A stretch of DNA of 64,000 nucleotides, from positions 1 through 64,000 of the forward strand of contig JAJUJL010000006.1 in NCBI GenBank assembly GCA_029265355.1. Reading direction: 5' to 3'. The translations under genes and the position numbers were made by a program. Origin of the DNA: Chloroflexota bacterium. GTDB lineage: Bacteria; Chloroflexota; Anaerolineae; Anaerolineales; UBA4823. Positions 1 through 64,000 of the stretch are shown here, piece by piece; the stretch's first letter is position 1; each line of letters opens with the position of its first letter. A model generated the notes under the pieces. It had not been told where the DNA came from and did not search any database. It was given only the letters and a program-made list of their open reading frames with translations.

Positions 1-185
1 AATGGATGAGTTTATCGCTTTCCCTCCATTGCCAGGGCAGTAAGAAAGAGCAGAGGAATGCGATCAAGATCGCTCGACCTCTGCCCTGGCAACGGAGAGC
101 TTGTGCACACTGGGCATATCATGAAAGGAATGAAGGCACGTCTCCCAGCAGCTACAGCTACTATGGCTGGCTGTAGACCGCCCAA

Positions 186-422
186 ATGCTGGATGAAAAC
201 GTCTTCCAGGGAGCGCGGCTGAAGCAGGGGACCACCGGGGGCCTGCAGAACCTGAGCTACCTGTATGATGAAGCGGGCAACGTGGTGCGCATCCTGTACG
301 CCTCGTTCAGCTATGATGGGGATGGTGTGCGGGTGAAAGGCACGGTCAACGGGACGGCGACCGCGTATGTGGACAAGTACGATGCCTGGCCAGGTGCACG
401 GGCGAGCAGGTTGAAATGTTAA
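186..422 (+). pseudogene. RHS/YD-repeat protein remnant
   Basis: A 78-codon open frame carries one recognisable RHS/YD-repeat stretch (LSYLYDEAGNV) and a second weaker one (FSYDGDGVRVKG). RHS proteins are usually more than 1000 residues, so this is a fragment. The sequence leaves the family consensus after TAYVDKYDAW and stops. Bases 1-185 show no start or signal peptide belonging to it, although a translated YSYYGWL-stop stretch just upstream may be another scrap of the same protein. It is most likely a decayed end of an RHS gene and is not expected to make a working product. Confidence 0.55.
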
Positions 423-503
423 ACCCATTTCCCCCGCCAAATTTGTGGTAAACTCTGCCTGTCAACCGGCGCATGGATCGCGCCAGCGGAAGGCATGGAA
501 ATT

Positions 504-878
504 ATGGCATTATCACGTGTGGAACAGATGGTCGCTCGTTTGCGGGAGATGCAGGCTGCTTCTCCGGAGATTGAAGCCTCGGCAGTGGTCTCGGTGGATG
601 GCCTGATTATGGCTTCGGCCCTGCCGGCAGAGGCGGAAGAAGACCGGGTTTCGGCCATGTCGGCTGCCATGCTCAGCCTGGGCGAACGTATCGCCGGCGA
701 GCTGGGACGGGGCGGCCTGGAACAGGTCTATATCCGCGGCTCGATGGGCTACGTCATCCTGACCGCGGTCGGGCAGGAGGCGGTGCTCACCGCCCTGGCG
801 CGCGAAGGCGCCAAGCTGGGTTTGGTGTTCCTGGAGATGCGCCGCGCTGCCGAAGACCTGGCGAGGGTGGTAGGATGA
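504..878 (+). CDS. Roadblock/LC7 domain protein
   Basis: The product (124 aa) has the small alpha/beta roadblock/LC7 fold: an N-terminal helix (VEQMVARLREMQ), then AVVSVDGLIMASALP, a central helix and YVILTAVGQEAVLTALA. Such proteins bind small GTPases of the MglA/Ras-like type and act as regulators or activators in bacteria. An in-frame ATG at 495 is also possible, but the GGAAGG at 487-493 sits almost against it and is better spaced for the ATG at 504. No GTPase gene is adjacent, so the partner is unknown. The family call is from sequence; the role is inferred. Confidence 0.8.
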   Translation: MALSRVEQMVARLREMQAASPEIEASAVVSVDGLIMASALPAEAEEDRVSAMSAAMLSLGERIAGELGRGGLEQVYIRGSMGYVILTAVGQEAVLTALAREGAKLGLVFLEMRRAAEDLARVVG

Positions 879-942
879 GCCGTCCCAGGGCACAAGATCA
901 CACGGATACCTCAGCAGGAACCTCGTGGGGAGGCGCCGGTAA

Positions 943-2709
<1,767 letters not shown>

Positions 2710-2711
2710 TT

Positions 2712-3401
2712 TCAGTCAAATCCTGCCGGGTGCTGGGCGTACACGCCGCGCAGCTTGGGAGGCAGCAGCTCTGCCAGGGCGAACATGACCTGGTCGGTGA
2801 GACCCAGGGCGGTATCCTTGGCCTGCGGGAAGATGGGGTCGCCCAGCGTGACGGTGACGCGCGTGCGGCGTGGGAAGCGGCGAAACATGCGATGGGTGCC
2901 TGTGATAGCGACTGGCACGATGGGAGCGCCGGTGGCCAGTGAGAGGCGCGCGACGCCGGTCTTGGCCGGGCGCAGACCGCGCCCTTTCGAGCGTGTGCCT
3001 TCTGGGAACATACCCAGCACCAGGCCGTGCTCCAGCACCTTGCGAGCATGCTCCAGCGCCCATTCGTCCTTGGCGCCGCGCTGCACCGGAAAGGCGCCCA
3101 GGCGGCGCAGGTAGGCGTCCATGAGAGGATTTTCAAACAGCTCAGCCTTGCCCATGTAAAAGATCAGGCGCGGCAGCACGATCTGCATGGGGAAGACATC
3201 GAAGTTGGTCAGGTGGTTGGCTGCCAGGATGACGGGCCCGCTGAGGGGCAGCTTCTCAACGCCGCGCGAGTGAATCACCGCCAGGCTGCGAAAGGCAGCC
3301 GTGAGCACCACAGTAGTGAAACGCCGCAGTTGGGTGTCCTCGAAATAGTAGCGCTTGTGCAGCCTGGGGTCGGAGTCTTCGATCGGGGTATCGAGCGCCA
3401 T
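2712..3401 (-). CDS. plsC: 1-acyl-sn-glycerol-3-phosphate acyltransferase
   Basis: Makes phosphatidic acid by adding a second acyl chain to lysophosphatidate at the membrane. The catalytic HX4D motif is His63-LTNF-Asp68, and the phosphate-binding FPEGTRS motif is at residues 132-138. Length (229 aa) is usual for PlsC. The ATG at 3401 has no Shine-Dalgarno sequence; a TATAAT box on the minus strand ends eight bases before it, so the mRNA may be leaderless. The gene is divergent from eno and convergent with pyrG. Confidence 0.93.
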   Translation of the reverse strand: MALDTPIEDSDPRLHKRYYFEDTQLRRFTTVVLTAAFRSLAVIHSRGVEKLPLSGPVILAANHLTNFDVFPMQIVLPRLIFYMGKAELFENPLMDAYLRRLGAFPVQRGAKDEWALEHARKVLEHGLVLGMFPEGTRSKGRGLRPAKTGVARLSLATGAPIVPVAITGTHRMFRRFPRRTRVTVTLGDPIFPQAKDTALGLTDQVMFALAELLPPKLRGVYAQHPAGFD

Positions 3402-3409
3402 AGTTTTGG

Positions 3410-3415
3410 ATTATA
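3410..3415 (-). promoter_or_regulatory. -10 box of plsC, leaderless arrangement
   Basis: TATAAT reads on the minus strand and ends eight bases before the plsC ATG at 3401. A start site six to eight bases downstream would fall on or next to the A of the ATG. The -35 region (TGCTGG at 3433-3438) is a poor match. Two other genes in the window share this layout. Confidence 0.45.
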
Positions 3416-3534
3416 CTTGCAGATAGTGTTACCCAGCAACGCATTAATACCTGCGAAAAAGTTGAGATTGGGGCGGTGGGCTGCGCCTTCTGCCAACATC
3501 ATCAACAGAAAACAATTAAAAAAAAGCTCAGTGA

Positions 3535-4833
<1,299 letters not shown>

Positions 4834-4839
4834 ACAGTG

Positions 4840-4884
4840 ATTTGGGTGTTGGTGGATGGCATCGCCATTCACCAACACCCAAAT
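4840..4884. terminator. Long hairpin after eno
   Basis: Arms 4840-4860 and 4864-4884 pair over 21 bases with one mismatch and a three-base loop. The hairpin starts six bases after the eno stop. No T-run follows on the plus strand, so it may act as an attenuator or RNA-stabilising end rather than a perfect intrinsic terminator. The upstream in-frame ATG of the next gene (4856) lies within the stem, which argues against its use. Confidence 0.65.
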
Positions 4885-4888
4885 AATT

Positions 4889-5440
4889 ATGCCTGCCCTT
4901 CTATCCGGTTACGCTACCCGAGCACGCCTGCGTGCGGTGCTGCCATACTTGAAAGGCGCAGTGCTCGACCTGGGCTGCGGTTTCACCCGGTTGCCGCCGC
5001 TGCTCCCGGCAGGGCTTACGTACACCGGTGTGGATGGCTGGGACGAAGCCCTGGCGTATGACCGGCAACAGTATCCCCAATGGCCGTTTCTCAAAAGAGA
5101 CCTGGACAGTGAAGCATTGGCGTTGGGAGAGGCGCGCTTTGATACAGTGCTGATGACCGCCGTGCTGGAACACTTGCACCATCCTGAGCATGCGCTGAGC
5201 GAGGTGCGCCGCTATCTGACGGCTGGGGGTTGGTTGGTGATGACCACACCCTCGCCGTTTGGCGATTGGTTGCACCAGGTGGGCAGCCGCTTCGGGTTAT
5301 TCTATTCCGAAGAATTCGTGGGGCATGTGAAGATCTTTGGGCGTGGCGACCTGGCAGAGTTGGCGCAGCGCACTGGTTTTCGCATGGGAGCATACCGCCG
5401 TTTTCTGTTTCAGACCAACCAATTGATTGTTTACGAGTAA
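4889..5440 (+). CDS. Class I SAM-dependent methyltransferase
   Basis: The 183-aa product has motif I VLDLGCG (residues 25-31), an acidic residue at the end of strand 2 (YTGVDGWDE), FDTVLMTAVLEHLHHPEHAL (motif IV region) and a LTAGGWLVMTTPSP post-II strand. This is the Methyltransf_11 type used on small molecules, lipids or sugars. The substrate cannot be read from sequence. The ATG at 4889 was chosen because the earlier ATG at 4856 lies inside the hairpin after eno. It converges on the zinc-ribbon gene at 5567. Confidence 0.8.
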   Translation: MPALLSGYATRARLRAVLPYLKGAVLDLGCGFTRLPPLLPAGLTYTGVDGWDEALAYDRQQYPQWPFLKRDLDSEALALGEARFDTVLMTAVLEHLHHPEHALSEVRRYLTAGGWLVMTTPSPFGDWLHQVGSRFGLFYSEEFVGHVKIFGRGDLAELAQRTGFRMGAYRRFLFQTNQLIVYE

Positions 5441-5566
5441 AAAAAAAAGGGCGAAACACAAAGAGCACGAAGGAAGCATAAAGACCACAACGAAACAAAA
5501 GTTTATTCATGGTGTGCTTTGGTTAAGTCCTTTGAGTCCGCTGTGTTTCAATAAAAACAAGCAGCG
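5441..5566. repeat. Low-complexity purine-rich spacer
   Basis: Between two convergent genes, 5441-5500 is A-rich and built of GAAACACAAAGAGCACGAAG-type words, and 5500-5555 is rich in TTTG/GTGTTT words that are loosely complementary. Such CACAAAG/CTTTGTG blocks occur as dispersed spacer sequence in many bacterial genomes. No gene or clear terminator is visible. Confidence 0.35.
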
Positions 5567-6112
5567 TCAGCTTCCCGAGGCTTCTTGAGGGGCTTCGGTT
5601 TCTTCCTGCGCTTCCTCATCTGTGGCAGGCATGGGGCGCAAGGCGTCGTCCAGTGTCGCTGCCTCTCGACGCATACCAGGCGCCGGAGTGCCGCAGTAGG
5701 GGCACAGATTCCAGGGCAGCTCGATCAGCTTGCCGCATTGGTGGCAATTCTTCTTCAGGCGGGTGTGGCAGTTGGGACAAACTTGCCAATTTTCCTTGAC
5801 GCGTCGGCTGCAACCAGGGCACAGAGCCACATCTTCGATCGTTTGCAGCAGCGCTTCCTCTTCCAGCGTGTGCTGGTATTCGTCTTCCAGGGTGCGGGGT
5901 GGGCGCAGGATGAGGTAGATCACGAGACCAGGCAGGAAGAGCAAGGCCACGACCAGGGAGGCCAGGATGCGCGCCAGGGGGTCACGCGCCCGCCGCCGGA
6001 TGTCGCGGTATGTCCAAATGATCAAGCTCAACCACAGCGCGGCAAAAAAGGCGCCACTCCAGGCAGCCAGGATCAAGATGAGATTGCTCAACGTGGAGGC
6101 GTCAAGGGTCAT
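5567..6112 (-). CDS. Membrane protein with double zinc ribbon
   Basis: The 181-aa product has two membrane segments (about residues 9-30 and 47-66), then a cytoplasmic region with four CxxC knuckles (CPGC, CPNC, CHQC, CPYC) that would form two zinc ribbons, and an acidic C-terminal tail. Function is unknown; similar proteins are annotated only as zinc-ribbon domain proteins. The open frame extends upstream to 6241, but the ATG at 6112 is preceded by AAGGAG and gives a sensible membrane N terminus, so it was chosen. Confidence 0.75.
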   Translation of the reverse strand: MTLDASTLSNLILILAAWSGAFFAALWLSLIIWTYRDIRRRARDPLARILASLVVALLFLPGLVIYLILRPPRTLEDEYQHTLEEEALLQTIEDVALCPGCSRRVKENWQVCPNCHTRLKKNCHQCGKLIELPWNLCPYCGTPAPGMRREAATLDDALRPMPATDEEAQEETEAPQEASGS

Positions 6113-6363
6113 GATAAGCTCCTTGCTGCCGATTATAGCATTGGAACGATTTATTCGTGCGCAAAAGGTAGCACCTTTGGAACAGAAATAGCCGCTCGCA
6201 CGATGTGGGCCAATTAAGATGATCTGATAGGAGATTGCCACGACCAGGGCTGAAGAAAGCGCTTCAGCACCAGGCGTGTAAAGAACACCCGACGCTGGTC
6301 TCGCAGCGATGAAGTAGCGGGGCTACCGAATTTGACTACAATTAAGCATATCAAGGAGCGCAC

Positions 6364-7062
6364 ATGGACGAGCAAAAAACGATCTACCGCATCAGTGATA
6401 TGCAGCAAGATGAGCGACCGCGCGAGCGCCTGCAGCGGTTGGGGGCCCAAGCGCTCAGCACCAGCGAGTTGTTGGCGATTCTTTTGCGAGTGGGCGTCAC
6501 CGGCGAGAATGTGGTGCGCCTGGGAGAGCGCCTGTTGCGCACCTTCGATGGCTTGCCGGGTTTGCATCGCGCTTCCTTCGATGAACTGTGCGCCCAGCAC
6601 GGAATGGGCGTCGCCAAGACCGCGCAGCTCAAGGCGGCTTTGGAATTGGGGCACCGCTTCAGCCTGGAGGCCAAGGATGAGCGCCCGGCGATCCACAGCC
6701 CGGCAGACGCGGCTGCCCTGCTGCAGTTCCCGATGAGCGCCTTGGAGCAAGAAGAGCTGCGCGTTGTCCTGCTCGATACCCGCAACCGAGTGCTGCAGAT
6801 CGAGACGGTTTATCGTGGCTCGGTGAATTCATCCCAGGTGCGGGTAGGTGAGCTGTTCAAGGCGGCTATCCGGCGCAACGCCACCGCCATCATCGTCGCC
6901 CACAATCATCCCAGCGGCGACCCGGCGCCCAGCCCGGACGACGTGGCCGTGACGCGCGCCATGGTACAGGCGGGCAAGCTGCTGGATGTGGATGTGCTCG
7001 ATCACCTCATCATTGGTATGGGGCGTTTTGTTTCAATGAAAGAACGCGGCCTGGGCTTCTAA
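6364..7062 (+). CDS. radC: RadC/JAB-domain protein (DUF2466)
   Basis: The 232-aa product combines an N-terminal helix-hairpin-helix region ([31 protein letters not shown]) with a C-terminal JAB/MPN domain whose metal site is His180-Asn-His182-Pro-Ser-Gly-Asp186. RadC was once linked to DNA repair, but the biochemical role remains uncertain; the fold is a metal-dependent isopeptidase-like hydrolase. The ATG at 6364 follows AAGGAG. It converges on acyP with eight bases between stops. Confidence 0.93.
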
Positions 7063-7070
7063 TCCCGGAC

Positions 7071-7370
7071 TCAGAGGGTCATGCGCACTTCGAAGCTGGC
7101 GAATTCCCCAGTCGCTGGCAGCCATTGCGGGTTCACCCCTGTCACATAAGACATGCGCGGCCCGCGCTGCAGGGCAATGAGCAGTTTGTCCAGCGTTTCA
7201 CGAGGGCCTTCAGCCAACACTTCCACGCTGCCATCACGGCGATTTCGCACCCAGCCTTTTAGATCGAGCAGGGTCGCATATTCGAAGACAAATTGGCGAA
7301 AGCCGACACCCTGCACGCGGCCTTCTACGGTGGCGTGCAGGCGTGCTTTGGATGAGGATGGTTCGTTCAT
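7071..7370 (-). CDS. acyP: Acylphosphatase
   Basis: Hydrolyses acyl phosphates such as acetyl phosphate and carbamoyl phosphate. The 99-aa product has VEGRVQGVGFRQF with catalytic Arg25 and GWVRNRRDGSVEV with catalytic Asn43. The open frame extends back to 7418, but the ATG at 7370 lies four bases after the stop of the upstream peptidase and gives the normal family length. It is the last gene of a five-gene minus-strand operon. Confidence 0.93.
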   Translation of the reverse strand: MNEPSSSKARLHATVEGRVQGVGFRQFVFEYATLLDLKGWVRNRRDGSVEVLAEGPRETLDKLLIALQRGPRMSYVTGVNPQWLPATGEFASFEVRMTL

Positions 7371-7374
7371 GATT

Positions 7375-8628
7375 TCATTCCTTTGGCTGGTTCTCTTTTT
7401 GCCCGCGGCGCAGCGCACCTGCAGCGTTGAGCAGAATCACCACCAGGGGCACCAGCAATACTGCACCAGAGAGCACCAGCCAGGGGGTCAGGTTACTTAC
7501 TGCGCCGCTGACCGGGTTTTCGCCAAAGGCATCCTTCAACCAGTCGCGCTCGATTTGCGCCAGGGTGGAGCCAAAAGTGACTTCCACGCCGCGTGTGCAT
7601 CCCAGGCCGTCCTGGTAAGCCTGCAGCAGGTTATCCAGGCCTTGCGAGCCATAGGTGCGATACAGGAAGCGGGTGAAGGATGTGGCCTGGGCGTAAGCCA
7701 GGTAGGCGCCTGAAGCGTCTCGAGGAAAGGCGCTGCACAGCGATTCCATTGGTAGCATGGTATCTTTGACCTGAGCGCTGTTGATCATCGCCAGGTAATC
7801 CGGGTTGGGATACAGCTCAGCGATAGAGGCCAGCCCCTCGCTCAACCACATCGGCAGGCGGGTGTAGGCAGTAGTCACGCGTTGGTAGACCAGGATATGC
7901 ATCAGCTCGTGCGGGATCTGGCGCTCGATCTCCAATCGCTGTTCTGGGGTGGGTGGTAGGGAAAGCACCATGACCGCCATGTCTGGCGAGGTGTGGGCGG
8001 CTACCCAGTCTTCGCCAGCAAGCTGGATGGCCTCGCGCATGTGGCGCCCATTGGCATAGGCGTAGATCTGGACGCGATCGGGGGGAGAGAGCGGCAGGAT
8101 TTGTTGGGCATTCTCCAATCCTTGCTGGGCGGTATCCAGCAACAGTTGCGCAAAGGCCTCATCACCTTCATACCAGTGCACCTCGAAGATGCCCTGGGCG
8201 CGACTCTGCCACTCGAAGCGGTTGTCGATGTAAGCCAGGCTGCCGCGCTGGGTTTCGATTTTCTGACCATCGCTCGACTGAGCTTCGAACCAGTAAATGA
8301 TGACCGAATAGGCGCGGATGGGGTGGGTGTGCACATCGTAATTGACTTCCCAGGCGCTTGCGCTGTTCTTCACTGCGGGGATGACGCGTGTGTTTCGCTC
8401 ACCTTGAACTTGCAGGTAGAGGTTAGCCTGTTGCGCGGCTATCTCTGCACCTGGCGCGGCCTGGAACAAGATGTACTGCCCAAACTGGTACTCGGTATGC
8501 AAGGGCCAGGCGACCTGGCTGGGCGAGGCGCCTGAGGTCTGCGCTCGGCCAGGCGGCGCGCCGGCAGCCAGGCTTGCGAGCGCAATCAGGAGGAAGAGTA
8601 GATAGACGCGGTGCAGCAGTGTGTGCAT
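7375..8628 (-). CDS. Secreted or membrane-anchored gluzincin-type metallopeptidase
   Basis: The 417-aa product has an N-terminal signal peptide (about residues 4-30), a zinc-peptidase motif His240-Glu-Leu-Met-His244 and a downstream WLSEGLASIAE whose Glu is the likely third ligand (peptidase MA-like arrangement). A C-terminal membrane segment (LVLSGAVLLVPLVVILLNA) and a basic tail place the catalytic part outside the cell. The start ATG overlaps the stop of the transporter gene by one base (TGATG), so they are translationally coupled. The substrate is unknown. Confidence 0.85.
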   Translation of the reverse strand: MHTLLHRVYLLFLLIALASLAAGAPPGRAQTSGASPSQVAWPLHTEYQFGQYILFQAAPGAEIAAQQANLYLQVQGERNTRVIPAVKNSASAWEVNYDVHTHPIRAYSVIIYWFEAQSSDGQKIETQRGSLAYIDNRFEWQSRAQGIFEVHWYEGDEAFAQLLLDTAQQGLENAQQILPLSPPDRVQIYAYANGRHMREAIQLAGEDWVAAHTSPDMAVMVLSLPPTPEQRLEIERQIPHELMHILVYQRVTTAYTRLPMWLSEGLASIAELYPNPDYLAMINSAQVKDTMLPMESLCSAFPRDASGAYLAYAQATSFTRFLYRTYGSQGLDNLLQAYQDGLGCTRGVEVTFGSTLAQIERDWLKDAFGENPVSGAVSNLTPWLVLSGAVLLVPLVVILLNAAGALRRGQKENQPKE

Positions 8629-9548
8629 CAGTTGGCTCCCAGGTAAGCCAGCAAGGGCGTCAGGGTCAATGGGCTGAGCAGCGTGCCAAAGAAGACAGCG
8701 TTGGTGACAAAGGCCGGCTCGACATCGTACTCAGTCGCCAGCACAGTCATCAACACTGCGGTGGGCACGGCTGCCTGGGCGATGGCTGCCTGGCGAGCGG
8801 CGCCCTGTAGACCAAATATGGATGTGAAAGCCAGCGCTAAAGCGGGACTGCCAACCAGGCGCAGAAGTATGCCCAACCCCATCTCTTTAAGATGCTGCAG
8901 CCCAGCGGAGCGCTGCAATTGAATGCCCAGCAGCACCAGCAGGGTGGGCAGGGCCGCGCCGGCCATCAGCTCGATAGTGTAGCTGATTGGCTCAGGAAAC
9001 TTGAGATGGAAGACATTGAACATGATCGCCAAGACCGTTGCGTAGACCGCCGGAACTTGCGCCAGGCTGCGTGTTGCTTGCCAAAGGTTGTATTTTCCGG
9101 AGGATGCAATAAATACGCCAACTGTGTACATCATCACTGCTAAAACGACAAAGTAAATGCTGGCAAAAGCCAGGGTGGTATCGCCGAAGGCCAGCGCGTT
9201 CAGCGTCAGTCCAAAATTGCCAGCATTGCCGAACATGGCAATCAGCAAAATGGCGCTCATCATCTTGCGCCCGACCTGCGCAGCGCTGGCGATCATCCAG
9301 GCAACCAAACCCAAAGCCAGCGTGCTCAGCACCGTGAACAGGCTGACCCGCAGGATATCGTTGGTTTCTAACTGGCTGGTGGTGAGCAGGTGGAAGATGA
9401 GGCAGGGGCTGAAGATGTTAAAGGTGGTGCGGGATACTGATACGGCATCGACGCGGAATTTTTTTGCCAATAAATAGCCTGCGGCGGCTGCCAGGAAAAT
9501 GGGCAGAATGTTGTTGGCGAAGAGGTTCAGCAGACCGATCAAGTTCAA
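8628..9548 (-). CDS. AEC-family (auxin efflux carrier-type) transporter
   Basis: The 306-aa integral membrane protein has about ten hydrophobic segments in the two halves typical of the AEC/BART fold, starting with NILPIFLAAAAGYLLAK and ending with AVFFGTLLSPLTLTPLLAYLG. A broken-helix stretch occurs around MFGNAGNFGLTLNALAFG. Bacterial relatives export or exchange organic acids such as malate and malonate, so the substrate here is uncertain. It sits five bases after the HEAT-repeat gene and overlaps the peptidase gene by one base. Confidence 0.88.
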   Translation of the reverse strand: MNLIGLLNLFANNILPIFLAAAAGYLLAKKFRVDAVSVSRTTFNIFSPCLIFHLLTTSQLETNDILRVSLFTVLSTLALGLVAWMIASAAQVGRKMMSAILLIAMFGNAGNFGLTLNALAFGDTTLAFASIYFVVLAVMMYTVGVFIASSGKYNLWQATRSLAQVPAVYATVLAIMFNVFHLKFPEPISYTIELMAGAALPTLLVLLGIQLQRSAGLQHLKEMGLGILLRLVGSPALALAFTSIFGLQGAARQAAIAQAAVPTAVLMTVLATEYDVEPAFVTNAVFFGTLLSPLTLTPLLAYLGAN

Positions 9549-9553
9549 TGATC

Positions 9554-10603
9554 CTATTGGTTGTCTCCGCTCTCCTCTTCTTCAGGCAGGTCCTCATCCG
9601 AGTCACCCTCATACAGCTCACCACTTAGCGCTTCATCCTCATCCAATTCAAGCAGAGAGAAGAGCTGCAGGTCTTCTGTGAATGCCAGGTTGTCCATGGC
9701 GTTTTCGAGTAATTCCAGCTCAAGGTCGTCATCGGTTTCTTCGTATAACTCATCCAGTAAATCGGATACCCCAGGCCCGCCAATCTGAGATAAAGACCAG
9801 ATGGCTGCCTGTCGCACGTTGGCATCCGTATCCCGAGCCAGCGTTTTTAGCAAGTCCACGGTTGATTTCAGTTCCAGTTCACCTGCGGTGCGGGCAGCTT
9901 CCATGCGAATGTCATCGTCATCCTGCTGCAGCATCTGCAACACCAATTCATCCCAATCTGCGTTCGCCGAACGGCTCATGGCAACCAGGGCGCTGAGCAC
10001 CCAATCTTTACGGTTGGAATAATAGGCGCTCTCGATCATACCTGGAACTTCTGCATGGCTCGAGAAGCCCAGCGCTTCGAGCGCCCGGCGCCGGACAAGC
10101 GGCGCGGCGCTACTTTTATAAATGTCCAGAAGATCGTTCACCACCGCGTCCAGCTTGGCCTGGGTGATTTCCTCGATCTCGCCCAGGTAAACGAATTGGC
10201 CCAGGGCCGAAGCGCAAGCTGCCTGCACCTCGGTGTCGGTATCCTGGCGCATCATCTGCCGATAGGTATCGATCAAATCGGTCGGCTCATAGTCCCACAA
10301 GCCGCGCACCGATAAGCGGCGTACGACCGGGTCGCTATCGTGCAGAGCCAGGCGGTACAGCGCCTCAAAGGAGAGCACCGTATCGGCCTCGCCTATTTCT
10401 TCCAGGTCTTCCAGGATGGCCTGCCGGCGGCGAACGCTCACCTGAGGCCAGGTGCTGCGCAAGGCTTGCAAATCATTCCCTTCCAGGTCTGAGAAGCGAT
10501 ACAGCAGGCGGGGAGGGAAACTCTTCTCCTCATCCAGCAACGCAGCAAGCACCTGCTGAAAAGGCGCTTTTTTCGGTTCGGCGGGTATGCTCTTTCGGCT
10601 CAT
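9554..10603 (-). CDS. HEAT-repeat protein with acidic C terminus
   Basis: The 349-aa product is mostly alpha-helical HEAT/PBS-lyase-like repeats (for example DPVVRRLSVRGLWDYEP, DTEVQAACASALGQF, DDIRMEAARTAGELE, DANVRQAAIWSLSQIG). Asp-Glu-rich stretches fill about the last 80 residues. Such proteins scaffold protein contacts, and no enzyme motif is visible. It lies 18 bases downstream of rseP in the same operon, which may hint at a role near envelope proteolysis, but that is only inference. Confidence 0.85.
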   Translation of the reverse strand: MSRKSIPAEPKKAPFQQVLAALLDEEKSFPPRLLYRFSDLEGNDLQALRSTWPQVSVRRRQAILEDLEEIGEADTVLSFEALYRLALHDSDPVVRRLSVRGLWDYEPTDLIDTYRQMMRQDTDTEVQAACASALGQFVYLGEIEEITQAKLDAVVNDLLDIYKSSAAPLVRRRALEALGFSSHAEVPGMIESAYYSNRKDWVLSALVAMSRSANADWDELVLQMLQQDDDDIRMEAARTAGELELKSTVDLLKTLARDTDANVRQAAIWSLSQIGGPGVSDLLDELYEETDDDLELELLENAMDNLAFTEDLQLFSLLELDEDEALSGELYEGDSDEDLPEEEESGDNQ

Positions 10604-10621
10604 ACAGGCACTCTCTGTGAA

Positions 10622-11650
10622 CTATGGAAGTTGCACAGGATTGATAAAATCCTGCACGTTGATGTAGATCAGCAAAATCAGCAAGAAGGCAAAGCCAACC
10701 AGGTGGATGGCGTTTTCCCATTGCTGCGGGACGCGCTTGCGGATGAGGATCTCTGGCAGTGTCAGCAGGATGCGTCCGCCATCCAGGGCCGGGATCGGAA
10801 ACAAATTGAAAATGCCCAGGGAAATGGTGATGATCATAAAGAACCACAGGGGCTGTTGAAAACGTTGGTAGACATCGAACATGCCCTTGTAACCCAGAGG
10901 GCGGCCTTCCTCGGGGCTGACCTGGCCCGAGAAAATTTGGAAGGGCAACGACAGCACAGCGCGGGTGTAATCCACCACGCCGCTGATACCCTTGGGGATG
11001 GCCTGAATCCAGGGAATGGGGCGAGTGTCCTGCTCCATACCAATACCAACCGCCCAATCCCCCTCTTTGGACTCTTCAGGTCGCAGGGTTACGTTACGCA
11101 CCTCGCCATTGCGCTCGAAGGTGAGGAGGATCTCCTTTCCCAGGTTATCATAGATGGCGCGGCGAATGTCGGTAGAGTTGGCCTGCGCTTGTCCGTTGAT
11201 CTGGAGAATGATGTCACCTTCCTGCAAGCCCGCCGCCTCAGCAGGCGAGCCGGGGATGACCTGGTTGATGCGCACCCGCCCTGAGACCGGTTCACCGAGG
11301 TTATAAACGATGATGATCGAAAGCAAAACACCCACCACCAGGTTCATCGCAGGACCGGCAGCCAACACGAAAAGGCGCGCCCAGGGACTGGAGGCGGCCA
11401 ATCCGCCGGGGACATTCGGATCGTTTTCGCCCTTGGGACGAACGAAGCCGCCCAGGGGGATCGCATTCAAGGTAAATTCAGTGTTGCCCACTCGGAAAAG
11501 CCGCGCCAGGCGTGGGGGAAATCCAATGCCAAACTCTTCCACGTCAATTTTTACCGCTCGAGCCGCCAGATAATGACCCAGTTCATGAATGATGATCAGA
11601 ATCGCGATGCCGGCGATGAACTCGAGCAGAGGGACCAAAGGAAAATTCAT
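10622..11650 (-). CDS. rseP: Site-2 protease RseP-type (M50)
   Basis: A membrane-embedded zinc metalloprotease for regulated intramembrane proteolysis. The 342-aa product has His22-Glu-Leu-Gly-His26 in the first membrane segment, one PDZ domain (VIPGSPAEAAGLQEGDIILQINGQ), and the third zinc ligand in NLFPIPALDGGR near the C terminus. With a single PDZ it is shorter than the E. coli enzyme, like many Gram-positive and Chloroflexota homologues. It leads the operon rseP - HEAT - AEC - peptidase - acyP. No anti-sigma factor is nearby. Confidence 0.94.
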   Translation of the reverse strand: MNFPLVPLLEFIAGIAILIIIHELGHYLAARAVKIDVEEFGIGFPPRLARLFRVGNTEFTLNAIPLGGFVRPKGENDPNVPGGLAASSPWARLFVLAAGPAMNLVVGVLLSIIIVYNLGEPVSGRVRINQVIPGSPAEAAGLQEGDIILQINGQAQANSTDIRRAIYDNLGKEILLTFERNGEVRNVTLRPEESKEGDWAVGIGMEQDTRPIPWIQAIPKGISGVVDYTRAVLSLPFQIFSGQVSPEEGRPLGYKGMFDVYQRFQQPLWFFMIITISLGIFNLFPIPALDGGRILLTLPEILIRKRVPQQWENAIHLVGFAFLLILLIYINVQDFINPVQLP

Positions 11651-11672
11651 GTTGATTTACTCTCACTTCTTG

Positions 11673-11708
11673 ATAAAAAACGATAATCGTTATCTAAATC
11701 TGATTATA
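11673..11708 (-). promoter_or_regulatory. Predicted rseP promoter with Fur-like palindrome
   Basis: A TATAAT box reads on the minus strand at 11703-11708. Just downstream, 11679-11691 is a perfect 6-1-6 palindrome (AACGATAATCGTT). The 13 bases GATAATCGTTATC at 11683-11695 differ from the right part of the E. coli Fur consensus at one position. The -35 region is weak. The overlap would allow a Fur-family repressor to block the operon; this is inferred from motif similarity only. Confidence 0.35.
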
Positions 11709-11783
11709 TCTCTTACCGTGTTAATCATCCAGGCGCGGCGCGCTGGCGGATGATTATTTCTAACAGAACTCTAAGCACCTACC

Positions 11784-11852
11784 CGAAAATTGGAGGAAAA
11801 TTGGGATGTTGTTGCGCACCGCGCCGCAATTCCCCCCGCCCAATAATTTTCG
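11784..11852 (-). terminator. Two-part hairpin after mvaD
   Basis: CGAAAATT (11784-11791) pairs with AATTTTCG (11845-11852), and inside it ATTGGG (11800-11805) pairs with CCCAAT (11839-11844) around a GC-rich loop. It lies 34 bases past the mvaD stop and may end its transcript. The rest of the 11709-11885 gap holds no gene. Confidence 0.4.
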
Positions 11853-11885
11853 AGTAATGACAGAGCGTCTACGGCAGGGTGCGGA

Positions 11886-12869
11886 TCAACCAAAATCGGT
11901 GATCTGAGCTGGTCCGCCGGCTGGCGCCTGGAGCACGTTGCTGACGCCGGGAATCTCCAGCAGCCGGGCGCTGACCTGTGGGGCGGCGGCTGCCTCGCAA
12001 AGAACGTGCACATTGGGGCCAGCATCGATGGTGAAGAAAACCGGCAGCCCAGACTTGCGCCATTGCTGGACAGCTTTCATCACTAGCAAGGTGGCTGGAT
12101 CCCAGTAGAAGAGGATGGGCTTGGAGGTCATCATCACGGCGTGCATCAGGTTGCTGTCCAGTTCAGCGATGTGCGCCAGGGCGTCGAAATCGCGCTGCAG
12201 GATAGCCTGCCGGCAGATCTCCAGGCGGCGTGGGGCGTCGGCCAGACGAGCTTGCTGGAGAGGGCTGGTGCCTGCCAGGCTGTGGCCTGTGGTGGAACCG
12301 GTGGGTTTGTGACCGGCGCTGACCACGGCGATGCAGTCCACCAGCGCCCAGTGTTCGGCTGGCGCGATGGAGAAGGCGTAGGAATCGGCGTCGCTTTCCC
12401 CGGCCAACCATTCCACGAATCCCCCCGGAATCGAGCGGCTGGCGGAACCGGAGCCACGCCGCGCCAGGCGAGAAAGCTCGCTTTCTGTGAGATGCAGGCC
12501 GGCTGCGGCGCTGGCTGCCAGCGCCAGGGCTGCGAAGGCGCTGGCGGAGGAGGCGATTCCGGCACCGGTGGGGAAGTTGTTGTGGCTTTCTACGCGGCCT
12601 TTCCATCTCAAACCTGCCCGGGTGCGCACCAACTCCAGAATTGAAGACACACGCTCGAGCGCTGCGCCGCGCAGTGAGTTGCCGTTGAGAGCGAGTGTAT
12701 CGGTGGGCAACGCAGGATCGAACACCACGGTGGTGCGTGTCTCCAGGCCTGCCAGGTTCATCGAGATGGAGCCGTTGGATGGCAGGCGCAGGGCCTCATC
12801 GCGATTGCCCCAATATTTGATAAATGCGATGTTGGCATTTGCAACCGCTGTTGCGGTGAGATTAGACAT
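11886..12869 (-). CDS. mvaD: Diphosphomevalonate decarboxylase
   Basis: Last step of the mevalonate pathway: ATP-dependent decarboxylation of mevalonate diphosphate to isopentenyl diphosphate. The 327-aa GHMP-kinase-fold product begins TATAVANANIAFIKYWGNRD, the family signature, and has the glycine/serine-rich ATP loop FPTGAGIASSASAFAALALA. The ATG at 12869 has no good ribosome site. The upstream serine recombinase frame runs 112 bases into this gene, so the native promoter and leader appear to have been replaced by the integrated element. Other mevalonate genes are not in the window. Confidence 0.95.
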   Translation of the reverse strand: MSNLTATAVANANIAFIKYWGNRDEALRLPSNGSISMNLAGLETRTTVVFDPALPTDTLALNGNSLRGAALERVSSILELVRTRAGLRWKGRVESHNNFPTGAGIASSASAFAALALAASAAAGLHLTESELSRLARRGSGSASRSIPGGFVEWLAGESDADSYAFSIAPAEHWALVDCIAVVSAGHKPTGSTTGHSLAGTSPLQQARLADAPRRLEICRQAILQRDFDALAHIAELDSNLMHAVMMTSKPILFYWDPATLLVMKAVQQWRKSGLPVFFTIDAGPNVHVLCEAAAAPQVSARLLEIPGVSNVLQAPAGGPAQITDFG

Positions 12870-14467
12870 TTGATGTAGATAACCCTTTCATTGTTCTCGA
12901 TGTCAAGTTTACCATTAACGTCGAGCAGGTCGATCAACCTTCTTTTCGTCTCAAACGAGGCATCCCCGAGCCGATCACGAATTTTGTCGAAATACTCTTT
13001 AAGTTGTTTTATCAACTCAGGTGCTAATTGAGAAGGAAGAAGCTGCTTGGATACCTCCTTTCTTTCTTCCTCCAATTTTTCAATAGCCTCCTCAAACTTT
13101 GTTTTCCGTAAAGCATAATGATCTTTTGGAATGTCCCCATTGATGTAGAGGTCAATCAGCCGATCCAACTGCTTTTGTGCGGTTGCGAGTTGCTCGTCAA
13201 TCGTGGTCAGCATCTCTGTACACCGGGTTGAATTTTTATCTTGTTCTTCCTGATAATAATTCAAGCCGTTGGTAAGATTATCCGTATTCAATAATCTGTT
13301 TTTCACCCAATCCCATACGGTTTCATCGATCTGTCGACCAGAAAATGACGGCATATCACACCGCGAGACAACCTGACGTTTTCCATTGCACAGGTAGTAC
13401 CAATTCCCATTGCGGCGATATTGACCCCGGTAACCATAATTACAGCGGTTGCATTTTAAGCGTTTACCCATAAGATATTGGTGCTCGGGTTTTGGACCGC
13501 AGGCATGGGTTTTATTCAATTCAAACCGGTTTTGTGCCAGCTTAAAAGTGATCAAGTCAATGATCGCTGGGACGGGGACCGAGATCCACTCATCTTTCGA
13601 TCGAGAGGTTTGTTTCCCTAATCCGCGTTTTGATTTTAGCTTTCGTGTGGACTCTTTGCCATCATTAACCATTTTGGTTTTTCCAAAGTGCCAGGTCCCG
13701 GTGTAGGTTTCGTTCTTCAAGATATGAGTTACCATCGCCGCCTGCCAAACCCCATGCCCAAATTTCTTGGCCACATGCTTCACTTTGTCACCCCGAGTTG
13801 GAATTCCCAGTTCGGTTAATTTGAGTGAAATAGCACGAATCGACAAAGGCTTTTCGTCACCATTTCCAATTAAAAACCAGTCATAAACCATTTTTACGAC
13901 TTTCGCTTCATCCTCATCGATAACTAACCAGGTCTTATGAGGTTCTGAGAGAGATTTGTACCCATAGGGTGGCCGGCTTCCAACAATAACAAATCCACTT
14001 TTCGCTTTTCCTCTTTTCCCTCGCTTACTCCGCTCAAGGATCTTAGCTTTCTCATATTCAGCGATAGAGGCCCGGATTTGTTTTTGTAATCGTCCTTCAT
14101 CCGAGTCTTCATAACGTCCAATTACATATTCGACGATGACCCCAAGGCGAAGCAGCTCTTCCTCCAAAATCATTTGGTGGACACTTTTTCTGGCCATGCG
14201 ATCCAGGTCGTATACGATCATAGCATCTATGCCTGTGTCATCCACGATAAACTGGCGCATCTCGTTAAGGGTAGGACGGTCTAGAGAGGTTCCGGTATAA
14301 TCCTCCTGGAACGTCGCAACAACAGAATAGCCCAATTCCTTGGCGTAGTTTTCACACCCTTCAATCTGGGTCTTTAGGCTGTAACCCTTTGTTTGTTCAT
14401 CTGTACTGACCCGGACATAAATGATTGCCCGTTTTACGGTGGTCGTATTTTTGCTTAGTTCGTTCAT
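12758..14467 (-). CDS. Large serine recombinase (integrase)
   Basis: A phage-type site-specific recombinase of 569 aa. The resolvase domain (about 13-150) has AIIYVRVSTDEQ with catalytic Ser21 and DLDRMARKS. A recombinase domain follows (about 180-300), then a zinc ribbon (LKCNRCNYGYRG ... LCNGKRQ ... RCDMPSF) and a coiled-coil (about 410-490). The last 37 or so codons are read from mvaD in a second frame, so the attachment-site crossover probably lies near 12840-12880 and the C terminus would change when the element excises. The start overlaps the stop of the upstream HTH gene (ATGA). Confidence 0.92.
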   Translation of the reverse strand: MNELSKNTTTVKRAIIYVRVSTDEQTKGYSLKTQIEGCENYAKELGYSVVATFQEDYTGTSLDRPTLNEMRQFIVDDTGIDAMIVYDLDRMARKSVHQMILEEELLRLGVIVEYVIGRYEDSDEGRLQKQIRASIAEYEKAKILERSKRGKRGKAKSGFVIVGSRPPYGYKSLSEPHKTWLVIDEDEAKVVKMVYDWFLIGNGDEKPLSIRAISLKLTELGIPTRGDKVKHVAKKFGHGVWQAAMVTHILKNETYTGTWHFGKTKMVNDGKESTRKLKSKRGLGKQTSRSKDEWISVPVPAIIDLITFKLAQNRFELNKTHACGPKPEHQYLMGKRLKCNRCNYGYRGQYRRNGNWYYLCNGKRQVVSRCDMPSFSGRQIDETVWDWVKNRLLNTDNLTNGLNYYQEEQDKNSTRCTEMLTTIDEQLATAQKQLDRLIDLYINGDIPKDHYALRKTKFEEAIEKLEEERKEVSKQLLPSQLAPELIKQLKEYFDKIRDRLGDASFETKRRLIDLLDVNGKLDIENNERVIYIKCLISPQQRLQMPTSHLSNIGAIAMRPCACHPTAPSR

Positions 14468-15249
14468 TTAGAAATAACCTCGATGCCATGCCCATTCCGA
14501 TGGATACGTCCAGACTGTTGCAATTGGTCAAGATAAGTATAAACCGTCTGCCTGGACATATTTAATGTGCGCGCCGCTTCCGTCACGCCTATGGTTGGAT
14601 TGTCAAGGTAAAGAGTCAAAAGGTTGTCCATGCGGTTACCCTGAATGACCGCCCTGGCTTGACGCGCTTTGACTAACGTACTGTCTGGATTAACAGTACT
14701 TGACGTTACATTGGACGTAAGTGGTTCTGTGAAATTCACCGCTTTTGGATGAGTTGTTTGACGTTCCGCTTTACGGTCTGCGCGCTCCTGGGCAATGGTT
14801 GCCAGACGCCGGCGATGTCCAGAACGCAAGGCTAGATTGACGGCGCCGACCAACGCCAGAATTGGAAAGAGCGCCGGCGCGTAACGGGCCAGATTCGGAA
14901 AGATATCTAGCAATACGGTCAGTCCTATGGTGGAGACCAGGTACACGACCACCAAAGATGCCGCCAGAAAGAATGGCGCATCTGGATCGGTCCTGCGTTT
15001 CCCGGCATTGTACTCCCATAACAGCAAGCTGGTACTGACTGTTGTCAGTCCCAAACTCTCGATGATGGCAGCCGCGACCCAGCCCAACTCTGCGCTCCAG
15101 TGCAAATCCTTAAAAGTGGCATTGGCTACCAGCACGGCACTGGGAATGGGTGTGATCCAGGGACCGAAAGCGGCAATGCCATCGGTTAAGTTGGTCTCAA
15201 TCTCCGAGAGGGTCTCCCGGAATCGAAGAAGAAAAGAATGATCAGCCAA
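14464..15249 (-). CDS. Membrane protein with C-terminal helix-turn-helix
   Basis: The 261-aa product has three or four N-terminal membrane segments, a basic linker and a C-terminal winged/HTH segment (IGVTEAARTLNMSRQTVYTYLDQLQQSG). The layout recalls DUF2637-type proteins of actinobacterial plasmids and phages, but the match is not certain. A TTG at 15249 is proposed as the start because GGAGG lies six bases before it (15256-15260); the frame also opens at 15306. It overlaps the recombinase by four bases and may control integration. Confidence 0.65.
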   Translation of the reverse strand: MADHSFLLRFRETLSEIETNLTDGIAAFGPWITPIPSAVLVANATFKDLHWSAELGWVAAAIIESLGLTTVSTSLLLWEYNAGKRRTDPDAPFFLAASLVVVYLVSTIGLTVLLDIFPNLARYAPALFPILALVGAVNLALRSGHRRRLATIAQERADRKAERQTTHPKAVNFTEPLTSNVTSSTVNPDSTLVKARQARAVIQGNRMDNLLTLYLDNPTIGVTEAARTLNMSRQTVYTYLDQLQQSGRIHRNGHGIEVISK

Positions 15250-15269
15250 GATAAGCCTCCAGAAAAGGT

Positions 15270-15347
15270 CGGGGGCAAGAAAAAGCCCCCGGTAAATGAT
15301 CCCCACCGAGGGCGAATCCTGGCTGATCAGCTATAATGAGATCAGCC
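15270..15347 (-). promoter_or_regulatory. Leader hairpin and repeated GATCAGCC half-sites
   Basis: Seven-base arms CGGGGGC/GCCCCCG (15270-15276, 15285-15291) form a hairpin in the leader of the HTH gene. GCTGATCAGC at 15322-15331 is a perfect palindrome. The half-site GATCAGC(C) recurs at 15240-15247 and 15340-15347. This could be an autoregulatory operator of the HTH protein; that is inference. Confidence 0.35.
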
Positions 15348-15380
15348 CCTACTGCCGCTAGATCCGGTGGTTGGGGTCAG

Positions 15381-15413
15381 GTTCGTGTAGGTGCTCGTTA
15401 CACCTGCACGAAC
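15381..15413. repeat. 13-bp inverted repeat
   Basis: GTTCGTGTAGGTG (15381-15393) and CACCTGCACGAAC (15401-15413) pair with one mismatch across a seven-base spacer. It lies between the small gene at 15523 and the HTH gene. It could be an operator or a recombination or transfer site. A T-rich stretch follows on the plus strand, where no gene ends. Confidence 0.45.
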
Positions 15414-15522
15414 CGTTTTATGATTTTGTTCTATCTATTATATCCCATAGAACAAACATACGAGAAGCCGAAAATACCAGAGCTTTCTTCCGTCTGTAAC
15501 GAGCCAGTTTCGGAAGATGTTA

Positions 15523-15759
15523 TTAATATCGCCAGTTCCGATGGGCGCTTGGCGGCATTGCAAAGCCGGCAGCCACCCAGGCATTCAACGTTTCTTCAGA
15601 GACACCTAACAACTGGCACCAATTCAGCCCAACAAATTGCAACCATGCCTGGGCTTCGGAAACGCGAGCCGGATTATTGCTCTCCAAATCCGAAACGGCG
15701 TGATATATCACAGCCAGCGCCAAGGCTATATATGGATCGTGAATAATGTTGTCATCCAT
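15523..15759 (-). CDS. Small hypothetical protein
   Basis: A 78-aa product (MDDNIIHDPYIALALAVIYH...) with a helical N-terminal part and Trp-rich middle (AWLQFVGLNWCQLLG). No family is recognised. The ATG at 15759 lies 10 bases after the stop of the primase-helicase gene and is preceded by GAGGGG, so it belongs to that operon. Its conserved position suggests it is real. Confidence 0.55.
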   Translation of the reverse strand: MDDNIIHDPYIALALAVIYHAVSDLESNNPARVSEAQAWLQFVGLNWCQLLGVSEETLNAWVAAGFAMPPSAHRNWRY

Positions 15760-15769
15760 CCCTACCCCT

Positions 15770-18409
15770 CTATGGTTTCTCCGGCAGGTGGATGTGGATG
15801 ATTTCCCCGCCTGTAACCGCTGACAATCGCTCTCTTAGCTGTGGTATGGGTGAGCCGCTAATTTTGTCTGCGTCCACATCCTTATCCAAATAGATTGACA
15901 GAGCTATGGCCAACTGATCGGGGCTGTAACCGGCCTCGATCTTGCCGTCCGGCAGTCTTAGCCAGCAGTTACCAATGGTGGGCATTTTGCTGTCCGGGGG
16001 CAGGCGAATGGCGATTTCACAGTTCAACCAGGGTTTTTCTGTCTTCTGTGACGTTTGGCCATCAGTGACATGAGTGACATTATTTTCCTGTGTCTGGCCC
16101 AAAGGCAATTGGATGTTATAGACAGCAGCCCAACGCTTTAGATCGGCAAAGGTGACCTGCCACATGCGGGTTCCTTTGCCGGCTTCGCGCGCTCTACGCA
16201 GCCTGAGTTTCCCCAGCAGCCGGCCCACCTTGCGTGAGGTGATCTTTTCGGTGTCGATGTCGGCTTCGGTTTGCTCGGCAACGTGTTGGGCAGCTTCGCT
16301 GATTTGCGATGTGGTAAACGTCCATTCGGCTGTTTGGATGTCACTGTTGTCCTTAATGTCACTCTTGTCACATGCCAGCTTGCACAGTCCCTGCAGCACC
16401 AGTAAAACGGTATCTCCCGACTGCTGGTCAGCGCTCTCTTCCTGCTGGTAGCTCCAGGACATCTCCTCAAGACGCTGCCAAAGGCCGCCAATCACCCTCT
16501 GGTCCTGCCCCGGGTTGTGAACTGTAAAGGAGTGCTGCAAGCGATGCTGGTGATCGAGACTGTCCAACCAAGTTGCGACGGAGAGAATCGCCTTCCAGGG
16601 CTGAAGATTGCGCCCGCGTAAACGGGCATGCTGAGCGACATAGGTTTCATAATCGTGCAGAAGCGGAAGGTTCGCGAGGCCAACTGCCCAAAGTTCATCT
16701 TGCAGTGCTTTGCGGTCATGCGGCCATAAAGCATAATCCAACGGGTCGAAATTGGCCTTGTCCCGGTCGGCAGTGCGGATCAGTGGGATAACGATCGTGC
16801 GCGATGCCAGCACCGCATCCGGCATACGGATGGCTGAAAACAGGCGCGGGCAGTAAGTATTCACATACCGCAGCTTCCACTTGCCTGGCCCATCCTGTTC
16901 TTTAAGCGGCACACTGGACCCACGCCGGTTGCCAGCAAGCAGTAATGCGCGTTTGTCGGGATCGGTCTGTTTGGGATCGGAAAGGTTCTCGGCATCGTCG
17001 AAGGTGAGGGTCGCGCCATAGTCAGCCAGATCGCGTAAACTGGCGAAGCTGCCACCGGCCAGGATGAGCTGTCCCAGATAAGCCATTTCCGTGACGATGA
17101 TCAGCAGATTGGTTTTTCCTGATCCAGCTCCCCCATTTGGCCACAGAAAGCCAATCACGTTGAAAGCGTCCAGCAGGTAGGTAGCCAGGATATAGCAGGC
17201 GATGAGTTCGGCCATAGACTGCTGATCGCCTAATGAACGGTCGAAGTCCAGAAACCGGTTGATCACATCCACAATCTTCAAGAAGGTGTCGATTGGATTG
17301 GGACGCTGCCCCTGGACAAATGCACGCAATCCCCGAGTGGACCAGCGCTTCTCGACCGGCACGATTTCATGAAAAACTGTGTTTACCCCTAACTCGCCAA
17401 TCGGGCGCGTGGATTGGCCATCGCTGATTTCCCCGAAGACCTGGCCATCATTGCGGATGACAAACAGGCACAATTTTTCTTCAACCAGGGGTGGGTTCTG
17501 GATCAGCAGGTTGCCTTGTTTATCCAGAATTTCACGGCGGGTTATACGAACTGGCAGCCAGGTGGCCGCGTAGGCTGATTTACCGACCAGGCTGAGTGGG
17601 CGGGTGATGTTTGGCGAAGGTTCATCCAGCAGCTCAATAGTTGGCTGTGCCGGCTGCGGCACCGGCCGCGGCTGCTCGGCCAAGTCCTCAAGGTCTTTCA
17701 GGTTGTGTCCGTCGGCCAACCAATCGTCCACCCCCCACTTGACTCCGCTGGGATGGTTGGGCAGGTAGATGGCTGAAACGGTCGCTCCTTTGCGCTGCAG
17801 GATCTCGGTCAGGCGCTCCAACGCCAGGCGCACTGGGGGTTTGTACATCACGTCTGAGTCGAAGACGATCCGCACCGCGCGGTTCTCCCAGGCGATGAAA
17901 TCAAAATCCGCGAGGATGGTGGTTCCGCCGAACTCGTTGCGGCCCTTGAAGTTCCATACACCCAACAGATCAATAGCGCATGCGCCTTTGGATGCCAGGG
18001 CATCGGCTTTCTTCTGTCCTTCGGTGATGTAGAGCGGAATAGCAGGATTTTTGAGTCCTTTCAGGCTGGCCGGGGGACAGTCTACCCGAACGCCGGCGCC
18101 TTTGGGAATTTCATACTTGAGCACCTTGACCGGGCGCAGACCGTCCGCCTCGCGCTTGCTGCGGTCTTCGAAGGTGCGGGGATTATCCGGGCGGTAAACG
18201 TGCAGACCGATCTCTCCGTCGGTCGTGTGGAGAGGAATTAACAGCCCGGGTACTCGGCGCTGGGCTGGCGAAAACCCGTACTGTACCAGGTCGCCTTCGC
18301 TCGTGATCGTGCGATAACCCCGCTCGCGAATCACCTGCTCTGAGATGCCCGATTCTTCGGCGAGCATCTTGAGATGATTATCGGCAAGGGTAGATTCTTG
18401 TTTGCTCAT
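15770..18409 (-). CDS. Primase-helicase-like replication protein (DUF3854-type)
   Basis: The 879-aa product has an N-terminal zinc-less primase-like region with a TOPRIM-type core (IPLYITEGQKKADALASKG ... VRIVFDSDVMYKPPV; the Glu and Asp are the likely metal ligands). It is followed by a helicase/ATPase half with Walker A GGAGSGKT at residues 426-433 and TLTFDDAENL as Walker B. This plan is common in replication proteins of plasmids, satellites and phages. It is the core replication gene of the island. A four-base overlap couples it to the small gene upstream (18406). Confidence 0.8.
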   Translation of the reverse strand: MSKQESTLADNHLKMLAEESGISEQVIRERGYRTITSEGDLVQYGFSPAQRRVPGLLIPLHTTDGEIGLHVYRPDNPRTFEDRSKREADGLRPVKVLKYEIPKGAGVRVDCPPASLKGLKNPAIPLYITEGQKKADALASKGACAIDLLGVWNFKGRNEFGGTTILADFDFIAWENRAVRIVFDSDVMYKPPVRLALERLTEILQRKGATVSAIYLPNHPSGVKWGVDDWLADGHNLKDLEDLAEQPRPVPQPAQPTIELLDEPSPNITRPLSLVGKSAYAATWLPVRITRREILDKQGNLLIQNPPLVEEKLCLFVIRNDGQVFGEISDGQSTRPIGELGVNTVFHEIVPVEKRWSTRGLRAFVQGQRPNPIDTFLKIVDVINRFLDFDRSLGDQQSMAELIACYILATYLLDAFNVIGFLWPNGGAGSGKTNLLIIVTEMAYLGQLILAGGSFASLRDLADYGATLTFDDAENLSDPKQTDPDKRALLLAGNRRGSSVPLKEQDGPGKWKLRYVNTYCPRLFSAIRMPDAVLASRTIVIPLIRTADRDKANFDPLDYALWPHDRKALQDELWAVGLANLPLLHDYETYVAQHARLRGRNLQPWKAILSVATWLDSLDHQHRLQHSFTVHNPGQDQRVIGGLWQRLEEMSWSYQQEESADQQSGDTVLLVLQGLCKLACDKSDIKDNSDIQTAEWTFTTSQISEAAQHVAEQTEADIDTEKITSRKVGRLLGKLRLRRAREAGKGTRMWQVTFADLKRWAAVYNIQLPLGQTQENNVTHVTDGQTSQKTEKPWLNCEIAIRLPPDSKMPTIGNCWLRLPDGKIEAGYSPDQLAIALSIYLDKDVDADKISGSPIPQLRERLSAVTGGEIIHIHLPEKP

Positions 18410-18627
18410 TGCGTTGGCTCCTGGATAACGATGATTTCTGCGTCTAGAACTTGTGGTTCTCCTGTGGGTTGGGTCTTGCGTTTCTTAGTGGACTTGATGT
18501 CCGAGGTCGTGCCTGTTTCCTGTGAATTACCAATAAACTGTTCGCTGAGGATGAAAGCGTAGACGCGCGCTAACAACCTCCCCTGCTCCTCCTGTGATAG
18601 TTGGAGAGGTTCAGCAGGTTGATTCAT
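18406..18627 (-). CDS. Small hypothetical protein
   Basis: A 73-aa product (MNQPAEPLQLSQEEQGRLL...) with a helix that could pack on a partner (GRLLARVYAFILSEQFIG) and a Lys/Thr-rich C-terminal part. No family is recognised. Its stop overlaps the start of the primase-helicase by four bases and its start overlaps the gene upstream by 17 bases, so it is read in one operon with them. An accessory role in replication is only a guess from position. Confidence 0.5.
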   Translation of the reverse strand: MNQPAEPLQLSQEEQGRLLARVYAFILSEQFIGNSQETGTTSDIKSTKKRKTQPTGEPQVLDAEIIVIQEPTQ

Positions 18628-18814
18628 GACGAACGAAATTCTCCTGTGTGGGCGTAGATTGAATTTCGACTTCCGGCAGCATGCCGCGCCGGATCAGTTC
18701 CAGGCGCACCAGCAAACGCACTTCGTCAGCCGGGTTGCGCAGCTCCCGGTCCGACAGCCTGAGCAACGCGTTGTACTCGGGCTGGTCAAGCAAGATTTTC
18801 AAGCGATTAATCAT
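18611..18814 (-). CDS. Small hypothetical protein
   Basis: A 67-aa product (MINRLKILLDQPEYNALLRLSDRELRNPADEVRLLVRLELIRRG...) that looks like a ribbon-helix-helix DNA-binding protein: a short strand, then helices around ALLRLSDRELRNPADEVRLLVRLEL. It is the first gene of the replication operon, so it may be the operon repressor. The ATG at 18814 is preceded by AAAGGAG. The fold assignment is tentative. Confidence 0.55.
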   Translation of the reverse strand: MINRLKILLDQPEYNALLRLSDRELRNPADEVRLLVRLELIRRGMLPEVEIQSTPTQENFVRHESTC

Positions 18815-18852
18815 GTAGCTCCTTTCAGGTCCCCGGTTGGGGAAATAAAAAT

Positions 18853-18877
18853 GACGGCGTCTTTATTCGACGCCGCC
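18853..18877 (-). terminator. Intrinsic terminator, minus strand
   Basis: GACGGCGTC (18853-18861) pairs with GACGCCGCC (18869-18877) with one mismatch. On the minus strand the stem is followed by ATTTTTATTT, a good U-tract. It would end transcripts from the gene at 18963-20090 before the replication operon. Confidence 0.75.
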
Positions 18878-18887
18878 ATTTTCACAC

Positions 18888-18948
18888 CTGGGATATCCCA
18901 GTCGCAAGTACCCGAAATATCCCGAAAATATCCCGGATTATCCCGAAA
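18888..18948. repeat. Palindrome followed by phased CCCGAAA repeats
   Basis: CTGGGATATCCCAG at 18888-18901 is a perfect 14-bp palindrome. It is followed by four CCCG(A/G)-words at 18911, 18921, 18932 and 18942, spaced 10-11 bases, mostly in the form TATCCCGAAA. One-turn spacing suggests a protein-binding array such as iterons or a multi-site operator next to the replication operon. Confidence 0.5.
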
Positions 18949-18962
18949 CCAGTTTTACATTA

Positions 18963-20090
18963 TTAATCCTTCCTGCTTCCTCGCCTTTTCTCAGGAATCG
19001 CGTTCCGATAAGGCACGATTTGCGGACCAAACTGTTTGCGCAGCAGGTTGATGCGGTTCAAAATGGTCTTTTCGGTCCCGCCTACTTTTTGGCTAATTTC
19101 TTTGCAAGTCCAGTGTTCGTTCCACAAGCGAACCACCTGGCGATTATTGCCGGTATCCGGAACCGATAGCCAGGGCTCCTCGATGACGACAGTCTGCTGG
19201 TTCGGCGCGGGGGGAGGGTTTTCTATGGGTTTCTCCAGAAGTTGAGCGGGAACCTCAGGCAAATGGAACCAGTTCAGCCTTTTCATTTCTTCTCGAAGCG
19301 CATCCCACAGCCGCCAGCTTTTAACATCACCGCTCAAACTGACCCGCAGCAATGACTGCCGGTCCGGTAGGGTATGGGTGGTGATTTCTACCCGGCTTTT
19401 CCCCAAGACCAATTTCACCTGAATGGGGTTGGCCTCCGCGGGAATTTCGCGCAGTTCGCCGCCCCCTGGTTTTATCACCTTGACGGTCACGGTTTCAACC
19501 CCGTCTGGATGTCGATAAGTAGGAAAGTAGTGACGCAGCATCACCCCAAACTGGGCCGGGGTGCCCTCAATCAGGAAATTGAATGTGACCGGAATGGTTC
19601 TTTCTTCGGTCAATCCCCAAACCCCCAGCGAACCGGCTAACCAGGCGCTGATTTGAATCAGGATTGCCTGCTTATGTTTGTACAAATCCTCGGCCAGGGT
19701 CTGTAATATCCGTTCCCGCTGATTGTATAAATCCAACAGGGTTCTACGATTGTTTAATATTTGGGCGCGGATGGCGTTTTCGACCCGTTCGGTTTCTTGT
19801 GGGGTTGGGTATGGCGGCGTGTAAAACTGAATGTCCGTTTGAGAGGTTGTGCCTTGTTCCAATTTGATACTGCCAATGAGTCCCCATTGCACGGTTTGAA
19901 TCAGGATGCTCTGGCCTTCAAGCACCCACTGGAAGTCGAGATCCCCCGGTTTCTGCGCCGGGTGCATACAGGCCAAAAGTCTTGCCCACACGGACGGGCG
20001 GGGATGGTTTACCGGAATTTTTGTAATGGCAAAGATGTAGGGTTCAACCTGCATGGTCAGTTTCGTCCGTAACAATAAAGCATTCTCCAT
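18963..20090 (-). CDS. Hypothetical protein with C-terminal HTH-like segment
   Basis: A 375-aa product not matched to a known family. The N-terminal two thirds look mixed alpha/beta. The C-terminal 60 residues (VRLWNEHWTCKEISQKVGGTEKTILNRINLLRKQFG) resemble a helix-turn-helix with a basic tail, so DNA binding is likely. It follows the broken res gene by 15 bases and is followed by the terminator at 18853-18877. It might be a regulator or accessory factor of the R-M module; this is position-based. Confidence 0.6.
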   Translation of the reverse strand: MENALLLRTKLTMQVEPYIFAITKIPVNHPRPSVWARLLACMHPAQKPGDLDFQWVLEGQSILIQTVQWGLIGSIKLEQGTTSQTDIQFYTPPYPTPQETERVENAIRAQILNNRRTLLDLYNQRERILQTLAEDLYKHKQAILIQISAWLAGSLGVWGLTEERTIPVTFNFLIEGTPAQFGVMLRHYFPTYRHPDGVETVTVKVIKPGGGELREIPAEANPIQVKLVLGKSRVEITTHTLPDRQSLLRVSLSGDVKSWRLWDALREEMKRLNWFHLPEVPAQLLEKPIENPPPAPNQQTVVIEEPWLSVPDTGNNRQVVRLWNEHWTCKEISQKVGGTEKTILNRINLLRKQFGPQIVPYRNAIPEKRRGSRKD

Positions 20091-20105
20091 TAAATCCTGT
20101 TTTCC

Positions 20106-22703
20106 TCAATGGACCTTGTCCTCCAACTGGCGGTAGACGTCGCGGTTCTGCGTATCTTCCTTCAAAGCCCATAAGAACAGCGCTTTCCCCTGACTCTTTT
20201 CTTCCCACAACTCACCGACGTTGCGTTTTTCGCGCTCATATTCTTCCAGGTGGGCGCCTTTGTATTCCACCACCAAAATGCGCCCATCTTTGAGTTCAGA
20301 GACGAAATCGGGGTAGAAAAAACCATTGGCCAGCGGAAGGCGGAAGGAGAAGCTGGGTTGTTGGGCCAAGTTGCGCACCCAGTGCCTCACCTGGTAGCAG
20401 CGGTCGATCGCCTGGGCGCACTCGAACTCCTCCCCGCTGGATTCCAGTTCACCGACAATGGAGTAATAGTGTTTGGCAAACTGGTACCGGCCTGCGTAAG
20501 GCCAGTGGGTCGGGTAATTGAGCGGATCGTAGGTGAAGGCATACACCGGACTGGTCTCCACCCGCGCTCCATTTTCAAACAGCGTGTGCTGATAGCCGCG
20601 CTCGTAGGCCGCCTGCCGGCAGGCTTTGATTTTCTCGCGCAGCGCCTTTTCGAGCAGGAAACGCCCGCGCGAAAGGGAGGTGAGGGTAAAACCGCGCCGA
20701 TCCATGAGAAAGGCCAGGCAGCGCCGCAGCCATTCCAGTAGCACCTCCTGGCGAATATCGGGTTGGTAAAGCTTGCCGTCCAGCCAGCGCGCCAACTGCA
20801 AATCGGTCCAACCGCTGTCGACATTCTCCAAATCCAAAGGAAGTTGGGTTCCGAGGTAGCGGGTAGTGAGCTGCCGGCCGTTGATATCGATCAGGAAACT
20901 TTCGGCTTTTTCTTGAATGTTGAATTCGCCGGCATTCATCTCCGCCGGGAAGTCCAACAAGTTCCAGCCCCCGGGATCGAGGAACCAATCCTTTTCAGCC
21001 ACTTCCAATGCGCCATCCGCCCATAGGCACAACTGCGGAACGGCGAACCGTTCGCCGCGCTGGGCAGGGGTACGCGGCTGCTGGCGACGAAAGATGGAAA
21101 GCGTCTTGCGCAGCGCATCCCGGTCGGCGGGCGGCACGGCCTCGACCAGCTTGAGTTCGAAAGCCGGGTCGACCTCGCCCTGGACCTCGAATGCCACCCG
21201 ACCTTCTGCGATCTTGCGCACGGCCACACGCGCCAGTTCTTCGGCGCTCAGGTAGACCAGGGCCGGCGCGGCGCTGAGCACCAGGCTGATTGCGGTTGGA
21301 ACCACCGCCACTGGGTTTGCGCCAGTCTCTCCCGGCAGGAGCGCTGGCTGCGGGCGGATGGCCTCTTCAGCCTCCTGTTCCTCGAAACCCATGCTGACCA
21401 GGCGGTCTTCCAACTGGCTGACGGCCTGCGGCCAACTGCTGGCTGAAACGTGGGCATAGGCGCGGTTCAGTTCCTCCTGGGTGCGCTTGCGGGCATAGGG
21501 CATGCGCAGCACACGGCCCAGCAATTGCTCGACGTCCTTTTTGGAATGGACCGTGGCGACGGAGCAAAATACGTAAGCAAATGGGCAGTCCCAGCCTTCT
21601 TTGAGCGCCTCGACTGTGATGACGAACTCGACCGGGGTGTTGGAATCCAGCAGGTTGACCCCATCCAGCTCGCGCTACGCACCGGTGGCAACGGCGATGC
21701 GTTCGGGTTGGATCTTCTCCTGGTCGATCAGAAACTGGCGGATGACGTCAAAGGTAACTTCGTGGCCCTTGTCTTCGGCCTGGATCAGCACGATGGGATG
21801 GATGAAATCGCGGTCCAGGCGGGCCAGGTCGTGCAGCTTCTGGCGGGTGAGGATGCTGTCGCGCACGGCTTCCTGCCAGGTGGCGTGTTCGGTCAGCACG
21901 ATGGGCAGCTTGATCATCTCCTCGGCCTTGAGTTCCAGCGCCGAAACCGCGTGCAGGATGTTGCTGCTGGCAGCAGGGGTGGCGGTGAACTCGATGATGC
22001 AGGCCGGCTGGACGCGCTGCAGGACCTCGACACTCAGCTCGGAGGTGTTGTTGTGGGCTTCATCGATGATCACCAAGGGGCGGTGGAGGGTCAGCAGATT
22101 GCGGAAGCTGTATTTGATGCCGCCGTTCGGTGTGCGTTCCAATCCGGGCGTGTTCGCCGGGACGGAGACGAAATGCGCTTCCAGGTCTTCATGATGGGCG
22201 TAGACCTTGCGGCCTTCGGTGCTGTTGACCCGCAGGGTTTGCAGCGTGCCGACCACGATGACCACTTTATCCTGCAAGTCTTGCGGGCGCAGTTGGGCGA
22301 AGTCGGCGATGTCGATCACCAGCAGCCGGCTGCCAAAGACGGCTTCGAGCGCCAGGCGGTTGGGATGCCCTGGTTTTTTGAGCGTTTCCAGCGTCTGGGC
22401 GCGAATGGTGTTAGTCGGCACCATCCACAGCACCAGGGGATATTCCTGTTCCAGGTAGGCCTGGGCGGCTACGGCGATGCTGCGCGCCGCCAGGTAGGTC
22501 TTGCCGCCCCCGGTGGGCAGGCGCAGGCAGACGAAAGGCACTTCCTCCAAACCAGCCAGGGCCCGGTAGGGGGTGCGTTCGGTCTGCGGGTTCTGTGTGC
22601 GAAGGACGGCAAACGCCGCTTGCGGGCCGGCGAAGCGGGCTTCTTCCAGGTAGCGGCGCAGCCATTCGAGCGTTTCGCGTTGGTAGTTTTTGGGTTCGAA
22701 CAT
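20106..22703 (-). pseudogene. res: Type III restriction endonuclease subunit, interrupted by one TAG
   Basis: The 865-codon frame encodes a type III Res: DEAD-type helicase with Walker A LRLPTGGGKTYLAARS, VIIDEAHNN (DEAH-like), EFTATPAAS, then VEALKEGWDCPFAYVF and QLLGRVLRMPYARK (motifs V/VI), and a C-terminal PD-(D/E)XK nuclease (YPDFVSELKDGRILVVEYKGAH). A single in-frame TAG at 21675-21677 (codon 343) splits it after RIAVATGA; the downstream codons continue in the same frame as RELDGVNLLDSN. One C-to-T change from CAG would explain it. It lies two bases after mod. The separate frames 21675-22703 and 20106-21524 are its two halves. Confidence 0.88.
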
Positions 22704-22705
22704 GC

Positions 22706-24226
22706 TTACCTCGCCGCCAGTTCGTAGGGGATTTTCTTGAAGGTGACGCCTTCGGCGCGCAGGCGGCCCTCGTCCAGCAGGCTGACCTCGCCGTAGATCA
22801 CCCTGGGGCCGGCGAAGGGCGGCAGAAGGCGCAGCAGGCGTTGGGTGAGGACGTTGCCACCCTCGGGCCGCCGGTCGCCGAGAATGCCATTGAAGAGCAA
22901 GTAGTAAGCAGTGCCGTTGTGCACGCCCAATAAGGGCGACTGCGGCGCGGCGGGCAGCGGAAAATGTGCCTCACTGAACCAGACGTGCGCCGCCAGGGCC
23001 GGGTAGGTGACTGCGGGATGGATGCGGTTGGTCTCGTCGAATACCGGTTCGCCCAGGCGGAAGAAGCGGAAGCCGCCGCCGCCCTGCCATACGACAGCCT
23101 TGGAAATCCCGCCCTGCTCGCCATCCACCACCTTGCGCAGTCGCGGGACGCAGTGGGTGACGGCGTGCTCGCCCAACTCGATGCCGATGTAGCGCCGGCC
23201 CAGCTTGTGCGCCACGGCCGCTGTGGTGCCGGAGCCGAGGAAGGAATCAAGCACCAGATCGCCGGGTTTTGATCCAATTTCTAAAATTCGTGTAAGCAAC
23301 CGCTCTGGTTTTGGTGTTGGAAATGGGCTATCGGGATTAAATACCTTTGATTCTTCGCGAGCTTCGTGGTTATTACCAACATCAGAATGAAGCCATACTG
23401 TTGCTGTTGGCGGAGCATCGATTTTTAGTTCGCTGAGAAATGTCTTCCGTGAGGGTGTAGCTTTTCCATCGACGCCAAACCATATTTCGTTGTTTTCATC
23501 CATCAAGCGGAGAGTTTCCTCTGGAAACCTAGGAGAGGTTCCCGGTGGTGTGGACCAAACAACACCATTTTTAAACTGGAATCTAAATGCCCTCTCCTTT
23601 TCCGATCCCCGTCTTTTTGCATACAATGGAGTAGATTTCCAAGGCCCTTTAGGATGGTTATCAGGGTTCCGATATCTATCATCCATTTCAGAACTTCGAC
23701 CAAGTCGAAAAGGTCGCCATAAATCTTTTTGTCAAGCATAAACTAACAAATGATCATGATTTTCAGACAACCATTTGGTATCGTTCGCTACAGTATATTT
23801 CTTTTGCCAAACGACATTTGCTACAAAATTTCCTCTTCCGAAAACTTCATCCATTATTACTTTGAGATAATGACCTTCTCTATCATCAATTGAAATCCAT
23901 ATACTTCCATCTAAAGCAAGTAATTCTCTTAGAAGTTCCAACCTCGGGTACATCATCGATAACCAGGTTGAATGCTCTAAATTGTCGTCATAATGTTCGA
24001 ATGCACTGCCGGTGTTGTAGGGTGGATCGATGAAGATACACTTTACCTGGCCGGCGTAATAGGGCAGCAGCGATTTGAGCGCGGCCAGGTTGTCGCCCTG
24101 GATCAGCAGATTTTGGGTTTGCGGGTCGCCGTAGGAAAGGGCCGGGTCTTCTTCGAGCAGGCGGTAAGGAACGCCGCGGGCAGCGCGGCGGGCTTCGTCA
24201 TCGTTGAGCCAGGTTAAGGTGGGCAT
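22706..24226 (-). pseudogene. mod: Type III DNA adenine methyltransferase, interrupted by one TGA
   Basis: The 506-codon frame encodes a beta-class N6-adenine methyltransferase: catalytic DPPY at residues 67-70 and SAM-binding FLGSGTT at 329-335, with the target-recognition region between. A single TGA at 23732-23734 (codon 165) interrupts it after HDHLLVYA; the same frame continues QKDLWRPFRLGRSSEM and on to the end. CGA-to-TGA would explain it. The codons between residues about 77 and 318 are visibly AT-rich compared with the GC-rich ends, suggesting a swapped recognition domain. It is followed two bases later by res. Confidence 0.88.
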
Positions 24227-24356
24227 GCAGGTCCTTGAAAAGGCGTTTGTGAATATCCGTTCCAGCCCTTAATCTTACCCTCGACGGGAAGAATAGGCAA
24301 TTGAAAAAGAGCTCCTCAATTTTTTTGACGCCTCTCTATCTATCGGGAAAACAATT

Positions 24357-24386
24357 GAGGGGAGACAAACTGGCCTGGCTCCCCTC
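24357..24386 (-). terminator. Intrinsic terminator, minus strand
   Basis: GAGGGGAG (24357-24364) pairs perfectly with CTCCCCTC (24379-24386), and the minus strand continues AATTGTTTT. It lies 37 bases after the lipoprotein gene at 24424. The remaining gap to mod (24227-24356) shows only a weaker CCTCAATT/AATTGAGG pair. Confidence 0.65.
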
Positions 24387-24423
24387 GATCATGATTTCTC
24401 GGCAATTTCCGGGGATGTTCGTT

Positions 24424-25125
24424 TTACGGATTCGGATAAGCCGCTTGATTGGGTGAGGGCAAAGGCTGTTTTTGATTGGTTCCCGCGGTGTTAATTTGTA
24501 TTCCAGGAGCCGGATAGGCCGGCTGTGTCGGCGTGAGCGAAGGGAGCGGCGTGGCTGTTGGCCAGGCGACCGTCGGCATTGGCGTTTCAGGGACGATGGT
24601 CAGATCAGGCGGCGGGGTCGGGGCGGGGAAACCGGTTTGCAAAATCGTTTTTACTTTCCCCTCCTCAACCTGCATCCCGGAGGAGTCCAGGTAAATGGTG
24701 ACTGAATTGGAGACGCGGCCAAAGTCCGGTTGGCTGAAGTGCGCCATCACGGAATAGTTGAAAATTCCGTAGGAAACGGTTGGTTTGGCTAAAATGATAT
24801 GTCCTATGAATTGAGACTCTTCTCCACCTATTGTATTGATTTCCCAATCGATGATGGTGTGATCCTGAAAGATTAGCTTCGCATTTTCGGGGATTTTTTC
24901 GATATCAGAAACGCTCAATCCGGGGTAAATTGTAAAACCAATGGGCAGCCGTTTAATATCTTTCTCGGTCTTCACTGAGATGACAAATCTGGCTGGAACC
25001 TGAGCCTGTACTGGTCCTTCTACTGAAATGCGAATACAAATTCCCGCTTTACATGTATACCCACTTGGGCTGCATGCCGTCAAAATGAGTACGAAGAAAA
25101 TCGAAAGTTTTAGCAGGGGTTTCAC
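24424..25125 (-). CDS. CxxGIC-family lipoprotein, copy 1
   Basis: A 233-aa secreted lipoprotein: signal peptide with lipobox LTAC (Cys about 18), then CKAGICIRISVEGPVQ and a beta-rich domain of about 140 residues, and a Pro/Thr linker (PAPTPPPDLTIVPETPMPTVAWP) ending in AAYPNP. It is clearly a paralogue of 26749-27456 and shares the CxxGIC start with 25137-26609. The domain may be an immunoglobulin-like sandwich. Function is unknown. Confidence 0.8.
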   Translation of the reverse strand: MKPLLKLSIFFVLILTACSPSGYTCKAGICIRISVEGPVQAQVPARFVISVKTEKDIKRLPIGFTIYPGLSVSDIEKIPENAKLIFQDHTIIDWEINTIGGEESQFIGHIILAKPTVSYGIFNYSVMAHFSQPDFGRVSNSVTIYLDSSGMQVEEGKVKTILQTGFPAPTPPPDLTIVPETPMPTVAWPTATPLPSLTPTQPAYPAPGIQINTAGTNQKQPLPSPNQAAYPNP

Positions 25126-25136
25126 CTGGTGTATCC

Positions 25137-26609
25137 TTATTTCGAGATATTGAATTTAAAGGAGCCAAGGATTTTGTAGAACAATTCGAGCGTTTCATTT
25201 TCAACATTCGTAACGGCAGCCCCATGCACCGGCGAAAGAATCAGCACTTTTTCGCCAAACGGAACAATCACGGTGGTTTCGGCATTCATCGATGGGATTG
25301 GTACTTCTATTGCTGGCAAGTTACCAAACGTGATGGTTTTTATAGAATTCAAAAATTCAATGGGGGCTTGCTTTTGAGTGCTGGTCTCGACGAGCTGCTT
25401 TGCATATTCAACACCCGATAAATGATTGGGATTGGATTCCAAGCGCATGCTCATGCCCTGATAGGGTTTTTCGGGCAGTAGAAACTGAATAGTGATATTT
25501 TTCGACGAGTCAAAAGAATTATTTCCAGCATCCAAATGAGCCGTTGGTGGATAAGCGAAAGAAAAACCCAGATCAGGATCTGTGTATAGGTACCAACCAT
25601 TATCGAGTAGGATGGGGGTAGGTGGGAGAGGGATCGAGCTTTGAGCATCCGCCTTCACGAAAATTAACCGACCTATACCGGCGACACGATTGTTTTGCGT
25701 ATCAAGAGCGACGATAAAGACCGGAATCTCACCCAAACCGGTGAAACTCAGAGATACCGGGGCTTCGAATGGTTTGGCTGAACGCAGTTCAGTATTCCAC
25801 TCATGGGTCGATTCAGTTTTCCACCCTTTTCCAACCGGACACAATCCTATTTTGGCTTGGATTGTCACATCTGGGTTGTTGATATCCTTGAACCCAATCA
25901 TGAGTGTTCCGGTCGCTTGTTTGCCGATAACGGCAGTCTCTCTAATATTTAGCCACCCAGAGATATCCGGCCACATTGAAATGGTGTCCGGTTTTTCTAC
26001 GGTCCATCCGCATTTCTGAAGCCATTCTTGAGGGGTAAACCCTTCGACCTGCGGCAGGGGAGGAAGCGTAGGTAGTGCCTTTGCTGTGGCAGTGAGCTGT
26101 TGTGGCGCGATGGGTGTATTGATGATAAATAAGTCAGAGGTTGGATTTGGATTGATTGTTGGATTTACGACGGCTCCGCTGACATCGATTACTACGCGGT
26201 CTTGATTTGAAACAATCGGGCCACCTTTTGGCGAAAACACAACAGCAGCAACGGTCCATCCCCCTGTTGACGAAAATTTAATTGTAGAGTGAAATTCCTG
26301 GCTCTGGTTGGCGAATGCATCATACTGCCAATTAGAATTCGAACCAAAGGTTACATTCGTCGGTGAAGCTTGCAAATTTATCAAAAGACCTGGCGTATCA
26401 ACCGTGGAGCTAATCTTAATTGTTACATCTGTTGGCTGATTGAGAACTATAGGTTGTGTAATCGTTATTTCTAAACAAATGCCTTCCTGGCAGGTTTTAT
26501 CGGCACTAGGGTCAGATGAACTACCACCCGAATTTGCACAGGATGATAAAAGCATAGTAGCAACAATGATCAACCAGAAACTGATGAAATAGACGAGATT
26601 CCTCTTCAT
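25137..26609 (-). CDS. CxxGIC-family lipoprotein with extra C-terminal domain
   Basis: A 490-aa lipoprotein with lipobox LLSSC, a Ser/Asp linker, the CQEGICLEITITQPIVLNQP stretch shared with its neighbours, a beta-sandwich domain, a Pro-rich linker, a middle domain (WLQKCGWTVEKPD...) and a C-terminal domain starting YTDPDLGFSFAYPPTAHLD that resembles surface or PsbP-like domains. It lies 11 bases upstream of copy 1. Its role is unknown, probably at the cell surface. Confidence 0.78.
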   Translation of the reverse strand: MKRNLVYFISFWLIIVATMLLSSCANSGGSSSDPSADKTCQEGICLEITITQPIVLNQPTDVTIKISSTVDTPGLLINLQASPTNVTFGSNSNWQYDAFANQSQEFHSTIKFSSTGGWTVAAVVFSPKGGPIVSNQDRVVIDVSGAVVNPTINPNPTSDLFIINTPIAPQQLTATAKALPTLPPLPQVEGFTPQEWLQKCGWTVEKPDTISMWPDISGWLNIRETAVIGKQATGTLMIGFKDINNPDVTIQAKIGLCPVGKGWKTESTHEWNTELRSAKPFEAPVSLSFTGLGEIPVFIVALDTQNNRVAGIGRLIFVKADAQSSIPLPPTPILLDNGWYLYTDPDLGFSFAYPPTAHLDAGNNSFDSSKNITIQFLLPEKPYQGMSMRLESNPNHLSGVEYAKQLVETSTQKQAPIEFLNSIKTITFGNLPAIEVPIPSMNAETTVIVPFGEKVLILSPVHGAAVTNVENETLELFYKILGSFKFNISK

Positions 26610-26680
26610 TAGGTTTCCCTTTTACTATTCAAAGTTCACTATACAGGACCCAAGGTGTTGTATTATTTCTAGAATTTTCT

Positions 26681-26717
26681 AAACGAGCGGAGCCTTCTAG
26701 TCGGGCTCCGCTCGTTT
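26681..26717 (-). terminator. Perfect 14-bp terminator hairpin
   Basis: AAACGAGCGGAGCC (26681-26694) pairs perfectly with GGCTCCGCTCGTTT (26704-26717) with a nine-base loop. It lies after the copy-2 lipoprotein gene and separates it from the 490-aa lipoprotein gene. Confidence 0.8.
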
Positions 26718-26748
26718 ATTGTTTTAATTTTCCATGGGGACTTTACTG

Positions 26749-27456
26749 TTATGGGTTCGGATAGGCAGCTTGCGTGGGTGAGGGTAAAGGCTGTTTTTGG
26801 TTAGCTCCCTCTGTGCTGATTTGTTTTCCGGGAGCCGGGTAAGCCGGCTGTGTCTGTGTGGGCGAAGGGAATGGCGTCTCAGTCGGCCAGGTGACCGTCG
26901 GAAATGGCGTTACAGGAACAATGGTCAAGTCAGGTGGCGGTGTAGGTGCAGGAAAATCAGTTTGCATTGCCGATTTTGCAGTGCCTTCTTCCACTTGCTT
27001 TCCAGATGAGTCCATATAAATGGTTACCGAATCCGTGACACGAGTAATAGATGGATTTCCTGCAGCAACAATTAATCCATAATTAAAAACCCCATACGAC
27101 ACAGTAGGTTTTGGAAAGGCTACATGCCCTGAAAATGAATATTCTACACCACCCTTTGTATCGATAAGCCAACTTAAGCTGGTTTTATCCTGATATCCAA
27201 GTTTAGCACCATCTGGTTTCTTCTCGATATCGATGATGGATACTGTCGCATCCCCGCTAATTGAAATACCTAAACCTGTGACATCTTTATCGGTCTTGAC
27301 CGTGATTATGAATGGCGCGGGTTCCATTGCTTGAATAGGGCCAAGAACTTCAAGGCTAACGCAAATTCCCTGTTTGCACTCAGCCCCAGATCCATTCGGG
27401 CTACAGGCTGCCAGCAAAACCAGAAGGATAAATGAGATGATAATAGAACGTTTCAT
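26749..27456 (-). CDS. CxxGIC-family lipoprotein, copy 2
   Basis: A 235-aa lipoprotein (lipobox LLAAC) with CKQGICVSLEVLGPIQ and a beta domain, followed by a Pro/Thr linker nearly identical to that of 24424-25125 (PAPTPPPDLTIVP and QPAYPAPG, ending AAYPNP). The two copies are most alike at the 3' end, even at the DNA level, consistent with duplication. It lies 19 bases after the metalloprotease gene. Function is unknown. Confidence 0.8.
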   Translation of the reverse strand: MKRSIIISFILLVLLAACSPNGSGAECKQGICVSLEVLGPIQAMEPAPFIITVKTDKDVTGLGISISGDATVSIIDIEKKPDGAKLGYQDKTSLSWLIDTKGGVEYSFSGHVAFPKPTVSYGVFNYGLIVAAGNPSITRVTDSVTIYMDSSGKQVEEGTAKSAMQTDFPAPTPPPDLTIVPVTPFPTVTWPTETPFPSPTQTQPAYPAPGKQISTEGANQKQPLPSPTQAAYPNP

Positions 27457-27475
27457 CAGAAGCCTCCTTTCGAGG

Positions 27476-29998
27476 TCAATTATTCATAATGGTCGGCAAA
27501 TAGATTCTGCTATTAATTTGCAGAACATTCAACCAGAAGCCGCTGGTAGTATTTTTTATTGAATCACTTACGCTGACAGTCACATAACAAGATCCAGTCC
27601 AATTCATCTGAGGATTAGCATTGACCCAATGAGAGTCTAAACTGACTCCACAGCGCGAATCGGAAACACTGACAACTTGGAAAGTTAGGGATGCGTCAGT
27701 GCTTTCAACATCATTTGAGAAATCCCACAAATCAAAAACATGGGGATGGGAGAAATTCTGAAGAATATTTTGAGTGGGAATAGCAGCAAATGTTGGCGCT
27801 TGATCATAATCTATGGTATTTTGATAAATAGAACGCACGCCATTATGTTTGTCTGTCCCCTGGTAACCATTCCAAAATTCTTGAAGGTTTGATTTTCCTG
27901 ATCCAACCAGAGCCACATCGACAATAGGATCTAGCCCCCAGGAAGCCGAGTCATACCAAGGCGATTCATTCCCGGAATCCATAAGGTCGTTCAGTGCTCC
28001 TGCGACCCGCCCCTCTACTCCATCTCCCCACCATGATCCCTGTGCATTTGGATCACTGCGGGTATGATTCTCGAGGTCAAAATAATCCCAATTGACCGTT
28101 CCCGTACAAGGACCTGTAAGCTTGTCATAACAAACGTCACCATTGACTGCAATTGCGAAAAAATCTGCCCAACCTTCGGACCAACCACATTGAGTGGATT
28201 CCTGAGTAAAAATATCATGGTCGAAACAGTTGAATTCGTACCACAACCACTGGCCAGTTTTGTTCCACATGATATGATGCCCTATTTCATGAACAATCGT
28301 ATCAGGAGATCTTCGAGAATCATGTGCAATAAAAACATGCGGGTTGATCAATGCCCAAAAATGGGAGCCCGCTGAAAGGCCGTCACCGGAATTTTGGTTC
28401 TCATCCCAAAATGCAGTAATAAATCCCGGATCGACTTGAGGATTAGTATTATTCAAAAAATAATCCCTGGACCGGAGTATGTCTTGGAAGAACCACATGG
28501 ATTGGAATTTTGTCCATCCGTCAGGTAAAGATCCTGAGATAGTCCGATTGCCCATGCTGACATTGCTAATTGTAGAACTTACCCATGCATAGGAGGTTCC
28601 ACCGGTATTCGAGACCTTTATATTGTTGTTTTCGGTTACCCATCGAATGTAAAGGTCCAAACGGCGATTTCCAAGAACCGGATCTGAATCATCTGTATCC
28701 CAATTCATTACTACCGGGAAAGTGTAATTTCCGTTACTGTCTGCAAATGTTTCAGCTACGAGATCATTACCACTTGTATCCCAATCCCATAATTGAACCT
28801 TTATACCATTCGCTCCTCGCATAACCGCTGAACGGTCTGCGTAAGTAAAATTTCCATTAACTGTTATATCTCCAGGTTCAAAATTTAGCAAAATATCATC
28901 TATCCAAGGACCTTCATGTTGTACTGTGGCATCACTTGTGAAATGCCAGCCAATCCAAACAGAATTATCACCAAGATAGGATCCCAAGCCGAAACTTTTA
29001 TTTTCCCAATTAGCGCTCCCATCCCATGTCCATCCACTGTAAGTCGCTCCATCTCCGGATATTCCAAAGAAGATATGGTCATAAGTGGGTTCAACATTTC
29101 GCCAAAGCATGAACGCAATATTCGCCGATTTCGCATTACTCAAATCAAAAGGCCCATAAATCATCCAGGTATCCATATTTGCCGGATAAGTGGTGGAAAG
29201 AGTTGGATCAATTCCATTTGCTCCACCACGTGCCGGCCAAGCAGCCCATGATCCGGTGTAATATTTGAGATTATCGTCGTCCCAGAAATATTCCATCCCA
29301 TCATTCGGGTTTGCGTCATAAATTGACCAGCTCGACGAAGGGGGAAAATTCCCCTCGAAAGTTTCAGACATAATAGGTACAGAATAGGACGCGGTCATTT
29401 GCGATTTAGGTAAGGTTTGATTTTCCTTTTTTGAAAAACTTTCATCGCTTGCTGTACTTTTCACCGCACTTGGTGCAAGCCGTTCTGTAGTCACCTTACC
29501 GTCAACATCAGAATTAGGCATTGCCGATTTCAAGCCAGAAGAGTATAGTGAGGCGATCGATATGCTCTTAACTATGCCTCCCTCCCCAGGAAAGACATTA
29601 CGGATATGAATGATCCATTCGCCTTGTGAAGACAATCCATCAAAATCATGAATTTGATTGAAAAGGCCTATTCCTTCTTTCGAAATTGATTCTGGAGATA
29701 TTTTCTTGAAAATTTCGGTATTTGTTCTTGATAGATTAATTTCTAATTGAAGAGGATCGGGATGGTCAAGAATAATTTAAAGATTTGTTTCAGAAATATA
29801 GGCGGTTTCTGGCGCACTTGGATCGTCATAACAAATATCGAGCCAACTACCATCATCTGGTATCTTTATGCTTTCAGATAATTTGACGCAATTTTTACTC
29901 TCTTGAGGATTATTGGATGCAAAAACGCTTCGCACACCTAATAATGTAAAAACGACACAAACTGTGATGCTTAGAATAAGTGATCTAAGGTATCTCAT
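27476..29998 (-). pseudogene. Secreted zinc metalloprotease, interrupted by one TAA
   Basis: The 840-codon frame starts with a signal peptide (MRYLRSLILSITVCVVFTLL...VFAS). A single in-frame TAA (29777-29779, codon 74) follows YISETNL, then the frame continues IILDHPDPLQLEINL and a P-domain-like stretch (GLFNQIHDFDGLSSQGEWIIHI). Further on are a beta-sandwich region, the zinc motif HEIGHHIMW with WSEGWADFFA downstream, and the tail IYLPTIMNN, of the short YLP type seen in Chloroflexota secreted proteins. Translation could restart at a TTG (29635) but without a signal peptide. It is probably an inactivated secreted protease. Confidence 0.75.
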
Positions 29999-30261
29999 TT
30001 TTCCTCCTTGGCTATGGTGTTGTCGATTTTAAATCTACCTAAATGCTTCTAGTCAGATCATTCTCAGTAAATAAATTTCACAATTTCACTATAAGGAGTA
30101 ATGTGGATAATTTGATATCTTGATTGTAGGTGAAAAATTTCACATGTCAAGCCGATTGGGGACGCCCTTTTAATCATCCAAAGGAAAATTTTCATGATTA
30201 AAAAAACCAGGTACTACAGCCAAAAGGAATTAACAAAGGGCGATCGAATCGCCCTCATGTT
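29999..30261. other. Non-coding gap
   Basis: Between the metalloprotease and the small membrane protein, AT-rich, with no supported gene. A plus-strand frame here and into the next gene is a shadow. It probably contains the promoter of the metalloprotease-lipoprotein set, but no clear -35/-10 pair was recognised. Confidence 0.4.
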
Positions 30262-30708
30262 TCACCTGACCGCTCTAAACTTGCAACCAAGTGGATGTTG
30301 CTTACCCAACATAGTCCATGAGATTTGTTCGACCACATTCCACCAAATATCGGGCACACTGTACCATTGGGTGCCAGCCACGCCTTTCGGAATATCCGGA
30401 TCCGGTGCTGTGACTTTTGCCAGAAAACTGCTTGGATTGATTCCCACTGAAGTGTAAACAAAACTATAAATAGGGCCTATTGCTGCCAGAGTAAGCATCA
30501 TTCCCCACCCACATTGTGAAGGTTTCACCGATTTTGCCGCATCCAACCGATCCAGCATGAACTCAGCGTAAGTCATTCCTTTCGGCGCTTCAGGAACCGT
30601 CATTGGTTGATTAGCTTTATACCCAATAAAAATAAGGCTGGCGCAGACCAGAAATATGACCGCGTTCCAAATAACTTTCCCCACCAAGTGAATCAGTCCT
30701 GCGATCAT
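30262..30708 (-). CDS. Small membrane protein, unknown
   Basis: A 148-aa product with one strong N-terminal membrane segment (VIWNAVIFLVCASLIFIGY) and a second around CGWGMMLTLAAIGPIYSFVYTSVG. The C-terminal part contains WYSVPDIWWNVVEQISWTMLG. No family is recognised. It begins two bases after the ribbon-helix-helix gene and is co-transcribed from the promoter at 30966-30994. Confidence 0.6.
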   Translation of the reverse strand: MIAGLIHLVGKVIWNAVIFLVCASLIFIGYKANQPMTVPEAPKGMTYAEFMLDRLDAAKSVKPSQCGWGMMLTLAAIGPIYSFVYTSVGINPSSFLAKVTAPDPDIPKGVAGTQWYSVPDIWWNVVEQISWTMLGKQHPLGCKFRAVR

Positions 30709-30710
30709 CT

Positions 30711-30938
30711 TTACTCCTCCTTTTTTTCTACTTTGTAGTTATCTTCGGGCTGTTGACCCTCGCTGATCATTAAATTCCCAAAACGTATTTCTTCACGATA
30801 CATCCGATCGACGGCGACCTCGACCACATCCCCTTCACTTCGCCCCATGCCCCCTGATAATTCTTTCAATTGGCGGACACATTCAAGACTAAGACGAAAG
30901 GAATGGACCGGTTTGGTGGATGAGTTTTTCTTAGGCAT
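30711..30938 (-). CDS. Ribbon-helix-helix-type regulator
   Basis: A 75-aa product: basic N terminus, a strand HSFRLSLECVRQLKELSG, then helix EGDVVEVAVDRMYREEI and an acidic tail. This matches the ribbon-helix-helix fold of small repressors and antitoxins. The ATG at 30938 is preceded by AAGGAG, so the frame extension to 30977 is rejected. A perfect palindrome inside its promoter is a likely autoregulatory operator. The following membrane protein is not an obvious toxin. Confidence 0.7.
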   Translation of the reverse strand: MPKKNSSTKPVHSFRLSLECVRQLKELSGGMGRSEGDVVEVAVDRMYREEIRFGNLMISEGQQPEDNYKVEKKEE

Positions 30939-30965
30939 TTTGAACTCCTTGAGAAGGTTGGTTAT

Positions 30966-30994
30966 ATTGTAATACAATTGTATTACTTAATCAA
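30966..30994 (-). promoter_or_regulatory. Promoter with embedded 18-bp palindromic operator
   Basis: On the minus strand TTGATT (30989-30994) and TACAAT (30966-30971) are separated by exactly 17 bases. A perfect palindrome GTAATACAATTGTATTAC at 30969-30986 fills the spacer and overlaps the -10. This is the expected layout of a self-repressed promoter, here driving the ribbon-helix-helix gene. Confidence 0.7.
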
Positions 30995-31372
30995 GTGGGG
31001 GTTTCTCAAAAGAGGGTACTTGCAATAAATTATTGTCTTGTGGTTTAGTAAGAGTACATCTTGTCTCTTTGTAGACAAAAGTATGTTTCTCAACGTTGGC
31101 TGGTTTTCCCAATCGTCAGAAGTATTTTCAACGTGAGTTATTCATGGGGAAGATGGCAAGACCTGCGCTTGCCGGTCTGTCAAGAAATGACAGACGAACA
31201 CCAGTCCGCAGATGCCAGGCAGGGCGGTCAGGGTCGCCGGCATCGCGAAGTGCAAAACCCTGTTGTACGCCGAGATTATCTCGACGAAAGGCTTAACGGC
31301 ACATCAAAAAAATATCTCTTAATACTAGAAACGGCTGGAAGCGAGATCCAAAGCCGTCGGAGGAGGTGTAAA
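30995..31372. other. Non-coding leader of the tyrosine recombinase
   Basis: The recombinase frame is open upstream to a TTG at 31061, but the translated part has no family resemblance and no ribosome site, so it is treated as non-coding. An inverted repeat TTGTCT/AGACAA (31061-31066, 31073-31078) is present and could be a protein-binding site. Confidence 0.4.
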
Positions 31373-32326
31373 TTGTCATTATCGTCTATCTCCAACCAGG
31401 TGAACCACGCATTAGCGAAAGTCACCTGGGATAAAGAGCAAATTGCAGCGTACCTAGCCGAGGAAGGAGTGACATCCGTCAAAAAAGCACTGCGCCCTGA
31501 TGGTGATCCAACCCAGCCGCTTCCAGTCATCCTGGGCATCAACACTCGCCGCACCTATTTTCAATCGGCAACTTTATTCTTCAAACGTGCAGAAGAAATC
31601 ACTGATGAGGGTTTGCTGGCCAGGCTTTTAGATCCAGATATCATCATGACAACCTTTGAAGAGCATTACACAAATGCGGCACCAGGGACGGTGAATAAAC
31701 TTCTGGCTGCACTCGAAAAAGTCCACTTGGGCAGCACCAAACTCGGCTGGACTAAAGAGCCGTGCCCGATTACGTCAGAACTACGTGAATGGGTAAAATC
31801 CTTTCGCGATGACAGCGATGTACGCTCGCCAAGGTTTGGATACAAGCCAGAAGACGCAGAGAGAGTCATTTCTTATCTGAATGGGAAAAAATCGGCCTAT
31901 GCTCTGGCGGCGGAGTTAGCATTGCGTTGTGGGCTGCGGGAAGATGAAATCGCCGGGCTAAAAGGAGATAATGTCGATTTGGAACAAAAGCTGCTGCATA
32001 TTACTGGCAAAGGTGGCCGGCATCGCCAGGTACCAATCCCAGACGATTTGCTCAGTCGGCTAAACCGCTCAAAACAATATCTGTTTACTCCCAGTGCTTC
32101 CTGGCGAGCTGGTTTCCGCAGAACCGTAATCGAAGCAACCAAAGCACTTGGTATTGAGATCAGTGGAGTACACCGGCTTAGATCTAATTACGCTCAAAAT
32201 AAATATCAGGATTTCATCACCCAAGGAATAGACGAACGCGAGGCACGCCGGCGGGTATCTGAGTTGCTTGGACATGCTCGCATTGATGTGACATATAAAT
32301 ATATTCCCAAAGACTTTTCCGCATAA
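31373..32326 (+). CDS. Tyrosine recombinase
   Basis: A 317-aa phage/Xer-type integrase: N-terminal core-binding region, then catalytic residues Arg189 (ALRCGLREDEI), Lys213 (GKGGRHRQVPI), His267 and Arg270 (HRLR), His301 (LLGHARIDVT) and nucleophile Tyr310 (YKYIP). The start is a TTG at 31373 placed six or so bases after GGAGGAGG; the longer open frame to 31061 lacks support. It is followed by a terminator. It may move a second element nested in the island. Confidence 0.9.
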   Translation: MSLSSISNQVNHALAKVTWDKEQIAAYLAEEGVTSVKKALRPDGDPTQPLPVILGINTRRTYFQSATLFFKRAEEITDEGLLARLLDPDIIMTTFEEHYTNAAPGTVNKLLAALEKVHLGSTKLGWTKEPCPITSELREWVKSFRDDSDVRSPRFGYKPEDAERVISYLNGKKSAYALAAELALRCGLREDEIAGLKGDNVDLEQKLLHITGKGGRHRQVPIPDDLLSRLNRSKQYLFTPSASWRAGFRRTVIEATKALGIEISGVHRLRSNYAQNKYQDFITQGIDEREARRRVSELLGHARIDVTYKYIPKDFSA

Positions 32327-32330
32327 AGAT

Positions 32331-32358
32331 CCGGGCCAGAATTTCTTTCCTGGCCCGG
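32331..32358 (+). terminator. Hairpin after the tyrosine recombinase
   Basis: CCGGGCCAG (32331-32339) pairs perfectly with CTGGCCCGG (32350-32358), followed by AATTCTTAT. It starts five bases after the recombinase stop and is a probable terminator with a weak U-tract. Confidence 0.65.
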
Positions 32359-32829
32359 AATTCTTATCGAATTGAAATTACAAAGCTTTGTGGAGGAGAT
32401 GAAAGGATGATCTTCCCCGTTATGGTTATGATGACCAATTGATTACTTTGCGAAGGCGATGTTCGGAAATGCTCGGGCTGTTGCTTGGCTCATGCGCAGA
32501 TGATACCACTCCCTGGCCAGAGTACAAAGGAACATCTTCAATGGATCCTGAGGATAGGGTTGCTCCGGGATGACTATCGGTCAAGCAATAGCTAATTTGG
32601 CGAACTTTCGGTCTTCTGAATAAGCGGGTCAATGAACCCAGTGCTTGACTTGTCCGATCATGATATAGTGGATACCAGAAATACCAGATTCCTGGTTCAA
32701 ATCACCCCGTATGGGATGATTGGCGAAGGAAACGAAGGTGTGGATGTGGGATTTTTCGAAAGGGCGTTTGCGAAAAAATAAACCAGGGGCTGGAGATGGC
32801 TCCGCTGGGCAAGCTTGGGAGACCGGACA
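32359..32829. other. Gap at the right edge of the island
   Basis: About 470 bases without a supported gene. A plus-strand frame of 55 codons (32406-32573) lacks an ATG; TTG at 32439 is its only start and no family is visible. The right attachment site of the island should lie here or just beyond, but no repeat of the mvaD 5' sequence was found by eye. Confidence 0.4.
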
Positions 32830-34530
32830 ATGAGTGGCAAAAAATTCACCCCCGATTGGACCAACACCCCCCCTGTTCCTGGCTCGTATCGCTCGATTGC
32901 CAAGGAAGGGCGGCAAGACCAGATCCTGTTGCCAACCCAGGAGTATTTCGAACAGTTGAAGCGCGACCTGAATTTAGACGACAGTTACTTTACCCACAAA
33001 CAAGATGGCAACCAACCCTTACTTAATGTGCCAGCGACAAACCTGGGCGAACAGTTGATCGATGAGCTGAGAGCAATTGTGGGTGTAGAGAATGTGCAAT
33101 GCGACGACTACTCACGCGTCAAATACAGCTACGGTAAGCTCGCCGAGGAGATCGTCAGCCTGAAGCGCGGTGCCCTGCACGAGATCACCGGAGCGGTGGT
33201 CCATCCTCGCGATAAATTCGAGGTGCAGAAGATCGTCGATCTGTGCAATCACACGGGAATTCCGATTTATGTCTATGGCGGCGGTTCGAGCGTCAACATG
33301 GGATTCCGCCCCGTAAGAGAAGGCATAACGCTGGTGCTCAGCACGCACATGAACAAAGTGCTCGAGGTGAATGAACTCAACCATACCTGCCGCGTGCAGG
33401 CTGGCTGCATGGGGCCGCAGCTCGAAGAGGCGCTCAACAACGCGCCAGAGCGCTTTAACACCGTGCACCGCTTTACCAATGGCCATTTCCCGCAGTCATT
33501 CGAGATTTCGAGCGTGGGCGGCTGGGTGCTGACGCTTGGCAGCGGGCAAGCCTCCACTTACTATGGCGAGCCGTATAACCTGGTGCTTTCCATGGAAATG
33601 GTGACCCCGGCTGGCATCATCAACACCCACGACTTTCCCAGCACCGCGACAGGTCCGCGCGTGGTCGATATGCTCAAGGGCAGTGAAGGCGTGTTTGGTG
33701 TGCTTGTTGAACTGACGATTAAAATTTTCCGCTTTATGCCAGAGAACCGCAAATACTTCGGCTACATGTTCAGGGATTGGCAGAGCGCGGTCAACGCGGC
33801 GCGTGAAGTTTGCCAGGGACAGTTTGGCTTGCCGGCTGTCTTTCGCCTGTCAGACGCTTATGAAACAGAACACGGCTTTCAGATGTATCCTCAACCGCCG
33901 ATCGTGGAAAAGCTGCTCGACATGGTTGGCTACAAATCTGGGAAACGGTGTGTGCTGATGGGTACTGTGGAAGGGGAACGCGACTTCACCAAACTGGTGC
34001 AGCGCAAGATCGCCAGGATTGCCAGGCAACATGGCGCGCTGAGCATCGGGGGCGGGTTTGCCAAAAAATGGGAAAGAGACCGCTATGAGTCTTTTCTCAT
34101 CAGTGAAGTGATCAGCGATTTCGACATCATCCTGGATACTATCGAAACCTCGGTCAAGTGGGACAACGTGCACCACATTCACGACGCGGTGCTCGCCTAT
34201 GCCCACTCTGTGCCGGGGACGTTTTGCATCAGCCACATGTCGCACTTCTATCCGCAAGGCAGCAATCTCTATTTCATCTTCGGCGTCAAAGGCAGCGTCG
34301 AGGATTATGTCCGCTATCGTACAGCCTTAATCGACGCGATGGTGAACGCGGGAGGCTCCCCCAGCCACCATCACGGCGTCGGACGGCTCATGCACCCATG
34401 GATCGAGCGCTTCCTGGGGAAAAATGAAATGGATGTGCTGCGCGCTCTCAAACGTCACTTCGATCCCAACAATATCATGAACCCGGGCAACCAGCTCGGG
34501 TTAGGTGTTGCGGATGAGCACGGGCAGTGA
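32830..34530 (+). CDS. FAD-linked oxidase, alkyl-DHAP-synthase-like
   Basis: A 566-aa flavoprotein with a PCMH-type FAD-binding domain (VYGGGSSVNMGFRPV; GGWVLTLGSGQAST; DMLKGSEGVFGVLVELTIKIF) and a C-terminal region with GSPSHHHGVGRLMHPW and DPNNIMNPGNQLGL, typical of alkylglycerone-phosphate synthase, which makes the ether bond of ether lipids without net redox. Relatives also act on D-lactate or glycolate, so the substrate is not certain. The ATG at 32830 follows GGGAGACC. It is the first chromosomal gene after the island. Confidence 0.8.
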   Translation: MSGKKFTPDWTNTPPVPGSYRSIAKEGRQDQILLPTQEYFEQLKRDLNLDDSYFTHKQDGNQPLLNVPATNLGEQLIDELRAIVGVENVQCDDYSRVKYSYGKLAEEIVSLKRGALHEITGAVVHPRDKFEVQKIVDLCNHTGIPIYVYGGGSSVNMGFRPVREGITLVLSTHMNKVLEVNELNHTCRVQAGCMGPQLEEALNNAPERFNTVHRFTNGHFPQSFEISSVGGWVLTLGSGQASTYYGEPYNLVLSMEMVTPAGIINTHDFPSTATGPRVVDMLKGSEGVFGVLVELTIKIFRFMPENRKYFGYMFRDWQSAVNAAREVCQGQFGLPAVFRLSDAYETEHGFQMYPQPPIVEKLLDMVGYKSGKRCVLMGTVEGERDFTKLVQRKIARIARQHGALSIGGGFAKKWERDRYESFLISEVISDFDIILDTIETSVKWDNVHHIHDAVLAYAHSVPGTFCISHMSHFYPQGSNLYFIFGVKGSVEDYVRYRTALIDAMVNAGGSPSHHHGVGRLMHPWIERFLGKNEMDVLRALKRHFDPNNIMNPGNQLGLGVADEHGQ

Positions 34531-34789
34531 TTGAGCGGCAAGAAAAGACCTTTTCGGGATCAGGGGTCATTTCTGTCACCGGGGTTGACTTACCCAACCT
34601 GAACCACCACCGCCGGTATGCGCTCCAACAGCTTCCGCCACAGCAGAGATGCCCAGTTTGGTTGAGAGCGGTTACGGTTCGGTAGTTTATCTCTCAACTC
34701 TCTCAAACCCATCCATGAGGCGCAAACTATGCTAAAATTGCCTCCAAATTTATCCCCTTACTGGAATTTATCATCTCATTGCCTACCAA
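34531..34789. other. Intergenic region before the peptide-ligase operon
   Basis: About 260 bases with no gene. TAAAAT-like sequence around 34733-34738 may be a -10 box for the operon starting at 34790, but no matching -35 was found. No structured RNA was recognised. Confidence 0.35.
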
Positions 34790-36439
34790 GTGAACCGTCG
34801 CCCTTCGATTGCCTACGCGTGCCCGATCTGCGGCAACGCTATAGCACCCGCTATTCTTCACCTGAGCAGACGCCTGGAGCCACAAACCAGCGCTCGGCTG
34901 AGAGCGCAGGCTCCAGGTTGGATGCCAGATCAAGGCGCGTGCCCAGGTTGTGCTGAACAAGCCGCTGGTTTGGCAATGCAGGCGACCCATCAGGTCTCGA
35001 TCAACGACCAATTGATGCTGCCATATCCGGTTTATTCGCGCCTGGATACTCGCTTGCTGCCTGTATCCGAACTGATAGATGCCAGCCCGGAGTATTCGGG
35101 AGAAGGGGTCACCATTGCATTCCTGGATTCGGGTTTCTATCCCCATGCAGACCTCACCGAGCCGGAAAACCGCATACTGGCTTATGTGGATGCCACTGGC
35201 GAGCGACCTGTGGAAAGGGAGTTGACCCAAAGGTTACACCCCAGCAACTGGCATGGGCTGATGACCAGCAGCGTGGCAGCCGGCAATGGCACAATGTCGG
35301 ATCACCTATACCGAGGAATTGCCTATCGAGCCCGGCTGGTGCTGGTGAAAACAGGCAATCCTGAGGGACGAGGTATTCGGGAGAAGGATATCGAGCGCGG
35401 CTTGAGCTGGGTAATCGCCAATCGTCAACGCTTCCATATCCGCGTGGTCAATATCTCTCTGGGAGGAGATTTTCCTCCCAACGGAAAGCTCACCCGGCTG
35501 GATGGGTTGGTCGAGGAGGCGGTGGCGAGCGGCATGGTGGTTGTCGCGGCAGCCGGGAACGATGGCGCAGAGCGGCTGGTTTCTCCCGCCAGCGCGCCCT
35601 CGGCGATTACAGTCGGTGGATTGGATACGCTCAATTCGTACGACAGCCGTATCTGGCGAATGTATAGCTCCAATTATGGCCGGGTGTACCGGTCTTATGC
35701 CAAGCCCGAGCTGGTTGCTCCAGCCAAGTGGTTAGCGGCGCCAATGCTGCCCAATACCAATGTGCACAATGAAGGGATGCTTCTCTGGCGGTTGGACGGC
35801 GTGTTGGAGCACCTGCAGAGACAAAGCAACCTCAGTGGCAACTCACCAAATCATCTGGATATCGTGCGGCGCAAAGTTCGCAAACGCATGATCGAGCAAA
35901 AATTCATTCACCCGCATTACCAGCACGTGGATGGCACTTCGATGGCTGCCCCGGTGGTGAGCGCGGTGGCGGCGCTGATGCTGGAGGCAAATCCGGGGCT
36001 GACACCCCAACAGGTGAAGCGCATCCTGGTGCGCACTGCTGTGCCCTTGCGCGGCCTGCCAGCCGAGCGACGCGGTGCCGGGTTGGTCAATGCCGGGCGG
36101 GCGATCAACGCTGCCCGCCGGGCTTTGCGCGGCATCTTAAATGTGCTGCCGCTCTCGCCGCACATCGAGAAATATCAAATCAGCTTTTATTACTTCGATC
36201 CGACCAACCTGGCCAGGCGTGTGGCGTTGATTGGAGATTTCAACGGCTGGGACCCGGAAGGGTATGAATTGCGCACTCGTTCTCAAGGCTTGTGGCAGAT
36301 CACAATCCCCTATCTGCCAAAAGGGTGCTATCACTATAAATTCCTAGTGGATGACACCTGGATACATGATCGGGAAAACCCCCACCGCCAGCGAGACGGC
36401 TACGGTGGTTTCAACTCAATTCTGGATGTGTCGAGATGA
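34790..36439 (+). CDS. Subtilisin-like S8 peptidase with zinc knuckle and glycogen-binding-like domain
   Basis: A 549-aa protein. Residues about 11-65 hold a CPIC and CPGC pair that could bind zinc. The S8 catalytic domain has Asp113 (FLDSGFYPH), His155 (NWHGLMTSS) and Ser384 (GTSMAAPV). The last 90 residues (RRVALIGDFNGWDPEGYEL ... YHYKFLVDDTW) match the early-set/CBM48 or AMPK glycogen-binding fold. No signal peptide is visible, so it is probably cytoplasmic. The start is GTG. Its stop overlaps the esterase start (ATGA), placing it in the peptide-ligase operon. Confidence 0.88.
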   Translation: MNRRPSIAYACPICGNAIAPAILHLSRRLEPQTSARLRAQAPGWMPDQGACPGCAEQAAGLAMQATHQVSINDQLMLPYPVYSRLDTRLLPVSELIDASPEYSGEGVTIAFLDSGFYPHADLTEPENRILAYVDATGERPVERELTQRLHPSNWHGLMTSSVAAGNGTMSDHLYRGIAYRARLVLVKTGNPEGRGIREKDIERGLSWVIANRQRFHIRVVNISLGGDFPPNGKLTRLDGLVEEAVASGMVVVAAAGNDGAERLVSPASAPSAITVGGLDTLNSYDSRIWRMYSSNYGRVYRSYAKPELVAPAKWLAAPMLPNTNVHNEGMLLWRLDGVLEHLQRQSNLSGNSPNHLDIVRRKVRKRMIEQKFIHPHYQHVDGTSMAAPVVSAVAALMLEANPGLTPQQVKRILVRTAVPLRGLPAERRGAGLVNAGRAINAARRALRGILNVLPLSPHIEKYQISFYYFDPTNLARRVALIGDFNGWDPEGYELRTRSQGLWQITIPYLPKGCYHYKFLVDDTWIHDRENPHRQRDGYGGFNSILDVSR

Positions 36440-37158
36440 ACAGAGAATATCACCGCTGGTACAGCCCATCGCTGGGACGGGACATGGAGTTGTTGGTTTT
36501 CGGACATGCTGGGGCGCGCATGCTGGTTTTCCCCACTTCAATGGGTAAATTCTATGAGTGGGAAGACCGGGGCATGATCGGCGCCTTGGCGCATCAGCTT
36601 GAGAATGGGCATTTGCAGATATTTTGCGTGGATAGTGTGGATGCCGAGAGCTGGTACGCCTGGCACAAACACCCTGCTGATCGCGCCTGGCGGCATGTGC
36701 AGTATGAACAATATCTTCTGCACGAGGTCATTCCACTCATCAGCCAAAAGAATTCGACACCGTACATGATCGTTGCCGGGGCGAGCTTTGGAGCGTATCA
36801 TGCGATGAATTTTGGCCTGCGCCATCCGGATATCACTAACCGCATCATCGCTATGAGTGGTATGTTCAACATCGAGCGTTGGATGGGTGGTTATCGCGAC
36901 GATAACGTCTATTACAATGCGCCATGCCTGTTTTTGCCCAATGAACAGGATGAAGGCCGCCTGCGCTTGTTGCGCAATTTAGACATTATCATTGCAGTTG
37001 GCCATGAAGATCCCAATATTGCCAATAATCGCTGGTTCTCGGAGGTGTTGTGGAGCAAAGGTATCTGGCATGCGCTGCGTGTTTGGGATGGTTGGGCGCA
37101 CGACTGGCCCTACTGGCAAAAGATGATCCAGCTTTATATCCATGGGTCCCAACACTAA
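36436..37158 (+). CDS. Alpha/beta-hydrolase esterase
   Basis: A 240-aa product with the antigen 85/esterase D type alpha/beta-hydrolase fold. The nucleophile elbow is GASFGAYHA, HP appears in RHPDITNRIIAMSG, and the catalytic His is likely in GWAHDWPYW near the C terminus. There is no signal peptide. It overlaps the peptidase gene by four bases and precedes the first ATP-grasp gene by 100 bases. It could release or transfer the product of the ligases; the substrate is unknown. Confidence 0.82.
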   Translation: MNREYHRWYSPSLGRDMELLVFGHAGARMLVFPTSMGKFYEWEDRGMIGALAHQLENGHLQIFCVDSVDAESWYAWHKHPADRAWRHVQYEQYLLHEVIPLISQKNSTPYMIVAGASFGAYHAMNFGLRHPDITNRIIAMSGMFNIERWMGGYRDDNVYYNAPCLFLPNEQDEGRLRLLRNLDIIIAVGHEDPNIANNRWFSEVLWSKGIWHALRVWDGWAHDWPYWQKMIQLYIHGSQH

Positions 37159-37258
37159 ATCACAAGCAAGCTGATTGTCATGGCGCGATGGGACGCCTGG
37201 GGATTGTCAGGAAAACAATGTCATAAGGCCCTGGCTTGAGTCGAAGAGGAGGAACAGT

Positions 37259-38185
37259 ATGCTCAAAATTGGTGTCATCGTGGGGCGTGAGTGGTCGTGG
37301 CCACCGGCTTTCATCGAGGAGGTCAACCGGCGAGATGAGGGGGTCATTGCCGAATACGTCAAGATTGGCGGGACGCGCATGAACGAACCCTGCCCGTACG
37401 CGGTTCTGGTGGATCGCATATCCCATGAAGTGCCCTATTACCGATCTTACCTGAAAAATGCCATGCTGCAGGGTAGCTACGTGGTCAACAACCCGTTCAT
37501 GTGGACGGCGGATGATAAATTCTTCGAGGCCAGCCTGGCGACACGCCTGGGAGTTGCCAGTCCCAGGACGGTGGTGCTGCCCAACAAGGAGTATGTACCG
37601 GGCATTGTCCCTACGGAGAGCCTGCGCAACTTGATCTACCCTATCGATTGGCAGGGAATTGTTGATTACCTGGGTGGCTTCCCGCTCATTTTGAAGGATG
37701 CTCATGGCGGCGGCTGGAAGAACGTCAGTAAGGTCAATTCAATGGAAGAGCTCTGGGCGCGCTACGATGAGAGCGGGTTATTGACGATGATTTTGCAGGA
37801 GTTCATCCGTTGGGATCGCGACCAGTATGTGCGTTGCATGTGCCTGGGACAGGAAGAAGTGTTGATCCGCAAGTACGACCCCGACCAGCGGCGCTACCTG
37901 CCTCCCGATTTTTCTCCCGAACTGACTGAACGCATCGTGGCTGACTCACTCAAGCTGGTGCGCGCCTTGGGGTATGATATGAACACGGTGGAATGGGCTA
38001 TCCGCGATGGCGTTCCTTATGCGATAGATTTTATGAATCCAGCTCCGGATATGGATATCAACTCTACCGGTTTGGATTATCACCGCTGGTGTGTGGAGCA
38101 CATGGCAGATATGTGTATCCGCCTGGCAAAAGAGCCGCGCCCACAGGCGGCCGAGCCTGGTTGGGCAAAGTTGTTCGGCGGGTGA
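37259..38185 (+). CDS. ATP-grasp ligase (RimK-like)
   Basis: A 308-aa product with the ATP-grasp core: YLGGFPLILKDAHGGGWKNVSKV (Lys and Gly-rich loop), ILQEFIRWDRDQYVRCMCLG and a metal-binding end AIDFMNPAPDMDINS. ATP-grasp enzymes join a carboxylate to an amine or thiol through an acyl phosphate. The ATG at 37259 is preceded by AGGAGGA, so the upstream frame from 37175 is rejected. It is followed by the permuted ATP-grasp gene 51 bases later. Confidence 0.85.
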   Translation: MLKIGVIVGREWSWPPAFIEEVNRRDEGVIAEYVKIGGTRMNEPCPYAVLVDRISHEVPYYRSYLKNAMLQGSYVVNNPFMWTADDKFFEASLATRLGVASPRTVVLPNKEYVPGIVPTESLRNLIYPIDWQGIVDYLGGFPLILKDAHGGGWKNVSKVNSMEELWARYDESGLLTMILQEFIRWDRDQYVRCMCLGQEEVLIRKYDPDQRRYLPPDFSPELTERIVADSLKLVRALGYDMNTVEWAIRDGVPYAIDFMNPAPDMDINSTGLDYHRWCVEHMADMCIRLAKEPRPQAAEPGWAKLFGG

Positions 38186-38236
38186 TATTGGCATGACCTA
38201 ATCAGGAGGGTTAGCAAGATCAGCAGGAGGTGATTG

Positions 38237-39622
38237 GTGGGCGAGTTGAATGAGGCCATTGAGTTCTATCACGCTTTGCTGGATGATGAGCGGGGCAGGA
38301 TCAGCCAGGAACAGCTCAATTTGCAATTGCATCATCGGCAGTTGTTCTTTGGCGAGCGACCGCTGTGCACAGTGCTGCGCCCCCGCTTCATGACTAGAGC
38401 ACAATACTGGCTGCTTCAGACGGCTATCCGACGAGTGATGCCCGCTTTTGCCAGGGCGTACCATGCGGCGTTGGAGTCGCCGGAGTTTCGCCGCCAGTTT
38501 GGTTTAGTTCCCTGGGAAGAAGAATTGATCCAGCTCGATCACGGGTTTAAGGACCCCAGCCCTCTGGCGCGCATGGACACCTTCTTCATCGCCGGGGAAG
38601 ACTTGAGCACCAAGATCGACGGCGCTCAAGAGCTGTATTTTACCGAATACAATGCGGAGACGCCGGCAGCCAACGCCTACAATGATGTGCTTGCCAATGT
38701 TTTCTTGGGCTTGCCGGTGATGGGCGCATTCCAGCGCCGTTATGAAGTCCAGCCTCTCCCAGGCCGACATCATGTGCTGCATGCCTTGATGGATGCCTAC
38801 CGCCAGTGGGGTGGCAAGGAGCGACCGCGCATCGCCATACTGGACTGGCGAGAAGTGCCCACCTACAGCGAGTTTATGCTTTTCCAGGATTATTTCTCCT
38901 CACAGAATTTCGAATGCATTATCGCTGACCCACGCCAAATCGAATATCGAAACGGCCAACTGCTGGTCGATGGCATCATGCCGGTCAATTTGATTTACAA
39001 GCGTGTGTTGATCAGCGAGCTTGTCATGCGCGAGGGTTTGGATCACCCTGTGATCCAGGCAGTGCGTGACCATGCAGTGTGCATGGTCAACCCTTTCCGT
39101 TGCAAGCTGTTGCACAAAAAGGCGAGTTTCGCTGTGCTCAGCGATGAAATCAATGCCCACCTATTCAACGCTGAGGAGCGCCAGGCGATCGAAAGCTACA
39201 TCCCCTGGACACGGTGGGTGAGCGAGCGGCATACAATGTACAAAGGTAAAAAGATCGATCTGCTGCCGTTCTTAAGTCGTAATCGTGAGCAGTTTGTGCT
39301 CAAGCCAAACGACGAATATGGTGGCAAAGGCATTGTCCTGGGATGGGAGACCGAGCAAAGTGAGTGGGAGATTGCCTTGCAAACTGCGCTGGTCGAGCCA
39401 TACATTGTGCAGCAGCGGATAAAAATTCCGAGTGAGCCTTACCCCAGCCTGGTCGAAGATCGCATCCAGATCTTCGACCGGATGATCGACACCAATCCCT
39501 ATATCTGGTATGGCGATTATGTATCCGGTTGTCTGACGCGCCTTTCAACAGTCGAATTGTTGAATGTCACCGCCGGCGGCGGGTCGGTGGTTCCAACATT
39601 TCTTATCGAGAAAAGAGGCTGA
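38237..39622 (+). CDS. Circularly permuted ATP-grasp-like ligase
   Basis: A 461-aa product related to glutathionylspermidine-synthase-like/circularly permuted ATP-grasp proteins: [57 protein letters not shown] and a C-terminal [17 protein letters not shown]. The GTG at 38237 is six bases from AGGAGG and is preferred to the TTG at 38234. It lies directly upstream of the GCS2 gene with one base between. It is probably an amide-bond-forming enzyme; substrates are unknown. Confidence 0.82.
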
Positions 39623-39623
39623 A

Positions 39624-40769
39624 ATGATCAAACCATCCTTCACCATCGGAATAGAAGAAGAATACCAGATCATTGACCCGCAAACGCGAGAGCTGAAATC
39701 CTATATCACTCAACTGCTGGATGCGGGCAAAATGACGATGCGCGAGCAAATGAAAGCTGAAATGCACCAGTCGATGGTAGAGGTGGGCACGCAGATTTGC
39801 CATACCCCGTCTGAAGCCCGGGCGGAGCTGGTGCGCCTGCGCCGAGGCGTGATGGAACTTTCAGCTTCGCACGGATTAAAAATTGCTGCGGCGGGATCGC
39901 ACCCGTTCTCATCCTGGGTGACTCAGGAGATCACACCTTTCGAGCGCTATGCCGGTGTCAAGCAGGATATGCAGATGCTGGCGCAGCAGCTCTTGATTTT
40001 CGGTACCCACATCCATATCGGCATCGAGTCGCCTGAGATGCTGATCGATATCATGAATCCGATTCGTTACATGTTGCCGCACATCTTATGCCTGTCTACC
40101 AGCTCGCCCTTTTGGATGGGGCAGCCAACCGGATTGAAATCATACCGCAGCATTATCTTTCGCAATTTCCCGCGCACCGGTATCCCGCCGTTATTTCGAT
40201 CTGCGGCAGAATTTCGCGATTATGTGGATACCCTGGTCAAGACGCGCTGTATACCAGATGGAACCAAGGTGTGGTTCGATATCCGCCCGAACCACAATTA
40301 TCCAACCCTGGAAATACGCATCTGCGATGTATGTACGCGAGTGGACGAAGCGATCTGCATAGCTGCGATCATCCAGGCCTTGGCCTTCAAGATGTGGAAG
40401 CTACGCCGGGATAATATGAGCTTTCGCATCTATCCATCCGTCTTGATCGAAGAGAATAAGTGGCGGGCGGTGCGCTATGGTTTGGATGGCAAATTGATCG
40501 ATTTTGGCAAGCAAGAAGAGCTGCCGGCGCGCGACCTGATCCGCGAGCTGATCGATTGGTTTTTGGAGGATGTCAAAGATGAGTTCGGGGGTCGCTCTGA
40601 TATCGAGTATGCCTACCGAATACTCGACGAAGGCACCAGCGCAGATCGTCAGTTAGCAGTCTACCAGCGCACCGGTGACTTGAAAGCGGTGGTAGACCAG
40701 TTGATCGTTGAAACCGAGGAAGGGGTCATCGATCGTCCGGCCGAGTTGCGAGGAGATGAGCATGTCTGA
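39624..40769 (+). CDS. GCS2-family carboxylate-amine ligase
   Basis: A 381-aa product of the glutamate-cysteine ligase type 2 (YbdK-like) family: [19 protein letters not shown] with the metal-binding Glu residues, [43 protein letters not shown]. The family condenses a gamma- or alpha-carboxylate with an amine, as in gamma-glutamylcysteine formation, but many members have unknown substrates. The ATG at 39624 lies one base after the stop upstream. The gene ends within the start of the next. Confidence 0.88.
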
Positions 40770-41967
40770 GAAGCAACCACTCACTATTCTTTGTCTCGCC
40801 AGTTACTACAAAGGCGTGGCGTTCTTGAGAACTGCCAAGCAGCTTGGCTGCACGGTGCTGTTGATCACCCGGGAGAGTATGGCAGGCGAGGATTGGCCGC
40901 ATGAGAGCATTGACGAAATATTCTACATGCCCAATTTGCGCACTCGCCCCGACATCCTGTACGCGGTCAGCTACATTGCACGCAGCCGGCCGATCGATTT
41001 AATCATTGCGCTGGATGATTATGATGTCGAAACGGCTGGGGCGTTGCGAGATCACCTGCGCATACCTGGCATGAGCGAGTCGCACGCGCGCCACTTTCGC
41101 GATAAGCTGACCATGCGCACATTGGCCCGAGAAGCAGGCATACCGATCCCGGAATTCACGGGCGTGTTCAACTATGATCGACTGCGAGAATTCATGCAGC
41201 GCGTGCCGCCACCCTGGTTGCTGAAGCCGCGCTCAGAGGCCAGCGCCATGGGCATTACCACGATCCACAGCGCCGATGAGCTGTGGCCGGTTTTGGATCG
41301 GCTGGGTGATGCGCAGTCATTTCACCTGTTGGAGCAATTCTTGCCCGGAGATGTTTTCCATGTGGATGGGCTGGTGCAAGATGGAAAGCTGATTTTTGCC
41401 GAAACGCATGGCTATGCACGCCCGCCAATGAGCGTGTACCAGGGTGGCGGAGTTTTTATGACCCGCACGCTGGAGCGCAATTCGAGCGCTTCGAAAGCGT
41501 TGGTGGCGCTGAACCGGCGCGTGCTGAAAGCGCTTGGGGCGGTGCGCGGCGCGACCCACGTCGAGTACATCCGCGCCCATGCTGATGGCAAATTTTATTT
41601 CCTGGAATGCGCTTCACGGGTGGGTGGAGCAAATATCGCTGAAGCGGTCGAGTTCGCCTCAGGCATTAACCTTTGGGCGGAGTGGGCAAAGATCGAGATT
41701 GCCCACCTGCGCGGCGAAACTTACCAGCTCCCCGAAACGCGCCGCCATTATGCAGGTTTAATTAACTGCCTTTCTCACCAGGAGTACCCGGATCTGTCGG
41801 CATACCAGGATGCAGAGGTGGTCTGGCGGTTGAAGAAAAAATACCACGCTGGAGTGATCTTGGCGTCGCCTGACTCTAAACGACTGGAGAATTTGCTCCA
41901 TGAGTATGGGCGTCGTTTCGAGCAAGACTTCCTGGCGGTGTTGCCGCCGCAGGAAAAAGGTCCCTAA
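40762..41967 (+). CDS. ATP-grasp ligase (carbamoyl-phosphate-synthase-like)
   Basis: A 401-aa product: an N-terminal domain ([24 protein letters not shown]), an ATP-grasp core ([70 protein letters not shown]) and a C-terminal cap. It resembles biotin-carboxylase/PurD-type ATP-grasp ligases used for dipeptides. The ATG at 40762 has AGGAG six bases before it and overlaps the GCS2 gene by eight bases. It is the last gene of the operon before the bidirectional terminator. Confidence 0.87.
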
Positions 41968-42001
41968 GCCGCTGCGTGGGATGGTGCAATTACAAAAAAG
42001 T

Positions 42002-42032
42002 CGCAGGGTCGAGCGCCTCGCTCGACCCTGCG
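42002..42032. terminator. Bidirectional terminator
   Basis: CGCAGGGTCGAGCG (42002-42015) pairs perfectly with CGCTCGACCCTGCG (42019-42032) over 14 bases with a three-base loop. A run of A at 41993-41999 gives a U-tract on the minus strand. It serves the convergent peptide-ligase operon and FKBP gene. Confidence 0.9.
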
Positions 42033-42061
42033 GGTGGCTTCTTCGTATAGAATTTTCAGGA

Positions 42062-43342
42062 TCAAGGATCGACTGAAATCAACTCAACTTCGAAAATAAG
42101 GGTTGCACCGGGGGGAATTACCCCACCGCTGCCCTGCTCGCCATAAGCCAGGTTGGCAGGGATCACGAGCTGGCGCTTGCCGCCGACTTTCATGCTCGCT
42201 ACGCCCTCGTCCCAGCCGGGGATGACATTTCCCACGCCCAGGGCAAAGCTGAAGGGTTCGCCGCGTTCGACCGAGCTGTCGAATACTGTGCCATCCTCCA
42301 ACCAGCCCGTATAATGTACGGTGACCACCTGACCCTGGGAGGGGGTGGCGCCATCGCCGACGACGATGTCATAGAATTTTAAGCCGCTCTCGGTGGTGGT
42401 GTACTGCTCTGGCGAAACCTTGGTCTGGGTGACGGGTTCTTTCACCTCGAGCAGCTCGATTTCCATGATGAGCGTGGAATTTGCCGGTATATTACCGGTG
42501 GCTTGATCTCCGAATGCCAACCCTGGCGGGATGAGCAGATAGCGTTTTCCGCCGACTTTCATATTGCGAACACCCTCGTCCCAGCCTGGGAATACCTGGT
42601 CGCCGCGACCGATGACAAAGGTGATGGGTTGGGATTCCTCCGAACGCGCCACATACTCTGGCGTTTCGGCCTGTATCCAAACTGTGTATCCTGTGGTGAC
42701 GATGGAGTTGGTGATCGCCACGGCGCCTTCGCCAATGGCCAGGTCGGCGTATTTTAGTCCGCTGGTTGTGGTGACCAGTTTATCTGCTGCAACGTTGGTC
42801 GGCTGCGGAGGTTTCTCGACAGTGAGCAGTTCAACTTCCAGGATGACCTGGCTGTTGGGTGGGATTTGTCGATAACCCTGCTCGCCGAACGCCAGCTCCG
42901 GAGGCAGCACCAGCTTGATCGTTCCACCCGCTTTCATTAAACCCAGGCCTTCTTCCCACCCAGGCAGGAGTTGATTGCGACCGTAAACGACCGTGACTGG
43001 CTCACCGCTGGTCTTGCTGTTGGCAAATTCGGTGCCATCGGGCAGCGTGCCAATGAAATTCATTGTGACCAGGTCGCCGGCTTCTGGCGCACGACCATTG
43101 CCCGCTTTCAGCTCCAGGTATTGCAGCCCGCTGGCGGTGGTGAGGGCGCCTTCCAGTAGGAAGGGTTCAGGTGTGCTCTCGGCTGTCGGAGGGAAGAAAG
43201 CTTCGAGCGTCGCAGGTGGGTTGGTTGCCGCGGCAGTGACCTCCGCCGGTGTACTCGTTTTTGCAGGGCTGCAAGATACCGTAAGTGCGAACAAAAGCAT
43301 CATCAGGATGGAGCGCCCCATCCAATTTCGTTTGTGAATCAC
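42062..43342 (-). CDS. FKBP-type peptidyl-prolyl isomerase lipoprotein with three domains
   Basis: A 426-aa protein with a lipoprotein signal (lipobox TVSC, Cys about 24) and three tandem FKBP domains (about 65-175, 190-305, 315-425). Each ends in the hydrophobic family strand ([39 protein letters not shown]). The first and third have the DGT(E/V)F loop; the second lacks it. It is likely a surface-anchored folding helper. The terminator at 42002 lies just after it. Confidence 0.9.
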
Positions 43343-43520
43343 GATCTACTCCTGTCAGAAAGTGTAAGGGGGGAATGTTTCGTTGGTCACAATCACCCAA
43401 ATTCACCTGGATTGTATCACGATCCAGCATGCGAGAATGACCAACTAATTAATAGTCCGGTTAATTTACAGGGGAGGAGTGGTCGAGACTGCCCTGGCCA
43501 GTGGATGTCGAGGAGAGCGG

Positions 43521-44072
43521 CTATTGAAATGGTTGTAAGCAGGTATCGCAGATAATTTTGCCTTCACGTAAAACAGAGGCGGTCACCTGTATCGCTCGAG
43601 GCGGGTTGCAGGCGCAAGTTGCCAGCAGCCATGGCTCTCCGGCTTCGGCGTGCTCGAGCAGGTCCTCTACCAGGACCATGGCGCGAATGAGCGAGTAATT
43701 CTGGTCGATAGCTTTCGCCAGGCGTTCCAGGGCGGCTGACCATTTCAAGATGGCTTCCGAGGCCAGCATCCAGCATTTCTGTCCATCATAGGGGTCGATC
43801 ATAGAGATCAAGCCAAAGGCGCGCGCCGGCCGCGTGTACCACGGCGAAAAGCGGGAAACATTTTCCATAGCCTCTAAGATCATGTGCGCCAGCACCATTT
43901 TCGCTGCTTGGAAAGGTTTGGAGATGTCAACGTTTGCAAACAGTGTCTTGACATCCGGCAGACACCCGCCGGAGTCATAGGTGCAGCTAATTGTTTGCCA
44001 GATCCGTCCTAAAACATCATCCAGAAATTCGGCAGGATCTGTGACGGCGGGTGGTTGGGTCAGGTTTTCCAT
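43521..44072 (-). CDS. Unknown Cys-rich protein at the end of the hdr-met operon
   Basis: A 183-aa product not assigned to a family. The middle is helical (AKMVLAHMILEAMENV); the C terminus has CACNPP and CDTC, which could bind a metal or an iron-sulfur cluster. The ATG at 44072 is preceded by GGAGG; the frame extends upstream to 44147, where it overlaps the HdrCB gene. Its position as last gene of a conserved redox operon suggests a link to the reductase complex. Confidence 0.6.
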   Translation of the reverse strand: MENLTQPPAVTDPAEFLDDVLGRIWQTISCTYDSGGCLPDVKTLFANVDISKPFQAAKMVLAHMILEAMENVSRFSPWYTRPARAFGLISMIDPYDGQKCWMLASEAILKWSAALERLAKAIDQNYSLIRAMVLVEDLLEHAEAGEPWLLATCACNPPRAIQVTASVLREGKIICDTCLQPFQ

Positions 44073-44107
44073 ATCACCACCTCCATCTCTTCTCGGGGGA
44101 GCCCGGT

Positions 44108-45541
44108 TCACGCCCGGTAAAAGCCCTTCGATTCCAATAGCGGCCATGGGTCCACCATATTTTTCTGCAGCGCCGCAGCTTTGGGTGGTAAATCAAAGGC
44201 CAGCGCCATAAGCTGGGTGAAGTACAACACCGGCAGAGGCGCCGGCGGGGTTTCTGCCGCGGCTGTCATCTGGAACTGGCGCGCATCCAGATTGGTGTGG
44301 CAAAGTGGGCAGGCAACAATGATCATGTCCGCGCCGACCTGGCGTGCATGCTGTATGAGGGAGCCGCTCAATTTGAGCACGATATCGGGCCGCGTCAAGG
44401 AATGGGTCGCCCCGCAGCAAGTGGTTTTGTACGACCAATCGCGCACCTCTGCGCCTAAAGCGCGTACGATCTCATCCAGATCGGTGGGATTTTCAGGATT
44501 CTCTGCCTCGGTGACGTGTGGGGGACGGGTCAGCAGGCAGCCATAATACGTCACGACGCGCAGGCCTTGCAGTGGGCGTTTTACCCGCTGGCTGATTTTT
44601 TCTATTCCGGCATGCTTTAGCAAAGTCTGCGCCAGGGTATTCACCTGCACCAGGTCCTGGTAGCGATAGCCAATGCTCTTGGCGGCCTGCCGGCGAGCTT
44701 GCTCATGTTGGCGGATTTCATATTGGGCAGCCTTGTGGCGGTTGAAGCAAGCCGCGCAGGGCATGGTCACTTCGTGAAAACCGCTCTGCTCGATCAGGGA
44801 GAGGTTCTCCATCGGAAGGCGCAGGGCTGCTTCAGGGTCGGAGCGATGGGCGGCGCTGCTGCCGCAGCAAATCCAGCCACCAGGCTCGATCAGGCGAACA
44901 TCCAAAGCCTCACAGATGGCGCGGGTCGAAAGGTCAAACTCAGGTGAGGTGGAATGCAAAGAGCAGCCCGGATAATAGGCCACGGAATCGACAGCTTCTG
45001 GAAGGCGTTTTACCTTGCGCGGTGGGCGGGCGTAATGCGGCAGGAAAGGCATTTTGCGTTTTTGCAACATTCGCATGCCCAGGTCGAGGTCGCTGAACAG
45101 GTCACCAGTGCGCAGTTTCATTTCCGCGAGCAAGCCCAGCTCGTACGAGCGGCCCCACAGGCGTAGTTCGCGCATGAAAGCTTCGTTGAAGATCTTGATC
45201 TCGGAAACGGGCGGCGTATAACCCTGGGCCAGGGCTTCGCGGGTCAGGAAATCCATTATGGCAGCGATGTCCAACCCCTGCGGGCAGCGCGTGGTGCAGG
45301 TCTGGCACGAGGCGCACAGCCAGGGAGTTTGCGCCTTGAGAGCGATTTCCTCTTCGCCAAGTTGAACAGCGCGCATGATCTGGTTGGGTTGCCAGTCGAA
45401 GTACTCGGACAAGGGGCAGCCCGCGGAACATTTGATGCATTGGTAACATAGATAGACATTTTGCCCAAGCGCTTCCTGGATCGCGCGCGCCAGCGAGTCA
45501 TCGATGGTTATGGGTCTTTCGGTGAGGGGTTGCTCGGCCAT
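44108..45541 (-). CDS. HdrC-HdrB fusion (heterodisulfide reductase-like)
   Basis: A 477-aa fused electron-transfer subunit. The N-terminal HdrC part (about 1-190) has two [4Fe-4S] motifs, CYQCIKCSAGCP and CASCQTCTTRCP. The HdrB part (about 195-477) has two CCG domains: CSLHSTSP ... WICCGSSAAH ... PCAACFN and YYGCLLTRP ... TTCCGATHSL ... CPLCHTN, the site of the unusual non-cubane clusters. In acetogens HdrBC lies with MetVF and HdrA. Here the fused gene follows metF by 16 bases. Confidence 0.93.
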   Translation of the reverse strand: MAEQPLTERPITIDDSLARAIQEALGQNVYLCYQCIKCSAGCPLSEYFDWQPNQIMRAVQLGEEEIALKAQTPWLCASCQTCTTRCPQGLDIAAIMDFLTREALAQGYTPPVSEIKIFNEAFMRELRLWGRSYELGLLAEMKLRTGDLFSDLDLGMRMLQKRKMPFLPHYARPPRKVKRLPEAVDSVAYYPGCSLHSTSPEFDLSTRAICEALDVRLIEPGGWICCGSSAAHRSDPEAALRLPMENLSLIEQSGFHEVTMPCAACFNRHKAAQYEIRQHEQARRQAAKSIGYRYQDLVQVNTLAQTLLKHAGIEKISQRVKRPLQGLRVVTYYGCLLTRPPHVTEAENPENPTDLDEIVRALGAEVRDWSYKTTCCGATHSLTRPDIVLKLSGSLIQHARQVGADMIIVACPLCHTNLDARQFQMTAAAETPPAPLPVLYFTQLMALAFDLPPKAAALQKNMVDPWPLLESKGFYRA

Positions 45542-45557
45542 GGCGTTCCTCTTCCCT

Positions 45558-46589
45558 TCAATTGACCTGGGGCCGCGGGTAAAGTCCGGCGCCTTCGACG
45601 ATAGGCTTGACAGCCTCTTCCCATTCGATAGCCATGATATGTACGCCGGAAACGCCCTTGATCTGGCGGAGTTGCTGGATCAGCTCGATGCAAATTTGTA
45701 TGCCTTCTTGCTGCCAGGCGACCGTGCGCGCCTTCTTATCTTCTTTGGTCAATTCTTCCTTCTTTTTTCCGGCCCACGGCGCACCGGCGGCTTCCATCCG
45801 CTCGATCAGTGCGTCGGGAACCAGAATACCCGGCACCTGCTGCTGCATGTAGCGCGCCATGGTTGGGCTCTTGAGCGGACCCACACCTGCCAGGATGAAG
45901 GTTTGCTCGTGTAAGCCCAAGGCGCGCACCTTCTCCATGAATTTTGAGAATGCCTCCACGTCGTACACCAACTGGGTCTGGATGAAATTTGCTCCGGCTT
46001 TCACCTTTTTTCCCAGGCGATAAGGGCGAAACTCCACCGGACCGGCGAAAGGAGCCGCGGCAGCACCGATGAAAAAGCGCGGTTCGGCGCCCTTCAAGGG
46101 ATCGCCGCATTCGAAGACGTGCTCATCACGCATGGCGGCAACCATGTGAATCAACTGGATCGAGTCCATATCAAAGACATTTTTAGCCTGGGGGTGGTTG
46201 CCGAAGCTCTGGTGGTCGCCAGTCAGGCAGAGCACGTTGCGCAAACCCAGGGCGTACGCCCCGAGCAGGTCGCTCTGCATCGCCAGGCGGTTACGATCCC
46301 GGCAAGTCATCTGCATGACAGGTTCCAGGCCTTCTTGCAGGGCAATCGCCGCAGCGCCGATGCTGGACATGCGCACGATGGCGGTCTGGTTGTCGGTGAT
46401 GTTGACGGCATCGCAGTAGCCGCGCAAGAGAGCCGCCTTTTGACGGATGACCTGAGCGTCAGCGCTCTGGGGTGGTCCAAGCTCGGCAGTAACCGCAAAG
46501 TGACCGGCGCGCAGCACACGCTCCAGGTTTGACCCGGCCAGGTAACCATTGCTATGGGCTTTTTGTTCCAACGTGGTTTGATCGCTCAT
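45558..46589 (-). CDS. metF: Methylenetetrahydrofolate reductase, MetF subunit
   Basis: A 343-aa TIM-barrel flavoprotein reducing methylene-THF to methyl-THF. Visible family parts are FAVTAELGPPQSADAQVIRQKA, DAVNITDNQTAIVRMSS (FAD contacts), VMQMTCRDRNRLAMQSDLLGAYALG, LCLTGDHQSFG and GANFIQTQLVYDVEAF. It lies three bases after metV and is read with MetV and Hdr subunits, so the electron donor is likely the Hdr complex rather than NADH alone. Confidence 0.95.
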   Translation of the reverse strand: MSDQTTLEQKAHSNGYLAGSNLERVLRAGHFAVTAELGPPQSADAQVIRQKAALLRGYCDAVNITDNQTAIVRMSSIGAAAIALQEGLEPVMQMTCRDRNRLAMQSDLLGAYALGLRNVLCLTGDHQSFGNHPQAKNVFDMDSIQLIHMVAAMRDEHVFECGDPLKGAEPRFFIGAAAAPFAGPVEFRPYRLGKKVKAGANFIQTQLVYDVEAFSKFMEKVRALGLHEQTFILAGVGPLKSPTMARYMQQQVPGILVPDALIERMEAAGAPWAGKKKEELTKEDKKARTVAWQQEGIQICIELIQQLRQIKGVSGVHIMAIEWEEAVKPIVEGAGLYPRPQVN

Positions 46590-46592
46590 CGT

Positions 46593-47276
46593 CTATTCCT
46601 CCTTGGTGGGCAGCCTCAGGTCTTCTCGGACGATTTTGCGGGGACCGCCGTCGCGGGATGTGCGCCAATTCTTCGGTGGTTGAATCTCCATCAGAAGGTG
46701 CAGCTTATCCATGCTGAGCAGGCGGTCGTAGATCAATTGCCAGGCGCAGGGGGTGTCTGGGCTGATTTCGCAATGTCCATCCTCTGAACCGCCGCACGGA
46801 CCGTTCAGCAGAGATTTGGAACAGCGCGCGATTGGGCAGATGCCGCCGGTAAGCCCCAATATGCAATCCCCACAAGCCGCGCAGCGTTCCACCCATACAC
46901 CCTGCTCGCTGGGCAAACCCAGAAAGGTCGTATTTAAACCTGGTACCACCCATTTCTGCGGAAAGTGTTCCGCAATGGCTTGCACACCGATGCCGCAGCC
47001 CAGCGAAAGCACGATATCGGCTTGTTGTACCAGCTCGGCGATTTGATCCAGGTACTCCCATTCGCACTGGCGCTGGACGGTTTCATGGCGAATCTCTTGT
47101 GGTTTGCCGTCCAGGCGGGTGGACATACGCAGAGAGGCCGCCAATATGGCCGCTTCACGCTCGCCGCCGGCAAAACAAACGGTGACACAGGTGCCGCAGC
47201 CAACCACGAGCACGTTTTGGGCGTTGCTGATCAGAGCCTTAATCTCCTGCAATGGTTTTTGTTCGGCAACAATCAT
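46593..47276 (-). CDS. metV: MetV subunit of methylenetetrahydrofolate reductase
   Basis: A 227-aa iron-sulfur/zinc subunit (methylene-THF reductase C-terminal domain). It has CGTCVTVCFAGGERE (N-terminal Cys pair), LSLGCGIGVQAIAE, ERCAACGDCILGLTGGICPIARCSKSLLNGPCGG (multi-Cys cluster) and HCEISPDTPCAWQLIYDRL. In acetogens MetV holds clusters and a zinc and partners MetF. It lies 38 bases after the selenocysteine-containing mvhD. Confidence 0.93.
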   Translation of the reverse strand: MIVAEQKPLQEIKALISNAQNVLVVGCGTCVTVCFAGGEREAAILAASLRMSTRLDGKPQEIRHETVQRQCEWEYLDQIAELVQQADIVLSLGCGIGVQAIAEHFPQKWVVPGLNTTFLGLPSEQGVWVERCAACGDCILGLTGGICPIARCSKSLLNGPCGGSEDGHCEISPDTPCAWQLIYDRLLSMDKLHLLMEIQPPKNWRTSRDGGPRKIVREDLRLPTKEE

Positions 47277-47314
47277 TTTTACCTCCAGTTATTACGCTGC
47301 TCGATGACAGGATA

Positions 47315-47776
47315 TCACTCCGCTGAGTATGGCTTTTGCTTCAAGCGATTAGGACCAAGTTCCTGGATAAGTTGTGACATTTCTAGCGCCTTCTCGGCAA
47401 ACTGGCTGCCCATAGCGGAAGATAAGTTGTAGAAACGAACCCGCTGCTTCTCCAGGCCAATTTGCTCGAGGAGATGCTGTACTCGTTCAACTCTTCTTTT
47501 TGCGTTTACATTACCTTCCAGGTAATGACAGTCTCCGGGCAGTCAGCCTGCGACCATCACTCCATCCGCGCCTTGCTCGAAAGCATGCAGCACCATGAGC
47601 ACGTCCAATTTGCCCGAGCACGGCAATTGCACAATTTTGATCGAGGGTGGATATTGCATACGCAGAGTGCCTGCCAGGTCTGCAGCAGCGTAAGCGCAGT
47701 GCTCACAGGCATAACAAACAATTTGCTGCTGCCACACCTGGTTTGCTTCTCGGTTCCTGGTTACCTGTTGATCCAT
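47315..47776 (-). CDS. mvhD: MvhD-family iron-sulfur subunit, predicted selenoprotein (UGA = Sec78)
   Basis: Reading UGA at 47543-47545 as selenocysteine gives 153 aa, ending at TGA 47315-47317. The N-terminal part has IVCYACEHCAYAAADLAG and RMQYPPSIKIVQLPCSGKLD; after the UGA come LPGDCHYLEGNVNAKRRVERVQHLLEQIGL and FYNLSSAMGSQFAEKALEM, both strong family matches. UGA sits at the conserved Cys of GADGV-x3-C/U-x4-CH (the paralogue at 52452 has VACPIGNCHH). VhuD of methanogens, a homologue, is a known selenoprotein. A SECIS-like hairpin follows. A shorter call (47543-47776) would be a truncation artefact. It starts two bases after the HdrA gene. Confidence 0.85.
47509..47527 (-). promoter_or_regulatory. 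SECIS-like hairpin of the mvhD mRNA
   Basis: On the minus strand CATTACC and GGTAATG form a perfect seven-base stem with loop TGGAA. The loop begins 22 bases after the in-frame UGA and has G as its second base, which fits the bacterial SECIS rule (loop 16-37 bases after UGA with an early G). It lies inside the coding sequence, as bacterial SECIS elements do. Confidence 0.7.
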
Positions 47777-47778
47777 GA

Positions 47779-50700
47779 CTAATCTCCCTGCAGGTCAACC
47801 TGCTCGAGCGGCACAAAAGTGATCTGGGGTTGCAAGAGCGCTTCAATCTTGGCGCTCATCTGCAGATCGGTGTAATGCATCAATTGGATGGCGCGCGCCG
47901 GGCACTCCGCCGCGCAGCTACCACAGCCCTGGCACAAGGCCGGCTCGATCATTGCCGCCCCAGCGATGCCGCCCACGCCTTTCAGGTCGGAACGTATCTG
48001 TGGAGCGTGGAAGGGGCACAAGCGCACGCAGGTCAGGCAGCCGGTGCATTTTTCTGCTTGCACCACGGCAACCCGGCCGCCTGCAGGCAGGCTATCCTGG
48101 GATAAGACGCGTGCGGCGCGTGCTGCCGCGGCTTGCGCCTGGATAATGCTCTCTTCCAGAAGCTTGGGATAGTGCGCCATGCCTGCCATGAAAATGCCCT
48201 CGGTGCTGAAATCCACCGGGCGCAGCTTGACATGCGCCTCCTGGAAGAACCCATCGGCGTCGATAGCGACTTTGAACATTGCAGACAGGTGGTGTGCATC
48301 AGGTCGAGGCACGACGGGCATGCTGAGCACGACCAGGTCTGGGGTTAACTCCAACTGCTTTCCCAAGGCCAGTTCCCAGGCGCGTACTTTGAGGGCGCCT
48401 CCCTGACACTCGACGAATGGCAGGTGGGCGCTATCATAGCGCGAAAAGATTATTCCGCGCTGGCGGGCGGCGGTGTACAGACCTTCCTTCTTTCCGTACA
48501 CGCGCAGGTCTTTGTAGAGAATGACGACCTGCGCCTGCGGGTTGCGCTGCTTAAGGGCTATGGCGTTTTTCAGGGCGACGGTGCAGCAAATGCGACTGCA
48601 GTATTTTTCTGCGGGCCCAACGCATTGAATCATCACCAATGAGCGCAGGCTTTGAACTTTATCGGGCTGGTTCACCAGCAGGTCTTCAAAGTCTTGCTGG
48701 GTGAGGATGCCCGAGTGGGCGCCATAACCGTATTCGTTTCCGCGGTATTCCTGCGCCCCCGTCGCCAGTATGGTAGCGCCATGTTGGATGGCGCTTTGAG
48801 AGCCATCCATTTCTTGTATGGTGCTGACAAACTTACCTTTGAACCCTTGTGAGCGAACCACTTTGCTGTTGAGATGCACAGCGATGAGATCATGATCAAA
48901 AACACGTTGCGTCAGCTCATCCAGGTAGCGTTGCGGATCCTGGCGGGCAGATGCGCCGCTGCTGCCGTTTCCGCCTGCCGTAAAGAGGGTGGGGTCGGTG
49001 GGCAAATAGACGCGCCGCAAATTACCTCCCAGGCTGGATTCCTTCTCAACCAGATGCACCGGGAAACCCTGATCTGCCAGGGAAAGAGCGGCGGTCATAC
49101 CGGCAATTCCACCACCCACTACCAGGACAGATTTCTCAACTTTCATGTCCAACGTGTGCAGCGGTTCAAGGCGAGCAGCTTTTGCCACCGCCATGCGTAC
49201 CAACTGCCAGGCTTTCTCAGTCGCCGCGGCGCGATCGTTCGAATGCACCCAGGAGCAATGATTGCGAATATTCGCCATTTCGAACAGGTAGGGATTCAAG
49301 CCGGCTGAACGCAAGCTGTCTCGGAAAAGCGGTTCGTGGGTGAGCGGTGTGCAACTGGCGACGACCACCCGGTTGAGACCTTTCTCGATGATGACTTCGC
49401 TGATGTGGCGAATGCTGTCCTGGGAGCAGGTATAGAGATTCGACTCGGAATGCACCACAAAAGGCAGGTGAGAAACCTTTTCGGTGATCTCGGGCACATC
49501 GATGTAGCCAGCGATATTTGAGCCGCAATGGCAAACGAAAACACCCACCCGCGGCGGCTGCCCACTCACATCCCGCTCAGGGGGAAAGGTTTTCTGTACC
49601 GTCAGGCTAAAACGCGCGGCTCCCAATTGAGCGGCTGCGCTCGCAGCCGCACCACTGGCTTCAACCACAGACTCGGGAATGTCTTTGGGTTCGCGAAATG
49701 GCCCTACGGCATAGATGCCGGGACGGCTGGTTTCAAGTGGATTGAAATTCACAGTGTGGCAGAATCCGTACTCGTCCAGCTCCACGCCCAGGCGGCGTCC
49801 GAGCTCGCGCACGGATCGGGAGATCTCCATGCCAACCGAGAGCACAACCATATCGAAGCGCGACTGCTGGTGTGTTCCATTTTGATCTTGATAATTTACC
49901 AGCAGTTCCCTGCTTTGAGGGTCTTCATAGAGCGAGCTGATGCGGCAGCGAGTGAATTTTACGCCGTAGCGCTGCTGGGCGCGTTCGAAGTAGCTCTGGT
50001 AGCTCTTCGAGAAGGCGCGCATATCCATCATGAACACCTGAATTTCCAATTCCGGGTGATGCTCTTTGGCAATCATGGCTTCTTTGGTGGCGTACATACA
50101 GCACACCGCAGAACAGTAGTCATGCTGCTGGTCGCGAGAACCAACGCATTGCAAGAAAGCGATGCGCCGGGGCGTCTTTTGATCGGATGGTCGCTGCAAA
50201 TGACCTTGAGTTGGGCCAGAGGCAGAAAGCAGCCGTTCGAACTGCAGCGAGGTCACCACATTTTGAAAGCGCCCCAGGCCGTACTCCTGGGAGAGATATG
50301 AACGGTACACCTGGTAGCCGGGAGCCAGAATGATGGCGCCCACCTGGATGGTTTCTTGCTGTTCGATTTCGTCGTGATTGATGGCTTCGCGCCCACAGGC
50401 AAAGACGCAGCTCATACATTCGGAACACACGCCGCATGCCAGGCAGCGGGCGGCTTCTGCCTGGGCGCTGGCATCATCGTAGCCACCCTCCACTTCCATA
50501 AAATTGTCGATGCGCTGAGAAACCGGCAGTTCAGGCAAGGGCACCCGTGGTTGAATGTGAATTTCACCGGACTCGAGGCGTTCGTCGATCTCCTGTCGCG
50601 TCAGGCGGACGACCGGTAGATCGGGCCGAGGAGCCGGCTCCAGCGGTTGTTTCAATAGATAGCGAATAATCGACTCAGCCGCTCGATGCCCGCTGTTGAC

Positions 50701-52416
50701 CGCTTCGATGACGAAGGCAGTGCCAGAAACGCTGTCTCCAGCCGCGAACACACCGGGACGTGTGGCAGCCAGCGTGTTGGGGTTGATGGCAATCGTCTGC
50801 CGTTCGGTGATGCCCACGCCAGCATCCGATGGGATGAAGGCCAGGCCGGCTCGCTGCCCAACCGAGAAAATGACCGTATCGCACACCAGAACATGGTTGG
50901 TACCGGGAACTTTTTCCACCTGCAAGCGCCCACTTTCATCGAAGCGGAAAGAGGCTACCTGCATGCACTCAACGCCGGTGACGTGACCACGTTCATCGCC
51001 CAGGATCTGTTCGAAGGTTCGCCCGGCATGGATAACGACGCCCTCGTTCTCGGCTGCTTCGACTTCCCAGGGGTGAGCTGGCATGGAATCTCGGCTCTCC
51101 AGGCAGGCGAGCTGCACCTGGCAACCCAAACGCACTGCGCTGCGTGCGCAGTCGATGGCCACGTTGCCGCCGCCCAAGACCAGCACTCGCTTGCCGAGCG
51201 GCGGAATTGGATCGCCGTTGCTGCCGCCCGGGGTGTATTTGCCCAGGCGCACATCACGCAGGAAGTGCGTGTTGACCAACACGCCATCCAGATCTGCACC
51301 GGGTATGCGCAGGCGAATGCCTTCATGAGCGCCGACGGCGATTAACACTGCTTCGAAGCCGGCATCGAACAAATCATCCAGGTTGTCTACCCGGCTGTTG
51401 AGGCGCAGCTCGACACCCAGATCCAGGATATCTTGCACTTCACGCTCGATGATCTCAGTGGGCAGGCGATATTCGGGCACACCCAGGCGCAACATGCCGC
51501 CTGCTACGGGCATTGCTTCGAAGATCGTGACTGGAAAACCAGCTCGTACCAGGTCTTGCGCCGCAGTGAGCCCACACGGTCCAGCGCCAATGATGGCGAC
51601 GCGACTCTCGAATTTCGGGGGAATTGGCTCAAGCGGTTGGCGTGGCTTTTGGTAAACCTTATCGGTGACAAATCGCTTGAGAGCGCGGATGTTGATTGGT
51701 TCGTCCACCAGCCCGCGGTTACAGGCAGTCTCGCAGCGATGGTTGCAGATGCGCCCGCAGATTCCCGGGAAGGGGTTGTCCATCTTGATCACGCGCATGG
51801 CATCTTCCCAACGGCCTTCGCGGATCAGGGCGATATACCCCTGAGCGCGCTGTCCGGCAGGGCAGGCATCGCGGCATGGTGCAATGCCCCGCTTGTCAAT
51901 GGCAAAAGCATTGGGAACTGCTTGAGGATAGAGCTTGTAAATGGCGTGCCGGCGAGAAAGGCCTTCGTTGAATCTGTCGGGGACAATTACCGGGCAGACC
52001 TGGGCGCAGTCTCCGCAGGCGACGCATTTCTCGGGGTCAACGTAGCGCGGGGCGCGCCTCAACTGCACGCTAAAATTGCCAACGCTGCCCCGGATTTGCT
52101 GCACTTCAGTGCGGGTCAAGATCTCGATATTGGTATGGCGGCCGGTTTCGACCAGCTTGGGCGAGATCGTGCACATGGCGCAGTCGTTGGTCGGAAAGGT
52201 TTTATCAAGCTGCGCCATCTTTCCGCCTATGGCAGCCTGGGACTCAACCAGATACACCTTGAATCCCTGGTCAGCCAGGTCCAGGGCCGCCTGCATGCCG
52301 GCGATGCCGCCGCCGACGACCATGACAGAGCCGGTGGGCTTAGCAGGAGCTGCAAATGAAGGTGGCGATTGCAGCGGAGACGATGTAGCAGAGGGAAGTT
52401 GGCTTTCTTCTCTCAT
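47779..52416 (-). CDS. hdrA: Giant HdrA with inserted GltD-like NAD(P)H module and second HdrA half
   Basis: A 1545-aa flavin/iron-sulfur protein. Order: HdrA N-terminal FAD loop (VMVVGGGIAGMQAALDLADQG, about 31-50) and a ferredoxin site (CVACGDCAQVCP); a GltD-like NAD(P)H/FAD module (about 170-620: CRDACPAGQRAQGYI, IIGAGPCGLTAAQDLVRAGF, VLGGGNVAIDCARSAVRLG); HdrA core (LACGVCSECMSCVFACG, CSAVCCMYATKEAMI, VFVCHCGSNIAGYIDV); a second FAD loop (VLVVGGGIAGMTAALSLADQG); and two C-terminal [4Fe-4S] motifs (CTGCLTCVRLCP, CQGCGSCAAECP). The inserted module suggests direct NAD(P)H coupling in electron bifurcation. Start ATG 52416; mvhD copy 1 ends 35 bases upstream. Confidence 0.92.
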   Translation of the reverse strand: MREESQLPSATSSPLQSPPSFAAPAKPTGSVMVVGGGIAGMQAALDLADQGFKVYLVESQAAIGGKMAQLDKTFPTNDCAMCTISPKLVETGRHTNIEILTRTEVQQIRGSVGNFSVQLRRAPRYVDPEKCVACGDCAQVCPVIVPDRFNEGLSRRHAIYKLYPQAVPNAFAIDKRGIAPCRDACPAGQRAQGYIALIREGRWEDAMRVIKMDNPFPGICGRICNHRCETACNRGLVDEPINIRALKRFVTDKVYQKPRQPLEPIPPKFESRVAIIGAGPCGLTAAQDLVRAGFPVTIFEAMPVAGGMLRLGVPEYRLPTEIIEREVQDILDLGVELRLNSRVDNLDDLFDAGFEAVLIAVGAHEGIRLRIPGADLDGVLVNTHFLRDVRLGKYTPGGSNGDPIPPLGKRVLVLGGGNVAIDCARSAVRLGCQVQLACLESRDSMPAHPWEVEAAENEGVVIHAGRTFEQILGDERGHVTGVECMQVASFRFDESGRLQVEKVPGTNHVLVCDTVIFSVGQRAGLAFIPSDAGVGITERQTIAINPNTLAATRPGVFAAGDSVSGTAFVIEAVNSGHRAAESIIRYLLKQPLEPAPRPDLPVVRLTRQEIDERLESGEIHIQPRVPLPELPVSQRIDNFMEVEGGYDDASAQAEAARCLACGVCSECMSCVFACGREAINHDEIEQQETIQVGAIILAPGYQVYRSYLSQEYGLGRFQNVVTSLQFERLLSASGPTQGHLQRPSDQKTPRRIAFLQCVGSRDQQHDYCSAVCCMYATKEAMIAKEHHPELEIQVFMMDMRAFSKSYQSYFERAQQRYGVKFTRCRISSLYEDPQSRELLVNYQDQNGTHQQSRFDMVVLSVGMEISRSVRELGRRLGVELDEYGFCHTVNFNPLETSRPGIYAVGPFREPKDIPESVVEASGAAASAAAQLGAARFSLTVQKTFPPERDVSGQPPRVGVFVCHCGSNIAGYIDVPEITEKVSHLPFVVHSESNLYTCSQDSIRHISEVIIEKGLNRVVVASCTPLTHEPLFRDSLRSAGLNPYLFEMANIRNHCSWVHSNDRAAATEKAWQLVRMAVAKAARLEPLHTLDMKVEKSVLVVGGGIAGMTAALSLADQGFPVHLVEKESSLGGNLRRVYLPTDPTLFTAGGNGSSGASARQDPQRYLDELTQRVFDHDLIAVHLNSKVVRSQGFKGKFVSTIQEMDGSQSAIQHGATILATGAQEYRGNEYGYGAHSGILTQQDFEDLLVNQPDKVQSLRSLVMIQCVGPAEKYCSRICCTVALKNAIALKQRNPQAQVVILYKDLRVYGKKEGLYTAARQRGIIFSRYDSAHLPFVECQGGALKVRAWELALGKQLELTPDLVVLSMPVVPRPDAHHLSAMFKVAIDADGFFQEAHVKLRPVDFSTEGIFMAGMAHYPKLLEESIIQAQAAAARAARVLSQDSLPAGGRVAVVQAEKCTGCLTCVRLCPFHAPQIRSDLKGVGGIAGAAMIEPALCQGCGSCAAECPARAIQLMHYTDLQMSAKIEALLQPQITFVPLEQVDLQGD

Positions 52417-52451
52417 CCAGTTTCCTCGTTGGCAATTATCGAAACAGTTGG

Positions 52452-53000
52452 CTACCTGGCGGCTTTTCTCCCTCGAAAGCCGGGTTCGTCCTCCTCATCA
52501 GAGATCATTTCCTGCACTTGTGCCTTCGCTTGGGCCAGTCTTTTTAGTGGATTCGGTCCGAGTTTGCGGATGCGCTCAGTCATGGTTTGGGCTGCCATGG
52601 CAAAGGTCTGACCTTGGGAGCCTGACATGAAGAACATGTCCACGCGATCACCTCCCAAGCCAATGTCATCCAAAAGACGTTTGGCGCGCTGGATCCTGGC
52701 CAGACCACGCTCATTGCCGCGCACATGGTGGCAATTGCCGATGGGACAAGCCACCTGGTAAACACCATCGGCGCCCTGTTCGAAAGCTTCCAGGATATAG
52801 CGGATATCTGTTTTGCCCGTGCAGGGCAGGCGAATGAACTTGACATTGGCGGGATACTGGATATGCAGCGCACCAGCGGTGTCGGCTGCCATATATCCAC
52901 AGTAGACACAGTAGAACGCGGTGATCTCGGGCTCGAAGTTTAGATCTACATTGACATCTGCACGCTCAATCATGTGTTTACTCATCCCAAGTTCGAACAT
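52452..53000 (-). CDS. mvhD: MvhD-family iron-sulfur subunit (Cys form)
   Basis: A 182-aa subunit that passes electrons to HdrA in Mvh/Hdr complexes. It has AFYCVYCGYMAADTAGALHIQYP, RLPCTGKTDIRYILEAFEQG, VACPIGNCHHVRGNERGLARI and FMSGSQGQTFAMAAQTM. Cys is present where the second copy has UGA. The Met at 53000, or those at codons 6 and 10, could start translation. It lies between the two HdrA genes. Confidence 0.92.
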   Translation of the reverse strand: MFELGMSKHMIERADVNVDLNFEPEITAFYCVYCGYMAADTAGALHIQYPANVKFIRLPCTGKTDIRYILEAFEQGADGVYQVACPIGNCHHVRGNERGLARIQRAKRLLDDIGLGGDRVDMFFMSGSQGQTFAMAAQTMTERIRKLGPNPLKRLAQAKAQVQEMISDEEDEPGFRGRKAAR

Positions 53001-53041
53001 TTATCTGCGAATAAACTCTGATCACCAGTCCATATCCGATC

Positions 53042-56000
53042 TTATCCGGCGGCTGGCAGCCAGTGACCCAGCCCTTTTATAGAGTGCAGCATGATTTGTT
53101 CGTCAGTATAGTTCAGCAATTGAATTGCATTCGCTGGGCATTCACCGGTGCAGGTGCCACAGCCCTGGCACTCAGCGGGATCGATGTAGGCTGCGCCTCC
53201 CAAATTTCCGACACCGCGCCGGCCCTCGAACTCCACGACCTTCGGGATGCCAAATGGACAGGTGCGAGTACAGGTGAGGCAGCCGACGCACTTTGTAGGG
53301 TCTACCTGGGCAACAACCCCGCCCAGGTAGAGCGTATCGCGCGACGAGAGAATGGTCAGCGCGCGCGCCGCGGCTGCCAGAGCGTGGCTGGTGCTCTCTT
53401 CAAGGAATTTGGGGTAATGCGCCATACCTGCCAGGAAGATGCCTTCACGGGTAAAATCCATCGGTCGCAGCTTGATTTGAGCTTCTTTGAAGAAACCCTC
53501 GCTTGAAAGGGGCAGCCTGAGCATCTCGGCAAGTTCTTGAGTACCGTCGGCAGGTAAGATGGACATGCTGAGAGGCACCAAGTCTGCCGGTAGATGCACC
53601 CACTGCTTGAGGCTCAAATCATATACCTTTACCAGCAGTCGTTTTCCTGATGGCTCGAGTGATAATTGAGGGGGAGCATCATCGGTATAGCGGAAGAAAA
53701 TCACACCACGGCGGCGAGCTTCTGCATAATAGTCCTCACGAAATCCGTAGGTGACAATGTTGCGGTACAGAACTGTTACCCGGCAGCCGGGGTTATACAG
53801 CTTGAGCCGGATAGCGTTCTTCATGGTGTTCGTACAGCAGACGCGTGAGCAGTAGTCGGGGACGCCTTCTGGGCGTACACACTGGATCATGACCACATTC
53901 TTCAAAGCTGCCATCTTTTCCGGTTGGTAGATGATCATTTCTTCCAGTGTATGTTGAGTGATTACCTGGGGATATTCCAGCCAGGGGTGTTGCTTGGCTT
54001 CGCGCCCGCCGGTTGCGACAATGGTCACACCATGTTCTAATTGCGTGAGCAAGCGAGAGCCATCTGGTTGCTGGGTGGCAAGTTCGGCGCGGAAGAACCC
54101 CAGGTGCCCAGAGTGGCGGATGACCTCTGTGCGGGTATATACGTGGATGCGTTGGTGGGCGGTTACCCGATTTACCAGGTCACGCAGAAGTAACTGAGGG
54201 TTATATCCCTCTGCGACGTAGTGCAGCTTGAGCAAGTTGCCGCCGAGCATATTGGAGCGCTCAACCAGATACACGTCATAGCCGCTATCTGCGATTGCCA
54301 AGGCGGAGGTCATGCCTGACACCCCCCCGCCGATCACCAGGGCATTGGGGCGGCAATGATGTTTTTGCTTGTGAATCGGTTTGGCAGCCGCCACGCGACC
54401 AATAGCGATGCGCAGCATTTCTTGCGCTTTGCGATTAGCAATCTCCGGTTGAGCAAGGTGAACACGGCCGCATTGATCGCGCAGATTGACCAACTCTACC
54501 AGGTAAGGGTTTAATCCGCTTTGGCGCACACAGCGTTGGAAGAGCGAGTCATGGGTGCGATTGCTGCAGCCTGCCACCACGACCCGGTTCAGGGATAGTT
54601 CCGAGATGCCCGCCTGAATCCTGATCAGACCTTCCGGGAAGCATGCCGCCTCAACGACCTCGGTGTGAACTACTCCCGGAGAAGACCGGGCAACCTGCAC
54701 CAGTCCTTGCAGATCGAGCTGGCTGCCAGACGTATGACCCTCTTGATCTGTGCCATGCCACCCTGCCAGCTCGCCCATACAGGTGCACAGATACACGCCT
54801 GTGCGCGGAGGTTGTCCTTCGACATTTCTTTCGGGCGGCAGTGAAACACCGGTTTTTTCACCGTTCATGTGCATCAGAAATGGCCATTCGCGGGTGAGGG
54901 GGTAGGTGTTCAGACGATCATTCAGCAGGCGCATCACCTCCGCGGCTGCTCCGCTGGCATCGATGATGGTCTCTACAATTTCCTTGGGAGACGAAAATGC
55001 CCCGCAGACAAAAACGCCTGGGCGGGAGGTCTGCAGCGGCGAAAATTTTTCTGTTTTGCAAAAACCGTAGTTGTTCAGTTCGATGCCAAGCACGCCAGCC
55101 AGCTCGACAGCAGAAGCAGGTGGGCCTAAACCTGTTGCCAGCACCACCATCTCGAAAGTTTCTTTCACTGTCTGCCCTTCTGCATCCTGGTACTTCAAAA
55201 TCAGGTTGTGGCTACGAGGATCTTCTTGAACAGCCGAAACCCGGCAGCGGGTATATTGAATGCCGTGTTTTTGGCGTGCTTTGGCAAAGTATGTGCTGTA
55301 CTCTTTATTAAACGCCCTTTCATCCATGATGAAAACACGACAGGCAACCTCATTGCCCAATCGCTGCTTGGCGAGCATAGCCTCTTTCGTGGCATACATA
55401 CAGCAAATCGAAGAGCAATAAGTTATCTTTTGGTCACGCGATCCGATGCATTGCAACCAGGCGATGGATCGAGGGGTTTGATGGTCGGATGGTCGAATGA
55501 CAATGCCTTCGGTAGGGCCAGATCGGCTTGCCAGGCGCTCGTATTGCATCGCGCTCAGCACATTGGGGTAGCGACCAAAACCCAGTTCGCCGATCTCGCT
55601 TGGATCGTAGGTCTTAAATCCAAGCGCCAGGATGATGGCGCCCACGTTCAAGCTAAATAATCTTGGTTTTTGATAGAGATCGATTGCCCGAGTTGGGCAG
55701 ACCTCCACGCATTTGCCACAGGTGTCGCATTCAGGATGGCGGTCTATGACGTAAGCATCTGGTACTGCACGAGCAGCCACTTTATAGGCTGCCTTGCGAA
55801 AGGTAATGCCTTGTTGGTAAGTATCGGGGAGTTCCAGCGGGCAAACCTGGCTACAATATCCACAGTTGATACAGCGTGCTGGGTCCACGTAGCGTGGCTC
55901 AGTGCGGAGAGAAACTGTAAAATCCCCAGCCTGGCCTTCGACGTCGATGACATGCGTGTTGGTGTGAATCTCAATGTTAGGGTGTTGGTTGTTGGAGATA

Positions 56001-56275
56001 TAACCAGGTGAAATGGAGGGGCGTGTGCAACCGTAGCCGTGATCCGGAGTGCCCCGGCACAAGACGCAGTCGTGCTGTGGAAACATAAAACCGAGCTGAG
56101 ACACTCTTCCCCCCAGGCACGGAGTATGCTCCACGAGATGCACTTTCAAGCCAGCATCGGCTAGATCCAATGAGGCACGCATCCCCCCAATACCGCCGCC
56201 GATCACCAGCACTGAAGCGGGACGCGTTTCCAGATTTTCTCGTAACAAAGGCTCTTTTGAAAGATTGGCAACCAT
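53042..56275 (-). CDS. hdrA: Double HdrA-like flavin/iron-sulfur protein
   Basis: A 1077-aa protein made of two HdrA-type halves. The first has VLVIGGGIGGMRASLDLADAGL, CINCGYCSQVCP, CDTCGKCVEVCP and CSSICCMYATKEAM. The second has ALVIGGGVSGMTSALAIADSGY and two C-terminal [4Fe-4S] motifs, CVGCLTCTRTCP and CQGCGTCTGECP. It lacks the NAD(P)H module of its neighbour. The frame is open upstream to 56362, but the Met at 56275 directly precedes the conserved start (MVANLSKEPLL). It is the first gene of the operon behind the promoter at 56431-56458. Confidence 0.92.
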   Translation of the reverse strand: MVANLSKEPLLRENLETRPASVLVIGGGIGGMRASLDLADAGLKVHLVEHTPCLGGRVSQLGFMFPQHDCVLCRGTPDHGYGCTRPSISPGYISNNQHPNIEIHTNTHVIDVEGQAGDFTVSLRTEPRYVDPARCINCGYCSQVCPLELPDTYQQGITFRKAAYKVAARAVPDAYVIDRHPECDTCGKCVEVCPTRAIDLYQKPRLFSLNVGAIILALGFKTYDPSEIGELGFGRYPNVLSAMQYERLASRSGPTEGIVIRPSDHQTPRSIAWLQCIGSRDQKITYCSSICCMYATKEAMLAKQRLGNEVACRVFIMDERAFNKEYSTYFAKARQKHGIQYTRCRVSAVQEDPRSHNLILKYQDAEGQTVKETFEMVVLATGLGPPASAVELAGVLGIELNNYGFCKTEKFSPLQTSRPGVFVCGAFSSPKEIVETIIDASGAAAEVMRLLNDRLNTYPLTREWPFLMHMNGEKTGVSLPPERNVEGQPPRTGVYLCTCMGELAGWHGTDQEGHTSGSQLDLQGLVQVARSSPGVVHTEVVEAACFPEGLIRIQAGISELSLNRVVVAGCSNRTHDSLFQRCVRQSGLNPYLVELVNLRDQCGRVHLAQPEIANRKAQEMLRIAIGRVAAAKPIHKQKHHCRPNALVIGGGVSGMTSALAIADSGYDVYLVERSNMLGGNLLKLHYVAEGYNPQLLLRDLVNRVTAHQRIHVYTRTEVIRHSGHLGFFRAELATQQPDGSRLLTQLEHGVTIVATGGREAKQHPWLEYPQVITQHTLEEMIIYQPEKMAALKNVVMIQCVRPEGVPDYCSRVCCTNTMKNAIRLKLYNPGCRVTVLYRNIVTYGFREDYYAEARRRGVIFFRYTDDAPPQLSLEPSGKRLLVKVYDLSLKQWVHLPADLVPLSMSILPADGTQELAEMLRLPLSSEGFFKEAQIKLRPMDFTREGIFLAGMAHYPKFLEESTSHALAAAARALTILSSRDTLYLGGVVAQVDPTKCVGCLTCTRTCPFGIPKVVEFEGRRGVGNLGGAAYIDPAECQGCGTCTGECPANAIQLLNYTDEQIMLHSIKGLGHWLPAAG

Positions 56276-56430
56276 CGTGACGATACCCTTCTCAGAAACA
56301 AACCGCGCCCTTCCGCTATGGACAAGAAGGGCGTGGGCAGCAAAGAAGATGAGATGGCCCACTTGGTCCGCGAGAAGGTACTCTGCGGATAAATATATAA
56401 GAAAACGCCACGAGTGTTTTGTCTAATTTG

Positions 56431-56458
56431 ATTGTAGCAAATGAGCTTCGAAAGTCAA
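56431..56458 (-). promoter_or_regulatory. Sigma70-type promoter of the hdr-met operon
   Basis: On the minus strand TTGACT (56453-56458) and TACAAT (56431-56436) are separated by 16 bases. Predicted transcription starts near 56424, leaving a leader of about 150 bases before the HdrA start at 56275. The rest of the 56276-56532 gap shows no gene. Confidence 0.7.
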
Positions 56459-56532
56459 TAAGATTACAACATTGAGGATGAATGTCATAGAAAACATGGA
56501 TGATTGACAGCTATACAAGCGGGGAGATCTGG

Positions 56533-57114
56533 CTAAGCCTCATCGCCGGGCTTGCGATGAAGACAGGCGTTCCAGATTTCTTGAGGAAACACAATATCGG
56601 CCAGCAGACCATTCTTTGGCACGCCCTGGCTGCTGTTTAGATTGATCCCCTGAGCCAGGTAGGCCTTGTAAACCAGTTGGCTGCAGTAGAAACCGTAGTC
56701 GTTTTGTGGATCCAGGTAATTCAGATTATAAGGTTTACTATGCATGGCCTGTTCCAGGCAGAAGGCGGCTACTGCCCGTCGAATGCGTGCCTCTTTCTCC
56801 GGTGGATAGTATCTACCCTGCAGCGGATAAGCGACTCCGATGAATGTATCTAATAGAAGGCGCTGCTTGAAGAGCGCCTGGGACTCCCAGGTTTCTCCGG
56901 GCATGTGGAAGACAATCACACCTCGGGCAGCAGATTCTATGCAACGACCGCCAGGACCGAGATAGAGCACGCAATGATCAATTTCCCCGGGAACTAACTT
57001 GCCAAAAGCGCGCCACAGACGGCCGAACAAGCTGTCGGCTTCGCCATCTTGTGTGCAGATGATATCCCCGGTTTGCAAGTGTAGGCCATGAAAGATGTGT
57101 GAATAAATCCTCAT
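56533..57114 (-). CDS. YiiX/YebB-like permuted papain-fold protein
   Basis: A 193-aa product of the NlpC/P60-related YiiX family: LQTGDIICTQDG, GEIDHCVLYLGPGGRCIESAARGV (catalytic His) and YGFYCSQLVYKAYL (catalytic Cys). Such proteins cleave amide or ester bonds in cell-wall or lipid substrates; no signal peptide is present here. The ATG at 57114 has no ribosome site; a TATATT box ends six bases before it. Confidence 0.8.
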   Translation of the reverse strand: MRIYSHIFHGLHLQTGDIICTQDGEADSLFGRLWRAFGKLVPGEIDHCVLYLGPGGRCIESAARGVIVFHMPGETWESQALFKQRLLLDTFIGVAYPLQGRYYPPEKEARIRRAVAAFCLEQAMHSKPYNLNYLDPQNDYGFYCSQLVYKAYLAQGINLNSSQGVPKNGLLADIVFPQEIWNACLHRKPGDEA

Positions 57115-57120
57115 GCTGCA

Positions 57121-57126
57121 AATATA
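57121..57126 (-). promoter_or_regulatory. -10 box of the YiiX-like gene, leaderless arrangement
   Basis: TATATT reads on the minus strand and ends six bases before the ATG, with no Shine-Dalgarno sequence between. The transcript would start at or beside the ATG. Confidence 0.4.
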
Positions 57127-57159
57127 TACGCCGTTGGCGGTAGATTGGCGCGTGAAAAA

Positions 57160-57187
57160 ATCAGGACGTTGGGGTCAACGTCCTGAT
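57160..57187 (-). terminator. Intrinsic terminator after the RRM gene
   Basis: ATCAGGACGTTG (57160-57171) pairs perfectly with CAACGTCCTGAT (57176-57187). On the minus strand the stem is followed by TTTTT (57155-57159). It ends the RRM transcript before the YiiX-like gene. Confidence 0.9.
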
Positions 57188-57234
57188 GCTGTGGCGCATT
57201 CAATTTCTGCCTGGGAATTGAACACTACCGTGGG

Positions 57235-57597
57235 CTAGTCCTCGTCATCCTGCCTGGTCTGCCGGCGATATTGCCCACCGCCGCTGCCGCCGCCACGAGG
57301 CCCGCGATCCTGGGGATTGCGCCGTGGTTGCCGGAAGCTATCCCTGGGGCGTTCTTCACGCGGTCGGGCTTGATTGACTGTGAGTTGGCGGTTGTTTAGG
57401 GAATGACCATTGAACATCTGGATGGCTTTCTCGCCGTCGCTTTGGCTGCCCATTTCAACAAAAGCAAACCCTTTGGAGCGACCAGTTTCACGATCTTTTA
57501 TGATTGCCACAGATGCTACAGCGCCTGCCCGGGTAAACAGCGCGCGCAGATCATCCTCAGTGGTCGTGTATGGCAGGTTGCCTACATAGAGCTTCAT
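57235..57597 (-). CDS. RRM-domain RNA-binding protein
   Basis: A 120-aa protein with one RNA recognition motif: RNP2 LYVGNL (residues 3-8) and RNP1 KGFAFVEM (about 42-49), then an Arg/Gly-rich tail (PRGGGSGGGQYRRQTR). It resembles the cold-inducible RRM proteins of cyanobacteria and Chloroflexota. AGGA lies just before the ATG. A TATAAT box on the minus strand at 57687-57692 may be its promoter. Confidence 0.93.
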   Translation of the reverse strand: MKLYVGNLPYTTTEDDLRALFTRAGAVASVAIIKDRETGRSKGFAFVEMGSQSDGEKAIQMFNGHSLNNRQLTVNQARPREERPRDSFRQPRRNPQDRGPRGGGSGGGQYRRQTRQDDED

Positions 57598-57686
57598 CGT
57601 AAATTATCCTCTTTTGTTTGTGAAATCAAAATGCTCAGCTAGCCCAATCCCAGGCAGATTGAGGACTGCACGAATGACCGTAAATA

Positions 57687-57692
57687 ATTATA
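57687..57692 (-). promoter_or_regulatory. Possible -10 box of the RRM gene
   Basis: TATAAT reads on the minus strand about 90 bases before the RRM start; a TTATCA 19 bases further up is a weak -35. A long 5' leader would fit a cold-regulated gene. Confidence 0.3.
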
Positions 57693-57803
57693 TCAGCCCC
57701 TTGCATTTCAGTGATAAGAAAAACGTCCTGCGTTTGACAACATTCTCATTGAAAGTCTCCGCCATCCGTGCTGGCAGGAAGCCAGACAGGTGAAATATCC
57801 GGC

Positions 57804-58589
57804 TCATGGCCAGGGTATCTCGACTGGATCGGTGTAACCATGCTTTTCAACGGTGTACAGTTTGCCGTTGGATGGCATCCCGCAACCCGCCTCGTCAACA
57901 AACTCATAATAGTTATCATAGGTTTGGACGGCCACAAAGATCAAGACGCCGTTTTGACAGATATTCGCCTCGATCAGGTACCCCCGATTGTCATCTTCAG
58001 TCATCCACACCTTCTCCCAGGCAACTATAACCTGGTTGCCATCGCGTTCGGCGCGCACATTCTCGGGTGGACCGTACAATGTGGCGTGAGGAAGTCGGGA
58101 AACAACAAATTTAAGCGTCGAGGTATCGCCGCTCACCTCCAGGACAGAGGCTGCGGACCAACAGTGACGGTCGAGACCATCTGGCTTCAGCCATAGCCAA
58201 GTGCCAGAGTAACTGCGTCCATGAACCTCAGCGCGATCACCTTCTTTCAACTCATGTGAATACAAATAGGCCTTGCCAGGGCCGTAGCGGCAAAAGGCGC
58301 GCATTTTGGCAATGGCGATGGGAAACTCCGACGTCGGAGAAGCGGTAGGTGTTTTGGTCGGCGTGGTTGTGGGAGAGTGTGCTGCCGTGGGTGTATCAGT
58401 CGCAGTCGGGGATGGCGTCATTGATGGCGATGGCGCGAGTGTGGAAGTGATGGTGGGCGAAGGATGGGCTGGCAGCGTGGTCGCTGCCAGCCTGGCGGTA
58501 TCTATCGAGGATGGAGGCTGGGTGTAGCCACACCCAGCCAGCCACATAAGCAGTATCAGTTGGATGGTGTAATGCGAGCGCCTGAGCAT
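57804..58589 (-). CDS. Lipoprotein with SH3-like domain
   Basis: A 261-aa lipoprotein: signal peptide with lipobox WLAGC (Cys 20), a Thr/Pro/Ser linker (about 35-88), then an SH3b-like region (AFCRYGPGKAYLYSHELKEGDRAEVHGRSYSGTWLWLKPDGLDRHCWSAASVL) and a fibronectin-type-III-like domain (PENVRAERDGNQVIVAWEKVW ... GYLIEANICQNGVL). It likely sits on the outer face of the membrane. Function is unknown. Confidence 0.8.
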   Translation of the reverse strand: MLRRSHYTIQLILLMWLAGCGYTQPPSSIDTARLAATTLPAHPSPTITSTLAPSPSMTPSPTATDTPTAAHSPTTTPTKTPTASPTSEFPIAIAKMRAFCRYGPGKAYLYSHELKEGDRAEVHGRSYSGTWLWLKPDGLDRHCWSAASVLEVSGDTSTLKFVVSRLPHATLYGPPENVRAERDGNQVIVAWEKVWMTEDDNRGYLIEANICQNGVLIFVAVQTYDNYYEFVDEAGCGMPSNGKLYTVEKHGYTDPVEIPWP

Positions 58590-58619
58590 CTACTTTACAA
58601 ACACAACGCCTCCGATTCA

Positions 58620-59690
58620 CTAGGGTATGGTGAAGTTCACCAAGGTCAGCTTGCCCGGCTGCACCTCAACCTCGCGCTGCTGAAATCCTTTCAGAAAGAA
58701 CGAGATCTGGTAGCGCCCGGGGGGAAGATCAGCCATAGCAAAGTTCTCTTTCCAGGGTGAGACCTCCGAAAGGCGCTTGTCGGAGTAAGTCTTGAGATAA
58801 TAGGTATCCAGCGCTGGTTGGCCAGGGCCGCCTAACAGTTCGAATTGCAAATCTACGGGGTGGATCAGGTTGCCATCGGCATCCTGAATCCTGCCAGCAA
58901 TCGCTCCGGTGAGCGCGCCTCCTTCGTAAGGCAGCGGCGATAACCAGAGTTCGGGGTTGCAGACGACGCCGTAATTGTTATCGCCCAGGCGAACTTCAAA
59001 GGATAAAGTGCTACCCTGCACTCTGCCGGTATTGCCGACTTTTCCAATCTCATCTCCAGCGGACACCTGATCGTCGACATTGACGCTAATTTCCGAAAGT
59101 TGTCCGTACAAAGTGAAGACGGGCTGGCCGAGCCCAGGTAGATCATGCCGCAAGATCACCAGATTACCGTACACATTCCTGCCTGGGCCGAAAGAAATAT
59201 TGAGATCATCACCAGCGGTTACAACGACACCATCGGCTGCCGCCAGCACTGGGATGCCGGTGGTATTCAAGAATTTCACACCGTGCATAGCCTCTTTGAC
59301 TGTGCGCTGGTACTCGCCAAAGCGGCTGGATACATCGATGGTGTTGCGCCCGACTGCGCCGATGGGGCGCTGCAGGAGAAAGGCGCCATCGGAGATACAA
59401 ACATCTTCTTCACAAGGACCCATCAACAGCGCGGTGGCTTCTTGGTTTGGCGCGGGGGTTGGCTGAGAATCGGGCGTGGTTGGTGTATCCTGGGGGGGTG
59501 TGGTTGGCGAGGCTTCCTCCAGCGTAGGTGATGCGGCAGGGGGTATGGAGGGGGAAGTGGTTTCAACCGAGCCGCTACCGCCCGAGGCGGTAGGCGCAGG
59601 CTGAGTTGAGAATATCTGACATGCAATGGTGACTGACAAAAGCAGAGCGGCTGCCAGTAATGCTGCTGTTGGAAACCGTGTTCGCTTCAT
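58620..59690 (-). CDS. Lipoprotein with degenerate M23-peptidase domain
   Basis: A 356-aa lipoprotein: signal peptide with lipobox VTIAC (Cys 24), a Pro/Thr/Ser-rich linker, then an M23/lysostaphin-like fold (VLAAADGVVVTAGDD, YGNLVILRHD, YGQLSEISVNVDDQVSAGDEIGKVGNTGRVQGS). The metal motif that should read HLHFEV is TLSFEVR, so the zinc site is lost. A C-terminal carboxypeptidase-regulatory-like domain ends the protein. It is probably non-catalytic, perhaps an activator or binder. Confidence 0.82.
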   Translation of the reverse strand: MKRTRFPTAALLAAALLLSVTIACQIFSTQPAPTASGGSGSVETTSPSIPPAASPTLEEASPTTPPQDTPTTPDSQPTPAPNQEATALLMGPCEEDVCISDGAFLLQRPIGAVGRNTIDVSSRFGEYQRTVKEAMHGVKFLNTTGIPVLAAADGVVVTAGDDLNISFGPGRNVYGNLVILRHDLPGLGQPVFTLYGQLSEISVNVDDQVSAGDEIGKVGNTGRVQGSTLSFEVRLGDNNYGVVCNPELWLSPLPYEGGALTGAIAGRIQDADGNLIHPVDLQFELLGGPGQPALDTYYLKTYSDKRLSEVSPWKENFAMADLPPGRYQISFFLKGFQQREVEVQPGKLTLVNFTIP

Positions 59691-59848
59691 GGGTGGACTC
59701 TCCTGTGTTTTCGATCGGCATTATGAAGTAAGAGTGTTGAAATTTTAGTAAGAGGCGTTTTGCGAAGTGATTGCCGATTTTTATATAACCGCAACACACT
59801 TTGTGGGCAATGGCGCAAAAGTACCAGGGTAGGGCTGTGATCGGGGGA

Positions 59849-61963
59849 TTAAAATGAGTCGAAGTGCTCGACCTCAAAAGTAAATATCGTTGCGCCCCCT
59901 ATCGTGACTTTGACGGGGATACTTGAGACAGTATCAGGAAGCAAGGTGTCGAGGTATTGCACGCGCTCTCGACAGCTCTGTTTCAAAGCCTTTACCACCA
60001 CCTCTTCATGTCCTTCTGATAAGCCAATCAACAAGGTGGCATTGCGCTTGTGCAAAAAGCCACCACTGGTTTTCAGGCGCGTGACACTGAAACCGAGTTT
60101 ATTCAACATGCTGAAGGCGTTTTCAAGGTCTTCTTCTTGCACCACTGCCACGATGAGCCGGTCGATTGGGGCCTGGCGCAAGTTCTGGCTACCAAGGAGA
60201 TCGGGCCAACCGATTGTTTGCTGGGTCAACGCGGCATCGACTTCGTTCACAAGATCTGCGTAAATTTCATCTGAGATAATGCCATCACGGCGCAGTCCGC
60301 TCAAAGTGCTGCGTTGGGCGCGCAGGTATTCTCTCCGGGCTGTATCCAATTCCTCCGCCTCCACGCTGGGGTAAGTGGTGAGCACTTCTCGCACGGCATC
60401 CGCCAGACCTTTGCTGTGTTCTCGGAGGTGAGGCTCTAGAATTTTCCAGACATGATCAGAGAGCAACCCGTCTCTGTATCTTCTTTTTAGGTGATCATAC
60501 GCCGCGCGAGCAGAGACGGCGCGAGCATGACGGCGTTCATATTCATCTTGCATCTCGCTGCGTTCGATCAACCCCAGGCGACGAACGAGGGGACTCATAC
60601 TCATCCCTTGGACTACCAGGGTGAAGAGTACAACGCCAAATGCCATCACTTGAATTATTTCCGAGCTGCCTAACGATTCAGGCAGGCTCAATACCAAAGC
60701 CAATGAGATGGCTCCGCGTAGACCACCCCAATAAAGAACATGCTGCCACTTGTTGGGAATATCTGCTCCCAGCCGCGATAATCCGTACACACCCACCGCG
60801 CGCGCCACGAGCACGGCAATAATTGCCCAAAGGATCAATTGCCAGTGTGTGAAAAGCAGGGGTAGCTCTATTCTTAAGCCGATGAGCAGAAATATAAAAG
60901 AGTTGGCGAGAAATGCAGCGTACTCCCAGAAATTAAAGACAACGATGCGCGTGGTTGGCGACATACCTCTAGGGCCAATATTGCCATTGACCAGGCCAGC
61001 CGCCACGACTGCCAGTACGCCGCTGAAACCAAGCAGGTGTTCCGAAATCAGGTACGCCCCGTAGGCTAAGACGCTGGTCAGCGTAGTTTCAATTAAGTGA
61101 TCATCGATACTGCTGATGACTTGGGAGATGATTGTGCCCAGCACGACACCGACGATCAAGCCGCCGCCCGCAACGCGGAGAAAATCCAGGATGCTCGAAA
61201 CCAGGTTGAAACTCTGCGTACCTGCCAGCGCCACCGCCAGTACGAGATCGAATAGAACAATTGCTGTGCCATCGTTGAACAAGCTTTCGCCTTCGAGAAG
61301 CACTTGCAGCCGCTTGGGCACGCCCATCGAGCGGAAGAGCGCCACTACTGAAACGGGGTCGGTCGCTGAGACCAAAGCGCCAAAGACCAGAGCCACGGGT
61401 AGGGCCAGGCCAGTTCCATAGGTGATGATCAGGCCGACAATCAGGGTTGTCAGGATCACACCTGGCACAGCCAGCGCCAGTATCGGCCCCAGGTTGATAC
61501 GCAGATCGGCAAAATTCAGGTGAAAAGCCGCCTCGAATACCAACGGGGGTACCAACAACGCCAGGATCAGGTTTGGGGAGATGCTGAGCTCTATGCGAGT
61601 TTGAAGCGTTAATAACAATCCCATCATCACCAGCCCGATCGTGTAGGGGACGCGCAGCCGGTGAGCTATAATGCCGACTACCACAGCCACAAAAAGCAAA
61701 CCGATGATGATTTCTTCGGCGATGAGAAACTGCTCTTCGGACTCGTCTAGCAGCTCATCTGCGGTGAGGGTTTGCTCTGGGGTTGCTGTTCCTGCCGCAG
61801 GAGTGCCGTGTGCGTCAGATGCTGTATTAATCGAAAATGCAGGATTGCTCACTTGCCATGGCAGGTTCAATTGCGTTTGTTGAGATCCGCATCCTGACAG
61901 GCCACCAGCACTGAAAAAAATTACGATCAGGGATGCGATGATTAGTAGATGAGAGCGTTGCAT
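59849..61963 (-). CDS. CPA1-type Na+/H+ antiporter with lipoprotein-like N terminus
   Basis: A 704-aa protein. The N terminus (about 1-25) looks like a lipoprotein signal (lipobox LSGC at 22-25), followed by a Thr/Ala-rich stretch. Then come some 12 membrane segments with the antiporter motifs ATDPVSVVALF and EGESLFNDGTAIV (catalytic Asp residues), LRGAISLALVLSLP, and a long cytoplasmic tail. It exchanges Na+ or K+ for H+. A TACAAT box ends seven bases before the ATG with no ribosome site. Confidence 0.9.
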   Translation of the reverse strand: MQRSHLLIIASLIVIFFSAGGLSGCGSQQTQLNLPWQVSNPAFSINTASDAHGTPAAGTATPEQTLTADELLDESEEQFLIAEEIIIGLLFVAVVVGIIAHRLRVPYTIGLVMMGLLLTLQTRIELSISPNLILALLVPPLVFEAAFHLNFADLRINLGPILALAVPGVILTTLIVGLIITYGTGLALPVALVFGALVSATDPVSVVALFRSMGVPKRLQVLLEGESLFNDGTAIVLFDLVLAVALAGTQSFNLVSSILDFLRVAGGGLIVGVVLGTIISQVISSIDDHLIETTLTSVLAYGAYLISEHLLGFSGVLAVVAAGLVNGNIGPRGMSPTTRIVVFNFWEYAAFLANSFIFLLIGLRIELPLLFTHWQLILWAIIAVLVARAVGVYGLSRLGADIPNKWQHVLYWGGLRGAISLALVLSLPESLGSSEIIQVMAFGVVLFTLVVQGMSMSPLVRRLGLIERSEMQDEYERRHARAVSARAAYDHLKRRYRDGLLSDHVWKILEPHLREHSKGLADAVREVLTTYPSVEAEELDTARREYLRAQRSTLSGLRRDGIISDEIYADLVNEVDAALTQQTIGWPDLLGSQNLRQAPIDRLIVAVVQEEDLENAFSMLNKLGFSVTRLKTSGGFLHKRNATLLIGLSEGHEEVVVKALKQSCRERVQYLDTLLPDTVSSIPVKVTIGGATIFTFEVEHFDSF

Positions 61964-61970
61964 ACTGAGT

Positions 61971-61976
61971 ATTGTA
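61971..61976 (-). promoter_or_regulatory. -10 box of the antiporter, leaderless arrangement
   Basis: TACAAT reads on the minus strand and ends seven bases before the ATG at 61963; CTAGAA 17 bases upstream is a poor -35. If correct, the hairpins at 62002-62106 are not in the mRNA. Confidence 0.4.
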
Positions 61977-62001
61977 CCGTAGGCTGAAAACGTTCTAGGT
62001 G

Positions 62002-62106
62002 TTTCGCCGGAAGTGTTTTTACAAAAATGTGAACGAGCACCGGCGAAACCCTGGAGTAAACCGCCGACGCGATGGCGGATTTACTCTAAACACTTTCGGC
62101 GGTTTA
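62002..62106. repeat. Nested inverted repeats
   Basis: GTTTCGCCGG (62002-62011) pairs with CCGGCGAAAC (62041-62050). GAGTAAACCGCC (62055-62066) pairs with GGCGGATTTACTC (62075-62087). GTAAACCGCCGA at 62057-62068 also pairs with TCGGCGGTTTAC (62097-62108), and GAAGTGTTT (62011-62019) with AAACACTTT (62089-62097). The stems compete. They could be terminator, operator or MITE-like sequence between the HEAT and antiporter genes. Confidence 0.55.
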
Positions 62107-62129
62107 CTTAACGACATTGAGGTCTTTAT

Positions 62130-62798
62130 TTAAGGGGACGATCTCGCCAGCGCATGGCGGGCTAGCTCAGCAACGGTGGTCAGTCTAAGTTCCTGGTTTT
62201 GGTAGAACAGGAATGTATCCCCATCGTCCAGCATGCGGGTGAGCTGATCTCTGGCAAGGCCAGGTGCTACCCTACCGATGCTCCAGGCAGCCAGCCCCCG
62301 TATTTGTGGAATGTGCTCGTGCAGGCAAGGCAATATATAGGGTATAGATCCCTGAACTTGCTCGCCGATCACTTGAGCTACCCGACCGATAGCCCACAGG
62401 TAACCGGCGCGAAAGTGGACTGCGTCCTGTTCTTCCATGTCCAGCAAGGCAACCAGTATGGGAATGTAGTCCTGGAACACGGTGTGGCAATGCAGGAGGG
62501 TCTCACCGATCAGCTCGGGAGCACGCCACCCGATGGAACCTGATTCATCCGACAATAACCAGATCAACCTGCGGAGATGATTGCGCACAAGCTGGGCATC
62601 CTTGTTTGCGACCTGAGCTGCAGCGAGTCCATACGCTTCAACGGCGCGCCAGCTCACAAGAACATCCGAGTCGTAAGTCAATGCCAATAAATGGCTCAGA
62701 ATGCGAGATTGTTGGCAGGCCTCAGCCTGGATTGCCTCGATTTCCCAGGCCTTCAACCATCCCCGCAAGGCGGCTTTGCGAGGATGCTCTGCCATCAC
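62130..62798 (-). CDS. HEAT-repeat protein
   Basis: A 222-aa all-helical protein with HEAT-like repeats (VLVSWRAVEAYGLAAAQVAN, GSIGWRAPELIGETL, VHFRAGYLWAIGRVAQVIG, PQIRGLAAWSIGRVAPGLA). This DVU0298-like type is often coupled to radical SAM proteins. Its start overlaps the stop of the radical SAM gene by four bases (ATGA), so the two are translated together. A binding or adapter role is inferred. Confidence 0.8.
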   Translation of the reverse strand: MMAEHPRKAALRGWLKAWEIEAIQAEACQQSRILSHLLALTYDSDVLVSWRAVEAYGLAAAQVANKDAQLVRNHLRRLIWLLSDESGSIGWRAPELIGETLLHCHTVFQDYIPILVALLDMEEQDAVHFRAGYLWAIGRVAQVIGEQVQGSIPYILPCLHEHIPQIRGLAAWSIGRVAPGLARDQLTRMLDDGDTFLFYQNQELRLTTVAELARHALARSSP

Positions 62799-63889
62799 AC
62801 ACCATAAAGATAGTAACAGCTTCGGCAGCCTTCTGGAGCATCAGGAAGGGTCACGGGTTGGTCGTGGTTACCATTGAGCATGGAGGCGACAATACCATGG
62901 TTGGCAGCGCGCAGGCGATCAATATATTTATTACGAAAGGCAAGATAATCTGGCTGTTGCCAGATGACCTCCAGCTTTTGCTCGCGAACGTTGCCGTATC
63001 GCTGGCAGGGCACGAACACCTTCTCGCCGTTGAAGACCCGGTTTTCCGCATAAGAAAGCGTGATGCAAGGAGACACATATCCCTGCCAGTTGATATACAG
63101 GCTACGCAGCGGGTCATGTTCGCAGATGACTTGTTCGATAGGGCGGAGGTTATAGGTGCGCAGACGAATGCCAAGAAGCTGTGCTTTGCGAGAGGCTTCA
63201 GCCAGGACCGCTTCGATTTCGGGGATGGGTTGCCCGTGGTGAGTGAATAATCGGCGCTCATTATCGCTAGATTTGAGTATTACATCCAGGTTCTTGGCGA
63301 TGACGTTCTCCACCCCAAGGCTGTGCGCCAGCTCAAGGTATGTGGGAAGCTGGTGATAGTTGGCAGAGTCAGGTCCCGCCATCAACACAAACACCATCAT
63401 CATGCGCGGATTCATTTTGCGCATGCGCAATTTGATAGCCCTAAGAGCGCGGATATTGGCGATGACACGATCAAAGTTCGAACCCTGGCGGATCTGGTTA
63501 TAGAGCTCGGCGGAAGCGGCGTCTATCGAGAATGAGATCCAGTCCAGTCCTGCGGCCACCAAACGTTCAGATAAGTCTGGGGTGAGGCGAAGTCCATTGG
63601 TGCTGAAGCCCACCGTGCAGCCGGCTTGCCTGGCAGCCTGTACCATTTCCAACAAGATGGGACTGAGCAGCGGTTCTCCTCCACCAGTCAGATCCACAGA
63701 CTTGGCCTGGGTGAGATAGGGCCGCAGGGCATCAAAGGTTGCCAGATCCATGGCGTTTCCTTCGCTGCGCAGCTCTGTCCAGGGGCACATCACACACGAC
63801 AGGTTGCACTGGAGGGTGGGTTCGATTTGAAGCAGTTTAAAGGGTCGTGCGTCCTTACTCGACAACCATGATTTGATCTGATTGAACAT
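62795..63889 (-). CDS. Radical SAM/SPASM protein
   Basis: A 364-aa enzyme with the SAM-cluster motif Cys28-NLS-Cys32-VM-Cys35, the GGGEPLL SAM-contact stretch and a C-terminal SPASM region (ICEHDPLRSLYINWQGYVSPC, VPCQRYGN, GCRSCYYL) for auxiliary clusters. SPASM enzymes modify peptides or mature cofactors. No precursor peptide was found; the partial gene at 63956 lies divergently upstream. It overlaps the HEAT gene by four bases. Confidence 0.92.
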   Translation of the reverse strand: MFNQIKSWLSSKDARPFKLLQIEPTLQCNLSCVMCPWTELRSEGNAMDLATFDALRPYLTQAKSVDLTGGGEPLLSPILLEMVQAARQAGCTVGFSTNGLRLTPDLSERLVAAGLDWISFSIDAASAELYNQIRQGSNFDRVIANIRALRAIKLRMRKMNPRMMMVFVLMAGPDSANYHQLPTYLELAHSLGVENVIAKNLDVILKSSDNERRLFTHHGQPIPEIEAVLAEASRKAQLLGIRLRTYNLRPIEQVICEHDPLRSLYINWQGYVSPCITLSYAENRVFNGEKVFVPCQRYGNVREQKLEVIWQQPDYLAFRNKYIDRLRAANHGIVASMLNGNHDQPVTLPDAPEGCRSCYYLYGV

Positions 63890-63955
63890 AATGATTTTCT
63901 GCGGCGCTATTGAGTTTCCTATAAATCATGTAAACTTATCGGTGAGGAGAACAAT

Positions 63956-64000
63956 ATGGCGAATAAAAAACGATACACGACTGGTTCAAGATCATCTTCC
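63956..64000 (+). CDS. Start of an unidentified gene (partial)
   Basis: ATG at 63956 begins MANKKRYTTGSRSSS and runs off the window. GTGAGGAG at 63942-63949 is a good ribosome site, so a real gene is likely. Fifteen residues are too few to name a function. Confidence 0.5.
   Translation, partial: MANKKRYTTGSRSSS

Follow-up and report, generated by a model that had tools for sequence, protein, structure and literature searches.

In solved Hdr complexes, MvhD has a [2Fe-2S] cluster from which the bifurcating flavin of HdrA receives electrons (PMC12350162, PMC6019823), and in the Moorella complex MvhD is linked to MetVF (PMC6085437). Members of this family that contain selenocysteine (Sec) have been described previously. 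VhuD of methanogens (Methanococcus) is one of these (PMC13188914), Desulfobacterium autotrophicum has four Sec-MvhD copies (mvhD1, 2, 3 and 5; PMC2702500), and 19 FrhD selenoproteins with Sec/Cys exchanges were reported in 2006 (PMC1794560); the FrhD of Syntrophobacter is also among the known cases. An earlier note on the DNA studied here rightly named VhuD as a known Sec-containing member, but its view of novelty has to be corrected for the bacterial cases (PMC2702500, PMC1794560). Since Sec-MvhD and Sec-FrhD are already known, what appears to be new is the distribution in Chloroflexota and a pattern of two Sec sites. Here, we analyze an mvhD gene that is interrupted by an in-frame UGA. It is located in a 64,000-nucleotide stretch of a Chloroflexota contig, referred to below as the window (Table 1).

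Table 1. Features of the mvhD locus in the window.
Feature	Coordinates	Strand	Description
mvhD (Sec)	47315..47776	minus	153-aa MvhD/FlpD; UGA, predicted Sec, at codon 78; terminal TGA 47317-47315
Predicted Sec codon, in-frame UGA	47543..47545	minus	family-invariant Cys position
Bacterial SECIS hairpin (predicted)	47509..47527	minus	CATTACC (47527-47521), loop TGGAA (47520-47516), GGTAATG (47515-47509); 7 bp
metV	46593..47276	minus	Pfam DUF5981, methylene-THF reductase C-terminal; directly downstream of mvhD (Sec)
metF	45558..46589	minus	Pfam MTHFR
hdrCB fusion	44108..45541	minus	4Fe-4S and two CCG domains
HdrL-like long HdrA, 1545 aa	47779..52416	minus	inserted GltD/NfnB-like NAD(P)H/FAD part
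mvhD paralogue, Cys kept	52452..53000	minus	Pfam and alignment
HdrA-like protein, 1106 aa	53042..56362	minus	Pfam

The interrupted mvhD gene and its orthologues

The gene has the boundaries proposed in the earlier note and is on the minus strand; no gene was found when the plus strand of 47315-47776 was read for coding. The product (47776-47315) reads M...GADGVMVAGU78LPGDCHYLEGN...SAE and is followed by TGA. Ordinary ORF calling returns only a 77-aa ORF (47543-47776), which is the truncated protein that the note had expected from automatic annotation. Past the UGA, 75 conserved codons continue in the mvhD frame, in agreement with the note, and the match to Pfam FlpD (PF02662) spans residues 19-141, reading through the UGA with 158-164 bits against a cut-off of 22.3. 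A genome-wide profile search also reports an FlpD match with one TGA inside. Among the solved relatives, all of them MvhD subunits from Hdr complexes, are 7bkb_F and 5odc_D; the aligned structures establish the fold of the protein. The three alignments examined are gap-free across the UGA site, where these relatives have a cysteine. Cysteines 24, 27, 53 and 83 are present in essentially all aligned homologues and position 78 is either U or Cys, consistent with the claim that the UGA falls on a conserved Cys position.

Orthologue searches covering the family, the class and GTDB contigs yielded 113 different genes with Sec and 41 orthologues with Cys, which thinning at 90% nucleotide identity reduced to 105 and 39, respectively. 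UGA is found in column 78 in all 105 non-redundant Sec orthologues, nearly all of which are from Chloroflexota. This column is otherwise Cys, with one Arg in a partial paralogue as the sole exception among homologues, and neither Trp nor Gly occurs there in the homologues aligned. Elsewhere in the alignment, in-frame UGAs occur in only three cases, close to its ends (columns 8 and 150), and the recurrence of UGA in one column far exceeds chance. Downstream of the UGA, protein identity averages 59% (141 comparisons) and substitutions stay concentrated at third positions. The alignment of both MvhD copies with their homologues, proposed in the note as a check, therefore gave Cys or UGA at the column and conservation behind it. 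Sec and Cys interchange at least 14 times on the protein tree, a number that is approximate, and in which directions are unreadable, because the tree is built on few columns and is poorly resolved.

Of the 99 Sec genes with Leu at codon 79, immediately after the UGA (47542-47540), 94 use CTG; this codon is more conserved than most of the Sec mvhD gene and may be part of the recoding context. The only column-78 MetVF-linked Sec copy labelled as another phylum (L209/L263) is from a record titled Acidobacteria bacterium metabat2.299, and could represent a mislabelled bin or a transfer.

The predicted SECIS hairpin and the Sec machinery

A seven-base-pair hairpin with a G early in its loop follows the UGA, as described in the earlier note; the distance of 22 nt given there, however, is that to the loop (G at loop position 2), and the stem begins at 15 nt. 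The stem pairs codons 84-86 (CAT TAC C) with codons 88-90 (GGT AAT G). The encoded amino acids leave no freedom at the partner bases, so that the stem can form only with CAT, TAC, GGT and AAT. We compared synonymous codons between Sec and Cys genes in preference to counting compensatory changes, since the stem columns hardly vary. Codon 84 is CAT in 105/105 Sec genes, compared to 15/39 Cys orthologues (Fisher p 2e-17), codon 88 is GGT in 105/105 compared to 6/39 (p 9e-27), and codon 89 is AAT in 103/105 compared to 19/39 (p 8e-12). TAC at codon 85 is found in 105/105 Sec genes and in 12/14 Cys orthologues, and CTG at codon 86 in all 99 Leu cases of the Sec genes. Elsewhere in the Sec genes, the usage of these codons is 38% for CAT, 61% for TAC, 21% for GGT and 41% for AAT, and codon conservation along the Sec genes peaks at the hairpin. 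Within the first set of Sec genes, codon 86 ends in G, the base at loop position 2, in 80/80 cases. Six or more of the seven stem pairs form in 78/80 Sec genes, 5/16 Cys orthologues and 0/43 paralogues. Judged from codon choice, the hairpin is under selection as RNA, and in Sec genes only.

No Rfam SECIS match was obtained over the window at the gathering threshold, or around the hairpin at E up to 5; Rfam-type models cover bacterial SECIS elements poorly. Two Cys genes (TGC or TGT in L028/L160 and in one copy in L087/L215) have the hairpin intact and apparently represent recent Sec-to-Cys changes. Such changes have already been described in other families (PMC1794560). L087 has both versions, one with Sec and one with Cys, on a single contig.

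The source genome, which is 98% complete, contains the entire set of genes that the earlier note had suggested searching for as selA, selB, selC and selD. Profile searches identified SelA (448 bits), SelB (344 bits, cut-off 242) and SelD (358 bits, above cut-off), and a tRNA-Sec with the anticodon TCA in the gene (UCA in the tRNA) is also present. SelA is found in 315 of the 396 genomes of the class and in 62 of the 66 that have a Sec or Cys MvhD of the MetVF-linked type, and genomes with a Cys MvhD likewise retain the Sec machinery; given its spread in the class, the machinery is necessary but not discriminating, and serves as a consistency check only. SelD itself has an in-frame TGA in its UxxK motif (CAGUASK), and FdhA, the formate dehydrogenase alpha subunit, is matched with 801 bits and one in-frame TGA. 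SelD (L018/L056) and FdhA (L264) are thus two further likely selenoproteins of this genome.

Readings of the UGA and the role of the operon

The best explanation, which we hold to be very probably correct, is that MvhD is made at full length as a selenoprotein, with Sec at UGA78. The Sec machinery, the UGA/Cys alternation in column 78, the identity after the UGA and the codon selection in the hairpin all agree with the selenocysteine proposed in the earlier note. TGA is one base away from TGC and TGT, and the end of the called ORF at the UGA is what would be expected if a recent point mutation, pseudogene formation, or a sequencing or assembly error had produced a truncated protein. This highly improbable reading is already refuted by the comparative data: the same UGA occurs in more than 100 independent genes of many genera, the 75 codons behind it are conserved at the protein level, and selection on the hairpin codons is limited to genes with UGA. 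The frame would likewise be open if the organism had reassigned UGA to Trp or Gly as an ordinary sense codon. As mvhD itself terminates with TGA, reassignment is refuted and its probability is practically negligible; column 78 alternates between Cys and UGA, with no Trp or Gly, and the genome has a tRNA-Sec with the TCA anticodon and a full sel set.

The UGA might also act as a selenium-sensing switch, such that Sec-MvhD would be produced only when selenium is available and the 77-aa fragment or a Cys paralogue would serve otherwise, comparable to vhu/vhc of Methanococcus. We regard this as unlikely, and it does not conflict with Sec insertion. The MvhD paralogue of the operon does keep Cys, as the note had stated, and a further Cys paralogue is present in the genome (C5:102744); PMC2702500 cites Vhu/Vhc replacement when selenium is limiting. 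However, the operon paralogue is 44% identical to Sec-MvhD and occupies a different, co-conserved position in the operon, and thus is no obvious stand-in.

Recoding at UGA78 is strongly supported by the sequence comparisons, and we infer the partner of the protein and the redox effect of Sec. With Sec insertion as the preferred reading, SelB and Sec-tRNA (UCA) would bind the hairpin that closely follows UGA78, and Sec would be inserted for one of five invariant cysteines (24, 27, 53, 78 and 83) of a [2Fe-2S] protein, the cluster being predicted by analogy with MvhD of solved Hdr complexes.

Pfam matches and gene order identify HdrA, MvhD, MetV, MetF and HdrCB, in keeping with the MetVF-Hdr type of operon recognized in the note. 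The order HdrA-MvhD(Cys)-HdrL-like HdrA-MvhD(Sec)-MetV-MetF-HdrCB recurs across the class. MetV usually follows immediately after the Sec gene in relatives, and the Cys orthologues of Pseudomonadota, Thermodesulfobacteriota, Planctomycetota and Actinomycetota are mostly MetV-adjacent too. Based on the conserved order from HdrA to HdrCB, the most likely role of Sec-MvhD is electron transfer between Hdr and methylene-THF reductase. It would act as a one-electron connector that is modulated by Sec; Sec78 probably tunes the cluster or its redox partner, by lowering the potential, speeding up exchange or protecting against irreversible oxidation. The GltD/NfnB-like insert of the HdrL-like HdrA points to NAD(P)H as the electron donor of the complex. 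A 208-aa ORF past hdrCB (43521-44147, minus strand) has no Pfam match, and weak homologues are found at the same place in a few relatives (L143, L087 and L097).

Comparison with known selenoproteins and MetVF-Hdr operons

One uncultured Desulfobacterium genome contains column-78 Sec MvhDs with the same hairpin codons (L256, L257 and L258) as well as column-27 Sec MvhDs (L256, L258 and L260), and has UGA at both columns in L259. Its two MetVF-linked MvhDs use column 27 (L258, G433:C1:1909000-1920000; L260, G433:C1:1647000-1654000). We give about even chances to the proposal that MetVF-linked MvhD acquired Sec in independent events at two different cysteines, at column 78 in the Chloroflexota and at column 27 in the Desulfobacteria, and that Sec and Cys were exchanged repeatedly. 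If so, one and the same electron connector of Wood-Ljungdahl metabolism would be tuned by selenium at either cysteine.

The apparently broken gene is almost certainly intact and encodes an electron-transfer protein with selenium, part of an enzyme complex for carbon fixation. Many uncultured Chloroflexota thus probably have a selenium-dependent step in their MetVF-Hdr methylene-THF reductase, the MvhD subunit of which would be truncated by annotation pipelines that stop at UGA. The more than 100 Sec genes, together with about 40 Cys orthologues in which the SECIS element is a remnant or absent, form a natural collection in which the function of selenium at site 78 and the gain and loss of Sec can be studied.

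In the open-access literature, we found no report of Sec-MvhD from Chloroflexota or from any operon linked to MetVF. The breadth of Sec-MvhD in Chloroflexota MetVF-Hdr operons appears to be unreported, as does column-27 Sec (CxxU) in MetVF-linked Desulfobacterium MvhD. Like the Sec-containing FrhD, MvhD and VhuD of methanogens and Deltaproteobacteria, the Chloroflexota protein belongs to PF02662, has Sec in place of a conserved Cys and is encoded in an Hdr-linked operon. In contrast to these, its gene lies between an HdrL-like HdrA and MetV-MetF, and its motif is UxxxxC, whereas a review gives CxxU for the known family. HdrA, MvhD, MetV and MetF are shared with the known MetVF-Hdr counterpart, and HdrCB is fused as in DscP3. 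The description of that counterpart does not mention selenocysteine in MvhD, and the present operon differs from it in having two HdrA-like and two MvhD genes, with an HdrL/GltD-like insert in one HdrA. HdrL of Desulfobacterium autotrophicum is similarly a fusion of HdrA with a glutamate-synthase-like NAD(P)H part and has mvhD after it (PMC2702500). However, the HdrL-like protein described here is metVF-linked and contains no UGA, whereas HdrL1 and HdrL3 of Desulfobacterium autotrophicum are themselves selenoproteins (PMC2702500).
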